64,000 nucleotides of DNA, taken from contig QHSL01000063.1 of assembly GCA_003220435.1 (NCBI GenBank), forward strand, positions 1 through 64,000, written 5' to 3'. The position numbers and the translations under genes are program-made. Source of the DNA: Candidatus Rokuibacteriota bacterium. GTDB lineage: Bacteria; Methylomirabilota; Methylomirabilia; Rokubacteriales; CSP1-6. The notes below the pieces were generated by a model. That model saw only the letters and a program-made list of their open reading frames with translations, did no database searches and was not told where the DNA came from. This document shows, piece by piece, positions 1 to 64,000 of this stretch (the first letter of the stretch is position 1; every line of letters starts with the position of its first letter).

Positions 1-1
1 C

Positions 2-940
2 TTTCGCGACAAGGCCGGCGTGGGCGAGATGCGCGACAACTACTGGTTCTGGCGCGTAAGCGAGGGAGGCCAGACCGAGCCCTTCAAGTCGAAGGGCTCG
101 GCCATGCCGCCCTGGAAGGGCGAGCTGTCGGTTCAGGACCGCTGGGCGGTCATGGCCTATCAGCACACCTTCTCCGGCCATCAGGGCCCGCACGTGCCCT
201 CGGAGCATCCCGAGAGCGTCGCAGTCGGCCGCGACATCTTCATAATGGCCTGCGTGCCTTGCCACGGGGTCGAAGGCAAGGGTGACGGCACGGTCGCCGC
301 GACGCTGTCCCCGCGCCGCGCGCCCCAGCCGCGCGATCTGACCTCCCCAGAGTTCAAGTTCCGCTCGACGCCATCCGGGCAGTTGCCGGCGACGGCTGAT
401 CTGTTCCGGACGCTGACCGAAGGGGTCCGCGGCCCAGGCGGACTGATGACGCTCGGGCTTCGCGGGTACCGGATCATGCCGAGCTTCCGCCACATGCCCG
501 AGGCGCAGCGGCTCGAGGTCATCGAGTACGTGAAGAGCTTGAATCCGGCGTTCCGGGAGCGACGCGAGATCAAGATCGTGAGCGTTCCGGCGCCGCCGCC
601 GGTGACCCGCGAGCGCATCGCCCGAGGCCGAAAGCTCTACGCCGACGCGGACTGCCTGGCCTGCCACGGCGAGCGGGGCCTCGGCGACGGCCCGTCCGCC
701 CCAGGCCTGAAGGACCACCGAGAGCTGCCGATCGCTGCCGCGGATCTCACGCGCCCCGAGCGCTTCAAGAACGGTTCGCGGCCCGAAGACCTTTACCGGA
801 CACTGATGACGGGTTTGTCGGGAACACCGATGCCGTCGTATGGCGACTCGCTGGAGCCGGAGCAGTCGTGGGATCTCGTCTATTACGTCCTGTCGCTCTC
901 GAACGAGGGTCGGCGCAGGGCGGGTGGGGCGACCAACTGA
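2..940 (+). CDS. Multiheme cytochrome c, 5' end cut by window edge
   Basis: Partial gene open to the left edge; 312 residues are visible. It contains two complete cytochrome c domains, each with a CxxCH heme-binding motif (CVPCH encoded from base 251, CLACH from base 653), each followed by GxGDG and later a candidate distal Met in MPSF and MPSY. The first ~55 residues (AMPPWKGEL, then a WAVMAYQ helix) look like the end of a third cytochrome domain whose heme motif lies outside the window. Such proteins are periplasmic or membrane-attached electron carriers. A start codon inside the window (GTG at 20) would cut a domain in half, so the true start is upstream. The partner oxidase or reductase is not visible. 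Confidence 0.85.
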   Translation, partial: FRDKAGVGEMRDNYWFWRVSEGGQTEPFKSKGSAMPPWKGELSVQDRWAVMAYQHTFSGHQGPHVPSEHPESVAVGRDIFIMACVPCHGVEGKGDGTVAATLSPRRAPQPRDLTSPEFKFRSTPSGQLPATADLFRTLTEGVRGPGGLMTLGLRGYRIMPSFRHMPEAQRLEVIEYVKSLNPAFRERREIKIVSVPAPPPVTRERIARGRKLYADADCLACHGERGLGDGPSAPGLKDHRELPIAAADLTRPERFKNGSRPEDLYRTLMTGLSGTPMPSYGDSLEPEQSWDLVYYVLSLSNEGRRRAGGATN

Positions 941-964
941 CGCCGGGCGCTCGGCGCGAGGAGA

Positions 965-1318
965 ATGATGATGGTACGGATCCTGGGCGCAGTCGTGACA
1001 GGGGCGGTGATGTTAGCGGCCGTCGTGGTCGCCGACGAGGCTCCCATTTCGGGAACCGTCAAGGCGGTGGACCCGGCGAAACAGACCGTCACGCTGGAGG
1101 TGACCTCCAAGGGCAAGACCCGTCAGGTGGTGGTCTATCTCAAGCCCGGGGCCAGGGTCGTCAAATTCGTCAGGGCTGCTGAGCCGGGCAAGACCGGCTT
1201 CGTGGAGCAGCAGCTCGCCTTGACCGATGTCAAAGCGGGTTGGATCGTCAGCGTCGAGACCAAGCACGAAGGCGATAGGGAGGTGGCGGAGCTCGTGAAG
1301 GTCGTCCTCGAGCGATGA
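965..1318 (+). CDS. Small secreted protein of unknown function
   Basis: 117 residues beginning with three consecutive Met codons; GAGGAG at 958-963 best fits the third (971). A short basic N-terminus and a hydrophobic stretch ending AVVVADEA look like a Sec signal peptide. The mature part (PISGTVKAVDPAKQTVTLEV and onward) is beta-rich and resembles small periplasmic beta-barrel proteins that follow cytochromes, but I do not recognise a named family. It lies 24 bp after the cytochrome gene and may be co-transcribed with it. In-frame sequence after its stop encodes a SHOCT-like tail (separate entry). Confidence 0.6.
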   Translation: MMMVRILGAVVTGAVMLAAVVVADEAPISGTVKAVDPAKQTVTLEVTSKGKTRQVVVYLKPGARVVKFVRAAEPGKTGFVEQQLALTDVKAGWIVSVETKHEGDREVAELVKVVLER

Positions 1319-1381
1319 TGCACGCGCGGTCAGATCAATCGTGAAGAGTTCGAGGCGAAGAAGCGAGACCTCGTCGTCTGA
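1319..1381 (+). pseudogene. Remnant of a SHOCT-domain C-terminus
   Basis: Directly after the TGA of the preceding gene, in the same frame, the sequence reads GQINREEFEAKKRDLVV and then TGA. This matches the C-terminal half of the SHOCT motif (G-x-I-x-x-E-E-F-E-x-K-K-x-x-L), which normally ends short bacterial proteins. There is no start codon or upstream half, so it looks like a leftover from a deleted gene, or a tail cut off by a stop codon. Confidence 0.4.
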
Positions 1382-1390
1382 GGGATCGGG

Positions 1391-2212
1391 CTAGGCGCGC
1401 CCCGGATTCTCCGCGATGCACGCGAGCTGGCCGAGGACGCCCGTGACGGCCAGCTTTCGCGTCATCTTCAGGCGTTCCAGGCCTTCGCGGTAACGCTCCG
1501 GCCCGCGGGCGGCCTCGAACTCCGCGCGGTGCTCCTGATAGCCTTCGAGAATCCGAGTGTAGAAGCGCGCGGTGTAGGCCGAGGTCTCTTCACTCGACAG
1601 CAGCCGCAGACCGGCGGCCCCCACGGCCGCGACATAGCTCCGCGGGGTTTCCAGGCCGGCGAAGCGCCAGATGGTGCAGAAGCGCTGGCGTTGTTCCGCG
1701 GGCATAGGCCGGAGCTCCACGTGGTCGTAGAACGCCAGCCGGCCGCCGGGACGCAGCCACGCGGCGCAGCGTTTCAGCAGCTCTCCGCGGCGAGGGATGT
1801 GGCACCACGCGTCGAGGCCCAGAACGACATCGAACGCGCCGTGCGGCAGCTCGACGGCATGAATGCCGCCGAGACGAAACTCCACGAGATGACCGAGGCC
1901 TTCGTCACGCGCCCGGGCTATCGCCTGCGCATGGCCCACGGTCGAGATGTCGATGCCCACGACACGGCATCCGAGCTGCCGCGCCAGGTAGCAGGCCGGT
2001 CCCCCGCGCCCGCTGCCGATGTCCAGCACCTGCGTCCCGGCGGCGATCCCGGCTCGCTGAGCGAACACGCCGATCTCGCGTGGGGTCAGCAGACACTCCT
2101 GCCCGACGTCGTCGGCGCCGTGCGCGAGGGCCGCCGTGGACAGCCCGCTGCTCCACAGCGAATCGTAGAACTGGCCGACCGTCGCCTCGTCCACGCGATC
2201 GTTCTCGTTCAT
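1391..2212 (-). CDS. Class I SAM-dependent methyltransferase
   Basis: 273 residues. Motif I of the Rossmann-like SAM fold is clear (VLDIGSGRGGPACYLA, near residue 65), followed by the acidic strand end VVGIDIS that binds the ribose, and by FDVVLGLDAWCHIP. The protein therefore transfers a methyl group from SAM to a small molecule; the substrate is unknown. The layout resembles the UbiE / cyclopropane-synthase-like Methyltransf_11/25 group. It is transcribed alone, convergent with the small secreted gene. No strong Shine-Dalgarno is visible before the ATG at 2212. Confidence 0.85.
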   Translation of the reverse strand: MNENDRVDEATVGQFYDSLWSSGLSTAALAHGADDVGQECLLTPREIGVFAQRAGIAAGTQVLDIGSGRGGPACYLARQLGCRVVGIDISTVGHAQAIARARDEGLGHLVEFRLGGIHAVELPHGAFDVVLGLDAWCHIPRRGELLKRCAAWLRPGGRLAFYDHVELRPMPAEQRQRFCTIWRFAGLETPRSYVAAVGAAGLRLLSSEETSAYTARFYTRILEGYQEHRAEFEAARGPERYREGLERLKMTRKLAVTGVLGQLACIAENPGRA

Positions 2213-2615
2213 GACGCTTTCGGTGCCACGGGCGCCCGGTGCGATCGTCCCATCACGCGGCGACTACGAGGGCCAGAGATCAAGGTCAGCGCGCCGCCGC
2301 GACGCACGCGCGATAGTCGGCCACGAGAACCGTGAGCCAGATGCCACCGCCCGGTCGATCATACCGCCGGCGATCGGCCCACGTCGGCGGATACGGTCCG
2401 AGACCAGGCTGGAGATGCTCGACGAGGAGGCGCGGCAGCGGGGGAGTCTCTAGGCACGGTGACGCGCGCTGACTCGAGGCGTCGCGATAGGATGTAGCGA
2501 TGGACGACTGCTGCGCGATCTCCGACATTCCCACCGGTCAGCGGCGGGTACGTCGTCGGACGCGGCGGCCGGTGGCAGGCGCGAACACCTCGACCGCCAC
2601 GCGAGAGAGGATTCG
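2213..2615. other. 403-bp intergenic region
   Basis: Gap between the divergent methyltransferase and thioesterase genes. No tRNA, obvious small RNA or long conserved ORF. It presumably holds promoters for both flanking genes. A short start-like ORF at 2500 is described separately. Confidence 0.5.
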
Positions 2616-2643
2616 ATGGGCCAGCCGGCCACGCTGCAGCTGA
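2500..2643 (+). pseudogene. Possible N-terminal remnant of a cation transporter
   Basis: ATG at 2500 begins MDDCCAISDIPTGQRRV, then turns into Arg-rich sequence that runs out of frame into the thioesterase gene and stops at 2643. The double Cys followed by xxQRRV resembles the extreme N-terminus of some bacterial CDF-like cation transporters, just before their first membrane helix, but no helix follows here. It could be a decayed start or chance. Confidence 0.25.
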
Positions 2644-3053
2644 AGGTGCGCCACTACGAGCTCGATCCGTACGGCCACGTCAATCACGCGCACTACGTCC
2701 ACTACTTCGAGGCCGCGCGAATCGAGGCGCTGGAGGCGCTCGGCCTGTCGCTACCGGAGATGCGCCGGCAGGGCTATCTGATCTTCGCGGTCGAGCTCAA
2801 CGTGAAGTATCTGGCGCCCGCTCGTGCCGGCGACACGCTGGAGATCGCCACGTCGATCCGCGAGATCCGTGGCGCGCGGTCGATCTGGATCCAGGAGATC
2901 CGCGAAGCGACCAGCCGCCGGCTGCTCGTGACCGCGGTGGTCACCGGGGCCTTCGCGACTGAGGATGGCCGGCCCGCCCGCGCGCCTGAGAGCTTCCGCG
3001 AGAAGCTCTCGGCGATTCACGTTCCCGACCGGGCGACCGCCCAGGGCCAGTAG
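2616..3053 (+). CDS. Acyl-CoA thioesterase, 4HBT/YbgC hotdog family
   Basis: 145 residues, usual length for a single hotdog domain. The N-terminal signature YELDPYGHVNHAHYVHYFEAAR contains the Asp used for thioester hydrolysis in 4-hydroxybenzoyl-CoA thioesterases and the family's NHxxY stretch. The later FAVELNVKYLAPARAGD is the typical central strand region. It should hydrolyse an acyl-CoA or aryl-CoA in the cytoplasm. GAGAGGA lies at good spacing before the ATG. Transcribed alone, convergent with the PhyH-type gene. Confidence 0.88.
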   Translation: MGQPATLQLKVRHYELDPYGHVNHAHYVHYFEAARIEALEALGLSLPEMRRQGYLIFAVELNVKYLAPARAGDTLEIATSIREIRGARSIWIQEIREATSRRLLVTAVVTGAFATEDGRPARAPESFREKLSAIHVPDRATAQGQ

Positions 3054-3066
3054 GGGAGCGATGACC

Positions 3067-3810
3067 TCACGCGGCCCCGAGCGCCGCGCGAACCGCGTCG
3101 TACTCGAGCCAAAGATCGCCAAGGCAGTCGTGCCATCGCTCGCGGTGCCCCTCGCGTTGCAGGCGGTAATAGATGACGCGCCGGACATTCGGCGACGTGT
3201 TGCCGCCGATGTTGTGGCTGAGCATGTAGTGGGCGAGCAGGAGGTCGCCAGCGCGGCCGATCACCTGCTCCGACGCTCCGTGAGGGATGTCCGGCAGGCC
3301 GCGTGAGGTCCGCAGCGCCTCCGATCCCCGTTCCCTGAAGAGCACCTCCTGCGCACGATGCGTGCCCGGCCACACCCAGAGGTTGCCGGCGTTCTCGACG
3401 GTCTGATCGGTGAGCATCAGGCCCGCCAGCATCGTGAAGGTGCCGGGCCGCCCGTCGTCTTCCGTTGGCGTGACGCCGTCGATGTGACCGCGTCCGGGCC
3501 GGTGGGGATACGGAGGGATGTTCAACGCCACTTGCGCCTGTCGCGGCATCGTCAGTCGGCCGGGACGAATGAGCTGCTCAGCCACGTCGAAGGCCGCGCC
3601 GTCGAGCAGGAGCCCGAGCAGCGGATGACCCGGCGACAACGCCGGCCAGTAGAAGTGATGACCGCAATGGCCGTCGGGAGGCGGCGTGGCCGCGATGAGA
3701 TCGTCGACGACACGCATAGCGGCATCGATCTCACCCCGTGAGAGTACGGAGCGAACCACGATGTAGCCGCGCTCGGCGAATTCACGCTTGTTCGCGTCGG
3801 TCAAAATCAT
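3067..3810 (-). CDS. Phytanoyl-CoA dioxygenase (PhyH) family protein
   Basis: 247 residues starting MILTDANKREFAERGYIVV, the usual N-terminus of this Fe(II)/2-oxoglutarate oxygenase family. The HxD iron ligands lie in GHIDGVT and the distal His in LLAHYMLSHNIGGN; an Arg for 2-oxoglutarate follows (VRRVIYYRL). The family hydroxylates acyl-CoAs or other small molecules; the substrate is unknown. Upstream in-frame sequence is open for another 300 codons but is a shadow of the opposite gene. The ATG has no Shine-Dalgarno, but TAGACT sits 7 nt upstream (see promoter entry). Confidence 0.87.
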   Translation of the reverse strand: MILTDANKREFAERGYIVVRSVLSRGEIDAAMRVVDDLIAATPPPDGHCGHHFYWPALSPGHPLLGLLLDGAAFDVAEQLIRPGRLTMPRQAQVALNIPPYPHRPGRGHIDGVTPTEDDGRPGTFTMLAGLMLTDQTVENAGNLWVWPGTHRAQEVLFRERGSEALRTSRGLPDIPHGASEQVIGRAGDLLLAHYMLSHNIGGNTSPNVRRVIYYRLQREGHRERWHDCLGDLWLEYDAVRAALGAA

Positions 3811-3817
3811 CCACGCC

Positions 3818-3823
3818 AGTCTA
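3818..3823 (-). promoter_or_regulatory. Candidate -10 box for leaderless PhyH gene
   Basis: On the minus strand TAGACT is followed by GGCGTGG and then the ATG at 3810. A transcript starting about 7 nt after this box would begin at the start codon. No convincing -35 is visible. Confidence 0.4.
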
Positions 3824-3861
3824 GCGCCCGGGTCAACGGCCTGATACTGTCGCTGAGCCAC

Positions 3862-3924
3862 GTAGTGCGCGCCGCAGGGCCGTCGCGGGGCTGGGGCCCC
3901 GCCGGCCGAGGCGCGGCTATAAAT
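3862..3924 (+). repeat. Dispersed 5'-UTR repeat, copy A
   Basis: Runs from GTAGTGCGCGCCGCAG through the core GTCGCGGGGCTGGGGCCCC to CGAGGCGCGGCTATAAAT, directly abutting the ATG of the LLM gene at 3925. Copies B, C and D (23684-23808, 25857-25912, 39376-39432) carry the same sequence on the other strand, each upstream of a minus-strand gene, so orientation relative to the downstream gene is constant. The core GGGGCTGGGGCCCCGCCGGCC can fold into GC-rich hairpins. Confidence 0.85.
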
Positions 3925-4734
3925 ATGAAGACCGATCTGCTCCTGATCCCGATGAGCGCGCGGTATCGCGACATGCGCGCCGCCGCCGTGGCCGCCGAGG
4001 AATCGGGGTTCGACGGCCTGTGGACCTGGGACCATCTGCGCGATCCCGACACGGACTCGGGTCCCGGCGTGCCCGAGGCGTGGACGGTCCTGACCGCGCT
4101 CGCCGAGGCGACGCGGAGAATCATGCTCGGCCCGCTCGTGCTCAACGTGGCGAACCGCCATCCCGGCGTGCTCGCGAACATGGCCGCGACGCTCCAGGCC
4201 ATCTCGGGCGGGCGGCTGCTCCTCGGGCTCGGCGCCGGCGGAAACCGCCGGACGCCCTACGCGGCCGAGCAACAGGCGATCGGGCAGAGCGTGGAGCGCG
4301 ACGAGGTGCGCGCCCGGCGCGTTGTCGAAGCGATCGAGCTCATGCGACGGTTGTGGTCGGGGCACGCGGGCTTCCTGCGGCCCGACCCGCCCCCGCCGAT
4401 CATCGTCGGTGGGTTCGGCCCGAGGATGGCGGCGATCGCGGGGCGGCACGGCGATGGCTTCAACACGCAGGCGATGCACCCGCGCCTGGCCGATCTCGCC
4501 AAGGTCACGCGCGATGAGCACACGGCGGCGGGGCGCGACGCCTCGCCGTTCCTGCTCACCGTGTTTGCCGGGCTCGACGAGCGCTGGCTCGTGCCCGACT
4601 CGCGCCAGCGCCAGTCGCTCGAGCGCGTCGGCGTCGAGCGCTTGATCCTGCTCGTCGAGCCGCCCTTCGATGCGCAGGAGATCCAGCGCTGCGGCCGCCT
4701 GCTCGGCGCCGCGAGGAGCGGGCAAACGAGCTGA
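3925..4734 (+). CDS. LLM class flavin/F420-dependent oxidoreductase
   Basis: 269 residues, at the short end for luciferase-like TIM-barrel enzymes. The N-terminus MKTDLLLIPMSARY is strand 1, followed by AAEESGFDGLWTWDHL, the family's first helix-strand unit. GGRLLLGLGAGGNRR and PPPIIVGGFGPRMAAIAGRHGDG are the conserved cofactor-region motifs. Substrate unknown. I use ATG 3925 because the preceding 20 in-frame codons are repeat copy A; no Shine-Dalgarno separates the repeat from the ATG. The gene ends 9 bp before the convergent amidohydrolase. Confidence 0.85.
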   Translation: MKTDLLLIPMSARYRDMRAAAVAAEESGFDGLWTWDHLRDPDTDSGPGVPEAWTVLTALAEATRRIMLGPLVLNVANRHPGVLANMAATLQAISGGRLLLGLGAGGNRRTPYAAEQQAIGQSVERDEVRARRVVEAIELMRRLWSGHAGFLRPDPPPPIIVGGFGPRMAAIAGRHGDGFNTQAMHPRLADLAKVTRDEHTAAGRDASPFLLTVFAGLDERWLVPDSRQRQSLERVGVERLILLVEPPFDAQEIQRCGRLLGAARSGQTS

Positions 4735-4743
4735 GGCCGTGCG

Positions 4744-5961
4744 CTAGCCCCGACCGCTCCACGGCGTCGATGTCAGGCGCAGGAAGCGCGTCGCGTTCTC
4801 CCACATCAGCTTCTGCGTCGTCGACTCGCCCAGCTCGCGCCGCCACGCGATCACCGTGTCGGCGTGATCGGGGAAGATGGTCTCTGGGTGCGGATAGTCC
4901 GACGCGAACATGAAGACGTGATCGCCGATCAGATCGATCGCGCCCTTGGTCAGCGCGACGCCCTCGGAGAAGTCGATACTGCAAAAAACGCGGCCCATCT
5001 GCGCGTACTCGACGGGCGTGTGCTTGAGCGTGGGTGGCACCGAGCCCCGCACGTAGTCGATCTGGCGGGTCAGCCGCACGAGCCAGTGCGGCAGCCACCC
5101 GTGGCCGCTCTCGAGCGTGCCGATACGCAGGCGGGGATAGCGGTCGAGCATGCCGCTCATCAGCAGGAACGAAATGAATCGCTGCCCTCCCCACGTCTGG
5201 CCCGCACAGCGCCCCATCGCGGGGTTGTCCCACACGTCGCGATAGCCGGGGAAGTACGGCGTCTCGATGGTGAACGCGTGGTACATGATCGGCAGATCGG
5301 CCTCGTCGGCCGCCGCCCAGATGGGCTCGAGGTCCGGCAGATCGATTGGCATCCCCTCGGGCAGCAGGGGCCAGACCGCGGCCACCCAGTCTTCGCCGGC
5401 GTGCTGCTCGATCATCCTGGCGCTCCAGGCCGGGTCCGTACCGAGCGCCATGACCATGCTCTTGAGGCGACGGGAATCGGCCGCGCAGTACTCCGCCATG
5501 TAGCGGTGGTAGGCGCGGTAGAGGCCCTGCGCCAGGTGCGGCGCCAGCGCCGGCGCGCCGTACGCCCACGGCCCGGGGATGATGAAGTCGATGTCGCGGC
5601 CCTCGAGGTCCATGTCGCGCAGACGGCCGCGGGCGTTGTCCTCCGCGACGCGCGACGTGATCGGCTGGCGCGTGACCATCTGCGTGCGCCCCGACAGAAA
5701 GCCGCGGTCGGCGCCCTGCTCCGGCGCGGGGCTGGGCCGCGAGCCGGCCGCTCGCTGCAGGCGCACGGGCTTGATCGAGAGGATCGACGACTCGCCGACG
5801 TCCTCGGCGTCGCCGTGCCCCATGACCGTCTTGACGGTGCGGCGATAGGGCGCGAGCTCCTCGATCCGATCCCGGAATTCCTTGTCCGCGTAGCGCAGCA
5901 GGACGTCGAGCGACGGGTTCACGTGGGTGTCGCTGTCGATCACCCGAAATCCGGCCCTCAT
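4744..5961 (-). CDS. Amidohydrolase family protein (ACMSD-like)
   Basis: 405 residues of the metal-dependent TIM-barrel amidohydrolase 2 family, which includes ACMSD and related decarboxylases and hydrolases. The first metal motif is VIDSDTHVNP near the N-terminus, a middle His lies in LPIMYHAFTIE, and the final Asp in FASDYPHPE. The WENATRFLRL ending is typical. The start ATG overlaps the stop of the FAH-family gene by 4 bp (ATGA), so the two are translationally coupled and probably act on successive intermediates of one ring-cleavage pathway. Paralogous to the genes at 7413, 20798 and 38240. Confidence 0.88.
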   Translation of the reverse strand: MRAGFRVIDSDTHVNPSLDVLLRYADKEFRDRIEELAPYRRTVKTVMGHGDAEDVGESSILSIKPVRLQRAAGSRPSPAPEQGADRGFLSGRTQMVTRQPITSRVAEDNARGRLRDMDLEGRDIDFIIPGPWAYGAPALAPHLAQGLYRAYHRYMAEYCAADSRRLKSMVMALGTDPAWSARMIEQHAGEDWVAAVWPLLPEGMPIDLPDLEPIWAAADEADLPIMYHAFTIETPYFPGYRDVWDNPAMGRCAGQTWGGQRFISFLLMSGMLDRYPRLRIGTLESGHGWLPHWLVRLTRQIDYVRGSVPPTLKHTPVEYAQMGRVFCSIDFSEGVALTKGAIDLIGDHVFMFASDYPHPETIFPDHADTVIAWRRELGESTTQKLMWENATRFLRLTSTPWSGRG

Positions 5962-6896
5962 CGGACGCTCGGGGGCCGGTTGCGTCGTACGGCCTCGGGA
6001 TGGGTGGAGTCGGTGCCCATGTAAATGCCTTTCTCCCACGTGCGCTTGAGCGGGTCGCGGACGTTCAGCCGCATGCGACCGATCCCGTGGATCTCGAAGT
6101 CGACGACCTCGCCGTCCTGCAAGGGCCCCAGCCCCTCGTGGTTCGTGCCGCACGCGATCAGGTCGCCCGAGTTGAGCGTCATGATCGTCGTCGCGAACTC
6201 GACGAGCTCCGGCACCAGGTGCTCCATGTCATCGGTGTTGTAGTTGTGGCGGAGCTGGCCGTCGACCCAGAACTGCACGTGGACGTCGTTGGGGTTCGGG
6301 ATCTCGTCGATCGTGGCGATGCACGGGCCGATCGGCGCGAACGTGTCGAACGACTTGCCGAGCCAGCTGCCGGCCTTCCACGTCCGCCGGCCCTCGCCGC
6401 GCGCCGAGACGTCGATCATGCCGGTGTAGCCGAAGACGGCGGTGCGCCAGTTGTCGCGCTTGACCGCCTTCGCGGGGCCCTTGATGACGAGCGCCAGCTC
6501 GGCCTCGTGCATGAAGATCCACGGCTCGGTGAACTCCGGCAGCACGATCGTGTCGCCCGGGCCGACGACCGCGTCGGAGCTCTTCAAGAACATGTTGAGC
6601 GGCCGGGCCTCGAGCGCGCCGTGCTCCCAGTAGTTGGCGATGCAGGCCAGGATCTTGCCGGGCCGCGGCAGCGGCGGGCGCAGCTGGGTGTCGGATGCCG
6701 GGATCGCCCGACCCTCGCGGGCCAAACGCTCGAGCGCCGGCCGCAGCCGGTCGAAGCCGTCGATGATCCCGGTCATCGTCGTCTGCGGCGTGACGCCCGC
6801 GGGCACCGCGTCGGCGACGGGGACCACGCCGCGATCGGTGAGCACTCCCGGGAGCACGGTCTGGCTTCCCCTGGTCTGAAACAGAACGAGCTTCAC
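5958..6896 (-). CDS. Fumarylacetoacetate hydrolase (FAH) family protein
   Basis: 312 residues. The C-terminal FAH fold begins around residue 80 (GKILACIANYWEH). The metal-binding Glu pair is in FMHEAELALVIKG, with FGYTGMIDVSARG and LNSGDLIACGTNHEGLG as further family motifs. Members hydrolyse C-C bonds, hydrate or decarboxylate dicarbonyl ring-fission products. First gene of a two-gene operon with the amidohydrolase. A -35/-10 pair lies 30-60 bp upstream and GAGGTCCTCCTTGCC around 6898-6912 supplies an AAGGAGG Shine-Dalgarno. Confidence 0.9.
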   Translation of the reverse strand: MKLVLFQTRGSQTVLPGVLTDRGVVPVADAVPAGVTPQTTMTGIIDGFDRLRPALERLAREGRAIPASDTQLRPPLPRPGKILACIANYWEHGALEARPLNMFLKSSDAVVGPGDTIVLPEFTEPWIFMHEAELALVIKGPAKAVKRDNWRTAVFGYTGMIDVSARGEGRRTWKAGSWLGKSFDTFAPIGPCIATIDEIPNPNDVHVQFWVDGQLRHNYNTDDMEHLVPELVEFATTIMTLNSGDLIACGTNHEGLGPLQDGEVVDFEIHGIGRMRLNVRDPLKRTWEKGIYMGTDSTHPEAVRRNRPPSVR

Positions 6897-6928
6897 GAGG
6901 TCCTCCTTGCCGTTGGATCGTGCGGTCT

Positions 6929-6957
6929 GAAATAGCGCCCCGATTCCCGGGTGTCAA
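6929..6957 (-). promoter_or_regulatory. Candidate sigma70 promoter of FAH-amidohydrolase operon
   Basis: Minus strand: perfect -35 TTGACA (plus 6957-6952), 17-nt spacer, then TATTTC as a weak -10 (plus 6934-6929). It reads into the FAH gene with a leader of about 25 nt. The other half of this 148-bp divergent spacer should hold the promoter of the plus-strand VOC operon, which I could not pin down. Confidence 0.45.
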
Positions 6958-7044
6958 GTGCCAAGCGTTTGCGTGTAGACTTGGCCCGGCGAGCGGCGTA
7001 TACCCAGGCGAGGCAAGGTCGGCGCAACCGAGGGGGGCGGAGCG

Positions 7045-7401
7045 ATGATCCAGGCCACCGGGATCGACCATCTCGTACTTCACGTCACGGACGTCCAGCG
7101 TGCCAAGAAGTTCTACACCGAAATTCTAGGGATGAAGGTCTACCGGGAGAACGACCGGCAGGTGTTCCTGCACGCCGGCCAGCAGGGGGTGGCCCTGTTC
7201 AAGAAGCAGGGTGAGACCCCCCTGACGACCGGCAATGACCTCAACCATCTCGCCTTGAACGTCGCGACCGGCACCTACGAGGCGCTCAAGACTGGTCTGG
7301 AGCAGCACGGGGTGACCGTGAGCGGCCGCCCCGGCGAGGATCGCTGCATCTATTTTCAAGACCCTGACGGGCATCGCCTTCAGCTGATGGTCCGCTCGTA
7401 A
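7045..7401 (+). CDS. VOC family protein (glyoxalase/extradiol dioxygenase fold)
   Basis: 118 residues, a single vicinal-oxygen-chelate domain made of two beta-alpha-beta-beta-beta units. Candidate metal ligands are His in TGIDHLVLHV, His in DLNHLALNV and Glu- or Gln-type positions near VALF and HRLQLM; the last strand has Gln where Glu is usual, so metal binding is uncertain. DPDGHRLQL is the typical ending. Strong Shine-Dalgarno (GGGGGGCGGAG). It begins an operon with an amidohydrolase and a second VOC protein. Confidence 0.85.
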   Translation: MIQATGIDHLVLHVTDVQRAKKFYTEILGMKVYRENDRQVFLHAGQQGVALFKKQGETPLTTGNDLNHLALNVATGTYEALKTGLEQHGVTVSGRPGEDRCIYFQDPDGHRLQLMVRS

Positions 7402-7412
7402 AGGAGGAGCGC

Positions 7413-8558
7413 ATGAGGGCCGGTTTGAAAGCGTGGGACGCCGATACGCACGTGAACCCTGCCGCGGAAGTCCTGGAGCGCTACGTCGATCCGAGCTTCC
7501 GCCCGCGCCTGGCCGAGCTGACGGCGCACCGCCACCCCGCCGGCCAGATAGGAGGCACCCCGGGGACCCACCAGTACCGGGTTGGCACCAAGTTCTACCG
7601 TCGTGTCCTCGGCGAGGCGAGCGCCCACGAGACGTTCACCGGGCGCGGGACCAACTGGCGGGGGACGAAGCAGCCACGGGCAGGGGTGCAGGATGATCTG
7701 GCCGAGAACCGCATCAAGGACATGGACGACGAGGGGACCGACGCGCATCTGCTGATCCCGACGTCGTGGGTCAGCGTGGTGGGCCTGCCCGACGTCGAGC
7801 TCGAGGTCGGGTTGATTCGGGCCTATCACCGTCACGCGGCGGACTTCTGCGGGAAGTTCCCGGGCCGCCTCAAGACGATGGTCGTGGCCTCGACCCGCAA
7901 CGTCGACGAGGCGGTGCGCGAGATCAAGCAATGGGGCACCTCGAAGTGGGCCGTCGCGGTGTGGCCACTGCTCGCCCCGGACATCCCGGTGGATCACCCT
8001 GACCTGGAGCCGATCTGGAAGGCCGCTCAGGAATACGATCTCGCGGTGATGCACCACAGCCTGACGTGGAATCCCCCGTACTTCCCGGGTTACCGGGATC
8101 TCTGGGACAACATCTTTCTCGGTCGCCTCGCCTCGCACCCCTGGGGCGGCATGCGCTTCATGGCCGCCTTCATCGGCGCCGGGATCATGGACCGCTATCC
8201 GAGCCTGCGCATGGGCATCCTCGAATGCGGTATGGGCTGGCTGCCGTTCTGGGCCAAGCGCATGGACGAGCAGGCGGTTTACGTCGGCGGTACCGCGCCG
8301 CTCAAGCACGCCCCCAGCGAGTACATGACGAGCGGGCGGTTCTTCTGTTCCATCGAGCACCACGAAGGCGAGGACATGTTCAACTACGTCCGAAGCGTCC
8401 TCGGCGACGACGTCCTCATGTACGCCTCGGACTATCCGCACTCGGAGTGCCAGTTCCCGAACTCCGTCGACAACGTCCTGAAGTGGACGAGCCTCAAGCC
8501 GGAAACGCAGCGCAAGCTCCTGTGGGACAATGCAGCCAGGTTCTACAAAGAGACCTGA
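7413..8558 (+). CDS. Amidohydrolase family protein (ACMSD-like)
   Basis: 381 residues, close paralog in layout of the gene at 4744: WDADTHVNP start motif, LAVMHHSLTWNPPYFPGYRD in the middle, LMYASDYPHSE near the C-terminus and a WDNAARFY ending. The shared YFPGYRDxWDN segment shows that the two belong to the same subfamily. It lies 11 bp after the VOC gene with AAAGGAGGAGC as Shine-Dalgarno. Likely reaction: metal-dependent hydrolysis or decarboxylation of a ring-fission product; substrate unknown. Confidence 0.88.
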   Translation: MRAGLKAWDADTHVNPAAEVLERYVDPSFRPRLAELTAHRHPAGQIGGTPGTHQYRVGTKFYRRVLGEASAHETFTGRGTNWRGTKQPRAGVQDDLAENRIKDMDDEGTDAHLLIPTSWVSVVGLPDVELEVGLIRAYHRHAADFCGKFPGRLKTMVVASTRNVDEAVREIKQWGTSKWAVAVWPLLAPDIPVDHPDLEPIWKAAQEYDLAVMHHSLTWNPPYFPGYRDLWDNIFLGRLASHPWGGMRFMAAFIGAGIMDRYPSLRMGILECGMGWLPFWAKRMDEQAVYVGGTAPLKHAPSEYMTSGRFFCSIEHHEGEDMFNYVRSVLGDDVLMYASDYPHSECQFPNSVDNVLKWTSLKPETQRKLLWDNAARFYKET

Positions 8559-8588
8559 ACGATGACGTCACGCCGGGGGTGACTGAAG

Positions 8589-9086
8589 ATGTCTGAGATC
8601 AGCGGACTGGGCCACGTCGGGCTCTACTGCAACGACCTGAAACGCATGCGCGACTTCTACTCGGGCGTCCTGGGCCTCACGATCAGCGACGAGGACCCGG
8701 GGCGGGGCATCTGCTTCCTGAGCGCCGCACCCGAGGCCGAGCATCACGAGCTGGCGCTCGTCCAGGCCAAGGAGCCGGCGCAGAAGACACACAACGTGCA
8801 GCAGGTCTCGTTCAAGGTGAAGAGCCTGGACGGTGTGCGCAACTTCTATCACCGGCTCCAGAAGGAAGGCCTGAAGATCGACCGCACCGTGACGCACGGG
8901 ATCGCGTGCAGCGTCTACTTCTACGATCCCGAGGACAATCGGGTCGAGCTCTACTACACGACCCCGTACCAGGTGCGGCAGCCGTTCGGCGAGCACATCG
9001 ATCTGGACGAGCCCGACGAGAAGCTCCTGGCCTTCGCGCAGTCGTTCGAGGAGAAGAAGGGACCGCCTCGCGGCGCCCAGGCCTGA
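8589..9086 (+). CDS. VOC family protein, extradiol-dioxygenase-like
   Basis: 165 residues. His in SGLGHVGLYCND and Glu in DNRVELYY match two of the three iron ligands of type I extradiol dioxygenases, but the strand that normally carries the second His reads NVQQVSFKV, so Gln stands at that place. The rest (DFYSGVLGLTISDEDPGRG, VYFYDPEDNRVELYY) is typical. A C-terminal extension of ~25 charged residues follows. Third gene of the plus-strand VOC-amidohydrolase operon. Confidence 0.82.
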   Translation: MSEISGLGHVGLYCNDLKRMRDFYSGVLGLTISDEDPGRGICFLSAAPEAEHHELALVQAKEPAQKTHNVQQVSFKVKSLDGVRNFYHRLQKEGLKIDRTVTHGIACSVYFYDPEDNRVELYYTTPYQVRQPFGEHIDLDEPDEKLLAFAQSFEEKKGPPRGAQA

Positions 9087-9155
9087 CGCCCGGGCACCCG
9101 CTGCCTGAAATAATCCTCGGGCGTCGCCCGTACTTCCTGGCAGACGGCGAGGAGT

Positions 9156-9722
9156 GTGGCAGCAACCCAGGGCTCGGATGCGGACAACCGGCGAGCAGAG
9201 TTTGAGCTTGCGCGTCGCGCCCGCCGCGGCGATGCGGCGGCCTTCGACGAGCTGGTGCTCCGCTTTCACCGGCCCGTCCATCGCTTCTGCTGGCGACTGC
9301 TCCGATCCCCCGACGCCGAGGATCTCGCGCAGGACACGTTCGTCCGGGCTTTCGTCCATTTCGAGCGGTTCGATCCGGAGCGACCGGTTCTGCCGTGGCT
9401 CATCGCCATCGCTCGCCGGCTTTGCGTGGACGTGCTGCGACGGCGAAAGATGATGACCAACGTGGAGGTGCCGGTCACCAGCCCGCCGGCGCCAGGGCCC
9501 GAGGGCGAGGCCTCGCTGCGCGAGCAGCTGGCGCGTCTCGATCGGGCGCTCGCCGATCTGGACGAGGGGCCGAGGGAGGCCATCGTCCTCTTCCACATCG
9601 AAGAAATGTCGTACCGGGACATCGCGGTGGCTCTCGAGGTGCCGATAGGCACGGTGATGACGTGGCTCCATCGCGGCCGCGCCCGGCTCAAGAGGACGCT
9701 GGAAGGCGCGCCCTTCGCATGA
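9156..9722 (+). CDS. RNA polymerase sigma factor, sigma-70 ECF type
   Basis: 188 residues from a GTG start preceded by GGCGAGGAG. Region 2 is around residues 20-85 (FDELVLRFHRPVHRF, then DAEDLAQDTFVRAF with the -10-recognising helix), and region 4 around 125-180 (PREAIVLFHIEEMSYRDIA, then VPIGTVMTWLHRGRARLK helix-turn-helix). No region 1 or 3, as expected for ECF. It overlaps the next gene by 4 bp. The partner small membrane protein and the STN-solenoid protein downstream suggest an envelope-signal-controlled regulon. Confidence 0.93.
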   Translation: MAATQGSDADNRRAEFELARRARRGDAAAFDELVLRFHRPVHRFCWRLLRSPDAEDLAQDTFVRAFVHFERFDPERPVLPWLIAIARRLCVDVLRRRKMMTNVEVPVTSPPAPGPEGEASLREQLARLDRALADLDEGPREAIVLFHIEEMSYRDIAVALEVPIGTVMTWLHRGRARLKRTLEGAPFA

Positions 9723-10114
9723 GCCGCCGAGCCGACGAGAGCGATGAGCTCACCAGCCTGCTTCAGGCGCTTCCCGCGCCGGAGCCGTCGGCCGAGCTCC
9801 TTGCCGGCGCGCGGCGCCGATATCTCGAGGCGATCGAAGCCCGCGATCGGCGCGCGGTCTTCACCGGCCTCGCGGCCGCGGTCGTCGGGCTCGTGGTGAT
9901 CGCCACCCTGCTGACGACCACCGTCGAGCCGGCCGCCCTCATCGCTTGGCTCGCGGAGGCCGCGGCCGACCTTGCCAGATGGGCGGCCGGCGTCGGCGTC
10001 GTCATCGACCTCGTGCCCCCGAGCATCTGGACGTCGGTCCTGCTGGGCTCCACCGTGTCCGTCCTGTCACTGGTCCTCATCGCCCGGGCACGATCCCTGA
10101 CGCTCCTGAAATAA
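9719..10114 (+). CDS. Small membrane protein, probable anti-sigma partner
   Basis: 131 residues, start overlapping the sigma stop (ATGA). The N-terminal ~45 residues are soluble and helical (DELTSLLQALPAPEPSAELL), followed by two hydrophobic segments (VFTGLAAAVVGLVVIATLL and, near the end, SVLLGSTVSVLSLVLIA). The arrangement resembles that of short anti-sigma factors with a cytoplasmic sigma-binding part and membrane anchor, but there is no HxxxCxxC zinc motif. The function is inferred only from the gene pair. Confidence 0.6.
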   Translation: MSRRADESDELTSLLQALPAPEPSAELLAGARRRYLEAIEARDRRAVFTGLAAAVVGLVVIATLLTTTVEPAALIAWLAEAAADLARWAAGVGVVIDLVPPSIWTSVLLGSTVSVLSLVLIARARSLTLLK

Positions 10115-10156
10115 GGCGAGCGCTCGACCGTACTCTCGGGCGAAGGGAGATCGGAC

Positions 10157-11338
10157 ATGAGCGCAGCCAAGCTGATCGTCGTTCTCGCCGTCGCTCTCGT
10201 GCTTCTCCCGGGCCTCGCCTGGGCGGCCACGCCGGCCGGCGGGCGGCTGGAGGGTCGCCTTCCCGACAGCGCGCCCATCGTCTCCATCGACCAGCCACGC
10301 GGCACCGTCCTCGACGCGCTGAGCGCGATCGCCAAGCAGACGGGCTGGAGCCTCGTAGTTACCGCTCCCGAGAGTGCGACCACGCGCGCGCTCAGCCTCC
10401 ATGTCTCGAAGCGTCCCGTCGGCGAGGTACTCGATCTGATCCTCGAGGCGGGCTCGCTCCGGGCCTCGTTCGCTGACGGCGTCCTCCGGGTTCGCGAGGA
10501 CGTCACCGCAGTGTCAGGCGATTCCTGGCGCGAGCGCCGCCGTGAGCGACGCGGTCGGCACGGATCCGAGCGCGTGGTGTTCGGCCACTCGCTCACGGTC
10601 GGCGCGAACGAGACCGTCGACAAGGCCGTGGCCATCGGCGGCTCCATCACGATCGCGGGCCACGTACAACGAGATGCGGTGGCGATCGGTGGCTCAGTCA
10701 CGCTCCAGCCAGGCGCCCGCGTCGACGGTGATGCGGTTGCGATCGGCGGAGCCGTGTCGGTCGCGGAGGGCGCGACGCTCGAAGGCGACAACGTGAGTCT
10801 CGGCGGGGCGATCCCGACGACGGTCGGCTCGGGGATCCGCTGGGTGGTTGGCGGGCCTCACATGTTCTCGATGTTCAGCTTCGCCTCGCGGCTGACGCGC
10901 GCCGTGCTGCTGTTCGTCGTCGCGTTGCTCATCGCGGTCGCCTTCCCCGGAGCCGTGACGCGCATCGGGGCGTACCTGGTCAATCGGCCCGGGCTCTCGG
11001 CGCTCGGCGGCGTCGCGCTCCTCCTGGGATTCGTGCCGCTCGTCTTCCTGCTGGCCGTGACGATCATCGGCATCCCGCTGATCCCCGTGGCGGTGATATC
11101 CCTTGTCGCCCTCCTGCTCTTCGGGTTCACGGTCTCCGCCGGATGGCTCGGCGAGAAGCTGCCGTTTCTGCGAGAGAACAAGACGCCCCTCAGGACGGTC
11201 GCCCTCGGAGGCGTTGTCCTCGTCCTGGTTGGTCTCATTCCCTGGATCGGGACCGTGGTAGTCGTCCTCGCGGCCGTGGTGGCCGCCGGGGCGACGCTGC
11301 TCTCCAGGTTCGGCCGGAGAGCGGAGGTCGCGGCCTAG
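10157..11338 (+). CDS. STN-domain / beta-solenoid / membrane protein
   Basis: 393 residues with an unusual order. A signal peptide (residues 1-24, VVLAVALVLLPGLAWA) is followed by an STN-like domain (about 43-115: VLDALSAIAKQTGWSLVVTA, then PVGEVLDLILEAGSL), a basic linker, and then short repeats with the register VAIGGSITIAGHVQRD / VAIGGSVTLQPGARVDGD / VAIGGAVSVAEGATLEGD (about 150-215), as in bactofilin-like beta-solenoids. The C-terminal ~150 residues hold about four membrane helices. STN domains work in secretins and in TonB transducers that signal to anti-sigma factors, which fits the sigma operon. Its TAG overlaps the TAG of the convergent gene (CTAG). Confidence 0.75.
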   Translation: MSAAKLIVVLAVALVLLPGLAWAATPAGGRLEGRLPDSAPIVSIDQPRGTVLDALSAIAKQTGWSLVVTAPESATTRALSLHVSKRPVGEVLDLILEAGSLRASFADGVLRVREDVTAVSGDSWRERRRERRGRHGSERVVFGHSLTVGANETVDKAVAIGGSITIAGHVQRDAVAIGGSVTLQPGARVDGDAVAIGGAVSVAEGATLEGDNVSLGGAIPTTVGSGIRWVVGGPHMFSMFSFASRLTRAVLLFVVALLIAVAFPGAVTRIGAYLVNRPGLSALGGVALLLGFVPLVFLLAVTIIGIPLIPVAVISLVALLLFGFTVSAGWLGEKLPFLRENKTPLRTVALGGVVLVLVGLIPWIGTVVVVLAAVVAAGATLLSRFGRRAEVAA

Positions 11339-12480
11339 CTCCAGAGCTGCTTCGTCGCCAGCCGCGCGCCCTCGGCCAGCGCCTGGAACTTCGCCCAGGC
11401 GATGGTCGGGTGGCCCACGCGCGTGCCGAGCCCACAGTCGGTCCCGGCCACGACGTTCTCCCGTCCCACCAGCTTCGCGTACCTCACCAGTCGCTCGGCG
11501 ACGAGCTCCGGATGCTCGATGAAATCGCTGTAGTGGCCCACGACGCCGGGCACGAGGAACTTGCCGGGCGGGAGCTTGACGGTCGCCCACACTCGCCACT
11601 CGTGCTCGTGACAGGGGTTCGACGCCTCGATCGAGTACGCGTCGGCCTGTACCTTGAGGATCAGGTCCACGATGTCGCGCAGCGGGATGTCGAAGCGGTG
11701 CGGGCCGTGATAGCTCCCCCAGCACATGTGGAAACGCACGCGGTCGGCGGGAATGTCGCGGAGCGCGTAGTTCAGCGCGTCGATACGGAGGTCTGCGAAC
11801 TTCCGGTACTCTCCGCCACTCATCTGCGGATGGATCTGCCAGGCGTCGGCCAGGTCGGGATCGTCGATCTGTAGGACGAGCCCGGCGTCGACGATCGCCC
11901 GGTATTCCTCGCGCATCGCGTCGGCGATCGCGAACAGATAGGCCTCGTCGGTCGGGTAGTGCTCGTTGCGCAGCCAGTGCTCGATCGTGCCGGGCGCGAC
12001 CGCGGGCAGGTACGCCTCCTCGACGCGCACGCCGCGCAGCGCCGCGCGCAGGTTCTCGATGTCCGCCCGCACGGCCTCCGCTCCGATGTACCGGATGCGC
12101 CCCGTGCACAGCACCGGCTGCTGGCCGGCGCCGCGGAAGGTCATCCGGCCGGCGAAATACTCCGGGAACTTCTCGGCGTCGCGGCCGAAGATCAACTGGC
12201 GCGCGAGTTGCCGGCCGGGCCGGGCCTCGAATCCGCTGATCCGCTCGCGGACGTAGTCGGTGAAGTTGGGCTTGCTGAGCTCGCCGTCGTTGACGCTGTC
12301 GAGCCCGGCCTCGACCTGCAGGCGGACGACCTCGGCCACGGCCGTGGGCAGGCGGCGGGCCAGCGCCTCGCGGTCGTAGGGCTCACCGGCGGCCTTTGCG
12401 GCGATCAGCGCCTTGACATCGTCCGGCCGCGGTAGGCTGCCGGCATGCGTCGTCAGAATCCGGCTGGTGCTGCGCTTCAT
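11335..12480 (-). CDS. MetE-like cobalamin-independent methionine synthase family protein
   Basis: 381 residues, matching the C-terminal catalytic half of MetE. TTHAGSLPRP at the N-terminus and GLDSVNDGELSKPNFTDYV are typical. Zinc ligands are visible: His and Cys in RFHMCWG, Glu in SIEASNPCHEHEW, and Cys in VAGTDCGLGTRV. Free-standing proteins like this transfer methyl groups between small carriers and thiols; true methionine synthesis is uncertain without the N-terminal domain. I use the second ATG (12480) because GGAGG at 12487-12491 is correctly spaced for it and abuts the first. Confidence 0.85.
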   Translation of the reverse strand: MKRSTSRILTTHAGSLPRPDDVKALIAAKAAGEPYDREALARRLPTAVAEVVRLQVEAGLDSVNDGELSKPNFTDYVRERISGFEARPGRQLARQLIFGRDAEKFPEYFAGRMTFRGAGQQPVLCTGRIRYIGAEAVRADIENLRAALRGVRVEEAYLPAVAPGTIEHWLRNEHYPTDEAYLFAIADAMREEYRAIVDAGLVLQIDDPDLADAWQIHPQMSGGEYRKFADLRIDALNYALRDIPADRVRFHMCWGSYHGPHRFDIPLRDIVDLILKVQADAYSIEASNPCHEHEWRVWATVKLPPGKFLVPGVVGHYSDFIEHPELVAERLVRYAKLVGRENVVAGTDCGLGTRVGHPTIAWAKFQALAEGARLATKQLWS

Positions 12481-12512
12481 GGCCATCCTCCTCGCTTGCG
12501 GCGGTCACGAGG

Positions 12513-12526
12513 GAGAGTGTACTCTC
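12513..12526. promoter_or_regulatory. Inverted repeat in divergent spacer
   Basis: GAGAGT-GT-ACTCTC, a perfect 6-bp inverted repeat, lies in the 54-bp gap between the MetE-like gene and the LLM gene. TACTCT at its right edge is also a candidate -10 for the LLM gene, whose ATG follows 9 nt later without a Shine-Dalgarno. It could be an operator for both genes. Confidence 0.4.
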
Positions 12527-12534
12527 GCCGCACG

Positions 12535-13560
12535 ATGCCGACGGCGATGCAGTTCGGCCTGATGATGCGCGCGCAGTTCCCGGCCGGGGACGACATGCAA
12601 GCGCGCTTCCGCGAGCTCGCCGAGCAGGCGCGGCTGGCCGACCAGCTCGGCTATGCCTCGATCACCAACGGCATGCACTACAGCAGCGCCCCGTGGCAGG
12701 ACCTGCAGCAGATGCCGTTCCTCTGTCGGATCATGGCCGAGGCGCCGCACGTGCGCATCAACTTCGGGCTCGTGCTGCTCTCGCTCCACAAGCCGCTGGA
12801 CGTCGCCGAGCAGATCGCGACCGCCGACGTCTTGAGTGGCGGCAAGGTGATCTTCGGCGCCGCCCTCGGCTATCGTGACGTCGAGTTCCTCGCCTTCGGC
12901 ACGACGCAGAAGGAGCGGGTCAAGCGCTTCGAGGAGAACCTGGAAGCGGTCAAGCGGTTGTGGACCGAGGACACGGTGGACATGGTCGGCTCGCACTTCA
13001 CGCTGGCCGGCGCCGCCGCGTCCATCAAGCCCGTGCAGAAGCCCCACCCGCCGATCTGGATCGGCGCCAACGCCGATCCAGCGATCCGTCGCGCGGCGCG
13101 GCTCGGCGACTGCTGGTACGTCAACCCGCACAACCGCATCGACACGATCGTGCGCCAGGTCGACCTCTACCGAAAGGCGCTCGACGAGGACGGCAAGCCG
13201 TTCCCGGCTGAGTTCCCGGCGCGCCGCGAGGTGTTCGTGGCGAAGTCTCGCAGCGAGGCGATCAGGCTGTGCGGCCCGTTCCTGGCCGCGAAGTACCGCG
13301 CCTACGATCAATGGGGGCAGGGCCGGGCGATGCCCGAGGGAGACAACGATCTCGGCGTCGGCTTCGGCGAGCTGATCCGCGACCGGTTCCTGATCGGCTC
13401 GCCGGACGAGGTGGCCGAGCAGATGCTGACGCTCAACCGCGCCACCGGCATCAACCACCTGGTCATGAGCGTGCAGTGGCCTGGGATGGCGCAGAGCGTG
13501 GTGCTCGACGAGCTGCACATGCTAGCCGAGGAAGTATTTCCGCGGGTACGGCAAGGTTAA
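12535..13560 (+). CDS. LLM class flavin-dependent oxidoreductase
   Basis: 341 residues. Strand 1 is MQFGLMMRAQFP; QARLADQLGYASITNGMHY is the following helix-strand. The family motif is GGKVIFGAALGYRDVEF and the cofactor loop KPHPPIWIGANADPAIRRAARLGD. Length and the FLIGSPDEVAEQML segment resemble FMN-linked or F420-linked monooxygenases that act on small hydrophobic or sulfonated compounds. The in-frame ORF extends further upstream but reaches into the divergent gene. RidA follows 18 bp later. Confidence 0.87.
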   Translation: MPTAMQFGLMMRAQFPAGDDMQARFRELAEQARLADQLGYASITNGMHYSSAPWQDLQQMPFLCRIMAEAPHVRINFGLVLLSLHKPLDVAEQIATADVLSGGKVIFGAALGYRDVEFLAFGTTQKERVKRFEENLEAVKRLWTEDTVDMVGSHFTLAGAAASIKPVQKPHPPIWIGANADPAIRRAARLGDCWYVNPHNRIDTIVRQVDLYRKALDEDGKPFPAEFPARREVFVAKSRSEAIRLCGPFLAAKYRAYDQWGQGRAMPEGDNDLGVGFGELIRDRFLIGSPDEVAEQMLTLNRATGINHLVMSVQWPGMAQSVVLDELHMLAEEVFPRVRQG

Positions 13561-13578
13561 CCCTGCAAAGGAGACGAC

Positions 13579-13965
13579 ATGCCCAAGAAAGAGATCATCC
13601 AGGTCACGCCGGCTGCGCCAAATCCCAACCTGTCGCCGGCCACCAGGTTCGGCAACCTCGTGTTCGTGTCGGGCCAGACCGGGCGGCATCCGGTCACCGG
13701 CGAGGTGGGCAAGGACATCCGCGAGCAGACGCGCAACATCCTGGAGCGGATCAAGCAGATCCTGGCCGCTGCCGGCACGTCGCTCGACAACGTGCTGACC
13801 GCGACGACCTATGTCACCAGGCGGGACGACGTGCCCGCCTACAACGAGGAGTACGCGAAGTACTTTCCGAACAACAAGCCGGCCCGCACCACCGTGACGG
13901 TGGCGTCGCTGAACTCGCCCGAGCTGCTGATCGAGATCACCGTCACGGCCTGTATCCCGAGCTGA
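13579..13965 (+). CDS. ridA: RidA family enamine/imine deaminase
   Basis: 128 residues, the standard RidA (YjgF/UK114) size. FGNLVFVSGQTGRHPVTGE is the usual N-terminal strand block, and KPARTTVTVASL carries the Arg that binds the carboxylate of the enamine substrate; the final IEITVTAC is typical. RidA proteins hydrolyse reactive 2-aminoacrylate or other imines; relatives serve in catabolic operons (e.g. pyrimidine RutC). Coupled here to an LLM oxidoreductase, which recalls the rut pathway pairing, though no other rut gene is present. Confidence 0.9.
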   Translation: MPKKEIIQVTPAAPNPNLSPATRFGNLVFVSGQTGRHPVTGEVGKDIREQTRNILERIKQILAAAGTSLDNVLTATTYVTRRDDVPAYNEEYAKYFPNNKPARTTVTVASLNSPELLIEITVTACIPS

Positions 13966-13972
13966 CGCGGCG

Positions 13973-14980
13973 TCAGGCGGGCACGCGGAGAGCGCGCGCG
14001 GCGGGCAACACGTCCGCCAGCGCGCGCTCGAGTTGATGCTTCTGGTTCCACGACGCGAAGCGCAGGATCGGCGTCGTGCAGCCGGCGTCGACGTATGACC
14101 TGATCTTGTCGACGACGGCCGCGGGCGGCCCGTACGCGAGCCAGCCCTCGATGTACTCGCGGGTCATGGCCGGACTGTAGTAGGTGTGCAGGAACTTGAC
14201 CGCCTCCTCGAACGCGGCGCTGTGGTCCTCGTTGATGTTGACCATCAGGTGCAGCGCGGCCTCCATCGACTCGGTCGGTCGCCGGGCTTCGCTCGCGACG
14301 CCCCGGATCAGCGCCCAGCGCTCCTTGAAGCGCGCGGCCGGTGTGTTGTCGGTCATCCAGCCGTCGGCCATGAGCCCCACGCGCCGCAGCGCCCGGTCCG
14401 CGATGCGCGGCGCAGTCAGCTCGGGCTTGGGGTTGGTCGCGATCCAGATCGGCGGGCACGGCTTCTGGACTGGCTTCGGCTCGAGTGTGAGGTCACGGAA
14501 CCGATAGAACCGGCCCGCGTGGCTCACCCGAGCCTCGGTCCAGAGCTTTCGGAGGATCGTGATCCCCTCCTCGAGCCTGGGCCCACGGTCGGCGAGCTTC
14601 ACGTTGAACGGCTCGAACTCGGCCTCGGCCTTCTCGCGCGGGAGGCTGCCGCCCACGCACGCGCCGAGGATCATCCGACCGCTCGACACGTGATCGAGCG
14701 CCGCCCACTGGGCGGCGAGGAACAGCGGATCGCGGAGCGGAAACGTCGAGAGGCAGCAGGTGCCGAGGCGGACGCGCCGGGTGCGCGCGGCGATCGCCGA
14801 GAGCAGCACGAGGGACTCGAGGCGAGGCTTGGCGAACAGGCTGTCGCCCACCCAGATGGAGTCGATGACGCCGGACGCGTCGGCCTGCTCCGAGACCGCC
14901 AGCAGCTCGTCGACGCTCGTCGCCCCGAAGAGCACGCCCCGATTGGGTAGGCTCAAGCCGTATCGTGGGGCGCGTTCCAT
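13973..14980 (-). CDS. LLM class flavin-dependent oxidoreductase
   Basis: 335 residues. Begins RYGLSLPNRGVLFG, with SGVIDSIWVGDSLFAKPRLE as the helix-strand following strand 1. GRMILGACVGGSLPREK and KPCPPIWIATNPKP are the family motifs. It lies 9 bp downstream of the acyl-CoA ligase on the same strand, so they form an operon; the pair could oxidise and then activate a carboxylic acid, or the reverse. Convergent with ridA. Confidence 0.87.
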   Translation of the reverse strand: MERAPRYGLSLPNRGVLFGATSVDELLAVSEQADASGVIDSIWVGDSLFAKPRLESLVLLSAIAARTRRVRLGTCCLSTFPLRDPLFLAAQWAALDHVSSGRMILGACVGGSLPREKAEAEFEPFNVKLADRGPRLEEGITILRKLWTEARVSHAGRFYRFRDLTLEPKPVQKPCPPIWIATNPKPELTAPRIADRALRRVGLMADGWMTDNTPAARFKERWALIRGVASEARRPTESMEAALHLMVNINEDHSAAFEEAVKFLHTYYSPAMTREYIEGWLAYGPPAAVVDKIRSYVDAGCTTPILRFASWNQKHQLERALADVLPAARALRVPA

Positions 14981-14989
14981 GGTCGAAGC

Positions 14990-16543
14990 TCAGGCGCCGC
15001 GCTGCTGCCGCTGCCAGACCGCGGCCAGCGCGTCGCGGTCGAGCTTGCCGTTGGCGTTCTTCGGCACCGCGTCGACGACGACCACCGCCGCCGGCACCTT
15101 GAAGGCCACCAACCTGCCGCGACAGTGCTCGAGCAGCGCGGCCTCGGGCACGCTCCGTCCCGGGCGAAGCGCGACGAATCCCACGGGGACTTCGCCGTAG
15201 ATCTCGTCCTTCACCCCGAGCGTGCCGGCGTCGGCGACGTCGGCGTGCTCGAGCAGGCAGTTCGTGATCTCGAGCGAGGCGATGTTCACGCCGCCCTTGA
15301 TGATGATGTCCTTCTTGCGACCGGTGATGTAGACGTAGCCCTCCGCGTCTTGCCGGGCGAGGTCGCCGTTCCTGAAGCCGTCCTGGGGGATCGGCACGAG
15401 CGTGTCCGGCCCTTGCCAGTAGGCCGAGGCGAGCTGCCGGCCGCTGACGACCATCTCGCCCTCCTCGCCGGGCGGCACCTCGCGGCCCGCGTCGTCGAGA
15501 AGGCGGAGGCGCAGGTTGAGGGTGGGCTGTCCGATGGACCCGTGCTTCCGCGCGCGGGGATGATTGCCGCACATGAAGCCGGTCTCGGTGCCGCCGGCGA
15601 GCTGCACGATCGGGATCCCGTACGTCTTCTCGAACTCGAGGTGCTTGTCGACCGAGAGCGGCGCCGTGCTCGAGGTCATGAAGCGGAGCGCCGGCAGATC
15701 CGCCCTGCTCACGGCCGTCGGCCGGGCCAGCAGCATATTGATGACGGTGGGGATCCCGACCGCAACGGTCACGCGATAGTCGCGCAGCCAGTCGAAGAAC
15801 CGCGCCTGCGAGAACTTCCGTGCCAGCACGAGCGTGGCGCCGGTCAGCAGCGCCGGCCCGATCGAGAGGATCTGCGGCGACGACCAGCTGAAGTGGCGGT
15901 AGTCGAGGATCGTGTCGTCGGGTCCGATCTCGAGCCGGTCCACCGGGGACTCGCACATCGCGTAATACGCCTCGTGGGTCCAGATCGCGCCCTTCGGCGT
16001 GTCGGTCGTCCCGGACGTGTAGTCGATCAGCGACCAGTCGTTACGCGCCGGTCGCGCCGCGACGGGCTCGGTCGACGCTTCTCGCAGTCGAGCGAAGAGA
16101 TCGTCGGCCCCGGGGCTCGGCGCGTTCCATCGCCCAAACGGGATCCAGGGCCCGCCGCCCGTTGCCAGCGCGCGGGGATCACCGGGCAGCTCTCGGCTCC
16201 AGAAGACGGCCTTGGGCGCCACGTCGTGGAGGATCTGGCTCACGTGCTTCTCGCGGATCTCGACGTTGATCGGGTTGACGATCACGCCGGCCCGCAGCGC
16301 TCCCCAGAAGACGATCAGCGGCTCGATCCCGTTGTCGGCGAGCAGCGAGATCCGATCACCCTCGCGCACGCCTTCGCCCGCCAGGAAGTTGGCGAGGCGG
16401 CGAGTCAGCGCTTCGAGCTCGCCGAAGGTGATACGCGCATCCTGATCTGGGCTTTCGACCACGATCTTGTCCGGGCGCCGGCGCGCGTGCTGCTCGAGCA
16501 GCGTGTTGACGTCCGTGTACGCGTTCGATCCCTGACCGCTCAC
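14990..16543 (-). CDS. AMP-dependent acyl-CoA synthetase/ligase
   Basis: 517 residues, usual length for the ANL superfamily. The phosphate-binding loop DYTSGTTDTPKGAIWTHEA lies near residue 175, the AMP site motif AGGTETGF near 315, the hinge and A8 core YVYITGRKKDIIIKGGVNI near 410, and the catalytic Lys in PKNANGKLDRDAL near the C-terminus. It forms an acyl-adenylate and then the CoA thioester. The chain specificity is not readable. The start is GTG at 16543. Divergent from the CMD gene; operon with the LLM gene downstream. Confidence 0.9.
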   Translation of the reverse strand: MSGQGSNAYTDVNTLLEQHARRRPDKIVVESPDQDARITFGELEALTRRLANFLAGEGVREGDRISLLADNGIEPLIVFWGALRAGVIVNPINVEIREKHVSQILHDVAPKAVFWSRELPGDPRALATGGGPWIPFGRWNAPSPGADDLFARLREASTEPVAARPARNDWSLIDYTSGTTDTPKGAIWTHEAYYAMCESPVDRLEIGPDDTILDYRHFSWSSPQILSIGPALLTGATLVLARKFSQARFFDWLRDYRVTVAVGIPTVINMLLARPTAVSRADLPALRFMTSSTAPLSVDKHLEFEKTYGIPIVQLAGGTETGFMCGNHPRARKHGSIGQPTLNLRLRLLDDAGREVPPGEEGEMVVSGRQLASAYWQGPDTLVPIPQDGFRNGDLARQDAEGYVYITGRKKDIIIKGGVNIASLEITNCLLEHADVADAGTLGVKDEIYGEVPVGFVALRPGRSVPEAALLEHCRGRLVAFKVPAAVVVVDAVPKNANGKLDRDALAAVWQRQQRGA

Positions 16544-16636
16544 CGGGACGGATACTGCGCCGTCGGCGGCGGCGACGTCAAGCCCGGCGACGACGCCACT
16601 GCAGCAGGCAAATCTCCGCGTCGTCTCTGGCTCCTG

Positions 16637-16642
16637 TAGAAT
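16637..16642 (+). promoter_or_regulatory. Candidate extended -10 of CMD gene
   Basis: TCCTGTAGAATC contains TAGAAT preceded by TG. The same 12-mer occurs again just before the deacetylase start at 34014. Here a normal leader follows, with AAAGGAG before the ATG at 16672. Confidence 0.4.
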
Positions 16643-16671
16643 CCCGACAATACGACCGAAAGGAGTTCGCT

Positions 16672-17220
16672 ATGCCGCGAGCCACGCCCATCACGACCAG
16701 GGAGCAGGTGTCCAAGGAGCACCAGCCGATCTTCGACGCGGTCGCGGAGGGTCGCGGCAGCGTGCGCGGTCCCTTCAGCATCATGATGTACAGCCCGCAG
16801 ATGTGCGAGCGGGTGATCGGCACCAGCAACTATCTTCGTTTCCAGTCGTCGGTGAAGCCCAAGGAGGGCGAGCTGGCCATCCTCGCCACCGCGCGTGAGA
16901 AGGACTGCTCGTACGTCTGGGGCGCGCACGTGACGCTGGCGCGCAAGGCCGGAACGCGCGAGGAAGCGATCGGCGCGGTGCGCGACCGGAAGGACGCCGG
17001 CGGCCTCGCGCCCGAGGAGCGAGCGATCGTCACGTACGTGCGGCAGCTGCTGCAGAAGAACCGGGTCGACCAGGCGGTCTTCGACGCGCTGAAGGACCGC
17101 TACGGCGTGCCCTGGGTCGTCGAGCTGACCGGGATCATCGGCCACTACGGCTTCGTGACCGGCATGCTGAACGCGTTCGAGATGATGCCGGCGCCCGACG
17201 CCGAAAAGCTGCCGGCCTGA
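16672..17220 (+). CDS. Carboxymuconolactone decarboxylase (CMD) family protein
   Basis: 182 residues, a single AhpD/CMD-type helical domain. The conserved core is KEGELAILATAREKDCSYVWGAHVTLA (Glu, Cys, His) around residues 63-88, with Trp where AhpD has its second Cys; this CxYxWxxH form is the decarboxylase-like rather than the peroxiredoxin-reductase-like variant. It likely handles a lactone or other ring-fission intermediate. Good Shine-Dalgarno AAAGGAG. Divergent from the acyl-CoA ligase. Confidence 0.85.
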   Translation: MPRATPITTREQVSKEHQPIFDAVAEGRGSVRGPFSIMMYSPQMCERVIGTSNYLRFQSSVKPKEGELAILATAREKDCSYVWGAHVTLARKAGTREEAIGAVRDRKDAGGLAPEERAIVTYVRQLLQKNRVDQAVFDALKDRYGVPWVVELTGIIGHYGFVTGMLNAFEMMPAPDAEKLPA

Positions 17221-17351
17221 GCAGACGTCTGAAGTGACGGGCCGACGCAGGCGCCGCCGTTCTGGCACCGGCGCCGGTCCGCCAGGCGCCAACGACTGCG
17301 CGCCTTTCGCGGCGGGCACGTCTGGCACCGCCCCTGCTTTCTCCTCGTGGT

Positions 17352-17522
17352 ATGGCCCGCGCGCTCCGGTGCCTCGCCACCGCGCTCCTGCTCGCAATAG
17401 TCCTCGCCCACGTCCCCGCGGCGGCGGCGCCGCTCCGGACGTTCTACGTCGATCCGGCCGGCAACGACTCCGCCTCCGGCTCGTCGACCGAGCTCCGCAC
17501 CGCGACGCTCTCCCTTCAATAG
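17352..17522 (+). pseudogene. Truncated secreted parallel beta-helix protein
   Basis: 56 codons: a clear signal peptide (MARALRCLATALLLAIVLAH, then VPAAAA) followed by TFYVDPAGNDSASGSST, the hallmark N-terminus of secreted right-handed beta-helix (polysaccharide lyase-like) proteins, which normally continue for 300-600 residues. Here a few unrelated residues lead to a TAG. The rest of the gene is absent and the next gene starts 68 bp later. It is a remnant left by a deletion. Confidence 0.6.
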
Positions 17523-17575
17523 AGCTCGCTCGGTACGCCCGCCGCGAAGAGAGCCGCCTGGCTGGGCCGAGGCGC

Positions 17576-17581
17576 TACACT
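17576..17581 (+). promoter_or_regulatory. Candidate -10 of HisC-like gene
   Basis: TACACT followed by TAGCCACGCC-ATG gives a spacing of 9 nt from box to start codon and no Shine-Dalgarno, so the transcript would have almost no leader. Confidence 0.35.
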
Positions 17582-17590
17582 AGCCACGCC

Positions 17591-18661
17591 ATGATCAAGG
17601 CCAAGCCGGAAGTCGAGGGGCTCACGCCCTACGTCGCGCCGCTCGAAGGGCGCCGGCCGCTGCTGCGCCTGGACTTCAACGAGAGCACCGTGGGGCCGAG
17701 CCCCAGGGTGGTGGACGCGATCCGCGCCTTGCCCCCGGACGCGTACGCTGCGTATCCGGAGTACGCGGGCCTCAACGAGGCGTACGCGGCGTCGGTCGGT
17801 GTGCCGGCCGAAAACGTCGAGGCCGTCAACGGCGTCGACGCCGCCATCAGGGCGATCTTCGACGCCTACGGCGATCGAGGCTCCACGTTCCTGACGACCG
17901 TGCCGACGTTCGGCTACTACGAACCCTGCGCCCAGCAGCAGGGGATGGTGATCGACGAAGTCCCGTACGAGGACGACCTCAGCTACCCGCTGGCGGGTGT
18001 CGCGAAGAAGCTCGAAGCCGCGCCCCGCCTCGTCTTCGTCTGCAACCCGAACAACCCGACGGGGACGATGCTCGAGCCCGGCGCCCTCGTCGCTCTGGCG
18101 CGATCGGCGCCGCAGACGCTGGTGGTCGTCGACGAGCTGTACGTCGCGTTCACGGGCCAGTCCGTGCTCCCCGCCGCCCTCGAGCTGCCGAACCTGGTCG
18201 TGCTGCACTCGCTGTCGAAGGCCGCCGGGATCGCGGCGCTGCGCCTGGGGTTCGCGATCGGCCACCGCACCATCGTCGAGCGCCTGCGCCGGGTGACGGG
18301 ACCATACGACATCAACATGTTCGCCGTGGTCGCGGGCAAGGCCGTGCTCGCCGATCCCGATCACATGCGGCGGTACGTGGCGCAGGTGTCCGAGGCCAGG
18401 GCGTGGACGATCGGCGAGCTGCGGCGTCTCGGCGTCCGGCACGCCGCGGGCGGGGGCAACTACATGCTCGTGTGGCCGCCGGGCGACGTCGAGGGCGTGG
18501 TGAGGAAGCTTCGCGGCCACGGGATCCTGGTCCGGAGCATGGCTGGCAAGCCCCTCATCGACGGGAGCTTCCGGCTCACGATCGGCACGCCCGAGCAGAT
18601 GCAGCGATTCATGACGGCGTTCACCGCCGTCGCGCTGCTTCAGTCCGGGTCGCTCCGATAG
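17591..18661 (+). CDS. Histidinol-phosphate aminotransferase-like PLP enzyme
   Basis: 356 residues, fold type I class I/II aminotransferase of the HisC size. The start LTPYVAPLEGRRPLLRLDFNES is typical of HisC; VCNPNNPTGTML and VVVDELYVAF are the PLP-contact motifs, and the Schiff-base Lys is in LHSLSKAAGIAALRLGFAIG, with a C-terminal carboxylate-binding Arg in GSFRLTIGT. No other his genes are near, so the role may be aromatic or another amino-acid transamination. Its 3' end overlaps the convergent FAD oxidoreductase by 22 bp. Confidence 0.85.
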   Translation: MIKAKPEVEGLTPYVAPLEGRRPLLRLDFNESTVGPSPRVVDAIRALPPDAYAAYPEYAGLNEAYAASVGVPAENVEAVNGVDAAIRAIFDAYGDRGSTFLTTVPTFGYYEPCAQQQGMVIDEVPYEDDLSYPLAGVAKKLEAAPRLVFVCNPNNPTGTMLEPGALVALARSAPQTLVVVDELYVAFTGQSVLPAALELPNLVVLHSLSKAAGIAALRLGFAIGHRTIVERLRRVTGPYDINMFAVVAGKAVLADPDHMRRYVAQVSEARAWTIGELRRLGVRHAAGGGNYMLVWPPGDVEGVVRKLRGHGILVRSMAGKPLIDGSFRLTIGTPEQMQRFMTAFTAVALLQSGSLR

Positions 18662-19866
18662 TGGGTCGCATAGGCGTGCCGGCACCGCTCGCGTAGCTCG
18701 GCCTCGTCGAGGTCGCGTCCGACGAAGCGCGTGGTCGAGATCTCCGAAAGGTCGAGCGTCGGCGCGCCGTCCAGGATCCACTCGGCGATCGCCTCGCCCA
18801 GCGCTGGGGAGACGCTGAGACCGCCCACGCAGCACCCGCTCATCACCCAGGCGCCCGGCACCCCGGGCAGCGGCCCGACGAGATAACGGTCGTCGGTCGT
18901 GAGCGTCGGCAAGCCGCCGCGATGCTCGGCGATCCTGATCGCCGGATCCTGGAAGATCGGAAACTGCTCGGCAACGCTGCGGGCCAGCCGCCGGAGCACC
19001 TCGATGTCGAGCGGGAGATCGGCCATGTCGAACGACTCCGGCAGCGCGCCCGCGTCGACTTGCATCGGGTCGGGCTCGTAGCCGCCCAGCATCAGCCCGT
19101 CGCGCTCGTGGCGCACGTAGACGTGGGCGTCGATCACGCGCGCGATCGGGAACTCCGGACCGACGCCCGCGATCGGCTCGGTGATCAGCAGCTGGTGGCG
19201 GGTCGGCACGACCGGCAGCGCGCCGCCGAGCCGCCGCGCGAGGAGGCGCGACCAGGCGCCGGCGGCGTCGACCACGACGCGCGTGGCGATCGTGCCGTGC
19301 GGCGTGCGCACGCCCTCGACGCCGCCGGAGCCGATCTCGAAGCCGGTCGCGGGGGTGTGCGGCAGCAGCGCGGCGCCGAGCTTCTCCGCGGCCCGGCAAT
19401 AGCCGAGCGGGAGCTCGGAGGGCTCGACGTTGCAGTCGGTCGGGCTCCAGGTGATCGCGACGATGCCGTGCTCGCCGAGGATCGGCAACCGCCGCCGCGC
19501 TTCGGCGGTGGTCACCCAGTCGATCTCGATCCCGGCGGCGCGTCCGCGCGCGATCTCGCGGCCGAGCTGCTCGGCGTCGCGATCCGTCCGCGCGATCTTG
19601 AGGGCGCCGCTCTGGGTGAACCGCAGGGGCTGGCTCGTCTCGTGGGTGAACGCGGCGAGCTTGACGACCGCGCGCCGCGCGAGCTTCGTGAGCGACGGCG
19701 TCGCGCGGATCTGGCTCGTGAGCCCGGCGGCGCGGGGCGATGTCTGGGAGGCGAGTTGCGCGCGCTCGAGCAGCGCCACGCGGGCGCCCCGGCGGGCCAG
19801 GTGGTACGCGGCGCTGGCGCCGAAGGCACCGGAGCCGACGACGACGGCGTCCGCCGAGGCGATCAC
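18640..19866 (-). CDS. FAD-dependent oxidoreductase (DAO family)
   Basis: 408 residues. The N-terminal ADAVVVGSGAFGASAAYHLA is the dinucleotide-binding GxGxxG motif, followed by the acidic ALLERAQLASQTSPRAAG loop typical of glycine/sarcosine/D-amino-acid oxidases; the C-terminal GCCVGGLSVSPALGEAIAEWI closes the FAD site. It oxidises a secondary or primary amine to an imine. The nearby RidA could deal with such imines, but this is speculative. It overlaps the HisC-like gene tail-to-tail by 22 bp. Confidence 0.88.
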   Translation of the reverse strand: MIASADAVVVGSGAFGASAAYHLARRGARVALLERAQLASQTSPRAAGLTSQIRATPSLTKLARRAVVKLAAFTHETSQPLRFTQSGALKIARTDRDAEQLGREIARGRAAGIEIDWVTTAEARRRLPILGEHGIVAITWSPTDCNVEPSELPLGYCRAAEKLGAALLPHTPATGFEIGSGGVEGVRTPHGTIATRVVVDAAGAWSRLLARRLGGALPVVPTRHQLLITEPIAGVGPEFPIARVIDAHVYVRHERDGLMLGGYEPDPMQVDAGALPESFDMADLPLDIEVLRRLARSVAEQFPIFQDPAIRIAEHRGGLPTLTTDDRYLVGPLPGVPGAWVMSGCCVGGLSVSPALGEAIAEWILDGAPTLDLSEISTTRFVGRDLDEAELRERCRHAYATHYRSDPD

Positions 19867-19875
19867 CCTTCGGGG

Positions 19876-20265
19876 TCAGCCCGGCCGGCGCTCGATGAAG
19901 CGCGCGACCTCGTGCATGTGCTCGTCGAAGAACGCGAACACCGGGATCGAGCGGTAGAGCCCCTTCTTGAGATACTGGTCCATCAGGTCGGGATTCGCGT
20001 CCCGCGGGAACAATCGCATCTCGATGTCCGGCTTCCCCTCGACCAGCTTGGCCACGAACGGCACTTCGGCCAGGCAGGTCCCGCACCAGTCCTCGGAGAT
20101 GACCATCACCTTGCGCACCGCGCCCATCCGCTCGAGCAGCGTCGCCTCTGCCGGCTCGATGGTGGTCTCGTCGAGGGCCTCGACGAACCGCTCGCGGTTG
20201 ACGGACATGTGATCGATGTACTCCTGCAGCGTCATGCCCTGCGCGAACCGCTCCTTCGTGATCAC
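19876..20265 (-). CDS. Thioredoxin family protein
   Basis: 129 residues. The redox motif is WCGTC (in VISEDWCGTCLAEVPFV, around residue 60), and the cis-Pro is in YRSIPVFAFFD. About 45 helical residues precede the fold, as in the small cytoplasmic thioredoxin-like proteins of the YtpP type; there is no signal peptide. Encoded 9 bp upstream of the FAD oxidoreductase on the same strand, so probably one operon. Confidence 0.85.
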   Translation of the reverse strand: MITKERFAQGMTLQEYIDHMSVNRERFVEALDETTIEPAEATLLERMGAVRKVMVISEDWCGTCLAEVPFVAKLVEGKPDIEMRLFPRDANPDLMDQYLKKGLYRSIPVFAFFDEHMHEVARFIERRPG

Positions 20266-20316
20266 GCCGCTCCTCCGCGGGCGTCTCCACCCCGCGCGGC
20301 TACCCTATCACGAAGC

Positions 20317-20784
20317 TCAAGCATTCCACTCGCGCGGGCCCTCGTCGTCGTAGCCGCACTGCTCGCAGGGGCTGAAGTAATGGGTGGCCGGCGGCATCGC
20401 CACCGCGAGCCGCAGCGAGTTCTCGGTCCCCACCGTCTTGATGTGGTGCACGGTGCCGCGCGGCACCCACACGATGTCGTCCTTGCGCGCCTCGACGACG
20501 ATCCCGCCCGTCAGCTCCCAGCGGAACTCGCCGGCCATCACCACCCACCACTCGTCGAAGTCCGCGTGCCAGTGCGGGCGGTTGCCGCCGCCCGGACGGT
20601 TGGCGATCAGGGTCACGAGGTTGCGCTCGTCCTGGATGACCCGCCGCGACCACGGCGGCGGTCCCATCTTCGCCACCAGCTCGGAGACGCGGGTGCGCAG
20701 CGTGTTGGGCCCTTCGGCGTTGGCCTTGGTCGGCGGCGTGGGGCTCGTCGCGAAAAACGGGATCGTGATGGTGGTGGTGGGCAT
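20317..20784 (-). CDS. Cupin domain protein
   Basis: 155 residues. Cupin motif 1 is in NRPHWHADFDEWWVVMAGEF (HxH and Glu metal ligands), motif 2 in PRGTVHHIKTV. It ends with a Cys pair, SPCEQCGYDDEG, like the rubredoxin-type tail of 3-hydroxyanthranilate dioxygenases, which suggests an oxygenase or a metal-dependent isomerase. It is followed 14 bp downstream on its strand... the amidohydrolase at 20798 lies immediately upstream, so the two are co-transcribed and may handle one aromatic-derived intermediate. Confidence 0.82.
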   Translation of the reverse strand: MPTTTITIPFFATSPTPPTKANAEGPNTLRTRVSELVAKMGPPPWSRRVIQDERNLVTLIANRPGGGNRPHWHADFDEWWVVMAGEFRWELTGGIVVEARKDDIVWVPRGTVHHIKTVGTENSLRLAVAMPPATHYFSPCEQCGYDDEGPREWNA

Positions 20785-20797
20785 GGGTCCTCCGGCG

Positions 20798-21937
20798 CTA
20801 CAGACCGTAGAGCGCCGCGGCGTTGTCGCGGGTGAGCTGCTTTTGCACCTCCGGCGAGAGGTGGCCCATCTGCTTCTCGATGATCTTTCGAGAATTCGGC
20901 CAGGTGCTGTCGGGGTGCGGGTAGTCGGACGCCCAGAGCAGGTGACCCTCGCCGTAGAACGCGATCAGCGACATCGCGACGTGATCGTCCTGGAAGGACA
21001 CCCACACCTGCCGACGGAAGAGCTGGCTCGGCTTCTGTGTGAGGTCGATGCCACCGCGCTCGTCCCAGTACTCCTTCGCCTCCCAGAGCCGCCAGAAGCG
21101 ATAGTCGAGCTCCTGGACGATCCACGGCAGCCAGCCCACGCCGCTCTCGGCCATCACGAGCTTGAGCCGCGGATGTCGCTCGAGGATTCCCCAGGCGAAG
21201 AGGTCGACGAACGGATCGAGGAACTGCCCAATGAAGAGCTTCGTGGTGTTGAAGACGCTCGCGGTCTTGTCCTGCACGTGCGCGGGCACGCCGACCAGAT
21301 TTCCGCCCGCGCCGAACACCACGACGTGGAACGAGAGCAGCAGGCCCGTCTCCTCGAACGCCGTCCATAGCGGCTCCCACGCACGGTCGTGAAGTCGGGG
21401 CGTCACCTGGGAGACCTGGAGGTTCGCCTGGCGGAGCCGGCCGTCCTTCGCGAGCCGGTAGACCTCGTCGCACGCGGCCGCCGGGTTCTCCGGCGGCAGG
21501 ATCGCGGCGCCGATGAGCCGGCGTGGGGCCGCCGAGCAGAACTCGGCGAGCCAGTCGTTGTACGCCTGCAGCGTCGCGATGCGCAGCGCCGGTTCGGCGA
21601 CGGTCATCGTGCTCACCGGGCCGTACAGCACCTGTGCCTCGACATCGTCACGGTCCATGTCGGCGAGCCGCAGCTCCGCGTTCGCCGGACGCATCTCCGA
21701 CTCGTCGACGCCGCCCCGGTCGAACGCGTTGAACGCCGCCTTGGGTCCGGTCGCGCGGCGCCGGCCCGCCCAGCGGCCCCAGACGCCACCCTCGCAGACC
21801 CACGCCGAGCCCGCGTTGCCGTCCACGACGCGCGGGCCCCGATCACGAAGCGCCCTGGGCAGACGCGCCGTCCACAGGTCGGACGGCAGGTACTGGAGGT
21901 CCAGGTGGTCGTCCGCGGAGATCAGCCGGTAGTCCAT
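20798..21937 (-). CDS. Amidohydrolase family protein (ACMSD-like)
   Basis: 379 residues from MDYRLISADDHLDL. Metal positions: His in SADDHLD, His in LLLSFHVVVFG, Asp in LLWASDYPHPD. The ending DNAAALYGL is typical. A longer in-frame reading is open upstream but overlaps the secreted ABM gene, so I use the ATG at 21937. Compared with the paralogs at 4744 and 7413 it lacks the YFPGYRD segment, so it is a different subgroup. Together with the cupin this resembles an ACMSD / hydroxyanthranilate dioxygenase pairing in outline only. Confidence 0.86.
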   Translation of the reverse strand: MDYRLISADDHLDLQYLPSDLWTARLPRALRDRGPRVVDGNAGSAWVCEGGVWGRWAGRRRATGPKAAFNAFDRGGVDESEMRPANAELRLADMDRDDVEAQVLYGPVSTMTVAEPALRIATLQAYNDWLAEFCSAAPRRLIGAAILPPENPAAACDEVYRLAKDGRLRQANLQVSQVTPRLHDRAWEPLWTAFEETGLLLSFHVVVFGAGGNLVGVPAHVQDKTASVFNTTKLFIGQFLDPFVDLFAWGILERHPRLKLVMAESGVGWLPWIVQELDYRFWRLWEAKEYWDERGGIDLTQKPSQLFRRQVWVSFQDDHVAMSLIAFYGEGHLLWASDYPHPDSTWPNSRKIIEKQMGHLSPEVQKQLTRDNAAALYGL

Positions 21938-21951
21938 CGGCGCGAGCCTGC

Positions 21952-22671
21952 TCAGTCGACAGCTCGGAACATCCGCTCGTCGTACAGGGCACCCGACATC
22001 GGGCCGAGCTTGTCGCGGAACAGGCGCGTGGCGTCTGCCATCGCGTGGGCGTCGACCGCCTTCGCGTCCTTCCAGATCTCGACGACCGTGAAGTGGTTGG
22101 GGCGATTGGTCTGCTGCACGCCCTCGAACCGCACGTTGCCGGCGGCGCCGCGGCTGTCGGCGCCGAGCTGCTTGACCGCGGCGAGGCCGTCCTCCTTGCG
22201 GGGCGGAATGACGTCGACGTGCGTGACGACGTAGACGGCGTCGCCGGCCGGGCCCGGCTGCAGCGGACCGACCGAGACGCCGATGTGGACGCGCTCGTCG
22301 AGCGGGGCGCTCCGGATCGCGTGCACCTTCTCGCGGAGCTGCGCGGCGGCGGCCGATTTGCCGTGAGCCTCGAAGGCCTTCTGGTCCTTCCACACCTCGA
22401 GGATCGCGAACTGGTGGGGCTGGCCGATGCGGGTCACCACCTCGCAGCGGAGGCTGCCGTCTTCCGCGCGGGCCGCGTCGCGGTAGCGCTTCAGCGCCGC
22501 GACGCCGTCCGCCCGCGAGGTCGGCATGACCTCGATGTAGATCGCCGTGTAGATGTTGCCTTCGATGACGGGCGGCAGGGCGGGGGTGGGCGTCTGGGCC
22601 TGAGCGTTCGTGATCGCGCCGATCAGCGCCAGCGCGACGCCGATGGACATCGCGCAGAGGAGTGTGTTCAT
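21952..22671 (-). CDS. Secreted protein with two antibiotic-biosynthesis-monooxygenase (ABM) domains
   Basis: 239 residues. A signal peptide (MNTLLCAMSIGVALALIGAI, cleavage near AQAQ) precedes two tandem ABM (dimeric alpha/beta barrel) domains: one around 40-130 (YTAIYIEVMPTSRADGVAAL, FAILEVWKDQKAFEAH) and one around 145-235 (YVVTHVDVIPPRKEDGLAAV, FTVVEIWKDAKAVDAH). The shared xVxEIWKDxKAxxAH shows an internal duplication. Cytoplasmic members are quinol monooxygenases; secretion is unusual. It lies 14 bp upstream of the amidohydrolase and downstream of the E1 genes. Confidence 0.82.
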   Translation of the reverse strand: MNTLLCAMSIGVALALIGAITNAQAQTPTPALPPVIEGNIYTAIYIEVMPTSRADGVAALKRYRDAARAEDGSLRCEVVTRIGQPHQFAILEVWKDQKAFEAHGKSAAAAQLREKVHAIRSAPLDERVHIGVSVGPLQPGPAGDAVYVVTHVDVIPPRKEDGLAAVKQLGADSRGAAGNVRFEGVQQTNRPNHFTVVEIWKDAKAVDAHAMADATRLFRDKLGPMSGALYDERMFRAVD

Positions 22672-22685
22672 GGCTCTTCCACCTT

Positions 22686-23669
22686 TCACCGGGCGAGCGG
22701 GTCGGGACGGCGCGCGTCTTCCAGCACCCGGCGAACGGCCGCGGTGATCCGCGCCCGGTCGGGCAGCGCCGCCTGCTCCAGCGGCGGGCTGAACGGCACC
22801 GGCACCGGCGCCGCGCACACGCGCTGCACCGGCGCCCGGAGCGCGCGGAACGTCTCGGGGTCCTCGGTCACGAGGGCGACGATCTCGGAGGCCGCCGAGC
22901 AGGTGGCCGGCGCTTCGTCGACGACCACGAGCCGGCCGGTCTTGCGTACCGAGGCACGAATCGCCGCCGCGTCCATCGGCACGAGCGTGCGCGGATCGAG
23001 CACCTCGACCGAGATGCCCTCGGTCGTCAGCGTGTCCGCCACGGCGAGCGCCTCGCGCACGTAGTAGGCGAGCCCCACGATGGTCACGTCGCGGCCGGCG
23101 CGCTTGACGTCGGCGACGCCGATCGGCACGGTGTGCTCGCCGTCCGGGACCGGCCCGGTGGTCGAGGCGAGGCGACTGCACTCGAAGAAGACGACGGGGT
23201 TGTTGTCGCGGATCGCGCTCTTCAGGAGCCCCTTGGCGTCCGCAGGCATCGAGGGGAGGAGGATCTTCAGCCCGGCCAAGTGCATGAACATGGAGTAGGG
23301 GCTCTGCGAGTGCTGGGCGGCCACCTGCATGCCGCCGCCCGTGCTGCACCGATAGGTCACCGGGAAGTCGGCCTGGCCGCCGAACATATAGCGGATCTTG
23401 CTCGCCTGGTTGACGATCTGGTCCATGGCCACGAACGAGAACGTGACCATACCCCAGTGCACGACCGGCCGGAAGCCGCTGCCGGCGGCGCCGAGGCCGA
23501 TCCCGGTGAACGCCGCCTCCGAGATCGGCGTGAACCGCACGCGCTTGTCACCGAACTTGTTCTCGAGCGCCGGCGCGCGCTGGGTCGCCATCGTGATCAC
23601 GCGCTCGTCGCGTTCCATTTCCTCGATCAGCGCTTCCTCGAGAGCCTGGGCGAACGTGATCTCTCGCAC
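22686..23669 (-). CDS. 2-oxoacid dehydrogenase E1 beta subunit-like
   Basis: 327 residues, full length for PdhB/AcoB-type subunits, from a GTG start with AAGGAGCGG before it. Transketolase-pyrimidine domain: REITFAQALEEALIEEMERD, RVRFTPISEAAFTGIGLGAA with the conserved Glu. The C-terminal domain starts near VTIVGLAYYVREALAVADTL and holds VEVLDPRTLVPMD. It pairs with the E1 alpha gene upstream; repeat copy B fills the 140-bp gap. No E2 lipoyl transferase or E3 gene is in the window. Confidence 0.88.
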   Translation of the reverse strand: MREITFAQALEEALIEEMERDERVITMATQRAPALENKFGDKRVRFTPISEAAFTGIGLGAAGSGFRPVVHWGMVTFSFVAMDQIVNQASKIRYMFGGQADFPVTYRCSTGGGMQVAAQHSQSPYSMFMHLAGLKILLPSMPADAKGLLKSAIRDNNPVVFFECSRLASTTGPVPDGEHTVPIGVADVKRAGRDVTIVGLAYYVREALAVADTLTTEGISVEVLDPRTLVPMDAAAIRASVRKTGRLVVVDEAPATCSAASEIVALVTEDPETFRALRAPVQRVCAAPVPVPFSPPLEQAALPDRARITAAVRRVLEDARRPDPLAR

Positions 23670-23683
23670 GGTAGCCGCTCCTT

Positions 23684-23808
23684 ATTTATAGTCGCGCCTC
23701 GGCCGGCGGGGTCTTGTCGAGTCGCTCGCCTCGGGCCTGGGGGCCCCAGCCCCCGGCCGGCCCTGCGGCTCGCACTGCAGCCCCGCGACGGCCTGCGGCG
23801 CGCACTAC
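23684..23808 (-). repeat. Dispersed 5'-UTR repeat, copy B (expanded)
   Basis: On the minus strand it begins GTAGTGCGCGCCGCAGGCC, as in copy A, and ends CGAGGCGCGACTATAAAT, 14 nt before the GTG of E1 beta. The middle is about 60 bp longer than in the other copies and contains a second, imperfect version of the left part (GTGCGAGCCGCAGGGCC), so it looks like a partial internal duplication. It ends one base short of the E1 alpha stop codon. Confidence 0.8.
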
Positions 23809-23809
23809 C

Positions 23810-24784
23810 TTACTCGGCGAACATGTCGACCAGCAGGTCGTGGGGGTCGGGATAGGGGCTCGCCTCGGCGAAGGCCACCGCCGCCTCGAGGTCGCGCTTG
23901 ACCGCATCGCGGATCCGCTGCGCCTCGACGGCCGTGGCGATCCCGCGGCTCGTCAGATGATCCTCGAAGCGCGTGACCGGATCGCGATCGCGGCCGCGCC
24001 ACGCGGCGACCACGTCGGTGGGCCGCATGTCGGGCTGGGGCGCGTCGCGCATCGCGTGGAAGAGCATGCGAAACGTCTTGCAGTGGAGCAGCGTGGGTCC
24101 GTCACCGCGCCGCGCCCGCTCGACCGCCTCGCTGGCGGCGTCGCGGACGGCCAGGACGTCGTTGCCGTCGACGGAGACGCCGGGCATCCCGTAGGCCGGC
24201 GCGTGCAGCGAGATGTCGGTCTGCGCGCGCACCGACTCGACCGCGTTGCCGGCGCCGTAGCGGTTGTTCTCGCACACGAAGAGCAGCGGCAGCTTCCACA
24301 GCGAGGCGATGTTGAGGGTCTCGTGGAACTCGCCCTCGCCGGTGGCGCCGTCGCCGAAGAAGCACGCGGTCACGCCGCCCGCGTCCTCCAGCTGGGCCGC
24401 GAGCGCCGCGCCGCACGCGATCGGCATGCCGCCGGCCACGATGCCGTTGGCGCCCAGAATGCCGATGCCGAAGTCGGCGATGTGCATCGAGCCGCCCTTG
24501 CCCTTGCAGTAGCCGTCGACCCGGCCGAACAGCTCGGCCATCATCCGGTTGACGTCGGCGCCCTTCGCGATGCAGTGTCCGTGACCCCGGTGGGTGCTGG
24601 TGATGCGGTCGGTCGGGCGAAGCGCCGCGCACACGCCCACCGCCACCGCCTCCTCGCCGACGTATGGATGCACCGCGCCGTAGATCCGCTTGGCCGTCCG
24701 CAGCTCGACCGCGAGCAGATCGAACTCGCGGATCAGCACCAGCTTGCGAAAGATCTCGACCAGCTCCGCCTGGGTGAGCGCCAC
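23810..24784 (-). CDS. 2-oxoacid dehydrogenase E1 alpha subunit-like
   Basis: 324 residues, typical of PdhA/AcoA-type subunits. The thiamine diphosphate motif runs from FFGDGATGEGEFHETLN to ENNRYG (around residues 140-170), with ITSTHRGHGHCIAKG carrying catalytic His residues and MHIADFGIGILGANGIV as the usual loop. It should form a heterotetramer with the E1 beta protein and decarboxylate a 2-oxoacid or acetoin. The partner E2 and E3 must be elsewhere. Confidence 0.9.
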   Translation of the reverse strand: MALTQAELVEIFRKLVLIREFDLLAVELRTAKRIYGAVHPYVGEEAVAVGVCAALRPTDRITSTHRGHGHCIAKGADVNRMMAELFGRVDGYCKGKGGSMHIADFGIGILGANGIVAGGMPIACGAALAAQLEDAGGVTACFFGDGATGEGEFHETLNIASLWKLPLLFVCENNRYGAGNAVESVRAQTDISLHAPAYGMPGVSVDGNDVLAVRDAASEAVERARRGDGPTLLHCKTFRMLFHAMRDAPQPDMRPTDVVAAWRGRDRDPVTRFEDHLTSRGIATAVEAQRIRDAVKRDLEAAVAFAEASPYPDPHDLLVDMFAE

Positions 24785-24804
24785 GCTCGTCCCTCCTGGT
24801 ACCG

Positions 24805-25842
24805 CTAGCGGCAGTGCGGCATCACCTCGTTGGCGAACAGCGTCATGGACTGCTTGACCAGCGAGTGCTCCATGAGCCCGCCCTGGTTGAAGTAGCAGAT
24901 GAACTCGTCCATCCCGTACTCGCGGCGCAGCGCCTGGACCCTCTGCACGCAGTAGTCCGGATCTCCGAAGACCGCCATCTCCCCATCGACGTCTTCATAT
25001 TTCACTCGCTGGATCCGGGCGAGGACCTGACGCCAGGCCTCGAAGCTCTTGATGTCCGCGCTGCCGAGCGGTCGCAGCCGATCACCGGCCTCGCGCAGGA
25101 AGCTCAGGAGGCTCGTCTCGCACTCGGCGCGCGCCTGCTCCCGGCTCGTGGCGACGTGCACCGGGAACGCGAGCGCGGTGTCCCCGTGCATCCCGGCCGG
25201 CAGCGCGGCGCGATACACGCCGAGGCCCTCTTTGAGCTTGTCCGGCGGATTGATGAGCGGCGTGGCGAAGATCGGGAGCCGACGGCGCGCGGCCAGCGGG
25301 AAGGTGTCGGGGCTGTTGGCGGCGATCCGGACCCGCGGATGAGGCGTCTGCAGGGGCTTGGGGACGACCGTCAGGTCACGGGCGCGAAAGTATTTCCCCT
25401 GGAACGAGAACTGGTTCTGCGTCCACGCCTGGACGATGAAGTCGATCGCTTCCTCGAAGCGCTCGCGGCTCTCGTCCTGGGGGATGCGGTAGCCGTCGTA
25501 GTGGACCGGCGCGGTGCCGCGCCCGACCCCGAACTCGAGGCGGCCGTTGCTGAGGAGGTCGGCAACGGCGGCCTCTTCGGCGATCTTCACTGGATTATGC
25601 AGGGGCAGCAGCGTGACCGCCGTGCCCAGGCGGATCCGCGTCGTGCGCTGGGCCGCCGCCGCCAGCACCATGAGCGGGTCGGCGAGAATCGAGAACGCGC
25701 GGCTGAAGTGGAGCTCGCCGAGCCACACGGTGTCGAAGCCCAGCACGTCCCCGAGCTCGATCTGCGCCATCAGGTCCTGGTACCGCTGATACTCGGAATC
25801 CGTGCCGGCACACGGCAGCTGATCGAAGAAGCCGAAGCGCAT
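24805..25842 (-). CDS. LLM class flavin-dependent oxidoreductase
   Basis: 345 residues, bacterial-luciferase-like in length. MRFGFFDQLPCAG starts strand 1; DVLGFDTVWLGELHFSRAFS carries the His typical of this subgroup; GRLEFGVGRGTAPVHYDGY and TPHPRVRIAANSPDT are the conserved blocks. The ATG at 25842 is preceded by AGAGGAGGAGGC and then repeat copy C. The gene lies 20 bp upstream of E1 alpha and is probably co-transcribed with it. Confidence 0.87.
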   Translation of the reverse strand: MRFGFFDQLPCAGTDSEYQRYQDLMAQIELGDVLGFDTVWLGELHFSRAFSILADPLMVLAAAAQRTTRIRLGTAVTLLPLHNPVKIAEEAAVADLLSNGRLEFGVGRGTAPVHYDGYRIPQDESRERFEEAIDFIVQAWTQNQFSFQGKYFRARDLTVVPKPLQTPHPRVRIAANSPDTFPLAARRRLPIFATPLINPPDKLKEGLGVYRAALPAGMHGDTALAFPVHVATSREQARAECETSLLSFLREAGDRLRPLGSADIKSFEAWRQVLARIQRVKYEDVDGEMAVFGDPDYCVQRVQALRREYGMDEFICYFNQGGLMEHSLVKQSMTLFANEVMPHCR

Positions 25843-25856
25843 GCCTCCTCCTCTTT

Positions 25857-25912
25857 CTAGCCGCGCCTCGGCCGGCGGGGCCCCAGCCCCGCGACGGCCG
25901 GCGGCGCGCGCC
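25857..25912 (-). repeat. Dispersed 5'-UTR repeat, copy C
   Basis: Minus strand: GGCGCGCGCCGCCGGCC, GTCGCGGGGCTGGGGCCCC, GCCGGCCGAGGCGCGGCTAG, then the Shine-Dalgarno and ATG of the LLM gene. The sequence stays open in frame with that gene and would encode RRGAGAPPAEARL if translated. Confidence 0.85.
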
Positions 25913-25924
25913 GCCTGAGACGGC

Positions 25925-25990
25925 GGCGACGATCGCTGCCGGGCGAGCCTGGCCACCACCGAGCCAGGCCCGCCGGGCGACGATCGCTGC
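25925..25990. repeat. 15-bp direct repeat flanking a hairpin
   Basis: GGCGACGATCGCTGC occurs at 25925-25939 and 25976-25990. Between them CCTGGC and GCCAGG can pair around a 9-nt loop. The unit lies just after the NIPSNAP stop codon (minus strand). It may be a transcription terminator, although no T-run is present. Confidence 0.4.
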
Positions 25991-25996
25991 GGCTGA

Positions 25997-26623
25997 CTAC
26001 TGCAGAGGCGAGAACGACGCCGGGATGAGCAGCTTGTTTTCCTGGCGGACCGGTCGCACGCCGGACTGCGGCGGCCACTGGCCACCCTTGCGGGATTCCT
26101 CGCGGATGCGGTTCCGCTCGTTGGAATCCTTGTAGACCCACACGTGCACGAACTTGTTGAGCCCACCGATCTCGCTGGTGAAGCACGCGGCCAGCGGCGA
26201 GAGCTTCTCGCGCCCGGGCACGGCCTTGCCCCACGCCTCGAGCACCTTGGGGAGGTCGCCCGGCGAGTACGTGTAGATCCGCATCTCGTAGAAGTTGCCG
26301 GAGCCGAAGCTGCGGCTGCCCAGCGGCTGCATGAACGGCGCCGGGATCATGATGTCGGACTGCTGCTCGACGATCAGGTCGCGCCCGCCCGGCAGCGCGT
26401 TCATCTCGGCGTCCTTCGCCATGGCGTCGCGCACCGCGGTGCGCTGCGCCAGGTCCTGGTACGGCCAGACGTGGATCACCTGGTTGAGCGGTCCGAAATC
26501 GGTGTGCCAGAAGGCGCCGAGCTTGGAGTGCTTCTCGCGCAGCGGCTTGCGCTTGGCGAAGCGATCCTCGAACTCGGCCACGGCCCCGGTGCGCAGTGAG
26601 TAGGTGCGAACCTCGTAGATCAT
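25997..26623 (-). CDS. NIPSNAP family protein
   Basis: 208 residues comprising two ferredoxin-like NIPSNAP repeats: one from MIYEVRTYSLRTGAVAEFED to about residue 100, the second from NFYEMRIYTYSPGDLPKVLE. FVHVWVYKDSNERNRIREE is typical of the family. Its enzymatic activity is not established; in bacteria these proteins often sit in aromatic or xenobiotic catabolic operons. Here it is directly downstream of a LigB-like dioxygenase (43 bp), which supports such a role. Confidence 0.87.
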   Translation of the reverse strand: MIYEVRTYSLRTGAVAEFEDRFAKRKPLREKHSKLGAFWHTDFGPLNQVIHVWPYQDLAQRTAVRDAMAKDAEMNALPGGRDLIVEQQSDIMIPAPFMQPLGSRSFGSGNFYEMRIYTYSPGDLPKVLEAWGKAVPGREKLSPLAACFTSEIGGLNKFVHVWVYKDSNERNRIREESRKGGQWPPQSGVRPVRQENKLLIPASFSPLQ

Positions 26624-26665
26624 GAGCGTCTCCTCCTTGTTGTGGCTGCGGCCTGCAGACGGCCG

Positions 26666-27721
26666 CTAGGGTCTAAACACAGCGAACACTTTGTCGGAGT
26701 TCGTGATCCACGACTCCAGGAACACGGACTCGTCCGGCTTGCGCCGGAGCTCGGCCATCGCGCCGGCGAGGCAGAACCAGTTCAAGAGCTCGTGGTGGCC
26801 GCGGTCCTCGGCCTCCTCGATCTTCGTGTTGCGCCACGTCTCCCAGTCGCCGTCGCGCAGCGCCTCGTAGTAGCGCTTGTCGGACTCGACGTCGGGGAAC
26901 ATCAGCGCGTGCTTGCCGACCAGGAACGAGTGGCTCCAGCTCGACGACGCGATCACCGCCACACGCCACGGGCTCCGGGCGAGGGCGCGCGCCACGGACG
27001 CGCCGACCTGGAAGCAGCGCCACGGCTGCGGTCCGGGCGGGTCCAGCTCGGTCTGGCCCGCGAGCTTCGCAGCCTGCGACGGCGTCATCGGCGCGCCGTG
27101 AGCCCCCACGAGCCAGCGGCCGTACGCGTTCACGGTGAACGGCACCACCGGATAGGCGAAGCCCTTGCGGTCCATGTCCAGGTACAGCACCGAGTTCATG
27201 AACGCGTGACCGAGCGAATGGTGCAGCGGCTTGTAGGCGTAGGCGATGTCGATGCCGTCCTCCAGCAGCGCCGAGGCGAGATACTTCGCGCCGGCCCGAT
27301 GGCCCGTGACCGTGAACGTCTTGTCCTTGGGCTCGTCCCACCAGTTCTCGCCCCGATGGCCCTTCCACGGCTGCACGTCGACCGAGTCGTAGGCCAGCAC
27401 CGAGAACGGGGGCACGCAGTCCTCACGGTAGTTCTCGTACTGGTCGTCGCCCCAAAGCAGCACGAAGTCGGGCTCGAACGCGTCCAGCTCGGCGCGGATC
27501 TTCCGGAAATGATGGATCAGGTCGCTGCGATGGCGGTCGGAGTGGGCCGATCCCTCGTCGGTGCTCCACTGCTCGCGCATCGTCGGATGCCAGCCCTCCG
27601 GCGACCGCAGCTTCTCGGGCAGCATCGGGTCGGCCAGCAAGAGCTTGATCCGGCCCGACATGTTGCCCTTGTACGACATCGGGGGATAGTGGGTGATGCC
27701 CAGCCCAAGGATCTGTCCCAT
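26666..27721 (-). CDS. Class III extradiol dioxygenase, LigB-like (copy 1)
   Basis: 351 residues of the LigB / catalytic-subunit family of non-heme iron extradiol dioxygenases. Candidate iron ligands: His in GLGITHYPPMS, a His in YAYKPLHHSLGHAF, and Glu in GHHELLNWFCLAGA; VIASSSWSHSFLVGKH carries the acid-base His. DFVLLWGDDQYENYRED is a further conserved block. The family opens catechol-like rings next to the hydroxyls. No separate small alpha subunit (LigA-like) is visible. Closely similar in layout to the gene at 30275. Confidence 0.87.
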   Translation of the reverse strand: MGQILGLGITHYPPMSYKGNMSGRIKLLLADPMLPEKLRSPEGWHPTMREQWSTDEGSAHSDRHRSDLIHHFRKIRAELDAFEPDFVLLWGDDQYENYREDCVPPFSVLAYDSVDVQPWKGHRGENWWDEPKDKTFTVTGHRAGAKYLASALLEDGIDIAYAYKPLHHSLGHAFMNSVLYLDMDRKGFAYPVVPFTVNAYGRWLVGAHGAPMTPSQAAKLAGQTELDPPGPQPWRCFQVGASVARALARSPWRVAVIASSSWSHSFLVGKHALMFPDVESDKRYYEALRDGDWETWRNTKIEEAEDRGHHELLNWFCLAGAMAELRRKPDESVFLESWITNSDKVFAVFRP

Positions 27722-27752
27722 GGGTCGTCCTCCTCGTCGTCAGTCCTTGTCT

Positions 27753-28094
27753 TCAGTCCGCCAGAGGGATCGTGACCGAGAGGCGGGGCTGATCGCCGAC
27801 GACGCGCGTCGTGTGCCCCTTGCCCGTCAGGTCTTCCGCCAGGGTCACGTGCCCCGGCCCGTAGCGATGCTTGGTGCCGTCACCGAGGCCGATCTCGACC
27901 TCGCCCGCCAGCGTGATCACGAACTGCCGGCGCGGCGCGTTGTGCCAGTCCGAGAAGTGGCCGGGCTTGGTCGTCCGGAACACGATGCCCTTGGTGCCCT
28001 GCAGCGTCGTCAGCTCCGGATGAGTGGCGAGGTCCAGCTCCTCGATATGGGTCTGGCCGTCCTTGCCCGTGTACAGGCGAATGATGTGGCTCAT
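27753..28094 (-). CDS. Cupin-fold protein
   Basis: 113 residues. The cupin barrel covers almost all of it (SDWHNAPRRQFVITLAGEVEIGLGDG, then GPGHVTLAEDLTGKGHTTRVVGD). Of the standard HxH-E-H set, a His is present in DWHNAP and in GKGHTT, but the second His of HxH is Asn-Ala, so metal binding may be changed. Encoded 31 bp upstream of LigB copy 1 on the same strand; it probably belongs to that operon. The ATG at 28094 fits the fold; longer readings add low-quality sequence. Confidence 0.75.
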   Translation of the reverse strand: MSHIIRLYTGKDGQTHIEELDLATHPELTTLQGTKGIVFRTTKPGHFSDWHNAPRRQFVITLAGEVEIGLGDGTKHRYGPGHVTLAEDLTGKGHTTRVVGDQPRLSVTIPLAD

Positions 28095-28230
28095 GTCGAA
28101 CCTCCCGAGTCGGCTCGTCCCGCCAGGACGTGCGCGGGTCCCGCGGCGGCCACCATAATACGCCGCTTCAGGGCGACGCGTAGAGAAGCCGTAGGGTGGT
28201 CTCCGCCCTGCCGAGACCCTCCCTGGCGGC

Positions 28231-29217
28231 TCACAGCCACGCGAGCTCGGCGCCATGCGGATGGGCAAGAGCGAGCAGGTCGTCATGTCGCTGCCCGTTG
28301 GTGAAGCGCGTACGCCCGAGAAGAAACCGCAGTGAGCTCAGCGACGGGGCCAAGGCCGTCATCTCGGGAATGACGCCCGACGCCTCGTTGGCGAGCCACA
28401 CGACGTCTCGACGCGTCGAGGTGTCCGCAAGGACCTCCGCGAACGCCTGTTGACGATTACGGCTCACGTAGCTCAGCACCGCAGAGTGGAACACGACGAG
28501 CTGAGCATCGTCCGGTACCTCGGCGAGCATCGCCGGAAGGTCATCGACCAGGTCGCCGGCGCTGACGGTGGGAGGGTTGGCCCTGGCGAGGTCAATCGCA
28601 CCTTCGAGGCGTCGCCGACGCTCATGATGTTCCGGCCAGACGCACGCCATCAGCCACCGGATCGCGTCGTCGTCGTGCACATCGATCGGACTGACGTCGA
28701 GCCCCCGCCGCCACACGATCTGCGGCATCGCGCCAGGAAGCGGCACGGGTCCCACGGCGGTGCACCGCAATTGGACGGGCGAGGACGCCGCGCCGATACG
28801 CGTCGATCCGTACTCGTAGTGGAATCGGTCGAGGAGCAGGCACAGGCCCGCGCTTGCGCCGACCTCGACGAGCGCCAGGGGTCCGGACGGCAACGCCGGA
28901 AGCAGCACGGCACAGCGCCCGACTTCGTTGGTCTGGGTCCGTCGCCACCGCATCACAGCGCTGATTTCACGGCCGCGCTGCTTCACGAATGTCCGCAAGT
29001 CGGAGCCTGTCGCCGGCATGCCCGCAGACCCCGTCAGGAGCTGGATGGACGCGAAGAAGAGGTTCGGCTGGGTCACCGGCATTCCCGCGATGAAGCCCAC
29101 CACGTCATCGTCCTCGGACACGGCGAGCGCAAGCTGGTAGTAGAGGTCGGAGTAGCCCTTGCACTCCAGATCGGCGAACTTCCGAAATCGCCGCTTGATG
29201 TCTGCCGTGTCGACCAT
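28231..29217 (-). CDS. DUF2332 domain-containing protein
   Basis: 328 residues. The sequence RRFRKFADLECKGYSDLYYQLALAVSEDDDVVGFI matches the N-terminus of DUF2332 proteins; ALVEVGASAGLCLLLDRFHYEYG resembles a degenerate SAM- or nucleotide-binding glycine loop, and LVVFHSAVLSYVSRNRQQAF is the typical C-terminal block. No biochemical role is known. The start at 29217 gives a family-typical N-terminus. It follows the quinone-reductase-like gene (29 bp). Confidence 0.82.
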   Translation of the reverse strand: MVDTADIKRRFRKFADLECKGYSDLYYQLALAVSEDDDVVGFIAGMPVTQPNLFFASIQLLTGSAGMPATGSDLRTFVKQRGREISAVMRWRRTQTNEVGRCAVLLPALPSGPLALVEVGASAGLCLLLDRFHYEYGSTRIGAASSPVQLRCTAVGPVPLPGAMPQIVWRRGLDVSPIDVHDDDAIRWLMACVWPEHHERRRRLEGAIDLARANPPTVSAGDLVDDLPAMLAEVPDDAQLVVFHSAVLSYVSRNRQQAFAEVLADTSTRRDVVWLANEASGVIPEMTALAPSLSSLRFLLGRTRFTNGQRHDDLLALAHPHGAELAWL

Positions 29218-29246
29218 CGAAGCGGCTGGTGGAACGTCGAGCGGTG

Positions 29247-30274
<1,028 letters not shown>

Positions 30275-30278
<4 letters not shown>

Positions 30279-31315
30279 CGGAAGATCGCCATGCACTTCG
30301 GCGCGTTGAAGATCCAGGTCTCCGCCCAGTCCACCAGCTCCATTTTGTGACCGAGCTCGGCCGCGGCGCCCGCCAGGCACATCCAGTTGAGGATCTCGTG
30401 CTGGCCGGAGGCTTCGAGCTGCTGCAGGGGAACGTCGCGCCAGGCGTGGTAGTCGCCGGCACGCAGCTGCGCCAGCAGGGCTCGGTCGGCCTCGAGGTCG
30501 GGGTAGAGGAAGTTGTTCTTCTCGGTCAGGAACGCGTGCGACCAGCTCGACGACGCCATCACGACCACGCGCCAGGGGCTCTCGCGCAGGATGCGCGCGG
30601 TGGCGCGCCCCAGCTCGAAGCAGCGGCGCGGCGACGGCGCAGGCGGATCTGCCTCCTCGCTGTGCTGGCTGCCGCCGCCCTGGTAGCGCACGACGTCGCG
30701 CCCGTAGCAGTTCACCGTCACCGGCAGGATCGGATAGTCGAAGCCCGTGCGCTCGAGGTCGAGGTAGAGAAGCGTGTTCGCGAACGCGTGGGCCACGCCG
30801 TCGCCGTGCAGGGGCTTGTACGCGTACGCCGTGTCGATGCCGGCCTCGAGCAGCTTGCTGGCGAGGAAGCGCCCGGCGCGCGGCTGGCCGCGCCAGGTGA
30901 ACACCTTGTCGCCGGGCTCGCCCCAGATGTTCGGGCGCTTGCCGAGCCGCTTGAACGGCTGAAACGAGAGCGTGTCGTACGCGAGCACGCAATACGGCGG
31001 GATCACGTCGTCCTGGAAGTTCTCGTATTGATCGTCGCCCCACATCAAGATGAAATCGGGCCGGAACGCGTCGATCTCTTCGCGCTGGGCGCGGAACGCG
31101 CTGAAGACGCGCTCCCGGTGCGCCTTGAACGACGTGATGCCTTCGTCGTCCCCCCACTCGGCCCGCATCGGCGCGGGCCAGTTGGCGGGGTCTTTCAGGT
31201 GCGCCGGAATGCGCGGGTCGCTCCCGAGCATTCGCGCCAGCGGCCACGGCTTCAGCTCGTCGGGCACCAGCCCCGGCGGATAGTGAGTCGTGCCGATCCC
31301 TAGGATGTCTCCCAT
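30275..31315 (-). CDS. Class III extradiol dioxygenase, LigB-like (copy 2)
   Basis: 346 residues, clear paralog of the gene at 26666: GIGTTHYPPGLVPDE, FILMWGDDQYENFQDD, TAYAYKPLHGDGVAHAFANT, VVMASSSWSHAFLTEK and GQHEILNWMCLAGAAAEL align block for block, including the candidate iron-ligand His and Glu residues. Differences are spread along the whole protein, so this is an old duplication, not an assembly copy. Translationally coupled to the zinc-binding dehydrogenase; together they may oxidise a ring-fission product. Confidence 0.87.
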
Positions 31316-31342
31316 GTCAGGCCCCTCCTGGAACTGCCGTTC

Positions 31343-32149
31343 TCACGGGCGGGAGGATCGCACGAACTCTCGCCAGATCGCAACGCATTGGTCCGGTGCT
31401 GAATGCTGGACGTAGCCGCTCGAGCCGGGCACCTCGACCAGCCTCCCGCGCGGCAGGAGCGAGGCCATGCCCTGCGCCCGATCCGGCGTGTTCATGGTGC
31501 TGCGCTCGCCGACCAGAATCAGCGCCGGCGTCGTGATCTTCGGGAGGATCGGTGTCAAGTCGACGGTGGCCAGATATGCGAGGGTCTCCAGCACCACGTG
31601 CTGCGCGGTGCGGCTCATCTCCTGCGCGTACCACTCCTGATGGCCTGGATCGGAGGCGCTGGGCTCCAGCCGGCGGCCGGCCGTCTGGCGGACCCAGGCC
31701 TCGACGCCCTGGTCCTTCACGATCTTGTAGTAGTCCAGGTAGGACTGGACGCCGCGGAACTTGTAGGGCGAAGTGCACGCGGTCACGGTGTGCAGACGGT
31801 GGGGGAATCGGTGGGCGAACTCCAGCGCGATCGTGCCCCCGATGGTCTCGCCGATCAGATGCGCCTTGTCGATGCCGAGGTGTTCCATGAGATGAAGCAG
31901 GTCCGTCGAGAAGCCCTCCAGCGACCACCGATAGCCGGGCGGGGGCACCGACGATCTGCCGAAGCCACGCGCGTCGATGCGGATGACTCGATAGTCGCGG
32001 GCGAGCAGCGGGACCCAGGCGTACCAGAGTTTTCCGCTCTTGGCGTTGCCGTGATGCAGGATGACCGTCTCGGGCGACGACCACGGGTCGGTGAAGTCGT
32101 CGTCCTCGTAGTGCATGAGCAGATCGCCGGGGAGCCGCGCGGTCGGCAT
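31343..32149 (-). CDS. Alpha/beta hydrolase fold protein with Thr at nucleophile elbow
   Basis: 268 residues. ETVILHHGNAKSGKLWYAWV is the oxyanion-hole region and RVIRIDARGFGRSS the next conserved strand. The nucleophile elbow, normally GxSxG, reads LIGETIGGTIA, so Thr replaces Ser. The His (VPGSSGYVQHSAPDQ) is present. Family members include ring-fission-product (MhpC-type) hydrolases. It lies between LigB copy 2 and a CoA-transferase, all on the minus strand. Whether Thr works as nucleophile is unknown. Confidence 0.82.
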   Translation of the reverse strand: MPTARLPGDLLMHYEDDDFTDPWSSPETVILHHGNAKSGKLWYAWVPLLARDYRVIRIDARGFGRSSVPPPGYRWSLEGFSTDLLHLMEHLGIDKAHLIGETIGGTIALEFAHRFPHRLHTVTACTSPYKFRGVQSYLDYYKIVKDQGVEAWVRQTAGRRLEPSASDPGHQEWYAQEMSRTAQHVVLETLAYLATVDLTPILPKITTPALILVGERSTMNTPDRAQGMASLLPRGRLVEVPGSSGYVQHSAPDQCVAIWREFVRSSRP

Positions 32150-32182
32150 CTACTCAGCGAGAACGTTCATAGCGCTACCCAA

Positions 32183-33367
32183 TCAAATCACCCCGCGCTT
32201 GCTCAGGTCGGCGATCTGCTCCTTCGTGTAGCCGAGCGACGTCAGGGTTTCGTCGTTGGCCTCGCCCAGCTCCGGCGCCGCGCTGCGCAGCGGATTGCGC
32301 TTCTCGCCGTGCGAGACCGGGTGACCGAGAATCGTGAGATCGCCCAGCACCGGCGAGTGCACGCTCTGGGCCATGGCCAGGTGCTGCACCTGAGGGTCGG
32401 CGAACGACTCGTTGATCTTGTAGATCGGCCCGCAGGGCACGCCGGCGTCGTTCAGAATCTTGATCCACTCCGCGCTCGTCTTCTGTCGGGTCACCGGCAT
32501 GATGACTTCCATGATGGTGTCGCGGTTCGTCGAGCGCGCCTTCGACGTCGCGAAGCGAGGATCGGTGAGCAGGTCGGTGCGCTCGATCGCCCGGCAGAAG
32601 CGCCCGTAGATGTCGTCGCCGGCGGCGGCGATGTTGATGTGGCCGTCCTTCGTCTCGAAGACGCCGGTGGGGATGCCGGTGGGATGGTTGTTGCCCGCTT
32701 GCGGCGGCACCTCTTTGCTCATCAGCCAGCGTGAGGCCTGGAAGTCGAGCATCGACAGCATCGCTTCCAGCAGCGAGGTGTGCACCCACTTGCCCTCGCC
32801 CGTGGTCTCGCGCTCGATCAGCGCGACCAGAATGCCCTGCGCCAGGAAGATCCCGGAGCAGAGGTCCGCGATCGGAATCCCGACCCGCACCGGGCCCTGG
32901 CCCGGAATGCCCGTGATCGACATGAGGCCACCCATGCCCTGGGCGATCTGGTCGACGCCGGGGCGATCCCGGTATGGGCCGGACTGGCCGAAGCCCGAGA
33001 TGCTGCCGTAGATGATGCGCGGGTTGATCGCACGCAGGCTCTGGTAGTCGATGCCGAGACGCTCTTTCACGCCCGGGCGATAGTTCTCGACGACGATGTC
33101 CGCGGTCTTCGCCAGGCGCTTGAAGATCGCCACGCCCTCGGGATCTCTGAGGTTCAGCGTCATGCTGCGCTTGTTGCGGTGCAGGTTCTGGAAGTCGAAG
33201 CCGTGGCGATTGCCACCCATCCCGTCGCCCGTACGCCCGCCGGGCATCTCGATCTTGATGGCCTCCGCCCCCCAGTCGACAAGCTGTCGGACGCAGGTGG
33301 GGCCGGCCCTGGCGCGCGTGAGGTCGAGGACTTTGTAGCGGGACAGCGGCAAGGAGTTGGTCGTCAT
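32183..33367 (-). CDS. CaiB/BaiF (class III) CoA-transferase
   Basis: 394 residues, starting MTTNSLPLSRYKVLDLTRAR. Conserved blocks: RQLVDWGAEAIKIEMPGG, GGNRHGFDFQNLHRNKRSMT, GSISGFGQSGPYRDRPGVD. The catalytic Asp is in VGIPIADLCSGIFLAQG. It moves CoA between carboxylic acids through an Asp-CoA thioester. Single-gene unit or co-transcribed with the hydrolase 33 bp downstream. Two further family members are at 40263 and 48651. Confidence 0.9.
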   Translation of the reverse strand: MTTNSLPLSRYKVLDLTRARAGPTCVRQLVDWGAEAIKIEMPGGRTGDGMGGNRHGFDFQNLHRNKRSMTLNLRDPEGVAIFKRLAKTADIVVENYRPGVKERLGIDYQSLRAINPRIIYGSISGFGQSGPYRDRPGVDQIAQGMGGLMSITGIPGQGPVRVGIPIADLCSGIFLAQGILVALIERETTGEGKWVHTSLLEAMLSMLDFQASRWLMSKEVPPQAGNNHPTGIPTGVFETKDGHINIAAAGDDIYGRFCRAIERTDLLTDPRFATSKARSTNRDTIMEVIMPVTRQKTSAEWIKILNDAGVPCGPIYKINESFADPQVQHLAMAQSVHSPVLGDLTILGHPVSHGEKRNPLRSAAPELGEANDETLTSLGYTKEQIADLSKRGVI

Positions 33368-33420
33368 GGGCCGGTATCCTGGCACGAGCGGGCGCGCCGC
33401 GCTAGAGGGTCGCGGGTGCA

Positions 33421-33969
33421 TCAGAGGGCGGGCGTCGTGGCCTCGCCGCCGCGCTCCAGGAGGCGCAGCGCGCCTCCGTCCGTGTCCACGACGGTCACCG
33501 AACAGTGGGCGGGCGCGAACGAGGCCACGCGATCGTCGCCGACGGCAGCGCCGATGGCGACGTTGATCGTGACGTAGTGGCTGAAGACCACCGTCGACTC
33601 CGGCAGCGCCAAAAGGGCATCGACAACCCCGCGGCGCCAGGCCTGGAGCTCGGGCTCGACGTCACCCCAGCGCGCCTGGAGGATCCGGCGGACCCAGGCG
33701 GCCCGCGCCTTGGGGTCGGCGACCGTTGAGGGGATCTCGCCCACGGCGGGCTCCACGGTTCCCGTCCGGCCCCACGTGCGCTCGAGCGGCGCCGCGGTCT
33801 CCCGCGCTCGGCGGAGCGGGCTCACCACGACCGCGAGGGGCCCCAGGGGAGCGAGTCCGGCCGCCACCGCCTCCGCCTGGGCCAGCCCGACCGGGTCGAG
33901 ACCGGCATCCCCCGCGTCGGAGAAGGTCGCGGTCGGCCGTCCGTGACGCACGAGATAGAGACGCGGCAC
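33421..33969 (-). CDS. Histidine phosphatase family protein
   Basis: 182 residues. LYLVRHGRPTATF holds the catalytic RHG, VVSPLRRARETAAPLE the second Arg block, and VVFSHYVTINVAIGAA the second catalytic His, with an acid in VEPAVGEIPS. It is a phosphoglycerate-mutase-like phosphatase; substrate unknown. The GTG start at 33969 lies 6 nt after a TAGCAT box with no Shine-Dalgarno, mirrored by the divergent deacetylase gene. Confidence 0.87.
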   Translation of the reverse strand: MPRLYLVRHGRPTATFSDAGDAGLDPVGLAQAEAVAAGLAPLGPLAVVVSPLRRARETAAPLERTWGRTGTVEPAVGEIPSTVADPKARAAWVRRILQARWGDVEPELQAWRRGVVDALLALPESTVVFSHYVTINVAIGAAVGDDRVASFAPAHCSVTVVDTDGGALRLLERGGEATTPAL

Positions 33970-33975
33970 GCCAGC

Positions 33976-33981
33976 ATGCTA
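33976..33981 (-). promoter_or_regulatory. Candidate -10 for leaderless phosphatase gene
   Basis: Minus strand TAGCAT-GCTGGC-GTG: transcription starting about 7 nt downstream would begin at the GTG start codon of the phosphatase. Confidence 0.4.
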
Positions 33982-34001
33982 CTGCACCTTGCCCCGTCCT
34001 G

Positions 34002-34007
34002 TAGAAT
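34002..34007 (+). promoter_or_regulatory. Candidate -10 for leaderless deacetylase gene
   Basis: TCCTGTAGAATC-GCTGC-ATG: an extended -10 (TG, TAGAAT) 6 nt before the ATG at 34014. The 12-mer is identical to that at 16633-16644. No Shine-Dalgarno is present. Confidence 0.45.
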
Positions 34008-34013
34008 CGCTGC

Positions 34014-34763
34014 ATGCCTAGAGACGCTACCGCCAGCAAGCTCGAGATCGTGACCGAAATTCCGGACAGGGCGATGGTGATCTTCGCCCATCCCGACGAC
34101 GCCGAGATCAGCTCGGGCGGCGTCATTGCCAAGTGGGCGGCGGCGGGCTGCGAGGTGACCTACGTCCTGTGCACGAACGGCGCGGCGGGCACCGCCGACC
34201 GTGCGCTCACGCCGGCCGCGCTGGTCAGAAAGCGCGCGGAGGAGCAGCGCGCCGCCGCGGACTTCCTGGGCGTGCGGCACGTGGTCATGCTCGGCTATCC
34301 CGACGGCGGGCTCGAGGACACCCGGGAGTTTCTCGGCGACGTCGTGGCGGCCCTCCGGCGCTACCGGCCGCACACGGTGTTCGTCCACGACCCCTACCGG
34401 GTGAAGGGCTTCCAGCACCGTGATCATCGCAAGGCGGGCATCACGGCGACGGACGCGGTCTATCCCTACGCCCGCGACCATCTGCACTTTCCCGAGCACA
34501 TCACGCGGGACGGTCTCGAGCCGCACAAGGTGCGCCAGCTCTGGTACTGGGGCATGGACGAGCCGGACGTCATCGTCGACGTCACCGATTCGATCGACCG
34601 GCAGATCGCCGCGCTGGTCCGTCACGAGAGCCAGATCCCGGGCTTCAGCGTGCCGGCGGGCTCGACGATCGGCGAGCGCGTGAAGAAGAACGCCGCCGAG
34701 CACGCCGAGGGCTACGGCTTCCAGTACGGCGCGGTGTTCCGGCGGCTTCTCGCGCGGCGATAG
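34014..34763 (+). CDS. PIG-L family zinc deacetylase
   Basis: 249 residues, usual length. Zinc motif MVIFAHPDDAEISSGG (AHPDD) near residue 25, SxGxxG-type region in VLCTNGAAGTADRA, and the third zinc ligand in GFQHRDHRKAGITATD. Members deacetylate N-acetylglucosamine derivatives such as mycothiol or bacillithiol precursors, or lipids. It is followed 6 bp later by an LLM oxidoreductase; if that enzyme uses F420 or a thiol cofactor, a link is possible but not shown. Confidence 0.9.
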   Translation: MPRDATASKLEIVTEIPDRAMVIFAHPDDAEISSGGVIAKWAAAGCEVTYVLCTNGAAGTADRALTPAALVRKRAEEQRAAADFLGVRHVVMLGYPDGGLEDTREFLGDVVAALRRYRPHTVFVHDPYRVKGFQHRDHRKAGITATDAVYPYARDHLHFPEHITRDGLEPHKVRQLWYWGMDEPDVIVDVTDSIDRQIAALVRHESQIPGFSVPAGSTIGERVKKNAAEHAEGYGFQYGAVFRRLLARR

Positions 34764-34768
34764 CTGAC

Positions 34769-35716
34769 ATGGCGGTCGAGTTCGGCGTGCTGATCCCCAC
34801 GCGCGAGGCGGTCATGTCGGGTCGCCCGGAGACGGCGCCGCTCCTGGCGATGGCCGAGCGCGCAGAGGCCGCGGGCTTCGATTCCGTGTGGATCGGCGAC
34901 TCGTTGATCGCGCGGCCGCGCCACGAGCCGCTCACCTTGTTGGCCGCCGTGGCCGGACGCACGCGGCGCGTGCGCCTGGGCACGGGCGTGCTGCTGCCGG
35001 CGCTGCGCAGCCCGGTCGTGCTCGCCCACGTGGTCGGCACCCTCGATCGCGCGGCCGAAGGCCGGATCATCCTCGGGGTCGGCTTCGCCGCCGACAACCC
35101 GTCGATCCGCAAGGAGTTCGCCGCGGCGGGCGTCCCGTTCGAGCGTCGCGTCGGCCGGTTCCTCGAGACGCTCGAGATCTGCCGGGCGCTGTGGCGGCGC
35201 GATCACGTGAGCTTCAGCGGCAAGCACTTCACGCTCGAGGACGTGACGATGGAGCCCAAGCCCCATCGGCCGGGCGGCCCACCCATCTGGATCGGCGGCA
35301 GCGGTCCGACGGCGCTGCGCGAGGCCGCGCGCTTCGATGCGTGGTTCCCCACCGGGCCCCACGTCGAGTTCTTCGCCGAGCACTTTCCGCGCGTCCAGGC
35401 GGCCGCGCGCGCCGCCGGCCGTCCGCCCGACGCGGTGACGGGCGCCGCGTACGTCACGCTCGCGCTCGATCCGAACCGGGCCGCCGCCGAGCAGCGGCTG
35501 AACAGCTTCCTCGAGACGTACTACGCGGCGCCGGCGAAGACGATCCTGGCCCGCCAGGCGACGTACGCCGGGCCCGTCGAGGGATGCGTCGAGTGGCTCC
35601 AGCGCTGGATCGACGCCGGGGCCAGCCATCTCGCCCTGCGCTTCGCCGGCGGCGACCAGCTCGCTCAGGTGGACGAGGCGGCGTCCCGGCTCCTGCCGCG
35701 GCTCCGGCGACGCTGA
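34769..35716 (+). CDS. LLM class F420/flavin-dependent oxidoreductase
   Basis: 315 residues. AVEFGVLIPTREAVMSG is strand 1 and RAEAAGFDSVWIGDSLIARPRHE the first helix-strand. GRIILGVGFAADNPSIRKEF and GGPPIWIGGSGPTALREAARFD are the conserved blocks, of the F420-dependent-like spacing. Part of a plus-strand trio with the deacetylase and another LLM gene at 35761. Confidence 0.86.
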   Translation: MAVEFGVLIPTREAVMSGRPETAPLLAMAERAEAAGFDSVWIGDSLIARPRHEPLTLLAAVAGRTRRVRLGTGVLLPALRSPVVLAHVVGTLDRAAEGRIILGVGFAADNPSIRKEFAAAGVPFERRVGRFLETLEICRALWRRDHVSFSGKHFTLEDVTMEPKPHRPGGPPIWIGGSGPTALREAARFDAWFPTGPHVEFFAEHFPRVQAAARAAGRPPDAVTGAAYVTLALDPNRAAAEQRLNSFLETYYAAPAKTILARQATYAGPVEGCVEWLQRWIDAGASHLALRFAGGDQLAQVDEAASRLLPRLRRR

Positions 35717-35760
35717 CACGCGACGTTGACACAGCCGCTGACCCGAAGGGAGATCGCACG

Positions 35761-36621
35761 ATGAAATTCGGACTGCACTCCGTCAATCTTCATACGTGCA
35801 GCCATCCCGACGCGGCGGCGCGGTTCGCGCGCGCCGCCGAGGGTGGCGGCTTCGAGTCGCTCTGGGTGGCCGACCACGTGGTGCTGCCCGATCCGCCAGT
35901 GCCCGGGCGCCCGATGGCGCCGGACCAGCGGCTCCTCGATCCGATCGTCGCGCTGACGTTCCTGGCCGCTCACACCTCGCGAATCCTGCTTGCCACCGGG
36001 GTCATTATCCTGCCGCAGCGCCAGGCCCTGGTGCTCGCCAAGCAGCTCGCGTCGCTCGACGTGCTCTCGAACGGCCGCCTGATATTCGGGCTCGGCGTGG
36101 GCTGGTGCGAGCCGGAGATGCGGTCGGTCGGCGTGTCGTTCGCGGATCGCGGCCGCATCGCCGACGACTATCTGGCGGCGATGCGCGCGGTGTGGACACA
36201 GGCCAAGCCGTCGTACCGCGGCCCGTTCGTGTCGTTCGAGGGTGTTCAGGCGATGCCGCGACCGGTGCAGCAACCGACACCGCCGATCGTCGTGGGTGGT
36301 CGCACGGCGCCGGCGTTCCGGCGCGCGGTGACCCAGGGCCACGGCTGGTACGGGTTCGGGCTCGACGTGGCCGAGACGCAGAAGTTCGTCGCCTCGCTTC
36401 GCGACGCCGGGAAGAAGCATTCACGGCCGGCGGAGCTGGGACGGCTCGAGATCAGCGTGACGCCGCCGGGGTTCGAGCTCCCCGACAAGGCGATGGTGGA
36501 CGCCTACGCGGCGGCCGGCGTCGACCGCCTGGTCGTGAGGCCGCGTCCCGACATGGACGCGGCGGTGCTCGAGCGCTTCGCCGCGGAGGCCGGTCGCGCG
36601 CTCGGCCTCAAGGCCGCGTGA
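35761..36621 (+). CDS. LLM class F420-dependent-like oxidoreductase
   Basis: 286 residues, the short form of the family. MKFGLHSVNLHTCSHPDAA starts it; GFESLWVADHVVLPDPPVPG carries the Asp-His typical of F420-linked members; GRLIFGLGVGWCEPEMRSVG and PPIVVGGRTAPAFRRAV follow. AAGVDRLVVRPRPDMD ends the barrel. AAGGGAG lies 9 nt before the ATG. It follows the LLM gene at 34769 by 44 bp. Confidence 0.87.
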   Translation: MKFGLHSVNLHTCSHPDAAARFARAAEGGGFESLWVADHVVLPDPPVPGRPMAPDQRLLDPIVALTFLAAHTSRILLATGVIILPQRQALVLAKQLASLDVLSNGRLIFGLGVGWCEPEMRSVGVSFADRGRIADDYLAAMRAVWTQAKPSYRGPFVSFEGVQAMPRPVQQPTPPIVVGGRTAPAFRRAVTQGHGWYGFGLDVAETQKFVASLRDAGKKHSRPAELGRLEISVTPPGFELPDKAMVDAYAAAGVDRLVVRPRPDMDAAVLERFAAEAGRALGLKAA

Positions 36622-36639
36622 GGGCCGCGCGCGGCCGGC

Positions 36640-37011
36640 TCAGCAGCGGGTCACGTGAGCCGCGACGGCCAGCCAGCGGCCGTCGCGACGCGCCCACACG
36701 TCGGTATAACGACCGGCGCCGCGCCGGCCATCGGGCAGGACGTACGCCGTCCGAGCGTGGATGATCGCGACATCACCCATGATCCGGACGTCGACGTCGT
36801 GGGCTTCGAGGTTCGAGATCGCGACCGGGAGCGCCGCCTGCTTCAGAAAGCCCTGGCGATCGACGAGCGAGCCATCCGGGTTGGAGCACACGAAGTCGCT
36901 CGCCAGGATCTCGTCGAACCTCCGGACGTCCGAGGCCTGCACGGACCGGATGTAGTCGCGGTTGAGGTCCCGCAGCGTGTCGAGGTTTGATCTGAGCGCG
37001 GTCGTCGTCAT
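36640..37011 (-). CDS. Nuclear-transport-factor-2-like (DUF4440) protein
   Basis: 123 residues, single cone-shaped NTF2-like domain: LRDLNRDYIRSVQASDVRRFDEILASDF, then VRIMGDVAIIHARTAYVLPDGRRGAGRYTDVWARRDGRWLAVAAHV. Members include isomerases, dehydratases and ligand-binding proteins; no catalytic set is assignable here. Encoded 8 bp downstream of the LLM gene at 37020, so likely co-transcribed. Confidence 0.85.
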   Translation of the reverse strand: MTTTALRSNLDTLRDLNRDYIRSVQASDVRRFDEILASDFVCSNPDGSLVDRQGFLKQAALPVAISNLEAHDVDVRIMGDVAIIHARTAYVLPDGRRGAGRYTDVWARRDGRWLAVAAHVTRC

Positions 37012-37019
37012 GTCGCTCC

Positions 37020-37892
37020 TCAGTCGCGCAGGCGCGCGATCACGTCTTTGCCGTAGCGCAGCACGTCGTCGGGCGTCCTGACCTGAGCGGGCAGCCCGGC
37101 CGCCCCGCTGAGGGGGACGGCCACGCGCGCCACGCCCCGCTTCGCGAGCGCCTCGATCTCGAACAGGTCGGTGGGCGCCGCCGTGGTGATCTCGATGGCG
37201 TCCGGGTTCCGGCCCGCCGCCTCCGCGGCGCGACGCATTTCGTCGAAGAGCTCGGCCGGGGCGCCGCGCGCCGGGAAATAGCCGTCGCCGATCCGCCCGG
37301 CTCGCCGGGCGGCGGCCTTCGTGTCCCCGCCCACAATCACCGGAATGCGGCGATCGGGAGGCAGCGGTCGGCAGAAGACGTCGCTGAACGAGACGAAACG
37401 CCCCGAGAAGCTCGCACGCTCCTGGCTCCACAGCGCGCGCATCGCCGCGACGTACTCGTCGGTGCGGGCGCCGCGTTCGTCGAACGGCACGCCCAGCGTG
37501 GCGAACTCCTCGGCGAGCCAGCCGACGCCGATTCCCAGCAGCACACGGCGGCCGCCCGCCAGGTGATCGAGGGTCGCGACCGCCTTCGCAGTGATCACCG
37601 GATTGCGCTGGGGCAGGATCAGGATTGCGGTCCCGAGCTTGAGCGTCCGCGTGGACGACGCGACGTAGGCGAGCCAGATCAGCGGGTCCGGAATCGGGAA
37701 GTCCTCGAGCCCGGAGCTCATGCGGCCGGTGTCGGAGTACGGGTAGCGCGACTGATACCCGTGGGGCACCACGACGTGCTCGACGGTCCACAGCGAGTCG
37801 AATCCGGCCGCTTCGGCGGCCTGGGCGAGCTCGACGGCCGCCGGCCCGTTCGAGTACCGGCCGAGGCTCGCGTAGCGCAGCCCGAATTTCAC
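37020..37892 (-). CDS. LLM class F420-dependent-like oxidoreductase
   Basis: 290 residues from a GTG start. KFGLRYASLGRYSNGPAAV, GFDSLWTVEHVVVPHGYQSR (Glu-His at the cofactor site), GRRVLLGIGVGWLAEEFATLG and RRIPVIVGGDTKAAARRAGRIGDG are family blocks. It starts one base after the stop of the CMD-like gene at 37894 and is followed by the NTF2-like gene: a tight three-gene operon. Confidence 0.87.
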   Translation of the reverse strand: MKFGLRYASLGRYSNGPAAVELAQAAEAAGFDSLWTVEHVVVPHGYQSRYPYSDTGRMSSGLEDFPIPDPLIWLAYVASSTRTLKLGTAILILPQRNPVITAKAVATLDHLAGGRRVLLGIGVGWLAEEFATLGVPFDERGARTDEYVAAMRALWSQERASFSGRFVSFSDVFCRPLPPDRRIPVIVGGDTKAAARRAGRIGDGYFPARGAPAELFDEMRRAAEAAGRNPDAIEITTAAPTDLFEIEALAKRGVARVAVPLSGAAGLPAQVRTPDDVLRYGKDVIARLRD

Positions 37893-37893
37893 C

Positions 37894-38223
37894 TCAACCC
37901 TTGTGCTCTTGCAGGCACTGGAGGGCTAATCCGCCGTGGCTCCAGGCGGCGCCGGCGGCCATCGCCATCGCGACGAACGTGGTTTCGGCGATCTCGGCGT
38001 CCGCCGCGCCGGCGGCGGTCGCCTTCTTCGTGTGCGCGTCGATGCACCATGGACACTGTGTGACCTGGGCGATGCCGAGCGCGATCAGCTCCTTGGTCTT
38101 GGCCGGGATCGCGCCGTCCTTGAACGCCTTCTGGTCGAACTCGATGAACGCGCGGTACACCTCGGGTGCCAGCTCGCGCATCCGCTTGAACTGCGTGCGT
38201 ACGTCGACGCCGTGAAACTCCAT
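37894..38223 (-). CDS. AhpD-like carboxymuconolactone decarboxylase family protein
   Basis: 109 residues, one AhpD-type domain. The redox motif QCPWCIDAHTKKATAAGA (CxxC followed by His) is intact, so this is the alkylhydroperoxidase-like form, unlike the CMD protein at 16672. It may reduce a peroxide formed by the flavin oxygenases around it or act as a decarboxylase. Between the amidohydrolase (16 bp upstream) and the LLM gene (1 bp downstream) in one operon. Confidence 0.88.
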   Translation of the reverse strand: MEFHGVDVRTQFKRMRELAPEVYRAFIEFDQKAFKDGAIPAKTKELIALGIAQVTQCPWCIDAHTKKATAAGAADAEIAETTFVAMAMAAGAAWSHGGLALQCLQEHKG

Positions 38224-38239
38224 GAGAACCTCCTGGAAA

Positions 38240-39358
38240 CTAGCTCAGGCCGTAGAAGCCCATGGCGCCGCCGGCCAGGATCTGGCGCTTCGTCTCCGCC
38301 GACAGCTCCGGCCGGTCGGCGATGAGCTTCGGCGCGCCCGGGAAGAAGCCGTCGGGGTGCGGATAGTCGGTGGCCCACAGGATCTTGTGCGGGCCGATGT
38401 AATCGGCGAGGACCGAGAGGCTGCCCTCGACGGGCTCGAACGAGATCCAGCAGTTCCGCTGGAACAGCTCGCTCGGCCGCATCGTCAGCCCGGAATCGTT
38501 GAAGCCCTGATCGTCGAAGTGACGATCCATCCGGTCGAGCCACGGCGCGATCCATCCGCCCCCCGACTCGAGGAAGCCGATACGCACCTTCGGATGGCGG
38601 TCGCACACGCCCTCCCAGATCACGCTCATCGCCGCCAGCATCATCTCCATCGTGTGGGAGATGATGTGCTTCGCGCCGCGGTTCTGGAAGCGGTCGACGC
38701 CCACCTGGGGCATGCCGCCGCTGGCGCCCTCGTGCAGGCCGATGGAGAAGTCGAGCTCCTCGACTTCCTTCCAGAACGGCGTGTAGTCCGGATGATGGAG
38801 CATGCGGTCGTTGTACGGGTTGGGGCGCAGGAATCCGCCGCGCATGCCGAGCTCTTTGCGCGCGAAGCGCATCTCGTCGATCGCCAGCGGGATCGACTGC
38901 ATCGGCAGCATGGCGACGCCGAAGAGCCGATCCGGGTAGGGCCGGCAGTAGTCCGCAAGCCAGCGGTTGTAGGCCCGGCACATCGCCGCGGCCAGCGCGG
39001 GATCCTTCACCGCGCCGCTGAACAGGCCGAGGCTCGGATACAGGAACGCGGCGTCGATGCCGTCCAGATCCATATCCGGAATCCGCGCGTGCGGATCGAA
39101 ACCGCCCGGGCGCCCCTCGACGTACTTCATGGTGACGTCGTCGACCGTGCCCTGGCGGGCGCCGATCCCGCCGATGAGGCCGAGTCCTTTGTGGCTACCC
39201 AGGATCTTGCCTTCGACGAGGAGCCGCTCCTTGCCGTCGGTATCGACGATCATCCGCGGCGCGCGATCGCGGTAGGCGGGGTCGATGTACTTGTCCCAGA
39301 TGTCGACCGGCTCGAGGATGTGTCCGTCGGCGTCGATGACGTTGTAGGTGCGCGCCAT
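38240..39358 (-). CDS. Amidohydrolase family protein (ACMSD-like)
   Basis: 372 residues, starting ARTYNVIDADGHILEPVDIWDKY, the classical opening of this subfamily. Metal positions: His in DADGHILE, His in FSIGLHEGASGG, Asp in LWATDYPHPDGFFPGAPK. WISFEPVEGSLSVLADYIG is also conserved. The ATG has GAGGAGAGAG before it and repeat copy D just upstream; in-frame codons of that repeat would extend the reading to 39430 but are not counted. First gene of the operon with the AhpD-like, LLM and NTF2-like proteins. Confidence 0.88.
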   Translation of the reverse strand: MARTYNVIDADGHILEPVDIWDKYIDPAYRDRAPRMIVDTDGKERLLVEGKILGSHKGLGLIGGIGARQGTVDDVTMKYVEGRPGGFDPHARIPDMDLDGIDAAFLYPSLGLFSGAVKDPALAAAMCRAYNRWLADYCRPYPDRLFGVAMLPMQSIPLAIDEMRFARKELGMRGGFLRPNPYNDRMLHHPDYTPFWKEVEELDFSIGLHEGASGGMPQVGVDRFQNRGAKHIISHTMEMMLAAMSVIWEGVCDRHPKVRIGFLESGGGWIAPWLDRMDRHFDDQGFNDSGLTMRPSELFQRNCWISFEPVEGSLSVLADYIGPHKILWATDYPHPDGFFPGAPKLIADRPELSAETKRQILAGGAMGFYGLS

Positions 39359-39375
39359 GGTCTCTCTCCTCATTG

Positions 39376-39432
39376 GTAGCTGCGCCTCAGCCGGCGGGGC
39401 CCCAGCCCCGCGACGGCTTGCGGCGCACACTG
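39376..39432 (-). repeat. Dispersed 5'-UTR repeat, copy D
   Basis: Minus strand: GGCAGTGTGCGCCGCAAGCC, GTCGCGGGGCTGGGGCCCC, GCCGGCTGAGGCGCAGCTACC, then AATGAGGAGAGAGACC and the ATG at 39358. A few substitutions separate it from copies A and C, but the central block is identical. Confidence 0.85.
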
Positions 39433-39495
39433 CCTGGCCCAGCGGGTTAGAAGAGGATTGCGCTCCTCGGCGGCGGAGTCAAGGACGCGCTCGGG

Positions 39496-40266
39496 TCATC
39501 GACGCGTGCGCCACGCCTCGTGGCGCTCGGCGCGCTCCGACGTCTGGGCGAGCGCCATGAAGCGATAGAGGTCGCCGTGCGCCGTCGCCGGCAGGCCGCC
39601 CTCGTAACCCTGACGCAGCGATTCGCGCGCCAGCCGCACGGCCGTGGCCGGCATGTCGGCGATCGCCTGCATCTGCCGGATCGCTTCCGGAATCAGCTCA
39701 TCCTGAGACAGCACCGCAACCACCATGCCCATCCGGAGCGCCTCGTCGGCGCCGACCTTGCGGCCGGTGAGCGCGATGTTGAGCGCGTTGCCGCGGCCGA
39801 CGAACCGCGCCAGGCGCAGCGTGCCGCCGTAGGCGGGAAGGATGCCGAGGCTCACCTGCGGCAAGCAGAACACCGCCTGCTGGCCGGCCAGGATGAAGTC
39901 GCAGCAGAGCGGAACCAGGCAGCCGATGCCGACCGCGTAGCCGTTGACGGCGCTGATAATGGGCTTGGAGTAGTTCTCGACCGCGTCGAACACGGGGCTG
40001 CCCCGCAGCGCGGAGAGATGCTGCTCGGGGGAGTCGACGGTGTGGGTCTTGGGGTTCTTGAGATCGGCGCCCGCGGAAAAGGCGCGGCCGACTCCGGTGA
40101 GGACGACGGCCCGCACCGATACCTCGGCTTCCGCCTCGCGCAGCCGGGTGATCAGCGCCGCGCCCAGATCGGGGCTCCAGGCGTTGAGCCGCTCGGGCCG
40201 GTTGAGGGAGACGAGGGCGACCGAGCCCTTTTGCTCCACCAGGACGAGGTTGTTGTCGGTGCTCAT
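39496..40266 (-). CDS. Enoyl-CoA hydratase/isomerase (crotonase) family protein
   Basis: 256 residues. VALVSLNRPERLNAWSPDL opens the fold; GRAFSAGADLKNPKTH is the first oxyanion loop; NGYAVGIGCLVPLCCDFILAG the second; the usual catalytic Glu positions read AVFCLPQVSLGILPAYGGTLRLARF, with Gln at the first and Leu-Gly-Ile at the second, so hydratase activity is doubtful and an isomerase or hydrolase is possible. The start overlaps the CoA-transferase stop by 4 bp (ATGA). Confidence 0.87.
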   Translation of the reverse strand: MSTDNNLVLVEQKGSVALVSLNRPERLNAWSPDLGAALITRLREAEAEVSVRAVVLTGVGRAFSAGADLKNPKTHTVDSPEQHLSALRGSPVFDAVENYSKPIISAVNGYAVGIGCLVPLCCDFILAGQQAVFCLPQVSLGILPAYGGTLRLARFVGRGNALNIALTGRKVGADEALRMGMVVAVLSQDELIPEAIRQMQAIADMPATAVRLARESLRQGYEGGLPATAHGDLYRFMALAQTSERAERHEAWRTRR

Positions 40267-41450
40267 ATCACGTCCTCCTGACGGAGCGCGGCGACCTGCG
40301 CTGTCGTATAGCCGAGGGCGAGCAGCACTTCCTCGGTGTGCTGGCCCAGCCGCGGCGGCGGCGTATCGACGCTCGGGCCGTCGTCGGCGAACTTGAAGGC
40401 GCTCACGGGAACCGTCACCGGCCCCTCGACGCCCTCGATCGTGTGGTGCTCGTGCAGCACCCGGCGGGCCTTGAGCTGGGGATCGGTCATCGCCTCGGCG
40501 AGCGTGCGGACGCGGCCGGCCGGGACGTGGCGGGACTGCAGATACTGCTCCCAGTCGTCGGCGGTGCGCTGGCTGATGATCTTCTGCAGCTCGGCGGTCT
40601 GCTGCTCGTAGAGTCGATCGCGCTCGTCGTGGTCCGACTGCGCCGCGATGTCGGGGCGGCCCACGGCGTTGAACAGCCGTTCGTGCTGGCCGCGGTTGCT
40701 GGCCGCGATCATCAACGGCGCGTCCTGGGCCTGGTAGAGCTGGCTGCTCGCTCGATCCATCCGGTTGCCCTTCGGCTTGGGCTCGTGGCCCGTGCGCATA
40801 TAGGACGTGATGTGCGAGCCCATCAGCATGAAGGCCACGTCGAGCATCGCGCTGTCGATGTACTGGCCGCGCCCGGTGCGCTCGCGCTGGAACAGCGCCG
40901 CCGAGATCGCGAACGCGCACATCGTGCCGGTCGCGTAGTCGATCACCGGCGATCCGGTCTTGATCGGGTTCACCTCGGGCGTTCCGGTCGTGGCCATCAT
41001 CCCGGAGGTGGCCTGGATCAGCTGATCGTAGGCCGTCTGCTCGCCGCGCGGGCCGTCCTGGCCGAACGCCGTCATCGAGCAGTAGATCAGCCGCGGATTG
41101 AGCGGGCGCAGGTGCTCGTAGCCGAGCCCCAGCGCCGGGAAGGCGCCGGAGCGCCAGTTCTCGACCAGCACGTCGGCGTCCCTCACGAGGCGTTTGAGGA
41201 TCTCGCGTCCCTTTTCGGTCTTGAGATTCAGCGTGATCGCACGCTTGTTCGAGCCCTGGGTGAGGTAGCCCGTGCCCATCTTCTGCTTGTTGAGCGCGCG
41301 GTCGCTGCCCGAATCGCGGCTCTGGTCGTAGTCTCGCGGGTGCTCGACCTTGATGACGTCGGCGCCCAGCAGGGCGAGCTGGTAGGCCGCGAACGGCCCG
41401 GCCAGTACGTGCGTGATGTCGATGATCTTGATTCCCTCGAAGGGTCTCAT
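40263..41450 (-). CDS. CaiB/BaiF (class III) CoA-transferase
   Basis: 395 residues. GIKIIDITHVLAGPFAAYQLALLGADVIKVEHP opens the fold; GSNKRAITLNLKTEKGREIL and SMTAFGQDGPRGEQTAYDQ follow; the catalytic Asp is in GSPVIDYATGTMCAF. It makes the CoA ester that the coupled crotonase can act on. The operon reads CoA-transferase then crotonase. Confidence 0.9.
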   Translation of the reverse strand: MRPFEGIKIIDITHVLAGPFAAYQLALLGADVIKVEHPRDYDQSRDSGSDRALNKQKMGTGYLTQGSNKRAITLNLKTEKGREILKRLVRDADVLVENWRSGAFPALGLGYEHLRPLNPRLIYCSMTAFGQDGPRGEQTAYDQLIQATSGMMATTGTPEVNPIKTGSPVIDYATGTMCAFAISAALFQRERTGRGQYIDSAMLDVAFMLMGSHITSYMRTGHEPKPKGNRMDRASSQLYQAQDAPLMIAASNRGQHERLFNAVGRPDIAAQSDHDERDRLYEQQTAELQKIISQRTADDWEQYLQSRHVPAGRVRTLAEAMTDPQLKARRVLHEHHTIEGVEGPVTVPVSAFKFADDGPSVDTPPPRLGQHTEEVLLALGYTTAQVAALRQEDVI

Positions 41451-41495
41451 GCGGTCACCTCGCGTGCCCAGGGATAGCCTTTCAGGAGTTGGTGG

Positions 41496-42155
41496 TCAAG
41501 CCCGGAGATCCGCGAGCAGCCAGCTGGTAAGGTCGGCGAACGACGAGAAGCTCCGATCCGCGTCACGGCAGACGCCGAAGCCGTAGTCGACGAACACGAA
41601 CGGCACGCCGCACTCGCGGGCCGCCGCCTGGTCACCCGCCGTGTCGCCGACGAGCAACGCGCGGCGGAGGCCGTTGCGCGCGATCAGCAGGCCGAGGTTC
41701 TCGGCCTTGGTTCGGCCGGTGTTGCCCCAGCACTCGAAGTCACGAAAGCTCGGCCCGAGCTTCGACCACGCGAGGAAGGTCTCGATGTACCCGGCCTGGC
41801 AGTTGCTCACGATGAAGAGCGGATAGCGCGCGCTGAGTCGCCGGACGCCGGCCTCGACGTGCGGGTAGAGCACGCCGCCCTGCTCGGCGACCAGCCGGTT
41901 GTCCTCCAGCTGGGTCTCGGCGATGAGCGTCAGGATCTGGGGCTCGGGAACGCCGCCGAACGTCTCCCGGATGCATTGCTCGTGCGGCTTGCCGGCGACT
42001 CCGCGCACATCGTCCGCCGTGATCGGCCGGAAGCGGATCGCGTGGCGATCGAGCACCCGGTTCCAGCCGATGGCGCACGTCTCGCACGTGTCCCACAAGG
42101 TTCCGTCGAGATCGAAGACGATGGCGTCGGTCTCCCTTGGCAGGCTCGTGTCCAT
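41496..42155 (-). CDS. HAD superfamily hydrolase (phosphatase-like)
   Basis: 219 residues. Motif I is AIVFDLDGTLWDTCE (nucleophile Asp), motif II Ser in LFIVSNCQAGYIETF, motif III Lys in TGRTKAENLGLL, motif IV ALLVGDTAGDQAAARE. Cap domain of the helical C1 type between residues 20 and 90. Substrate unknown; the phosphoglycolate-phosphatase group is closest in layout. The ATG follows an inverted repeat (42157-42174). Confidence 0.9.
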   Translation of the reverse strand: MDTSLPRETDAIVFDLDGTLWDTCETCAIGWNRVLDRHAIRFRPITADDVRGVAGKPHEQCIRETFGGVPEPQILTLIAETQLEDNRLVAEQGGVLYPHVEAGVRRLSARYPLFIVSNCQAGYIETFLAWSKLGPSFRDFECWGNTGRTKAENLGLLIARNGLRRALLVGDTAGDQAAARECGVPFVFVDYGFGVCRDADRSFSSFADLTSWLLADLRA

Positions 42156-42156
42156 G

Positions 42157-42174
42157 GCCCCGAGAATTCGGGGC
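42157..42174. promoter_or_regulatory. Inverted repeat before HAD gene start
   Basis: GCCCCGA-GAAT-TCGGGGC, 7-bp arms with a 4-nt loop, lies between the LLM stop (42182) and the HAD ATG (42155), one base from that start. It could be a rho-independent-like hairpin without T-run, or a structure limiting translation of the HAD mRNA. Confidence 0.4.
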
Positions 42175-42181
42175 TCTCCGT

Positions 42182-43018
42182 CTATTTCAGCAGCTGCGCG
42201 TAGGCGTCGAGGCGCGGCAGGACGGCGTCGCGCGGCTCCGACGGCAGGCCGAAGATCGCGCGCTCGACGCCGGCCGCGGCCAGGGTGTCCAGCGCCGGCT
42301 TCTTGGGCGGCGCGAAGAAGATCGAGACCGGCGCCGACTGCGGGTCGCGTCCCGCTTTTTTGAGGCGCTCGCGCAACTCAGGAATGCGCTCGATGGGATT
42401 CTTGTTCGGGCGCTGGATCGGCATCCAGCCGTCGCCGAACTCCACGACGCGATCGAACGTGGTGGCCCCGTCGCCGCCGATGATGACCGGTGGGTGCGGC
42501 TTCTGCAGCGGCTTGGGATCGGCCCAGATCTTCTCGAAGCGCACGTACTCGCCTTTGAACTCCGCCTCGCGCTGGGTCCAGATCTCCTTCATCGCCAGCA
42601 CGCGCTCGCGCAGGAGCCGCCAGCGCGACTTCCACTCGGTGCCGTGGTTGGCCATCTCTTCGGCGTTCCAGCCGCCGCCGATGCCGAACAGGAAGCGGCC
42701 GCCGGAGATCCGGTCGAGGGTCGCCACTTCCTTGGCCGTGGTGATCGGATCGCGCTCGATGACGAGGCAGATGCCGGTGCCGAGCTTGAGGCGCCGCGTC
42801 GCCGCGGCCGCCGCCGTCAGCGCGATGAACGGATCGTACGCCGACCAGTAGTCCCGCGGCAGGTCGCCGCCGCCCGGCCACGGGCTGCGCCGGCTCGCCG
42901 GGATGTGCGTGTGCTCGGGGAACCACACCGACTCGAAGCCGCGCTCCTCGAGCGCGCGCGCCAGCTCATCGGGAGCGATCGCGTACTCGGTGGGGAACAT
43001 GACGACGCCGTATTGCAT
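42182..43018 (-). CDS. LLM class F420-dependent-like oxidoreductase
   Basis: 278 residues. MQYGVVMFPTEYAIAPDEL, ERGFESVWFPEHTHIPASR (Glu-His pair at the cofactor site), GGRFLFGIGGGWNAEEMANHG and KPHPPVIIGGDGATTFDRVVEFGDG are the family blocks. The TEYAIAPDELARALEERG opening is typical of probable F420-dependent enzymes. GAGGAGAACG precedes the ATG. Confidence 0.88.
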   Translation of the reverse strand: MQYGVVMFPTEYAIAPDELARALEERGFESVWFPEHTHIPASRRSPWPGGGDLPRDYWSAYDPFIALTAAAAATRRLKLGTGICLVIERDPITTAKEVATLDRISGGRFLFGIGGGWNAEEMANHGTEWKSRWRLLRERVLAMKEIWTQREAEFKGEYVRFEKIWADPKPLQKPHPPVIIGGDGATTFDRVVEFGDGWMPIQRPNKNPIERIPELRERLKKAGRDPQSAPVSIFFAPPKKPALDTLAAAGVERAIFGLPSEPRDAVLPRLDAYAQLLK

Positions 43019-43034
43019 GAACGTTCTCCTCGGG

Positions 43035-43622
43035 TCAGGGCAGGAGGTCAGCGACGGGGATCGGGGTGTCGGGCGCGATGAGCGGCGCGACAGCCGCTGG
43101 AACACGCAGGGTTTCGCGGCTGCGGTAGCGCCAGCCATAGAGCGCGTCGGGCGCCGCCTCGGGCTCGCGGTGCACCTCGATCGCGTCGTGGACCAGATCG
43201 ACGATCCAGTAGTCGGGGACGCGTGCTCGAGCGTAGAGACTCGCCTTGTGGTCATGGTCGGGCTGGGAGGAGCTCTCGGCGACCTCGACGATCAGGACGG
43301 CGTGGTTCGGGTGCGCGTCACGGTAGGCGCCGGACTCGCACGGCACGACGGCGATGTCGGGCTCCGGCTCCGAGTCCGCGTCGAGCGCGACCGGCAGCTG
43401 CGAGTCGATCTGCCAGGCGTCGCCGAGAGCTCGGCGGAGCGCCGCCAACACGCGCCGGATCGCGGACGCATGCCGGCTTCCCTGCGGCTCGCGGACGAGC
43501 AAGAGACCGTCGATCAGCTCCAGACGCTCGCCTGGCTGGAAGACGCCCAGCTCGATCAGACGCTCGTACTCGACGCGCGTCCAGCGTCTGGTCCTGGGTG
43601 GCGGGGCGACCGTGGTGGCCAT
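43035..43622 (-). CDS. Uma2 family (DUF820) PD-(D/E)XK nuclease-fold protein
   Basis: 195 residues, standard for the family. WTRVEYERLIELGVFQPGERLELIDGLLL opens it; the nuclease core is SEPEPDIAVVPCESG, HAVLIVEVAESSS and, downstream, HDHKASLYARARVPDYWIVD (Asp, Glu-x-Ala and Lys). Uma2 genes are plentiful in some phyla and of unsettled function. The gene seems to be transcribed alone from a good promoter (43630-43659). Confidence 0.88.
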   Translation of the reverse strand: MATTVAPPPRTRRWTRVEYERLIELGVFQPGERLELIDGLLLVREPQGSRHASAIRRVLAALRRALGDAWQIDSQLPVALDADSEPEPDIAVVPCESGAYRDAHPNHAVLIVEVAESSSQPDHDHKASLYARARVPDYWIVDLVHDAIEVHREPEAAPDALYGWRYRSRETLRVPAAVAPLIAPDTPIPVADLLP

Positions 43623-43629
43623 CGTGCCG

Positions 43630-43659
43630 AGCTTACCGAGTTGAGCACGGGTGGGTCAA
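43630..43659 (-). promoter_or_regulatory. Candidate promoter of Uma2 gene, leaderless
   Basis: Minus strand: -35 TTGACC (plus 43659-43654), 18-nt spacer, -10 TAAGCT (plus 43635-43630), then CGGCACG and the ATG at 43622. The distance of 7 nt from -10 to ATG implies a transcript with no leader. Confidence 0.5.
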
Positions 43660-43674
43660 CGTGTCCGAACCGAC

Positions 43675-44897
<1,223 letters not shown>

Positions 44898-44901
<4 letters not shown>

Positions 44902-45665
44902 CGGCCGTGGCGGGCGATGAACTCGGGGAAGGCCTCCTCGGCCTTGGCGCCCCGCACGACGTTGGTCGTGTAGTCGCGCTCGTTCGCCCACTGCTGCTCG
45001 AGATCGGTTCCCAGGCCGCGCAGCAGCAGCGCCTTCACGCCCATGACCGCGTCGCGGCGGTTTTTGGCGATCATCGTCGCCAGCCACATGGTCTTGGCAC
45101 GGAGCTGATCGCAGGGCACCAGGTGGTTGAGGAGCCCGATGCGATGCGCCTCCTCGGCCTCGACCACGCGGGCCGAGAAGAGGAGCTCCTTGGCGATGGG
45201 CCAGCCGACCTGGTTCGGCAGGGTCCAGGTGCTGTTGATGCGGCCGTAGGCCGCGGCCAGGAAGCGGAAGCTCGAGTGCTCGCAGCCGACGCGCATGTCG
45301 AGCGACGACGCGAGGACCGCGGCGCCGCCGTACGCGAGCCCGTTCATCATCCCGATGGTGGGCTTGGGGCAGGCGCTGATCTCGTAGCTGCCGCGGGTGC
45401 GAACGGCGGTGCGCGCATCCAGCTCGGCCTGGGTGTACTTCTTGTCGTTCTCGCGCTGCTCGTGGATGTCGCCGCCCGCCGAGAACGCCCGGTGGCCGGC
45501 GCCGGTGATCACGATGCAGCCAACCTCGTCGTCGACGCTCATGCGCGTGACGGCCTCGTGCAGCTCGGCGTTCAGCCGCTGGTTCATCGCGTTCAGCTGC
45601 TCCGGCCGGTTCATGGTGATGATCCCGACCCCTTCCGTTCGCTCGACGAGGATATGGTCTGCCAT
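44898..45665 (-). CDS. Enoyl-CoA hydratase/isomerase (crotonase) family protein
   Basis: 255 residues. VGIITMNRPEQLNAMNQRLN, GHRAFSAGGDIHEQREND, and MMNGLAYGGAAVLASSLDMRV are the family blocks. The catalytic-Glu region reads FRFLAAAYGRINSTWTLPNQVG, without the two Glu residues of true hydratases. It may be an isomerase, hydrolase or non-redox lyase. Divergent from the LLM gene at 45745; translationally coupled to rtcB downstream, an odd partner. Confidence 0.87.
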
Positions 45666-45744
45666 GATCTCCTCCCACAGAGTGGCCTAGTGGCGACGTG
45701 CGGTGTAGCATACGCCGGCTGGCCCGGAACGAGGAGGGGGTTCT

Positions 45745-46830
45745 ATGGATTACGGGTTGTTCACGATGCCGTCGCACCCACCGGAGCGCGGTCTCAACGA
45801 CGGGCACCAGTGGGACCTCCAGCAGCTCCGCTGGGCGGACGAGCTGGGCTTCAGCGAGGCCTGGATCGGCGAGCACCACACCGCGCCCTGGGAGCCGCAC
45901 CCGGCGCCCGATCTCTTGGTGGCCCAGGCCCTGTTGCAGACCGCGCGCATGCGGATCGGCCCCGGCGGGTTCTTGATGCCCTATCACCATCCCGGCGAGC
46001 TCGCGAACCGGGTGGCGATGCTCGACCACCTGGCGCAGGGTCGCCTCAACTTCGGGGTGGCGGCGAGCGGGCTTCCGAGCGACTGGGCGATGTTCAACGT
46101 CGACGGCACCTCGGGCCAGCATCGCGAGATGACGCGCGAGTCGCTCGAGATCATCCTGCGGCTCTGGAGCGACGAGGCCGAGTTCGACTTCAAGGGCAAG
46201 TACTGGCACGTCACCAAGACCGGCACGATGCTCGACACGCTCCGGCCGCACATCAAGCCACTGCAGAAGCCGCATCCGCCCATCGGCGTCGCCGGCGTCA
46301 GCAAGGGCTCCGACACGCTCAAGCTCGCCGGCGAGCGCGGCTTCTGGCCGATGAGCCTGAACCTGAGCCCGGCGTACGTCGGCAGCCACTGGGAAGCCGT
46401 CGAGCAGGGTGCCGCGCGCAGCGGGCGCACGCCCAAGCGCGCCGACTGGCGCCTGGTGCGCGAGATCTTCATCGCCGACACCGACGCGGAGGCGATGCGG
46501 CTCTCGGCCGGCGGCATGATGGGCCGCATGATGCGCGAGTACTTCCTGCCGCTGCTCGCCTCGTTCCAGTTCACCGAGTACCTCAAGCACCAGCCGGACG
46601 TGCCCGACTCGGACGTGACGCCCGAATACTGCGCCCGCCACAACTGGCTCGTGGGCTCGCCGGCGACCGTCATCGACAAGCTCCACGCGATCTACGAAGA
46701 AGTCGGCGGCTTCGGCACGCTGTTGCTCTTCTGCTTCGACTACGCGGATAATCCATCGGCGTGGCGCCACTCGATCGAGCTCCTGGCGCGGGAGGTCATG
46801 CCGAAGTTCAAGAGCCTGGTCCCAAAGTGA
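45745..46830 (+). CDS. LLM class flavin-dependent oxidoreductase (long form)
   Basis: 361 residues, the longest LLM protein here. DYGLFTMPSHPPERGL opens it; ELGFSEAWIGEHHTAPWEPH with its EHH motif is typical of the luciferase / limonene monooxygenase-like group, as are GPGGFLMPYHHPGELANRVAMLDHL and QKPHPPIGVAGVSKGSDTLK. GACGAGGAGGGGG is the Shine-Dalgarno. The stop overlaps the GTG of the DinB-like gene (GTGA). Confidence 0.89.
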   Translation: MDYGLFTMPSHPPERGLNDGHQWDLQQLRWADELGFSEAWIGEHHTAPWEPHPAPDLLVAQALLQTARMRIGPGGFLMPYHHPGELANRVAMLDHLAQGRLNFGVAASGLPSDWAMFNVDGTSGQHREMTRESLEIILRLWSDEAEFDFKGKYWHVTKTGTMLDTLRPHIKPLQKPHPPIGVAGVSKGSDTLKLAGERGFWPMSLNLSPAYVGSHWEAVEQGAARSGRTPKRADWRLVREIFIADTDAEAMRLSAGGMMGRMMREYFLPLLASFQFTEYLKHQPDVPDSDVTPEYCARHNWLVGSPATVIDKLHAIYEEVGGFGTLLLFCFDYADNPSAWRHSIELLAREVMPKFKSLVPK

Positions 46831-47594
46831 CCGCGTTCGACGCGGCGCTGAGCGCGGCCGCAGCGCTCGACGAGAAGGAGCTTTCGCGTCCGTGGACCTG
46901 GCGCGGGAAGGCGATGTTGGACGTCCGGTACGCGCTCTACCGGACCCTCGAGGAGGCGCAGGAGGCGCACGCGCGCGTCGCCGCGGGGTCGCATCCCGAA
47001 TCGCGCCGCATCCTGGCCCTGGCCCAGCGCGCGTTCGGCGACCTGCGCGGGCTGCTGATCGGGCTTCCGACCGAGCTGCTCGACCGTGCTCCGCGCGAGG
47101 GCGAGTGGCCGCTGCGTGAGACCCTGCGCCACATGCTGACGGTCGAGCGTCGCTACGCGGTCCAGACGCGCTACGCGGTCGAGCGCACCGACGCCGAGCC
47201 CGTCCGCATTCCCGAAGACCGGCAGCCCACGGTGCCCGCGAACGCGGTCGACGGCGAGATCGATGCCATCCTCGCGCGGATCGGCGAGGCGCGCGCCGAG
47301 ACGAACCGCTGGCTCGGCGAGGTGGCGCCCGCCGCGATGACGCGGCCGACCATCTGGGTCGGCTACGACATCGACGTGCGGTTTCGCCTCCACCGCTTCG
47401 CTCCGCACATCGTGGAGCACACCGTGCAGTGCGAGAAGACGCTGCTGGCGCTGGGATGGCGCCCGACCGAGGGCCGACGGATCGGGCGGTACGTCGCCGC
47501 GGCCATCGGCGAAGTCGAGGGGCTCGGCGCGCTCAAGGATGCCCGTCAACTCGAGACGCAGCTGGCCGAGCGAATCGCGTCGGCCGGCGGATGA
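46827..47594 (+). CDS. DinB-like four-helix-bundle protein
   Basis: 255 residues from GTG 46827, overlapping the LLM stop. The helical segment WPLRETLRHMLTVERRYAVQ carries the first His, and RLHRFAPHIVEHTVQCEKTL the two C-terminal His of the DinB/YfiT metal site. Relatives are thiol-dependent S-transferases or isomerases of uncharacterised type. Coupling with an LLM monooxygenase suggests it processes the oxygenase product or a thiol conjugate; this is inference. Confidence 0.75.
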   Translation: MTAFDAALSAAAALDEKELSRPWTWRGKAMLDVRYALYRTLEEAQEAHARVAAGSHPESRRILALAQRAFGDLRGLLIGLPTELLDRAPREGEWPLRETLRHMLTVERRYAVQTRYAVERTDAEPVRIPEDRQPTVPANAVDGEIDAILARIGEARAETNRWLGEVAPAAMTRPTIWVGYDIDVRFRLHRFAPHIVEHTVQCEKTLLALGWRPTEGRRIGRYVAAAIGEVEGLGALKDARQLETQLAERIASAGG

Positions 47595-47623
47595 CGCTTT
47601 CTCACTCCCACCGGAGATCGTCC

Positions 47624-48667
47624 ATGATGGCCCGCTCGCTCGCGATCCTGCTCCTCGCCTCGATCGTGCTCTCCGGTGCTACGCCCGCGGTGGCGCAGGC
47701 CCCGGCGGGGCAGATGACCTGGGCCGTACACGTGTCGCTCGCGCCGACCTGGTTCGACCCCGCGGAGCACACGGGCATCATCACGCTGATGATGGTGCTC
47801 TACGCGGTGCACGACGCTCTGGTGAAGCCGATGCCCGGCAACCCGCTGGCCCCGTCGCTCGCGGAATCGTGGAGCATGTCCAAGGACGGGCTCAGCTACG
47901 AGTTCGTCCTGCGCAAGGGCGTCGTCTTCCACAACGGCGATCCGTTCACTGCCGAGGACGTGAAGTTCTCGTTCGATCGCTACAAGGGCGCCGCGGCCAA
48001 GCTCCTGAAGGATAAGGTCGCCGCGGTGGACGACAAGGACGGGATCAACCAGGCAGAGACGCTCGGCTTCTCCAAGCCGTCGGGGAGCATCATCCCCTCA
48101 GCGTTCGAGTTTGCGCTGGCGATCTCGGCCTATCCCTACGATCCGGCGCGGGCCAAGAAGCTCCTGGCCGAGGCCGGCTATCCCAACGGCTTCGACGGAG
48201 GTGAGTTCGCGTGCGACGCGTCCTACTCGAGCGTCGCCGAAGCGATCGGCAACTATCTGGCGGCCGTGGGGATCCGCACCAAGCTGCGGCCGATAGAGCG
48301 CGCGGCGTTCCTCGGCAACTGGCGGGAGAAGAAGATCACCTCGATCATGTACACGGGCGCCGGCGGCCAGGGCAACGCCGCCACCAGGATCCAGAACTAC
48401 TACGTGCAGGACGGGCTCTACTCGTGGGGCGGCTATCCGGACATGGACGATCTGTTCGTGCAGCAGGCGCGCGAGCTCGACCCCAAGCGCCGCGAGGTGC
48501 TGCTGCACCAGATCCAGCGCCTGGCTCACGAGCGCGTCATGTCCGCGCCGCTCTGGGAGCTCGGCTTCCTGAATGCCGTGGGGCCGCGCGTGGACGAGTC
48601 GGGGCTCGGCCTGATCGCGCTGTTCCCGTACTCGTCGCCCTACGAGGACCTCAAGCTGAAGAAGTGA
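47624..48667 (+). CDS. ABC peptide-type substrate-binding protein, internally shortened
   Basis: 347 residues; family 5 solute-binding proteins are usually ~500. Signal peptide MMARSLAILLLASIVLSG (cleavage near AVAQA). N-lobe start is normal (LAESWSMSKDGLSYEFVLRKGVVFHNGDPFTAEDVKFSFDRY), but at residues ~132-140 (base ~48035) the chain jumps to INQAETLGFSKPSGSIIPSA, which normally comes ~150 residues later, so the middle of the fold is missing in frame. I use ATG 47624 (GGAG 9 nt upstream); an ATG at 47591 overlaps the DinB stop. No permease or ATPase genes are near. Tail overlaps the convergent CoA-transferase by 17 bp. Confidence 0.8.
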   Translation: MMARSLAILLLASIVLSGATPAVAQAPAGQMTWAVHVSLAPTWFDPAEHTGIITLMMVLYAVHDALVKPMPGNPLAPSLAESWSMSKDGLSYEFVLRKGVVFHNGDPFTAEDVKFSFDRYKGAAAKLLKDKVAAVDDKDGINQAETLGFSKPSGSIIPSAFEFALAISAYPYDPARAKKLLAEAGYPNGFDGGEFACDASYSSVAEAIGNYLAAVGIRTKLRPIERAAFLGNWREKKITSIMYTGAGGQGNAATRIQNYYVQDGLYSWGGYPDMDDLFVQQARELDPKRREVLLHQIQRLAHERVMSAPLWELGFLNAVGPRVDESGLGLIALFPYSSPYEDLKLKK

Positions 48668-50999
48668 CGCGGCGGATCTGCTCGGGCGTGTAGCCAAGCA
48701 GCGTTCCGAGCACGGCCTCGTTGTCGGAGCCCGGTCGCGGCGACCAGCCCCCGAGCCGGCCGGGCGTGCGCGAGAGCCGGGGCACGATCCCCTGCGTCAC
48801 GAGCTCGCCCAGCTCCGGCAACGAGTACCGGACGAGATCGCCGCGGCTCCACAGATGCGGCTCGCGCACCAGGTCGGCGACCGAGTTGACCGCGCTGGCG
48901 GCGAGCCCGGCGCCGCGCAGCGCGCGCACGACCTCGTCGGCCTGGAGGCCCCCGGCCAGCTTGGCGATCTCCTCGCGCGCGCGCGTGGGATCGCCCGTGC
49001 GCGGCCGCCCCAGGCGCACGAGCGCGTCGCCGAAATCGTCCCAGCGCGCGGTCGATGCGGCCACGAATCGGCCGTCCACGGCCTCGACGGAGAAGCTCGC
49101 CGGATAGAGCGGCGACTCGCCGCCGGTGCGCTCGCGCCGGAGGCCGAGGGCGGTTCGCACCGCTACCGCGTCGCCGGTGAGGCGCAGCGCGCACTCGAAC
49201 ATGGCGGTGTCGACGACTTGCCCTTCGCCGTCGAGATCGCGACGCAGAAGCGCGGCGACGACGCCCAGCGTGTTGAACAGCGCGGTCGAGTAGTCGCCGG
49301 CCATGACGCCGTCGCGCAGCGGCGGCCGGTCGGGCCAGCCGTTCAGATACGTCATGCCGCCGAACGCGAGGCCGACCGGATTGAACGCCGCGCGCGCCAT
49401 GTAGGGCCCGCTCTGGCCGAAGCCTGACGATCGCAAGAGCACGAGACGGGGATTGACCGCACGGAGCGCGTCGGGGCCGAGGTTCCAGCGCTCGAGCGTT
49501 CCTGGCCTGAAGTTCTCGACGATCACGTCGCTCAGCTTCACGAGCTCCAGGAACACCTCGCGGCCCTGCGGGGAGCGCACGTCGAGCGTGACGCTGCGCT
49601 TGTTCCGATTCGTGACGGGGAATCCCGGGCCACGGCTCCCGGGACCGTCAGACGGAGCGCCACCGGTCGCCGGCAGCTCGACCATGATCACGTCGGCGCC
49701 GAAGTCGCCGAGCAGCGCCGCGGCGGCGGGGCCGGCGAGCCATTGCGAAAGATCGAGGACACGGATGCCGTCGAGCGGACCCGCGATGTTGGTGTCGTCT
49801 CTCGAGGCGACGGTGAGTAGCCTGCGGACCGCGAGCAGACCGACCGCCGTGCGAACCTCCAGGGTGTGCTCGCCGAGCCGCGGTGCGCGCAGCGGGTCGC
49901 GCGCTGGAGTCCGCGTGAGCCTCGGCACCGCGGCCGGCGCGAGAAACTCACGCCCGGACGCCGACTGGAGCGGCAAAAGCGACCGGCGTGCCTGGACATG
50001 AGGGTCCGCGAGGATCTCGTCGACCGAGCGCACCGCGGTGCCGGCGACTCCAGCGGCGGCGAAGCGCGCCTCCACGTCGGCGAGGTCGTGCGCAGCGACC
50101 CACGCGGCGACCAGCTCGTCCGATGCGGCGCGATTCTGCAGCCGCGCCGCGGAGGTGGCGAACCGCGGATCCTTCGGCGCGTCGGGCGCCTCGATCGCCT
50201 CGCAGAGGCGGACGAACGGCTGGTCCCCGGCGCCGGAGACGGCGATCCATCCGCCGTCGCGTGTTCGGTAGACGTTGGCCGGCACGACGGTCGGCGACTC
50301 CGTGCCAAGGCGAGTCGCGACGGCGCCGGTTCGGTGATGGCGGATGACGACTTCTTCCTGCATGCGGAGCGCGGTCTGATAGAGGCCGATGTCCACGACC
50401 TGACCGTGGCCGCTCCGCCGAGCGTGGAGGACGGTCATCAAGAGCGTCGCCGCGCCGAGCACGGCCGACCACGCCTCGGCCAGCGGCACGGTGACCGGCA
50501 GCGGCGGGCGATCGGGGAAGCCGGTCGTGAACTGGACACCGGCGAATGCCTGCGCGATCCGGTCGTCGCCGCGCTCGCCCGCCAGCGGGCCGGTCTGGCC
50601 GAACGGCGAGATGCGCAGCAGGGCCAGACTCGGATTGCTCGCGTGGAGCGCCTCAGGCGCGAGACCGAGTGATTCGAGATGGCCGGGCCCGTGGTCTTCA
50701 ACGAGGGCGTCGGCGGTGGCAAACAGACGTCTGAGCCAGGGCTCGAGGGCAAAATCACGAGGTTCGGCGACCACCGAGAGCTTGCCGCGGTTCTCCGACT
50801 GGAAGTACAGCGAGTCTTCGCCGGCGATCGCGGGGCCGCGCTTGCGTAGCGGCGATCCCTCGGGGGGCTCGATCTTGATGACGGTCGCGCCGAGGTCAGC
50901 GAGCAGCCCGCCAGCGAGCTCGCCCGCCAGGGTCTGCGCCACCTCGATGACGATTACTCCTTCGAGCGCGCCGCCGCGGTCTCTCATTCGAGTCCGCAT
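48651..50999 (-). CDS. Two-domain fused CaiB/BaiF CoA-transferase
   Basis: 782 residues: two complete class III CoA-transferase units in one chain. Unit 1 (about 10-395) begins GVIVIEVAQTLAGELAGGLLADLGATVIKIEPP; unit 2 (about 410-780) begins GIRVLDLSQWLAGPAAAALLGDFGADVIMVELP. Unit 2 keeps the catalytic Asp (RDGVMAGDYSTALFNT), whereas the aligned stretch of unit 1 reads VTVPLAEAWSAVLG, with Glu. So one active site is probably altered. A second start (50987) also lacks a clear Shine-Dalgarno advantage. Divergent from the S9 peptidase gene. Confidence 0.9.
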   Translation of the reverse strand: MRTRMRDRGGALEGVIVIEVAQTLAGELAGGLLADLGATVIKIEPPEGSPLRKRGPAIAGEDSLYFQSENRGKLSVVAEPRDFALEPWLRRLFATADALVEDHGPGHLESLGLAPEALHASNPSLALLRISPFGQTGPLAGERGDDRIAQAFAGVQFTTGFPDRPPLPVTVPLAEAWSAVLGAATLLMTVLHARRSGHGQVVDIGLYQTALRMQEEVVIRHHRTGAVATRLGTESPTVVPANVYRTRDGGWIAVSGAGDQPFVRLCEAIEAPDAPKDPRFATSAARLQNRAASDELVAAWVAAHDLADVEARFAAAGVAGTAVRSVDEILADPHVQARRSLLPLQSASGREFLAPAAVPRLTRTPARDPLRAPRLGEHTLEVRTAVGLLAVRRLLTVASRDDTNIAGPLDGIRVLDLSQWLAGPAAAALLGDFGADVIMVELPATGGAPSDGPGSRGPGFPVTNRNKRSVTLDVRSPQGREVFLELVKLSDVIVENFRPGTLERWNLGPDALRAVNPRLVLLRSSGFGQSGPYMARAAFNPVGLAFGGMTYLNGWPDRPPLRDGVMAGDYSTALFNTLGVVAALLRRDLDGEGQVVDTAMFECALRLTGDAVAVRTALGLRRERTGGESPLYPASFSVEAVDGRFVAASTARWDDFGDALVRLGRPRTGDPTRAREEIAKLAGGLQADEVVRALRGAGLAASAVNSVADLVREPHLWSRGDLVRYSLPELGELVTQGIVPRLSRTPGRLGGWSPRPGSDNEAVLGTLLGYTPEQIRRVTSSA

Positions 51000-51047
51000 C
51001 CTATCATTCCTTGACTCCGGGTCCCCGCGAAGGCAGCATCGCTGACC

Positions 51048-53048
51048 ATGACTACCGGGCGCCGGGGCATGATTCCCGCAGACCTGACGCGCGTACAGTT
51101 TGTGACCGATCCGCAGCTCTCTCCCGACGGCCGGCGGGTGGCGTTCGTGGTCACGACCCTCTCCGAAGAGCGCGACGAGTATCTGGCCAACATCTGGGTC
51201 GCCGACGTCTCCGGGGGCGCGCCGCGCCGCTTCACCGCCGGACCGCGGCGCGACATCGAGCCGCGCTGGTCGCCCGACGGGACGCGGCTCGCGTTCTTGT
51301 CCGAGCGCGCGTCCAAGGACAAGCTCCAGCTCTATGTGATGCCGGCCGACGGGGGAGAGCCGACGAAGCTGACTGCCTTGGACAACGGCGTGACGAGCGC
51401 GACGTGGTCCCCCGACGGGGGACGGCTCGCGCTCCTGTCACCGGTCGGCGGCGAGCGGGAGGCGGAGAGCGAGGAGGAGAAGCGTAAGTCCCGGCCCGCC
51501 CGGGTCATCACCTCGGTGAAGTACCGGTTCAACGGTGAGGGGTTCGTCTACGACCGGCGGCCTCACGTCTTCGTGGTCGGGCTCGACGGGGGCATGCCCG
51601 TCCAGCTGACCGACGGCGATTTCATCGACGCGGATCCCGCGTGGGCACCGGACGGCGAGTCGATCGTGTTCGCCTCGGCCCGTCACGCCGAGCGTGACGA
51701 CGACGACGCGAGCGACCTCTGGCGAGTGTCCGCCAAGGGTGGCACGCCGCAGCGGCTCACCACGACCACGGGGCCCGTGCTGCTCCCGTCGTTCTCGCCG
51801 GACGGCCGCACGATCGCGTACCTCACGCGTCCTGGGCTGAACATGTACGGCCGCAATGTCCAGGTCTTCACCGTTCCGTCAGGCGGGGGCGACGCCGCAA
51901 GTATCAGCTCCGCGCTCGATCGTTCCTGCGGCGCGCTTCACGTGCGCCCGCTCTGGTCGGCGGACAGCCGCTCGGTGCTCGTGGCGGTGGAGGACCGTGG
52001 GGACTGCGGCCTCTGGCGGTTCCCGACCCAGAGCGGCGAGGCGCCCGCGCGAGTCCTCGGTGGCGAGCGCGCCGTGAACGGGTTCTCAGCGTCAGCCGAC
52101 GGCCGCCTGCTGAGCTTCGCCGCGAGCATCCCGGTGGCGCCGGCGGAAGTCTTCGTCTGTCGCGCCGACGGGCACGAGGAGCGCCAGCTCACGCAGCTGA
52201 ACAAAGCGTGGACGGACGAGGTCGCGCTCTCGCCACCCGAGCGATTCCGGTTCACCCGCGCCGGGCTCGAGATCGATTGCTGGGTGATGCGCCCCGCCGG
52301 CCTCGTGGCCGGCCGGCGCTACCCGACACTGCTCTGCATCCACGGCGGCCCCCACGCCCAGTACGGCCACGTGTTCTTCGATGAGTTCCAGGTGTACTCA
52401 GGCGCGGGGTACGCCGTGGTCTTCGCCAATCCACGGGGCGGCCAGGGCTACGGCGAGGCGTTCGCGCAATCAGTGGTCGGCGACTGGGGCGGCGGCGACT
52501 ACGCCGACGTCATGGCCGCGGTCGACGAGGCGCTGCGGCGGCATCCGTTCATCGACCCGGAACGCCTCGGCGTCCTCGGCGGAAGCTACGGCGGATTCTT
52601 GACGAGCTGGATCGTCGGGCACACGGACCGCTTCAAGGCGGCCTGCTCCGAGCGCGCGGTGAACTGCCAGTACACGATGTTCGGCACCAGCGACATCGGT
52701 TCGAGCTTCAACGTGGTGGAGGTCGGCGGCGGGCTCCCGTGGGAGGACATGGCGCGCTACATCGAGCGCTCGCCCCTCACGTACGCCAAGAACATCGTGA
52801 CGCCGCTGCTGATCATTCATTCCGAAGACGACCTGCGCTGTCCCATCGAGCAGGCCGAGCAGCTGTTCGTCGCCCTGAAAAAGCTCCAGCGCGACGTGCG
52901 CTTCGTGCGCTTCCCCGGAGAGAACCACGAGATGTCGCGCTCCGGCAAGCCGCGCCACCGCCTCGAGCGATTCCGCCACATTCTCGAGTGGTTCGCGGCC
53001 CACCTCGGGCAGGCCCCGTCAGGGGGATCAACGCCGAGCGCGTGCTGA
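51048..53048 (+). CDS. S9 family prolyl-oligopeptidase-like peptidase
   Basis: 666 residues. N-terminal ~390 residues form a WD40-like/beta-propeller with repeated DxxxxxWSPDGxxLAF units (e.g. PRWSPDGTRLAFLSERA, ATWSPDGGRLALLS). The C-terminal alpha/beta hydrolase domain has the Ser in RLGVLGGSYGGFLTSW, Asp in LIIHSEDDLRCPIEQAEQL, and His in FPGENHEMSRSG. Acylaminoacyl-peptidase type; no signal peptide, so cytoplasmic. Followed 29 bp later by an SDR gene with its own Shine-Dalgarno. Confidence 0.93.
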   Translation: MTTGRRGMIPADLTRVQFVTDPQLSPDGRRVAFVVTTLSEERDEYLANIWVADVSGGAPRRFTAGPRRDIEPRWSPDGTRLAFLSERASKDKLQLYVMPADGGEPTKLTALDNGVTSATWSPDGGRLALLSPVGGEREAESEEEKRKSRPARVITSVKYRFNGEGFVYDRRPHVFVVGLDGGMPVQLTDGDFIDADPAWAPDGESIVFASARHAERDDDDASDLWRVSAKGGTPQRLTTTTGPVLLPSFSPDGRTIAYLTRPGLNMYGRNVQVFTVPSGGGDAASISSALDRSCGALHVRPLWSADSRSVLVAVEDRGDCGLWRFPTQSGEAPARVLGGERAVNGFSASADGRLLSFAASIPVAPAEVFVCRADGHEERQLTQLNKAWTDEVALSPPERFRFTRAGLEIDCWVMRPAGLVAGRRYPTLLCIHGGPHAQYGHVFFDEFQVYSGAGYAVVFANPRGGQGYGEAFAQSVVGDWGGGDYADVMAAVDEALRRHPFIDPERLGVLGGSYGGFLTSWIVGHTDRFKAACSERAVNCQYTMFGTSDIGSSFNVVEVGGGLPWEDMARYIERSPLTYAKNIVTPLLIIHSEDDLRCPIEQAEQLFVALKKLQRDVRFVRFPGENHEMSRSGKPRHRLERFRHILEWFAAHLGQAPSGGSTPSAC

Positions 53049-53077
53049 GAATGTAACGAACTCGAGGAGGAGTGCTC

Positions 53078-53827
53078 ATGGGTAAGCTCGAAGGCAAAGT
53101 CGCGCTGGTGACCGGCTCGGGCCGTAACATCGGCCGCGCCACCGTGCTGAGGCTCGCGGCCGAAGGCGCTCACGTGATCGTCAACTCCCGGACGAACCAG
53201 GGGGAGGCCGAAGCGGTCGCCCGCGAAGCGCAAGCCCGCGGCGTCAAGGCGCTCGCCGTCGTCGCCGACGTCGCCCGCAAGGACCAGGTCGACGCGATGG
53301 TGGCCCGCGCGATGTCCGAGTTCGGTCGCGTCGACATCCTGATCAACAACGCGGCGATCCGGCCTCACAAACCCTTCACCGAGCTGACGGTGCAGGACTG
53401 GGAGGCCGTGAGGGGCGTCGTCCTGGACGGGGCGATCTATTGCACGCGCGCGGTCATCGACTCGATGGTCAAGAGCAAGTACGGGCGCATCCTGTTCTTC
53501 ACGGGCGAAGGGGCGTTCCAGGGCGGCTCCGGCCGCGCGGCCGTCTCCGCGGCGAAGATGGGCCTGGTCGGGCTCGCGCGCAGTCTCGCGTCGGAGTTCG
53601 CCCCGCAGAACATCCGGGTCAATGTGGTCTGCCCCGGCAGCATCGACACCTCGCGGGCCAATCCCGAGTGGTACTCGGGGCGCACGCCGAACGCGGGCGG
53701 CATCCCGCTCGGCCGCCAGGGATCACCCGACGAGATCGCCGCGACGTGCCTGTTCCTGGTCACCGACGACGGCGGGTTCATCACCGGCCAGACCATCCAC
53801 GCCAACGGCGGGGTCGCGTATTACTGA
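53078..53827 (+). CDS. SDR family protein lacking catalytic Tyr
   Basis: 249 residues from ATG 53078, 7 nt after GAGGAGGAG. Rossmann glycine motif VALVTGSGRNIGRATVLRLA and the NNAAIRP strand are normal. The YxxxK active site, however, reads GRAAVSAAKMGLVG: Lys is there but Tyr is Val, and the Ser 13 residues before it is replaced in FFTGEGAFQGG. It binds a nucleotide but probably does not act as a standard dehydrogenase. The end INHx-type C-terminus GFITGQTIHANGGVAYY is typical. Downstream of the peptidase; overlaps the kinase remnant tail-to-tail by 7 bp. Confidence 0.87.
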   Translation: MGKLEGKVALVTGSGRNIGRATVLRLAAEGAHVIVNSRTNQGEAEAVAREAQARGVKALAVVADVARKDQVDAMVARAMSEFGRVDILINNAAIRPHKPFTELTVQDWEAVRGVVLDGAIYCTRAVIDSMVKSKYGRILFFTGEGAFQGGSGRAAVSAAKMGLVGLARSLASEFAPQNIRVNVVCPGSIDTSRANPEWYSGRTPNAGGIPLGRQGSPDEIAATCLFLVTDDGGFITGQTIHANGGVAYY

Positions 53828-54830
53828 GACGGCCCGAGAAGCTCCCGCACGGCCTGCTCGAGCTCGGCGATGAGGAACGGCTTCATGAGCAGTGGCGCAT
53901 CGAGCGCCAACGCGCCCTCTCTCGCGAACATCTCCGAGGGGTATCCGGAGATGTACAGGACGCGGAGACTGGGCCGGGTGGCCCGGAGTCGCGCGGCCAG
54001 CGCCTGGCCACGGAGGTCGGAGAGCACCAGATCCGTCAACAACAGATGGATCGGGGCTCGGGTCCACCTCGCTGAGCGCGATCGCCTCGGCGGCCGTCGT
54101 GGCCGTGAGCTATCCCGGGCTCGACCCGAAGATCTTTCGGGTCGCGCCGCCAGGCTCGCGTCCAGTAGCGGAACACGATGGCGTCCGATTCGGGGTCGCG
54201 CAGGGCGATGCGCGCCGTGTCGGCCTGGCAGAGCTCCCGGGCGCCCTCGGCGACGCGCTGGAGGACGGTGGCGAGGTCCAGTGAGCCGTTGATGGCGCGC
54301 GCCAGCCCGCCGAGAATCTCGGCCTCGCGCTGGCGGCGCTCGGCGACCTCGTAGAGCTGGGCGTGCCGGAGGGCGATCGCGCTCTGGGCGACGAAGCCGT
54401 CGAGCAGCTCCTCCGCGTCCTGATCCATCCGGAAGGGCGACCCCCGGGCGAGCGCGAGCACGCCGAGGAGGGAGTCGTGGAAGGTGATCGGGACCACCAT
54501 CGCCGCGGTGATCCCCCGCGCCTTGAACCACTCGACAGACGTGGCCCGTTCGTCGCGCTCCGCGTCGTCGATGACGAGGCGACGCCGCTCGAGCGCGGCG
54601 CGCCCGAGTGCCCCGTGGCCGAACGCCACGGTGCGGTTGGGAAGTCCGTCGAGCAAGCGCTCGTCGGAGAGCGCGCGCAACTCGATCGTGCGGGTACGCT
54701 CGTCCGCGACCCATACCCCGACGGCCGTGGCCTCCATGAGCTTGGCGGCTGCTCGTGCGATCTCACGGAGCACGGTCCCGACGTCGAGCGACGAGGCGAC
54801 CAGGAGGTTCAGCTTGAGCAGCGCGCCCAT
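53821..54830 (-). pseudogene. Hybrid sensor kinase remnant: GAF domains joined to a receiver domain
   Basis: From the 5' end (54830): a GAF domain (about 12-150; LNLLVASSLDVGTVLREIAR to SAIALRHAQLYEVAERR), then half of a second GAF (EILGGLARAINGSLDLATV to DLRVEPG, ~54120). At that point the kinase core (HisKA and HATPase) is missing and receiver-domain sequence follows: LTATTAAEAIALSEVDPS in one frame, then, after a shift near the CCCCG run at ~54055-54065, IHLLLTDLVLSDLRGQALAA to LLMKPFLIAELEQAVREL in another, ending at the TAA at 53821. Phospho-acceptor Asp (LLLTD), and Lys (LMKPF) are present. Needs a deletion and a frameshift, so it is probably not functional. Confidence 0.7.
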
Positions 54831-54846
54831 CCGACGGCAACGGGCG

Positions 54847-55677
54847 CTAGTGCGCTGCCGGCGATTTCCCGGATCGCCAGGCGATCATGCCCTGGATGTT
54901 CAGTCCCAGGAACTCGTCGAAGCGTCGCCAGGCGCCGTACTTCGGATGCAGGATGCTCCCGACCAGGGTCGTCATTTCGGGCGAGCCGTCGGCGAGGCCG
55001 GCGGCCCGCGCCGTCGCGATTGCGTCGGAGAGGTCACGGTAATAGCCGCGCTGCTCGGCGACGTCCTGCTTGGTGCCGCTCATCTGCGGCGTCGCGTGCC
55101 CGGAGACGATCACGTCGAAGTCCAGCTTCTCCTCGAGCCACTGCAGCCGTTCGACGATCCGCTCCGGATGACCGAGCAGGGTCCGGAACGGAATGTTACG
55201 CGGTTGCATGAGATCGACGAACATGGCCACCCGCCCCGCCGGGTAGTGGACGACGATGTAGTCGTCCGTGGGCGAGAGGTCGGCTGGGTACAGATCGACG
55301 CTGCGCCCGCCCAGCTCGAGCGTCGTTTTCTTGTCGAAGGTGATCTCCGGCGCCGGCGTGGTCGGGTCGTTCTTGACCCTGATGGGCTCGACCGTGTTCT
55401 TGTGGCCGACGAAGCGGGCCGTGTCGGCGAAGACGGCGCCGCCGGTGCTGTGGTCGAAGGCGGAGTGGCTGTACACGAAGTACTTCACGGGCTGCGCCGT
55501 CACCGACCGGATCGCCTCCTTGATCAGGCTGGGCGTGCGCGGGTTCACCTGTCCGTTCGCGTCGACCAGGATGACGCCCGCGTCGGTGACGATGAACAGC
55601 GCGACGTGGTTCACCCAGCGGAAGCCGTAGGTGTCGGGCGCGAAGCGGACCAGCTCGGCGAGCGACTCGGTGGTCAT
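54847..55677 (-). CDS. Metallo-beta-lactamase fold hydrolase with altered metal motif
   Basis: 276 residues. The HxHxDH motif appears as YFVYSHSAFDHSTGG, i.e. H-x-A-x-D-H: the second His is Ala. A further His is in VIVSGHATPQM. AGVILVDANGQVNPRTPSLI and RVAMFVDLMQPRNIPF are typical of the family. Loss of one zinc ligand suggests one metal ion or a changed reaction. It lies 3 bp downstream of the alpha/beta hydrolase, so an operon. No signal peptide. Confidence 0.85.
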   Translation of the reverse strand: MTTESLAELVRFAPDTYGFRWVNHVALFIVTDAGVILVDANGQVNPRTPSLIKEAIRSVTAQPVKYFVYSHSAFDHSTGGAVFADTARFVGHKNTVEPIRVKNDPTTPAPEITFDKKTTLELGGRSVDLYPADLSPTDDYIVVHYPAGRVAMFVDLMQPRNIPFRTLLGHPERIVERLQWLEEKLDFDVIVSGHATPQMSGTKQDVAEQRGYYRDLSDAIATARAAGLADGSPEMTTLVGSILHPKYGAWRRFDEFLGLNIQGMIAWRSGKSPAAH

Positions 55678-55680
55678 GGA

Positions 55681-56538
55681 TTAGCTCTCCTGCGCGGCGA
55701 AGCTCGACAGCGCCTGCGCCAGGCCGGCCGGGTTCTCCATCTGCAGGGCGTAGTCGCCCTCCACGTCGATGACGACCGCGTTCTTCCAGCAGCCCGCGAT
55801 CTCCTTCGCCTGCTCGAGCGTCAGCTCCGAGCTGTGGGTGCCGCGCAGGATCGCGACCGGACAGCGCGCGCGGGCCGCGTACTTCCTGAGGTCGTCCGCC
55901 ATGTGAGCGAGCCCGAGCGCCACGCGCACCTTGTCGTACCTGGCGGCCACGCCGCCGGCGGCGGCCGAAACGTAGTTGTGCTCCAGGCGATGACGCAGCG
56001 ACCCTTCCTGATCGCGGGGGCGCGCGGTGCGCAGATAGGCCAGCGCCGCGTCGAGGGAAGGGAACTCGGTCTGCGACTCGAGCATCCGGTGCGAGGCCCC
56101 CAGTACCTTGATGACTTCCTGAGTCGTCGGGAAGAAGTTGCTCGTGTGCGGTCCACCGACCAGCCCGAGACCCTGGATCTCGGGAGGGTAAACCGCGGCG
56201 AAGACCTGGCCGACTCTGCCGCCCAGCGACTGCCCGGCGACGATCGCCTTGTCCAGCCCGACCTGCCGGAAGAACAGGTGGAGGTCGTCGGCGTACTCCT
56301 CGGCGGAGTAGTCGCCGTCGGGCCGTCCGCTGCTGCCGTGGCCCCGCTGGTCGAGGGCGTACACGTGGAAGCGCGAGCCCAGCGCGCTCGCCGTGGCCTC
56401 CCACATGCGTCCGTAGCCGGAGGACGGGTGCAGCAGCACCAGATTCGGCCTGGGGCCGGGCCACTCGTAATAGTGGACCTTGAGGCCGTTGGACAGGACG
56501 ATGTCCCTCTCCTGGAAGGCGCGCACCGCGTCAACCAT
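55681..56538 (-). CDS. Alpha/beta hydrolase fold protein lacking catalytic His
   Basis: 285 residues. PNLVLLHPSSGYGRMWEATA opens the fold and VYALDQRGHGSSGRPDGDYS follows; the nucleophile is in IVAGQSLGGRVGQVFAAV (GxSxG). Acid in RGTHSSELTL region is unclear. The C-terminal His is expected in a GxGH-type segment before xxMENP; here it reads DVEGDYALQMENPAGLAQAL, with Tyr. The substitution is at a strictly needed position, so activity may be low or of another kind. Upstream of the MBL gene in the same operon. Confidence 0.85.
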   Translation of the reverse strand: MVDAVRAFQERDIVLSNGLKVHYYEWPGPRPNLVLLHPSSGYGRMWEATASALGSRFHVYALDQRGHGSSGRPDGDYSAEEYADDLHLFFRQVGLDKAIVAGQSLGGRVGQVFAAVYPPEIQGLGLVGGPHTSNFFPTTQEVIKVLGASHRMLESQTEFPSLDAALAYLRTARPRDQEGSLRHRLEHNYVSAAAGGVAARYDKVRVALGLAHMADDLRKYAARARCPVAILRGTHSSELTLEQAKEIAGCWKNAVVIDVEGDYALQMENPAGLAQALSSFAAQES

Positions 56539-56596
56539 GTTCTTTCCCTCCAGCCGCGCATTCTAAGCGCTGGCTATGGGGCTCCGCCACCCCATC

Positions 56597-56635
56597 CCTC
56601 AGGGAAATACCTGAGGCGAATGAAGGTGTTTCACC
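56597..56635. promoter_or_regulatory. Tandem inverted repeats upstream of SLBB gene 1
   Basis: CCTCAGG-GAAATA-CCTGAGG (56597-56616) is followed by GGTG-TTT-CACC (56625-56635). The same arrangement, with other bases, occurs upstream of the gene at 57198. Candidate operator or RNA-hairpin control site. Confidence 0.5.
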
Positions 56636-56660
56636 GAATGAGGAGAACGCGGGCGAGGTC

Positions 56661-56666
56661 TATCCT
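56661..56666 (+). promoter_or_regulatory. Candidate -10 of SLBB gene 1
   Basis: TATCCT lies 10 nt before the ATG at 56677; no Shine-Dalgarno is present. Confidence 0.3.
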
Positions 56667-56676
56667 TCCTCGAGAT

Positions 56677-57051
56677 ATGTCGGCCCTGCGTACAGCCTCC
56701 AGCGAAGCGGAAAGGTCGAGGGGCGTGGCGGTCCCGGCCATGGCCCTCTTGATGGCGCTGGAGCGCCGGGCGGAGGCCGAGCGGAATGGCGGGAAGAGGT
56801 TCACGGTCTCCGTCGTGGGCGAGGTGAGGAAGGCCGGCCAATACGAGCTGGAGAATGGCTCCACGGTGTTCGACGCCCTCGTCCTCGCCGACGGTTTCAC
56901 CGAATTCGCCTCGCCGTCCGGCCTCGCGATTCTTCGCCTCGAAGGCACGAAGCTCGTGCGGATTCTCGTCGACGACGACGCCGATGCGTCCCCCGACGTC
57001 GAGCCGCACACCGCCTTCCTGCAGCCCGGCGACATGGTAGTCGTGCCCTGA
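56677..57051 (+). CDS. SLBB-domain protein lacking Poly_export domain
   Basis: 124 residues. N-terminal stretch SRGVAVPAMALLMALERRAEAE resembles the signal segment of the next gene (WSGVAITAMSLLIGIDRATAAE), but then the chain goes straight to the SLBB domain (FTVSVVGEVRKAGQYELEN, VFDALVLADGFTEFASPS, FLQPGDMVVVP). The ~75-residue Poly_export domain of the neighbour is missing. It looks like a duplicate of the 57198 gene shortened by an in-frame deletion; function doubtful. Confidence 0.7.
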   Translation: MSALRTASSEAERSRGVAVPAMALLMALERRAEAERNGGKRFTVSVVGEVRKAGQYELENGSTVFDALVLADGFTEFASPSGLAILRLEGTKLVRILVDDDADASPDVEPHTAFLQPGDMVVVP

Positions 57052-57121
57052 GCTGACCGCGTCGCAGACTCCCGCACCGTCCGACACCTATCCCGCGCGA
57101 CGCCGACCTCGCTGGCCGCAG

Positions 57122-57158
57122 TCAGGGGATTCTCCCTGAAGATGTCGGGTTTTCCCGA
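57122..57158. promoter_or_regulatory. Tandem inverted repeats upstream of SLBB gene 2
   Basis: TCAGGG-GATTCT-CCCTGA (57122-57139) followed by TCGGG-TTTT-CCCGA (57145-57158). It parallels the pair before 56677, which suggests a duplicated control region. Confidence 0.5.
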
Positions 57159-57183
57159 AGTGAAACGCCCACCCGGCGAGGCT

Positions 57184-57189
57184 TAGTCT
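57184..57189 (+). promoter_or_regulatory. Candidate -10 of SLBB gene 2
   Basis: TAGTCT, then GGTTTCAT, then ATG 57198. The 8-nt spacing and lack of a Shine-Dalgarno suggest a leaderless transcript. Confidence 0.35.
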
Positions 57190-57197
57190 GGTTTCAT

Positions 57198-57764
57198 ATG
57201 GCGACGATGACGTTGACGAAGTGGAGCGGTGTGGCGATCACGGCGATGTCGCTGTTGATCGGGATCGACCGCGCGACGGCCGCCGAGTACGCCATAGGAC
57301 CCGATGACCTCCTCGACATCGCGGTGTGGAACAACACGGCGATCAGTCGCACGGTGCCGGTCCGGCCGGACGGGAAGATCTCGCTGCCTCTGGTCGACGA
57401 CGTCCAGGCGGCGGGCCTCACGCCCATGCAGCTCAAGGATGTCCTGACCAAGAAGCTGTCCAAGTACATGGCGTCGCCCGAGGTGGCGGTCATCGTCCGT
57501 GAGGTGCACAGCTTCACGGTCTCGGTGATGGGCGAGGTCCGGAAGGCCGGCCGGTACGAGCTGAAGAATCGCGCCAGCGTCTTCGACGCCATCGCGCTCG
57601 CCGGAGGCTTCACCGAGTTCGCGTCCCGGTCCAGGGTGACGATTCTCCGCCACGACGGCACGAAGCTCACGCGGATTCCGTTCGACTACAAGAAAGGCGT
57701 CTCGGCCGACGGCAGGCAGGAGATCCTCCTGTTGCGACCGGGTGACGTCGTGGTGGTGCCGTGA
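57198..57764 (+). CDS. Polysaccharide export outer-membrane protein (Wza/Poly_export-SLBB)
   Basis: 188 residues: signal-like N-terminus (residues 8-28), Poly_export domain from about 30 (YAIGPDDLLDIAVWNNTAIS, RPDGKISLPLVDDVQAAGLT), and one SLBB domain from about 107 (FTVSVMGEVRKAGRYELKN to LLLRPGDVVVVP). Shorter than full Wza but typical of many EPS-cluster exporters. It should form part of the periplasmic/outer-membrane export channel with the PCP protein downstream. AAGGCG-type Shine-Dalgarno is absent (see -10 entry). Confidence 0.88.
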   Translation: MATMTLTKWSGVAITAMSLLIGIDRATAAEYAIGPDDLLDIAVWNNTAISRTVPVRPDGKISLPLVDDVQAAGLTPMQLKDVLTKKLSKYMASPEVAVIVREVHSFTVSVMGEVRKAGRYELKNRASVFDAIALAGGFTEFASRSRVTILRHDGTKLTRIPFDYKKGVSADGRQEILLLRPGDVVVVP

Positions 57765-57796
57765 GCCGGAGCTGAGGGAACTCGGCGAGCGGGGCG

Positions 57797-58897
57797 ATGC
57801 CGGAACTCCCGCGCCGTGAACCCATGATCGACTTCGCGCTGGTGGTGTGGGCGCGGCGTAAGCGCCTGGCCGCCACCGTCTTCTGCATGATGCTCGCGGG
57901 CGTGCTGACCTTCACGATGTCGTTGCCGTCCGTCTATCGCGCGACGGCGACGCTGCTGGTCGAGCAGCGAGGCGGCCCCGAGGGGCTCGCGCGGGCCGCC
58001 GCCTCCGGCGAGCTCGAGAAGCGGCTGCACACAATCACCGAGGAAGTCCGGAGCCGGGCGCGTCTCAGAGCGCTCATGGATCAGTTCCATCTCTATCCGG
58101 AGATCCAGGCGCCGCCCAAACGGGAAGCGGCCGTCGAGCGGCTCTGGCGGGACATTCAGGTCAAGTTCAAGGGCGTCGAGGGCAGTGTGGGCCAGAACAC
58201 GATCTCCTTCAGCGTGAGCTTCCGGGGCCGGGATCCGGAGACCGCGGCACGGGTCGCGAACACCCTGGCGTCCTTCTACGTCTCCGAGAATCTGAAGATC
58301 CGGGAGCTCAATCGCCTGGCGCGCCTCCGGCAACAGCTGGCCCAGCTCGAGCAGGTCTACACGGGCCAGTACCCCGACGTCCGCCGACTGAAGGCCGAGA
58401 TCGCTACCGGCGAACGGCGGCTGTCGGATGGCACCTTCGAGGCCGCGGATGGACTCGCGGAGCCGCCCGCCCAGGCCCCGGCGGCGCGAATCGACGCCGG
58501 TCCCGACGTGCGGGCGGCGGCCACGGAGCTGTGGCAGAGCGAGGAGTTCAGGATCCTGGATTCGGCGGTTCCAATCTCTCAGACGGAAGCGCCCAATCGG
58601 CTCCGTCTCATCCTCGTCGGCCTGCTGCTGACGGTGGGCGCGGTGGCGGCGGCGGTTCTGCTGGCCGAGCGCCTCGACTCCTCGTTCCACTCGCTCGCCG
58701 AGCTCCGCGAGTTCACGAAGGTGCCGGTGCTCGCGGTGATTCCGCGCACCGTGAGGGCGAGCGATCTTCGCGGGCTGCCGAGCTGGCGCACCACGGCTTC
58801 GATCGCGCTCGGCCTGGGGCTCGTGGTGCTCGTGTCCTACTATTTCGCGCGAGGCAACGAGCAGCTGGTGTCGATGCTCTCCCGCACCCCGTCCTGA
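57797..58897 (+). CDS. Polysaccharide co-polymerase (Wzz/chain-length family), shortened
   Basis: 366 residues; homologous EPS chain-length proteins are typically ~500. First membrane helix about 30-50 (LAATVFCMMLAGVLTFTMSL), periplasmic Wzz domain (YRATATLLVEQRGGPEGLAR), and second membrane helix about 268-290 (LRLILVGLLLTVGAVAAAVLL). The usual long coiled coil after SFYVSENLKIRE (~residue 164-170) is nearly gone: the chain resumes at LARLRQQLAQLEQVYTGQYPDV. A C-terminal cytoplasmic tail with a third hydrophobic helix ends the protein. No tyrosine-kinase domain. Downstream of the export gene by 33 bp. Confidence 0.82.
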   Translation: MPELPRREPMIDFALVVWARRKRLAATVFCMMLAGVLTFTMSLPSVYRATATLLVEQRGGPEGLARAAASGELEKRLHTITEEVRSRARLRALMDQFHLYPEIQAPPKREAAVERLWRDIQVKFKGVEGSVGQNTISFSVSFRGRDPETAARVANTLASFYVSENLKIRELNRLARLRQQLAQLEQVYTGQYPDVRRLKAEIATGERRLSDGTFEAADGLAEPPAQAPAARIDAGPDVRAAATELWQSEEFRILDSAVPISQTEAPNRLRLILVGLLLTVGAVAAAVLLAERLDSSFHSLAELREFTKVPVLAVIPRTVRASDLRGLPSWRTTASIALGLGLVVLVSYYFARGNEQLVSMLSRTPS

Positions 58898-59038
58898 GCC
58901 CCGCCGCGCCCCCCGCATCGTGTCCGCCGCCCAGCTCCCCCTTCGGATCACGCGAGCGCGGATTCTGAGAACGGTCTATCATGCGGGCCGCGGCGCGCGC
59001 GCGGCGACGTCGGCGAGACGACCTCAGGGAGGCGGGAC

Positions 59039-59515
59039 ATGGCGCTGCAGGTGCGGCGGGTGATCACGGGCCACGACACGAGCGGCAAGGCGATCGTCAA
59101 GATCGACGAGGTGTGCAAGAATGTCTCATCGGGCCGGCCGGGTGCGACGTCTTGCAACATCTGGACGACGGAGGGGTTCCCGGCCAACAACGACGGCGCC
59201 TCCGACGAGGGCCTCCGCAAGGTCGCGACGACGCTCCCGAACGGGACGATCTTCCGGATCATCGAGTTCGCGCCGGGTCTCGCTGCGCGCAACCACCGCA
59301 CGGACTCGATCGACTACATCGTGATCATCTCGGGCGAGATCGACATGGAGCTGGACGACGCGCTCGTCCATCTCAAGGCCGGCGACGTCATGGTGCAGCG
59401 GGGGACGATCCACAACTGGGTCAACCGCGGATCGGCGCCGTGCGTGCTCGCGGTCATCCTCATCGACGCCAAGTCGGTCGAGGTCCCCGGCAAGGTCCTG
59501 CACGCGATCGGCTAG
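59039..59515 (+). CDS. Cupin domain protein
   Basis: 158 residues. The barrel core is FRIIEFAPGLAARNHRTDSIDYIVIISGEIDMELDD with a His and Asp-Ser-Ile-Asp in place of HxHxxE, then GDVMVQRGTIHNWVNRGS with the C-terminal motif His. This layout is common in cupins of aromatic and flavonoid-type oxygenation. GGGAGGCGGG is the Shine-Dalgarno. It starts the molybdenum hydroxylase operon, 17 bp before the large subunit. Confidence 0.82.
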   Translation: MALQVRRVITGHDTSGKAIVKIDEVCKNVSSGRPGATSCNIWTTEGFPANNDGASDEGLRKVATTLPNGTIFRIIEFAPGLAARNHRTDSIDYIVIISGEIDMELDDALVHLKAGDVMVQRGTIHNWVNRGSAPCVLAVILIDAKSVEVPGKVLHAIG

Positions 59516-59532
59516 GACATCTGGAGGCTGAC

Positions 59533-61719
59533 ATGGCCCATCGTATTGTTGGCAAGCCAATCGGACGCGTCGACGGCATCGAGAAGGTGAGCGGCGAGGC
59601 GCGCTATTCCGGAGACGTGTCGGTCCCCGGGCTGATCTGGGGGAAAGCCCTGCGCAGCCCGTTGCCGCACGCCCGGATCGTCCGCATCGACACCTCCCGG
59701 GCGAGAGCCCTCTCGGGCGTCCTCGCGGTCCTCACCGCCCAGGATCTCCCGAGCATTCTGGTGGGACGTCGGATGTTCGACATGCCGCTCCTGGCCCGCG
59801 ATCGCGTCCGGTTCATCGGCGAGAAGGTCGCGGTGGTCGCCGCGCCCGACCCGGACATCGCGGAAGAGGCGACGGCGCTCATCGACGTCGAGTACGAGGA
59901 TCTGCCGGCCGTCGTCGATCCTGAAGCGGCGATCGTGGCCGGCGCACCAGTCGTTCACGAGAACCCCGGGGCGTACGAAGGAGCGCCGGCCGAGCGGCCC
60001 CATCCGAACGTCCAGTCGGTGCTCCGCTTCAGCCTTGGCGATGTGGAGGCCGGCTTTCGCAACGCCGCCCGGATCTTCGCGCACACCTTCCGGACGCAGC
60101 TCGCCCATCAGGGCTATCTCGAGCCGCACGCCGGTGTCGTGGCCATCGACGAGGCCGGCCGGGTCCAGGTGTGGGCGTCGAACAAGATGCCCTTCCGCCT
60201 CAAGGAGCTCTTGTCCCACGCGCTCCAGCTGTCCCCCGAGAAGATCCGAGTCAACCTGACGCCGATCGGCGGCGACTTCGGGGGCAAGGGCTCGCTGATG
60301 GATCTCCCGCTCGCCTACCATCTGGCGCGCGTGACCGGCCGTCCGGTCAAGATGGTCATGCGCTACGCCGAAGAGCTGATGGCGGGCAATCCACGCCATC
60401 CGGCCGTCATCACGCTTCGCACGGGAGTGGGCAACGACGGGAAGATCGTGGCCCGAAGCGTGAAAGCGTTGTTCAACAGCGGGGCCTACGCGGCCTTCAA
60501 GCCGGCGCCGAGCGTGAGCCTCGGAGGCGCCAGCATGGGAGCTGGGGTCTATCGGATCCCCAATCTCCGGATCGAATCATTCTGCGTGTACACGAACAAC
60601 GTTCCCTGCGGCCATGCCCGGTCGCCCGGCGAGCCCCAGATGGTTTTCGCCGAGGAGTCACACATGGACATGATCGCCAGGGAGCTTTCGCTCGACCCGG
60701 CGGAGTTCCGCCGCCGGAATCTTCTCAAGGACGGCGACCGCCTCGCCAACGGCCACCATCTCGAGCACGTCCGGGCCAGCGACACGCTCGAGGCCGCGCT
60801 CAAGGCCAGCGAGTGGTCCCAGCCCAAGCCTGGCCCGTGGATCGGGCGCGGCATGGCCATGACGCATCGCCACATCGGCGTCGGATTCACCAACGCCGCC
60901 GTGCGGCTCCAGACCGACGGGCGGGTGACGCTGCGGATCGCGCTGCCCGACACCGGGACCGGTGCCCACCTCGTTCTTCGTCAGGTCGTGGCCGAGGTCC
61001 TCGGCCTGGCGGTGGACGACGTGGAGATCGAGATGGCCACCACCGACGATTTCACGACCGATTCCGGTGTCGGCGGCAGCCGCGTCACCCACACGGGCGG
61101 CCGCGCGGCCTTTCACGCCGCCGAAAATCTCAAGGCGCAGATCCAGGCCGAGGCGGCGAAGCTGGGCGTGCCGGCCGATTCGCTCGCCGCGATCGCTCGA
61201 GCCGCGGCGGGGGAGGGCCGAACGCTGGCGGCCTCGCATTTCTACGACGCGAAGGCGCACGGCGCGGTCACGTCCTTCACCGCCCAGGTAGCCGAGGTCG
61301 CGGTCGACGCGCAGACGGGCCAGGTGACCGTGCGCCGCTTCACGACCGCGCACGACGTCGGCACCATCATCAATCCGATCGGCCACCAGGGACAGATCGA
61401 GGGCGGGCTCATCCAGGGACTTGGGTACGCGCTGATGGAAGAGATCAAGACCGAGGAGGGGCGCATCTCGACCCTGAGCCTCGGTGACGTGAAGCTCCCG
61501 ACGATCCAGGACATCCCGCCGCTCACCACGGTGATCCTCGAGGACCCGGTGGGGCCGGGGCCGTTCAACGCCAAGGCCATCGGCGAGGGCAGCATCAGCG
61601 CCGTCGCGCCCGCCATCGCCAACGCCGTCGCCGACGCGTGCGGGGTGCGCGTTCTCGACCTTCCCATCACGGCCGAGAAGGTCTACTTCGCCCTCAAGGC
61701 GAAGGAGGGGCGCCCGTGA
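59533..61719 (+). CDS. Xanthine-dehydrogenase-family molybdopterin-binding subunit
   Basis: 728 residues, full length for a CoxL/XdhB-type large subunit. RIVGKPIGRVDGIEKVSGEARYSGD opens it; Moco-binding blocks GGDFGGKGSLMDLPLAYHLA, HARSPGEPQMVFAEE, GGSRVTHTGGRAAFHAAENL follow; the catalytic Glu is in FNAKAIGEGSISAVAPAIANA. It hydroxylates an aromatic or aldehyde-type C-H with water. Substrate unknown; it lacks the AYRCSFR loop of true CO dehydrogenases. ATG 59533 has GGAGG before it; the longer open reading overlaps the cupin. Confidence 0.92.
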   Translation: MAHRIVGKPIGRVDGIEKVSGEARYSGDVSVPGLIWGKALRSPLPHARIVRIDTSRARALSGVLAVLTAQDLPSILVGRRMFDMPLLARDRVRFIGEKVAVVAAPDPDIAEEATALIDVEYEDLPAVVDPEAAIVAGAPVVHENPGAYEGAPAERPHPNVQSVLRFSLGDVEAGFRNAARIFAHTFRTQLAHQGYLEPHAGVVAIDEAGRVQVWASNKMPFRLKELLSHALQLSPEKIRVNLTPIGGDFGGKGSLMDLPLAYHLARVTGRPVKMVMRYAEELMAGNPRHPAVITLRTGVGNDGKIVARSVKALFNSGAYAAFKPAPSVSLGGASMGAGVYRIPNLRIESFCVYTNNVPCGHARSPGEPQMVFAEESHMDMIARELSLDPAEFRRRNLLKDGDRLANGHHLEHVRASDTLEAALKASEWSQPKPGPWIGRGMAMTHRHIGVGFTNAAVRLQTDGRVTLRIALPDTGTGAHLVLRQVVAEVLGLAVDDVEIEMATTDDFTTDSGVGGSRVTHTGGRAAFHAAENLKAQIQAEAAKLGVPADSLAAIARAAAGEGRTLAASHFYDAKAHGAVTSFTAQVAEVAVDAQTGQVTVRRFTTAHDVGTIINPIGHQGQIEGGLIQGLGYALMEEIKTEEGRISTLSLGDVKLPTIQDIPPLTTVILEDPVGPGPFNAKAIGEGSISAVAPAIANAVADACGVRVLDLPITAEKVYFALKAKEGRP

Positions 61720-62186
61720 ACCGCAAGATCCGGCTCACCGTCAACGGTACGGCGCGCGCCGTGGAGGTTCCCACGTACCGCACGCTTCTCGACTGCCTCC
61801 GAAACGATCTGGGGCTCACCGGCTCCAAGGAAGGATGCGGCGTCGGCGTTTGCGGGGCGTGCACGGTGCTGCTGGACGGAAAGATGATCAGCTCCTGCAT
61901 CGCGCTGGCGGTCAGCGCCGACGGCCACGAGATCACCACGGTCGAGGGCCTCGCCGGCGACGAGCGGCTCCACCCGGTGCAGCAGGCGTTCATCGACGCG
62001 GGCGGCTTTCAGTGCGGCATCTGCACCCCGGGCCAGGTCGTGTCGGCCAAGGCGCTCCTCGACGCGATCCCGAACCCGAGCGACGCCGAGATCCGTGAGT
62101 GGATGCTCGGCAATCTCTGTCGGTGCACCGGCTACTACAAGATCATCGAGTCGATTCGGGCAGCAGCCCAGCAGAGTCGCGCATGA
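61716..62186 (+). CDS. (2Fe-2S)-binding subunit of molybdenum hydroxylase
   Basis: 156 residues from GTG 61716, overlapping the large-subunit stop (GTGA). Plant-type ferredoxin cluster: KEGCGVGVCGACTVLLDG (Cys-x4-Cys-x2-Cys) and SSCIAL; second cluster: FQCGICTPGQVV and GNLCRCTGYYKII. It passes electrons from the Moco site to the FAD subunit. Confidence 0.95.
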   Translation: MNRKIRLTVNGTARAVEVPTYRTLLDCLRNDLGLTGSKEGCGVGVCGACTVLLDGKMISSCIALAVSADGHEITTVEGLAGDERLHPVQQAFIDAGGFQCGICTPGQVVSAKALLDAIPNPSDAEIREWMLGNLCRCTGYYKIIESIRAAAQQSRA

Positions 62187-63070
62187 ACGCCTTCGAGTAC
62201 GCGGCGCCGCGGACGCTCGACGAAGCCCTCGCCGTCCTGGGCGAGCACGGCGACGAGGCCAGGGTGATCGCGGGCGGCACCGCCCTGGTGACCATGATGC
62301 GGCAACGACTGATTCGCCCGAGCTTCCTCGTGAGCCTGCGCGAAATCCCCGAGCTCGCACGCATCGAAGCGGAGAATGGCGGCCTTCGCATCGGTGCCCT
62401 CGTCACCCATCGGGAAGTGGAGACCTCACCCCTCGTGCGAGAGCGGCTGCCGGTCCTCGCCGAGACGTTCCGTCGCGTGGCGAGCGTTCGGATCCGACAC
62501 ATGGCCACCGTCGGCGGCGCCCTCGCCCACGCCGATCCCAATCAGGATCCGCCCGTGACGTTGATCGCGCTCGGGGCTCGCGTGGAGATCCGCGGCGCCG
62601 GCGGCCGCCGCGCGCTGCCGGTCGAAGAGTTCTTCCGTGATTACTACGAGAGCGCGCTCGAGCCCGGCGAGGTCGTCGCCGGTGTCGTCGTCCCCGCGCT
62701 GCCTGCGGCGAGCGGCGCGGCCTATGTGAAGTTTCTTCCGCGCACGGCGGACGATTACGCGACCGTCGCCGTCGCCGCGACCGTGAGCCTGGAGCCCGAC
62801 GGCGAGCGCTGCCGCGCGGCACGGATCGCGCTCGGCTCGGTCGGCGTGACCCCGATTCGGGCGCGGGCGGCCGAGGCGCTCCTGTCAGGCCAGCGATTCG
62901 GCGCGGATCTGCTGCGGGCCGCCGGCGAGTCGGTCAAGGGCGCGGTGGATCCGCTGAGCGACCACCGGGGCTCGGCGGCCTACAAGCGTGAGATGGCCGC
63001 GGTCATGGCCGGCCGGGCGCTCACGCAGGCGTGGGACGCGGCGCGGGCGTCGGGGCACGGAACGCGGTGA
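62183..63070 (+). CDS. FAD-binding subunit of molybdenum hydroxylase
   Basis: 295 residues. MNAFEYAAPRTLDEALAVLGEHG, ARVIAGGTALVTMMRQRL (the FAD-pyrophosphate loop) and RHMATVGGALAHADPNQDPP (second FAD loop) identify the CoxM/XdhA-medium family; the C-terminal CO_deh_flav_C part follows from ~175. It overlaps the Fe-S gene by 4 bp (ATGA). With its two partners it completes a three-subunit enzyme. Confidence 0.93.
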   Translation: MNAFEYAAPRTLDEALAVLGEHGDEARVIAGGTALVTMMRQRLIRPSFLVSLREIPELARIEAENGGLRIGALVTHREVETSPLVRERLPVLAETFRRVASVRIRHMATVGGALAHADPNQDPPVTLIALGARVEIRGAGGRRALPVEEFFRDYYESALEPGEVVAGVVVPALPAASGAAYVKFLPRTADDYATVAVAATVSLEPDGERCRAARIALGSVGVTPIRARAAEALLSGQRFGADLLRAAGESVKGAVDPLSDHRGSAAYKREMAAVMAGRALTQAWDAARASGHGTR

Positions 63071-63513
63071 CCTTCACACAGGAGTGCGTGATCCCCGTCG
63101 AGCGGGAGCGCCTGTGGGATTTCTTGATGGAGGTCCCCAAGGTGGCGAGCTGTGTTCCGGGGATCGAAACCGTCGAAGCCGTCGACGCGGGCGCCTACAA
63201 AGGGAGCTTGCGAGTTCAGGTCGGCCCGATCCGGCTCTCGCTTCAGGGCACCATGACCGTCGAGGAGCAGGACCGAGGCGCGTGGCGGGCTCGCATGCGC
63301 GCCGAGGCCAACGACCGTCGGGTGGGCGGTGGGATCCGCGCGCGCATGAGCCTCACGCTCGCCCCGGGCGAGGACGGGACGCGCCTGCGCATCGAGACCG
63401 ACCTCGCCATCCTCGGCCGCATCGGCGAGTTCGGTCAGCCCGTCATCAAGAAGAAGGCCGATGGGCTGCTCGAGGAATTCGCGCGCAATCTCGCCGCCGC
63501 GCTCGCGGCCTGA
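63067..63513 (+). CDS. CoxG-like SRPBCC family protein
   Basis: 148 residues from GTG 63067 overlapping the FAD-subunit stop. FTQECVIPVERERLWDFLMEVPKVASCVPGIETVEAV is the classic CoxG opening; the SRPBCC hydrophobic pocket runs to the C-terminal helix KKKADGLLEEFARNLAAAL. CoxG-type proteins accompany molybdenum hydroxylases and recruit or help assemble the enzyme at the membrane. It lacks the long C-terminal membrane tail of true CoxG. Confidence 0.88.
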   Translation: MTFTQECVIPVERERLWDFLMEVPKVASCVPGIETVEAVDAGAYKGSLRVQVGPIRLSLQGTMTVEEQDRGAWRARMRAEANDRRVGGGIRARMSLTLAPGEDGTRLRIETDLAILGRIGEFGQPVIKKKADGLLEEFARNLAAALAA

Positions 63514-63568
63514 TTCAGACGGGGGACTCGCAGAGACAGATGGACCGACCGAAGCAAGGAGGACGACG

Positions 63569-63934
63569 ATGAACCGGGGTTATCACGCGCACATCTACTA
63601 CGATCCGCAGAAGACGCGCCCCATCGCCGAGCGGCTGTGCACCGACATCGCGAGCAAGTTCGAGGTCCAGCTCGGCGGCCTGCGCGACGGGCCGGTTGGG
63701 CCGCATCCGGTCGCCAACGCCCAGGTCATCTTCAAGCCCGATCAGTTTCAGCCGGTCATCGAGTGGCTGATGATGAACCGCGATGGCCTCGACGTCCTGA
63801 TCCACCCGCTGACCGAAGACTCGGTCGACGATCACAGCGTCTACGCGATGTGGCTCGGTTCGCCGGTACCGCTGAAGCTCGATGCGTTGCGACGGAACTA
63901 CCGCGCGGAGCTGCTGCCCAGCGCTCGTGAGTGA
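63569..63934 (+). CDS. DOPA 4,5-dioxygenase-like protein
   Basis: 121 residues. RGYHAHIYYDPQKTRPIAERL is the family's N-terminal strand with the HxH pair; GLRDGPVGPHPVANAQVIF, VLIHPLTEDSVDDHSVYAMWLG contain further His residues proposed for iron binding in this ferredoxin-like family. Members cleave catechol rings or act as small oxygenases. AAGGAGGACGACG is the Shine-Dalgarno. It ends the operon in this window and may process the hydroxylase product. Confidence 0.8.
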   Translation: MNRGYHAHIYYDPQKTRPIAERLCTDIASKFEVQLGGLRDGPVGPHPVANAQVIFKPDQFQPVIEWLMMNRDGLDVLIHPLTEDSVDDHSVYAMWLGSPVPLKLDALRRNYRAELLPSARE

Positions 63935-64000
63935 TCAGTATGGCCTGTCGAAGAATAGAGGGACGAACCAGACGAACCCTCCGTAGGCGCTGACCGCCGC
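63935..64000. other. Window end, no gene seen
   Basis: 66 bp follow the stop codon; no recognisable gene or site. Confidence 0.4.

Follow-up and report, generated by a model that had tools for sequence, protein, structure and literature searches.

Cell-surface signalling systems of the Fec/Fox type (FecI/FecR/FecA, FoxI/FoxR/FoxA) join an ECF sigma factor, a membrane anti-sigma factor and a periplasmic domain of the STN kind. In a different setting, the PspC/LiaF-type and DUF4097 'toastrack' envelope-stress proteins couple a solenoid-like domain to membrane helices under stress control. The signalling domain of FoxA protects the anti-sigma factor FoxR from proteolysis (PMC11637429). An STN protein without a beta-barrel has also been described in an ECF sigma system, namely VreA of PUMA3 (VreA/VreI/VreR) in Pseudomonas aeruginosa; VreA is mostly soluble and periplasmic with a TolA/TonB-like C-terminal domain, and its expression does not respond to VreI, which controls a number of other genes (PMC2729926).

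The locus analysed here lies in a 64,000-nucleotide stretch of DNA (the window) from a soil bacterium, a Candidatus Rokuibacteriota MAG of 5.44 Mb. It consists of three genes reading in one direction on the forward strand: an ECF sigma factor gene (188 aa, GTG start, 9156..9722), a gene for a two-TM protein of 131 aa (gene 2, 9719..10114) that overlaps the sigma gene by ATGA, and a gene for a 393-aa protein (10157..11338) in which Pfam and AF2 place an STN domain, a beta-solenoid and a predicted inner-membrane domain. The sigma factor has regions 2 and 4 only (Pfam Sigma70_r2 3e-18, Sigma70_r4_2 2e-15), like the sigma half of an ECF / class I pair, and of the 25 NCBIfam models listed the generic ECF superfamily model (TIGR02937) alone scores above cut-off. 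The original prediction, made from the letters of the window, had read this operon as an ECF sigma factor, a probable anti-sigma partner and an STN-solenoid-membrane protein, and its sigma call, coordinates and anatomy stand in the light of the ORF, Pfam and AF2 evidence.

As in the Fec/Fox systems, the STN protein of the window is itself likely a target of its sigma factor. Unlike in those systems, it has no TonB-dependent barrel (Pfam, AF2) and appears to be an inner-membrane solenoid protein, its STN domain is closest to the secretin N0 domain, and the putative anti-sigma factor has two TM segments and no FecR periplasmic domain. Having neither barrel nor FecR domain, the operon falls outside cell-surface signalling as defined, though it may work similarly. 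The adjacent sigma and membrane anti-sigma genes and the predicted autoregulatory promoter recall ECF / class I (zf-HC2-type) pairs, but here the anti-sigma factor is cut down to helix 4 plus two TM segments and a conserved third gene follows. With bactofilins (PF04519) the 393-aa protein shares short beta-solenoid rungs of the VxxGGxxxx type; unlike them it is membrane-anchored, has few rungs, is fused to an STN domain and is presumably periplasmic. It gives no Pfam match to the PspC/LiaF-type or DUF4097 families, and the operon has an ECF sigma factor where those systems have LiaRS or PspA control. Unlike the window protein, VreA has neither a solenoid nor a TM bundle, and the solenoid-membrane body is likewise missing from FoxA. 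The original prediction had known of no described system with this architecture, and the full texts of 5.39 million open papers yielded none, the one barrel-less precedent being VreA with its different body. A search for a bactofilin or polymer-forming protein with an ECF sigma or anti-sigma factor returned nothing relevant in the main texts of the open literature; a mention in the 2021 ECF reclassification or in supplements is possible. The module is real and conserved and, as far as that literature goes, undescribed.

The 393-aa protein begins with a signal peptide (residues 1-24, 10157..10228), recognised in the sequence as a hydrophobic helix ending in AWA and modelled by AF2 as a helix at 3-24. 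The STN / secretin N0 domain follows at residues 41-114 (10277..10498), then a basic helix-linker with RERRRERRGRHGSE (residues 121-136, 10517..10564) that is nearly invariant within the genus, a beta-solenoid of 4-5 rungs (residues 138-214, 10568..10798; AF2 pLDDT ~94) with rungs at about 142, 158, 175, 194 and 212, and a membrane domain whose helices lie within residues 236-385 (10862..11311). AF2 places these helices at 236-262, 278-301, 305-334, 344-359 and 364-385 (4-5 TM), and the GIPL and C-terminal RFG motifs of the domain are conserved across phyla. These fold statements come from an AF2 model built on an alignment of 45 relatives (overall pLDDT 84); a model from the six orthologues alone reached a pLDDT of 46 and was set aside.

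Single-protein evidence for the STN domain is weak, both Pfam matches being sub-threshold (STN, E 0.0035 at 65-113; DotD, E 1.3e-4), and the assignment is secure because of its relatives. Pfam STN matches 24 of 45 family members, with E 1.6e-18 in a homologue carrying two STN domains, and the family profile finds the PilQ N0 domain in the PDB (4AR0, E 4e-11). The AF2 model gives the topology b-a-b-b-a-b-b at a pLDDT of 94-97, and Foldseek ranks PilQ N0 and DotD best, also lists the T3SS secretin N0 and places FpvA lower. Family profiles and the fold search thus rule against a chance resemblance. The nearest sequence relatives of the domain are the N0 domains of PilQ and HofQ, that is, of the secretin type, and the N0/STN part stands alone, Pfam and the PDB profile search finding no secretin channel domain in the protein. 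The STN domain foreseen at residues 43-115 is therefore present, recovered by both the structure prediction and the profile search that had been proposed as checks. The solenoid repeats and about four membrane helices were also foreseen; both are there, with 4-5 rungs in the AF2 model in place of the three repeats first counted. The likeness to bactofilins holds as a resemblance of fold and mostly fails in Pfam scores: PF04519 gives the window protein 16.1 bits (E 0.014) against a cut-off of 27.9, and most family members fall below that cut-off, which a few relatives (L026 and L103) pass.

Gene 2 has no Pfam family of its own, and FecR is not among its matches even at an E of 10. It has two TM segments, a predicted periplasmic loop of ~35 residues and a helix-4 motif, ALPxPEPS, and lacks the zinc-finger helices. 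Aligned by hhalign with the anti-sigma genes that take its place in other phyla, it reached probabilities of 94-95 and a score of 46.7, as against a best score of 32.2 among 100 shuffles, none of which did as well. The alignment covers its first 40 residues and, in those two-TM anti-sigma factors, the linker/helix-4 region; several of these position-equivalent proteins (L075, L076) are zf-HC2 proteins. The homology to class I therefore runs through the helix-4 region, with helices 1-3 missing. By homology gene 2 belongs to the class I anti-sigma factors, in truncated form; the original prediction had suspected an anti-sigma partner here. Since the zinc-finger helices are missing, its anti-sigma activity is predicted and not certain.

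Six genomes of the genus share the gene order, with sequence identities of 75-92%. When 95 genomes of the window's phylum were searched, no other genus had the full protein; six of nine members of this genus carry it, in syntenic position. For two of the members without it (G004, G008) we rejected an assembly gap as the cause, since both retain the gene that lies upstream, with different DNA beside it; in G008, ~5.2 kb lacking any match to the operon (L185:1388-6629) separates two genes that flank the operon in the window. Solenoid-membrane relatives occur in 44 of 388 genomes searched. From genomes of phyla other than the window's we fetched 39 such loci, two of them Myxococcota; in 24 of the 39 an ECF sigma gene reading the same way lies no more than 3 kb upstream. 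When the relatives of the window are counted in as well, this is where 29 of 34 sigma hits fall. In one phylum, that of G269, 135 of 195 genomes match. We identify this phylum as Myxococcota because the PilQ of one genome (G520) closely matches, over its full length, the PilQ in 3JC8, the Myxococcus xanthus pilus machine. Of 40 sampled Myxococcota loci, mostly one per genus, 36 have the sigma gene immediately before the solenoid-protein gene and in the same orientation; two of the four exceptions lie at contig ends. Since order and sequence are kept in six genomes and the pairing with sigma recurs across phyla, the three-gene arrangement, judged by its sequence conservation, is not fortuitous. 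The original prediction had staked itself on an STN-like fold and on linkage to sigma genes elsewhere, and on both points the results went its way.

The sigma and solenoid-protein trees agree in grouping the window's operon with three loci of another phylum, G400, G575 and G578 (100/97 and 99/94). This agreement suggests inheritance as a unit, with transfer between phyla possible. The anti-sigma gene in G400 likewise lacks the zinc-finger helices. On the constant solenoid-membrane core the N-terminal part varies among loci, being one STN domain, two STN domains, a GH2-type sugar-binding domain or a coiled coil (the last in L090). We found STN-bearing versions only in Myxococcota, including Myxococcus, and in the window's genus, and many loci of other phyla have the core paired with sigma but no STN domain at all. 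The sigma/anti-sigma/solenoid-membrane module thus spans several phyla, and its presence in the genetically tractable Myxococcus makes an envelope role testable; the module may be an envelope-stress pathway that has gone unrecognised.

The search for a promoter motif, also proposed at the outset, led to two predicted sigma-type promoters on the forward strand, both invariant in six species. Promoter 1, GAAATAA-N15-CGTACT (9107..9134), has its 3' end 21 bases upstream of the sigma gene, and promoter 2, GAAATAA-N14-CGTACT (10108..10134), has its own 22 bases upstream of the 393-aa gene; the spacers differ by one base. The strict motif GAAATAA-N14/15-CGTAC has exactly two sites in each of five operon-bearing genomes, among them the 5.4-Mb genome of the window, where both lie inside the operon. 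A further operon-bearing genome (G003) has two plus two scattered sites, the three members of the genus that lack the operon have none, and a control scan with the reversed motif found no sites. Relaxed to GAAATA-N15/16-CGTA, the motif still has exactly two sites in the window's genome, and it has exactly two in G578, a genome of 6.5 Mb from another phylum; all of these lie inside the operon. Such pattern scans catch near-exact sites, and degenerate targets elsewhere would escape them. Because GAAATAA before the 393-aa gene overlaps the stop codon of gene 2, we considered coding constraint as the reason for its conservation and rejected it, since in G006 gene 2 stops earlier and the motif is retained. 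Both sites look like sigma-specific promoters, and promoter 1 would serve sigma autoregulation.

The second copy, before the solenoid-protein gene, is also found in the three sister loci, all of which carry both promoter copies. The motif precedes the sigma gene in many Myxococcota loci; in one family with 5-Mb genomes, probably Anaeromyxobacteraceae, and in some other families it stands before the sigma gene only. Loci of the Myxococcaceae type have, by eye and in several loci, a GCAAT-N16-CGTA variant before the sigma gene. No second copy was seen before the STN-solenoid gene in the seven Myxococcaceae loci inspected, so that this gene would there be co-transcribed and not boosted. The window's lineage is an unusually clean case, the only near-exact genomic sites of its sigma being its own promoter and that of one putative effector gene.

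We propose a self-contained envelope-homeostasis circuit in which the 393-aa protein is the main output and likely feeds back on the anti-sigma factor. The two-TM anti-sigma factor would hold the ECF sigma factor at the inner membrane until an envelope disturbance frees it. The freed sigma factor would then transcribe its own operon and, from the second, dedicated promoter, the 393-aa gene, which promoter 2 would boost independently of the anti-sigma gene. The 393-aa protein, in the window's genome the sole detectable output, would be anchored in the inner membrane, its STN domain and solenoid exposed to the periplasm, and would act on the envelope. It would probably also touch the anti-sigma factor and so reset the switch, making it effector and feedback element in one. 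The dedicated promoter and the lack of other near-exact sites make it the likely output, and the STN domain and tight linkage make an action on the anti-sigma factor possible. We regard this circuit as moderately supported and give it a probability of about one half; the 393-aa protein would be a sigma output first of all, and only possibly a sensor or feedback element as well.

From the domain composition and the neighbouring sigma gene one may infer, as the original prediction did, an envelope sensor without an outer-membrane receptor. Taken as the primary role, this would be a barrel-less form of cell-surface signalling in which the periplasmic part senses the state of the envelope, the STN or membrane domain controls anti-sigma stability and further sigma targets were missed by our scans. 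The STN domain is of the kind used for signal transfer (AF2, PDB profile, Foldseek), N-terminal domains varying on a constant core beside sigma are what a sensor family would be expected to show, the FoxA signalling domain shields its anti-sigma factor FoxR from proteolysis (PMC11637429), and VreA shows that an ECF system can include a barrel-less STN protein (PMC2729926). We nevertheless find this account doubtful: gene 2 offers the STN domain only a ~35-residue loop and no FecR-type periplasmic domain to bind, the dedicated second promoter and the absence of other near-exact sites point to an output, and the best STN matches are secretin N0 domains and not those of TonB transducers. Possible, though less likely than not, is a combined form: an inner-membrane solenoid protein whose periplasmic input domains (STN, double STN, sugar-binding, coiled coil) are interchangeable would both control the anti-sigma factor as a sensor and be an output of the sigma factor. 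If true, it would define a widespread, undescribed class of ECF module, a barrel-less and TonB-independent counterpart of cell-surface signalling.

The solenoid could instead polymerise like a bactofilin into a periplasmic scaffold, with the STN and membrane parts anchoring envelope machinery and sigma merely tuning its amount. The bactofilin-like solenoid and four related loci with a solenoid on an outer-membrane-type barrel would suit this, but with only 4-5 rungs, a membrane tether and a signal peptide favouring a periplasmic over a cytoplasmic solenoid, we think it unlikely. An assembly role, with the N0-like domain attaching the protein to a secretin or pilus-type complex whose state the circuit would follow, is very improbable: PilQ and HofQ N0 are the nearest sequence relatives and DotD shares the fold, but no secretin or pilus gene was seen adjoining the operon and the core does without STN in many sigma-paired loci of other phyla. 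The envelope-homeostasis circuit with the 393-aa protein as main output remains our preferred reading.

Several loci showed further variations. In one sigma operon (L076:4487-6208) the N-terminal part of the solenoid-membrane protein is a sugar-binding domain of the GH2 type (E 2e-12). The solenoid sits on an outer-membrane-type barrel in place of TM helices in L031:6500-8035 (Pfam Omp85, E 4e-11) and, by sequence appearance, in L094:3397-6192, L096:4791-6350 and L110:3387-5090; an ECF sigma gene lies within a few kb in L031, L094 and L110 but not in L096. In L073:3376-4428 and L089:4827-5945 (both by Pfam) and in L084:2903-3997 (by sequence appearance) the sigma and solenoid-membrane genes are separated by a DUF4097 'toastrack' gene. 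Two Myxococcota genomes (L145, L147) have copies of the STN-solenoid gene with no sigma gene upstream within the stretch fetched. Finally, in L022, from one related genome, the 393-aa gene is followed by a second sigma-like ORF (9385-10989) of 534 aa with ~30% identity to the window's sigma factor.
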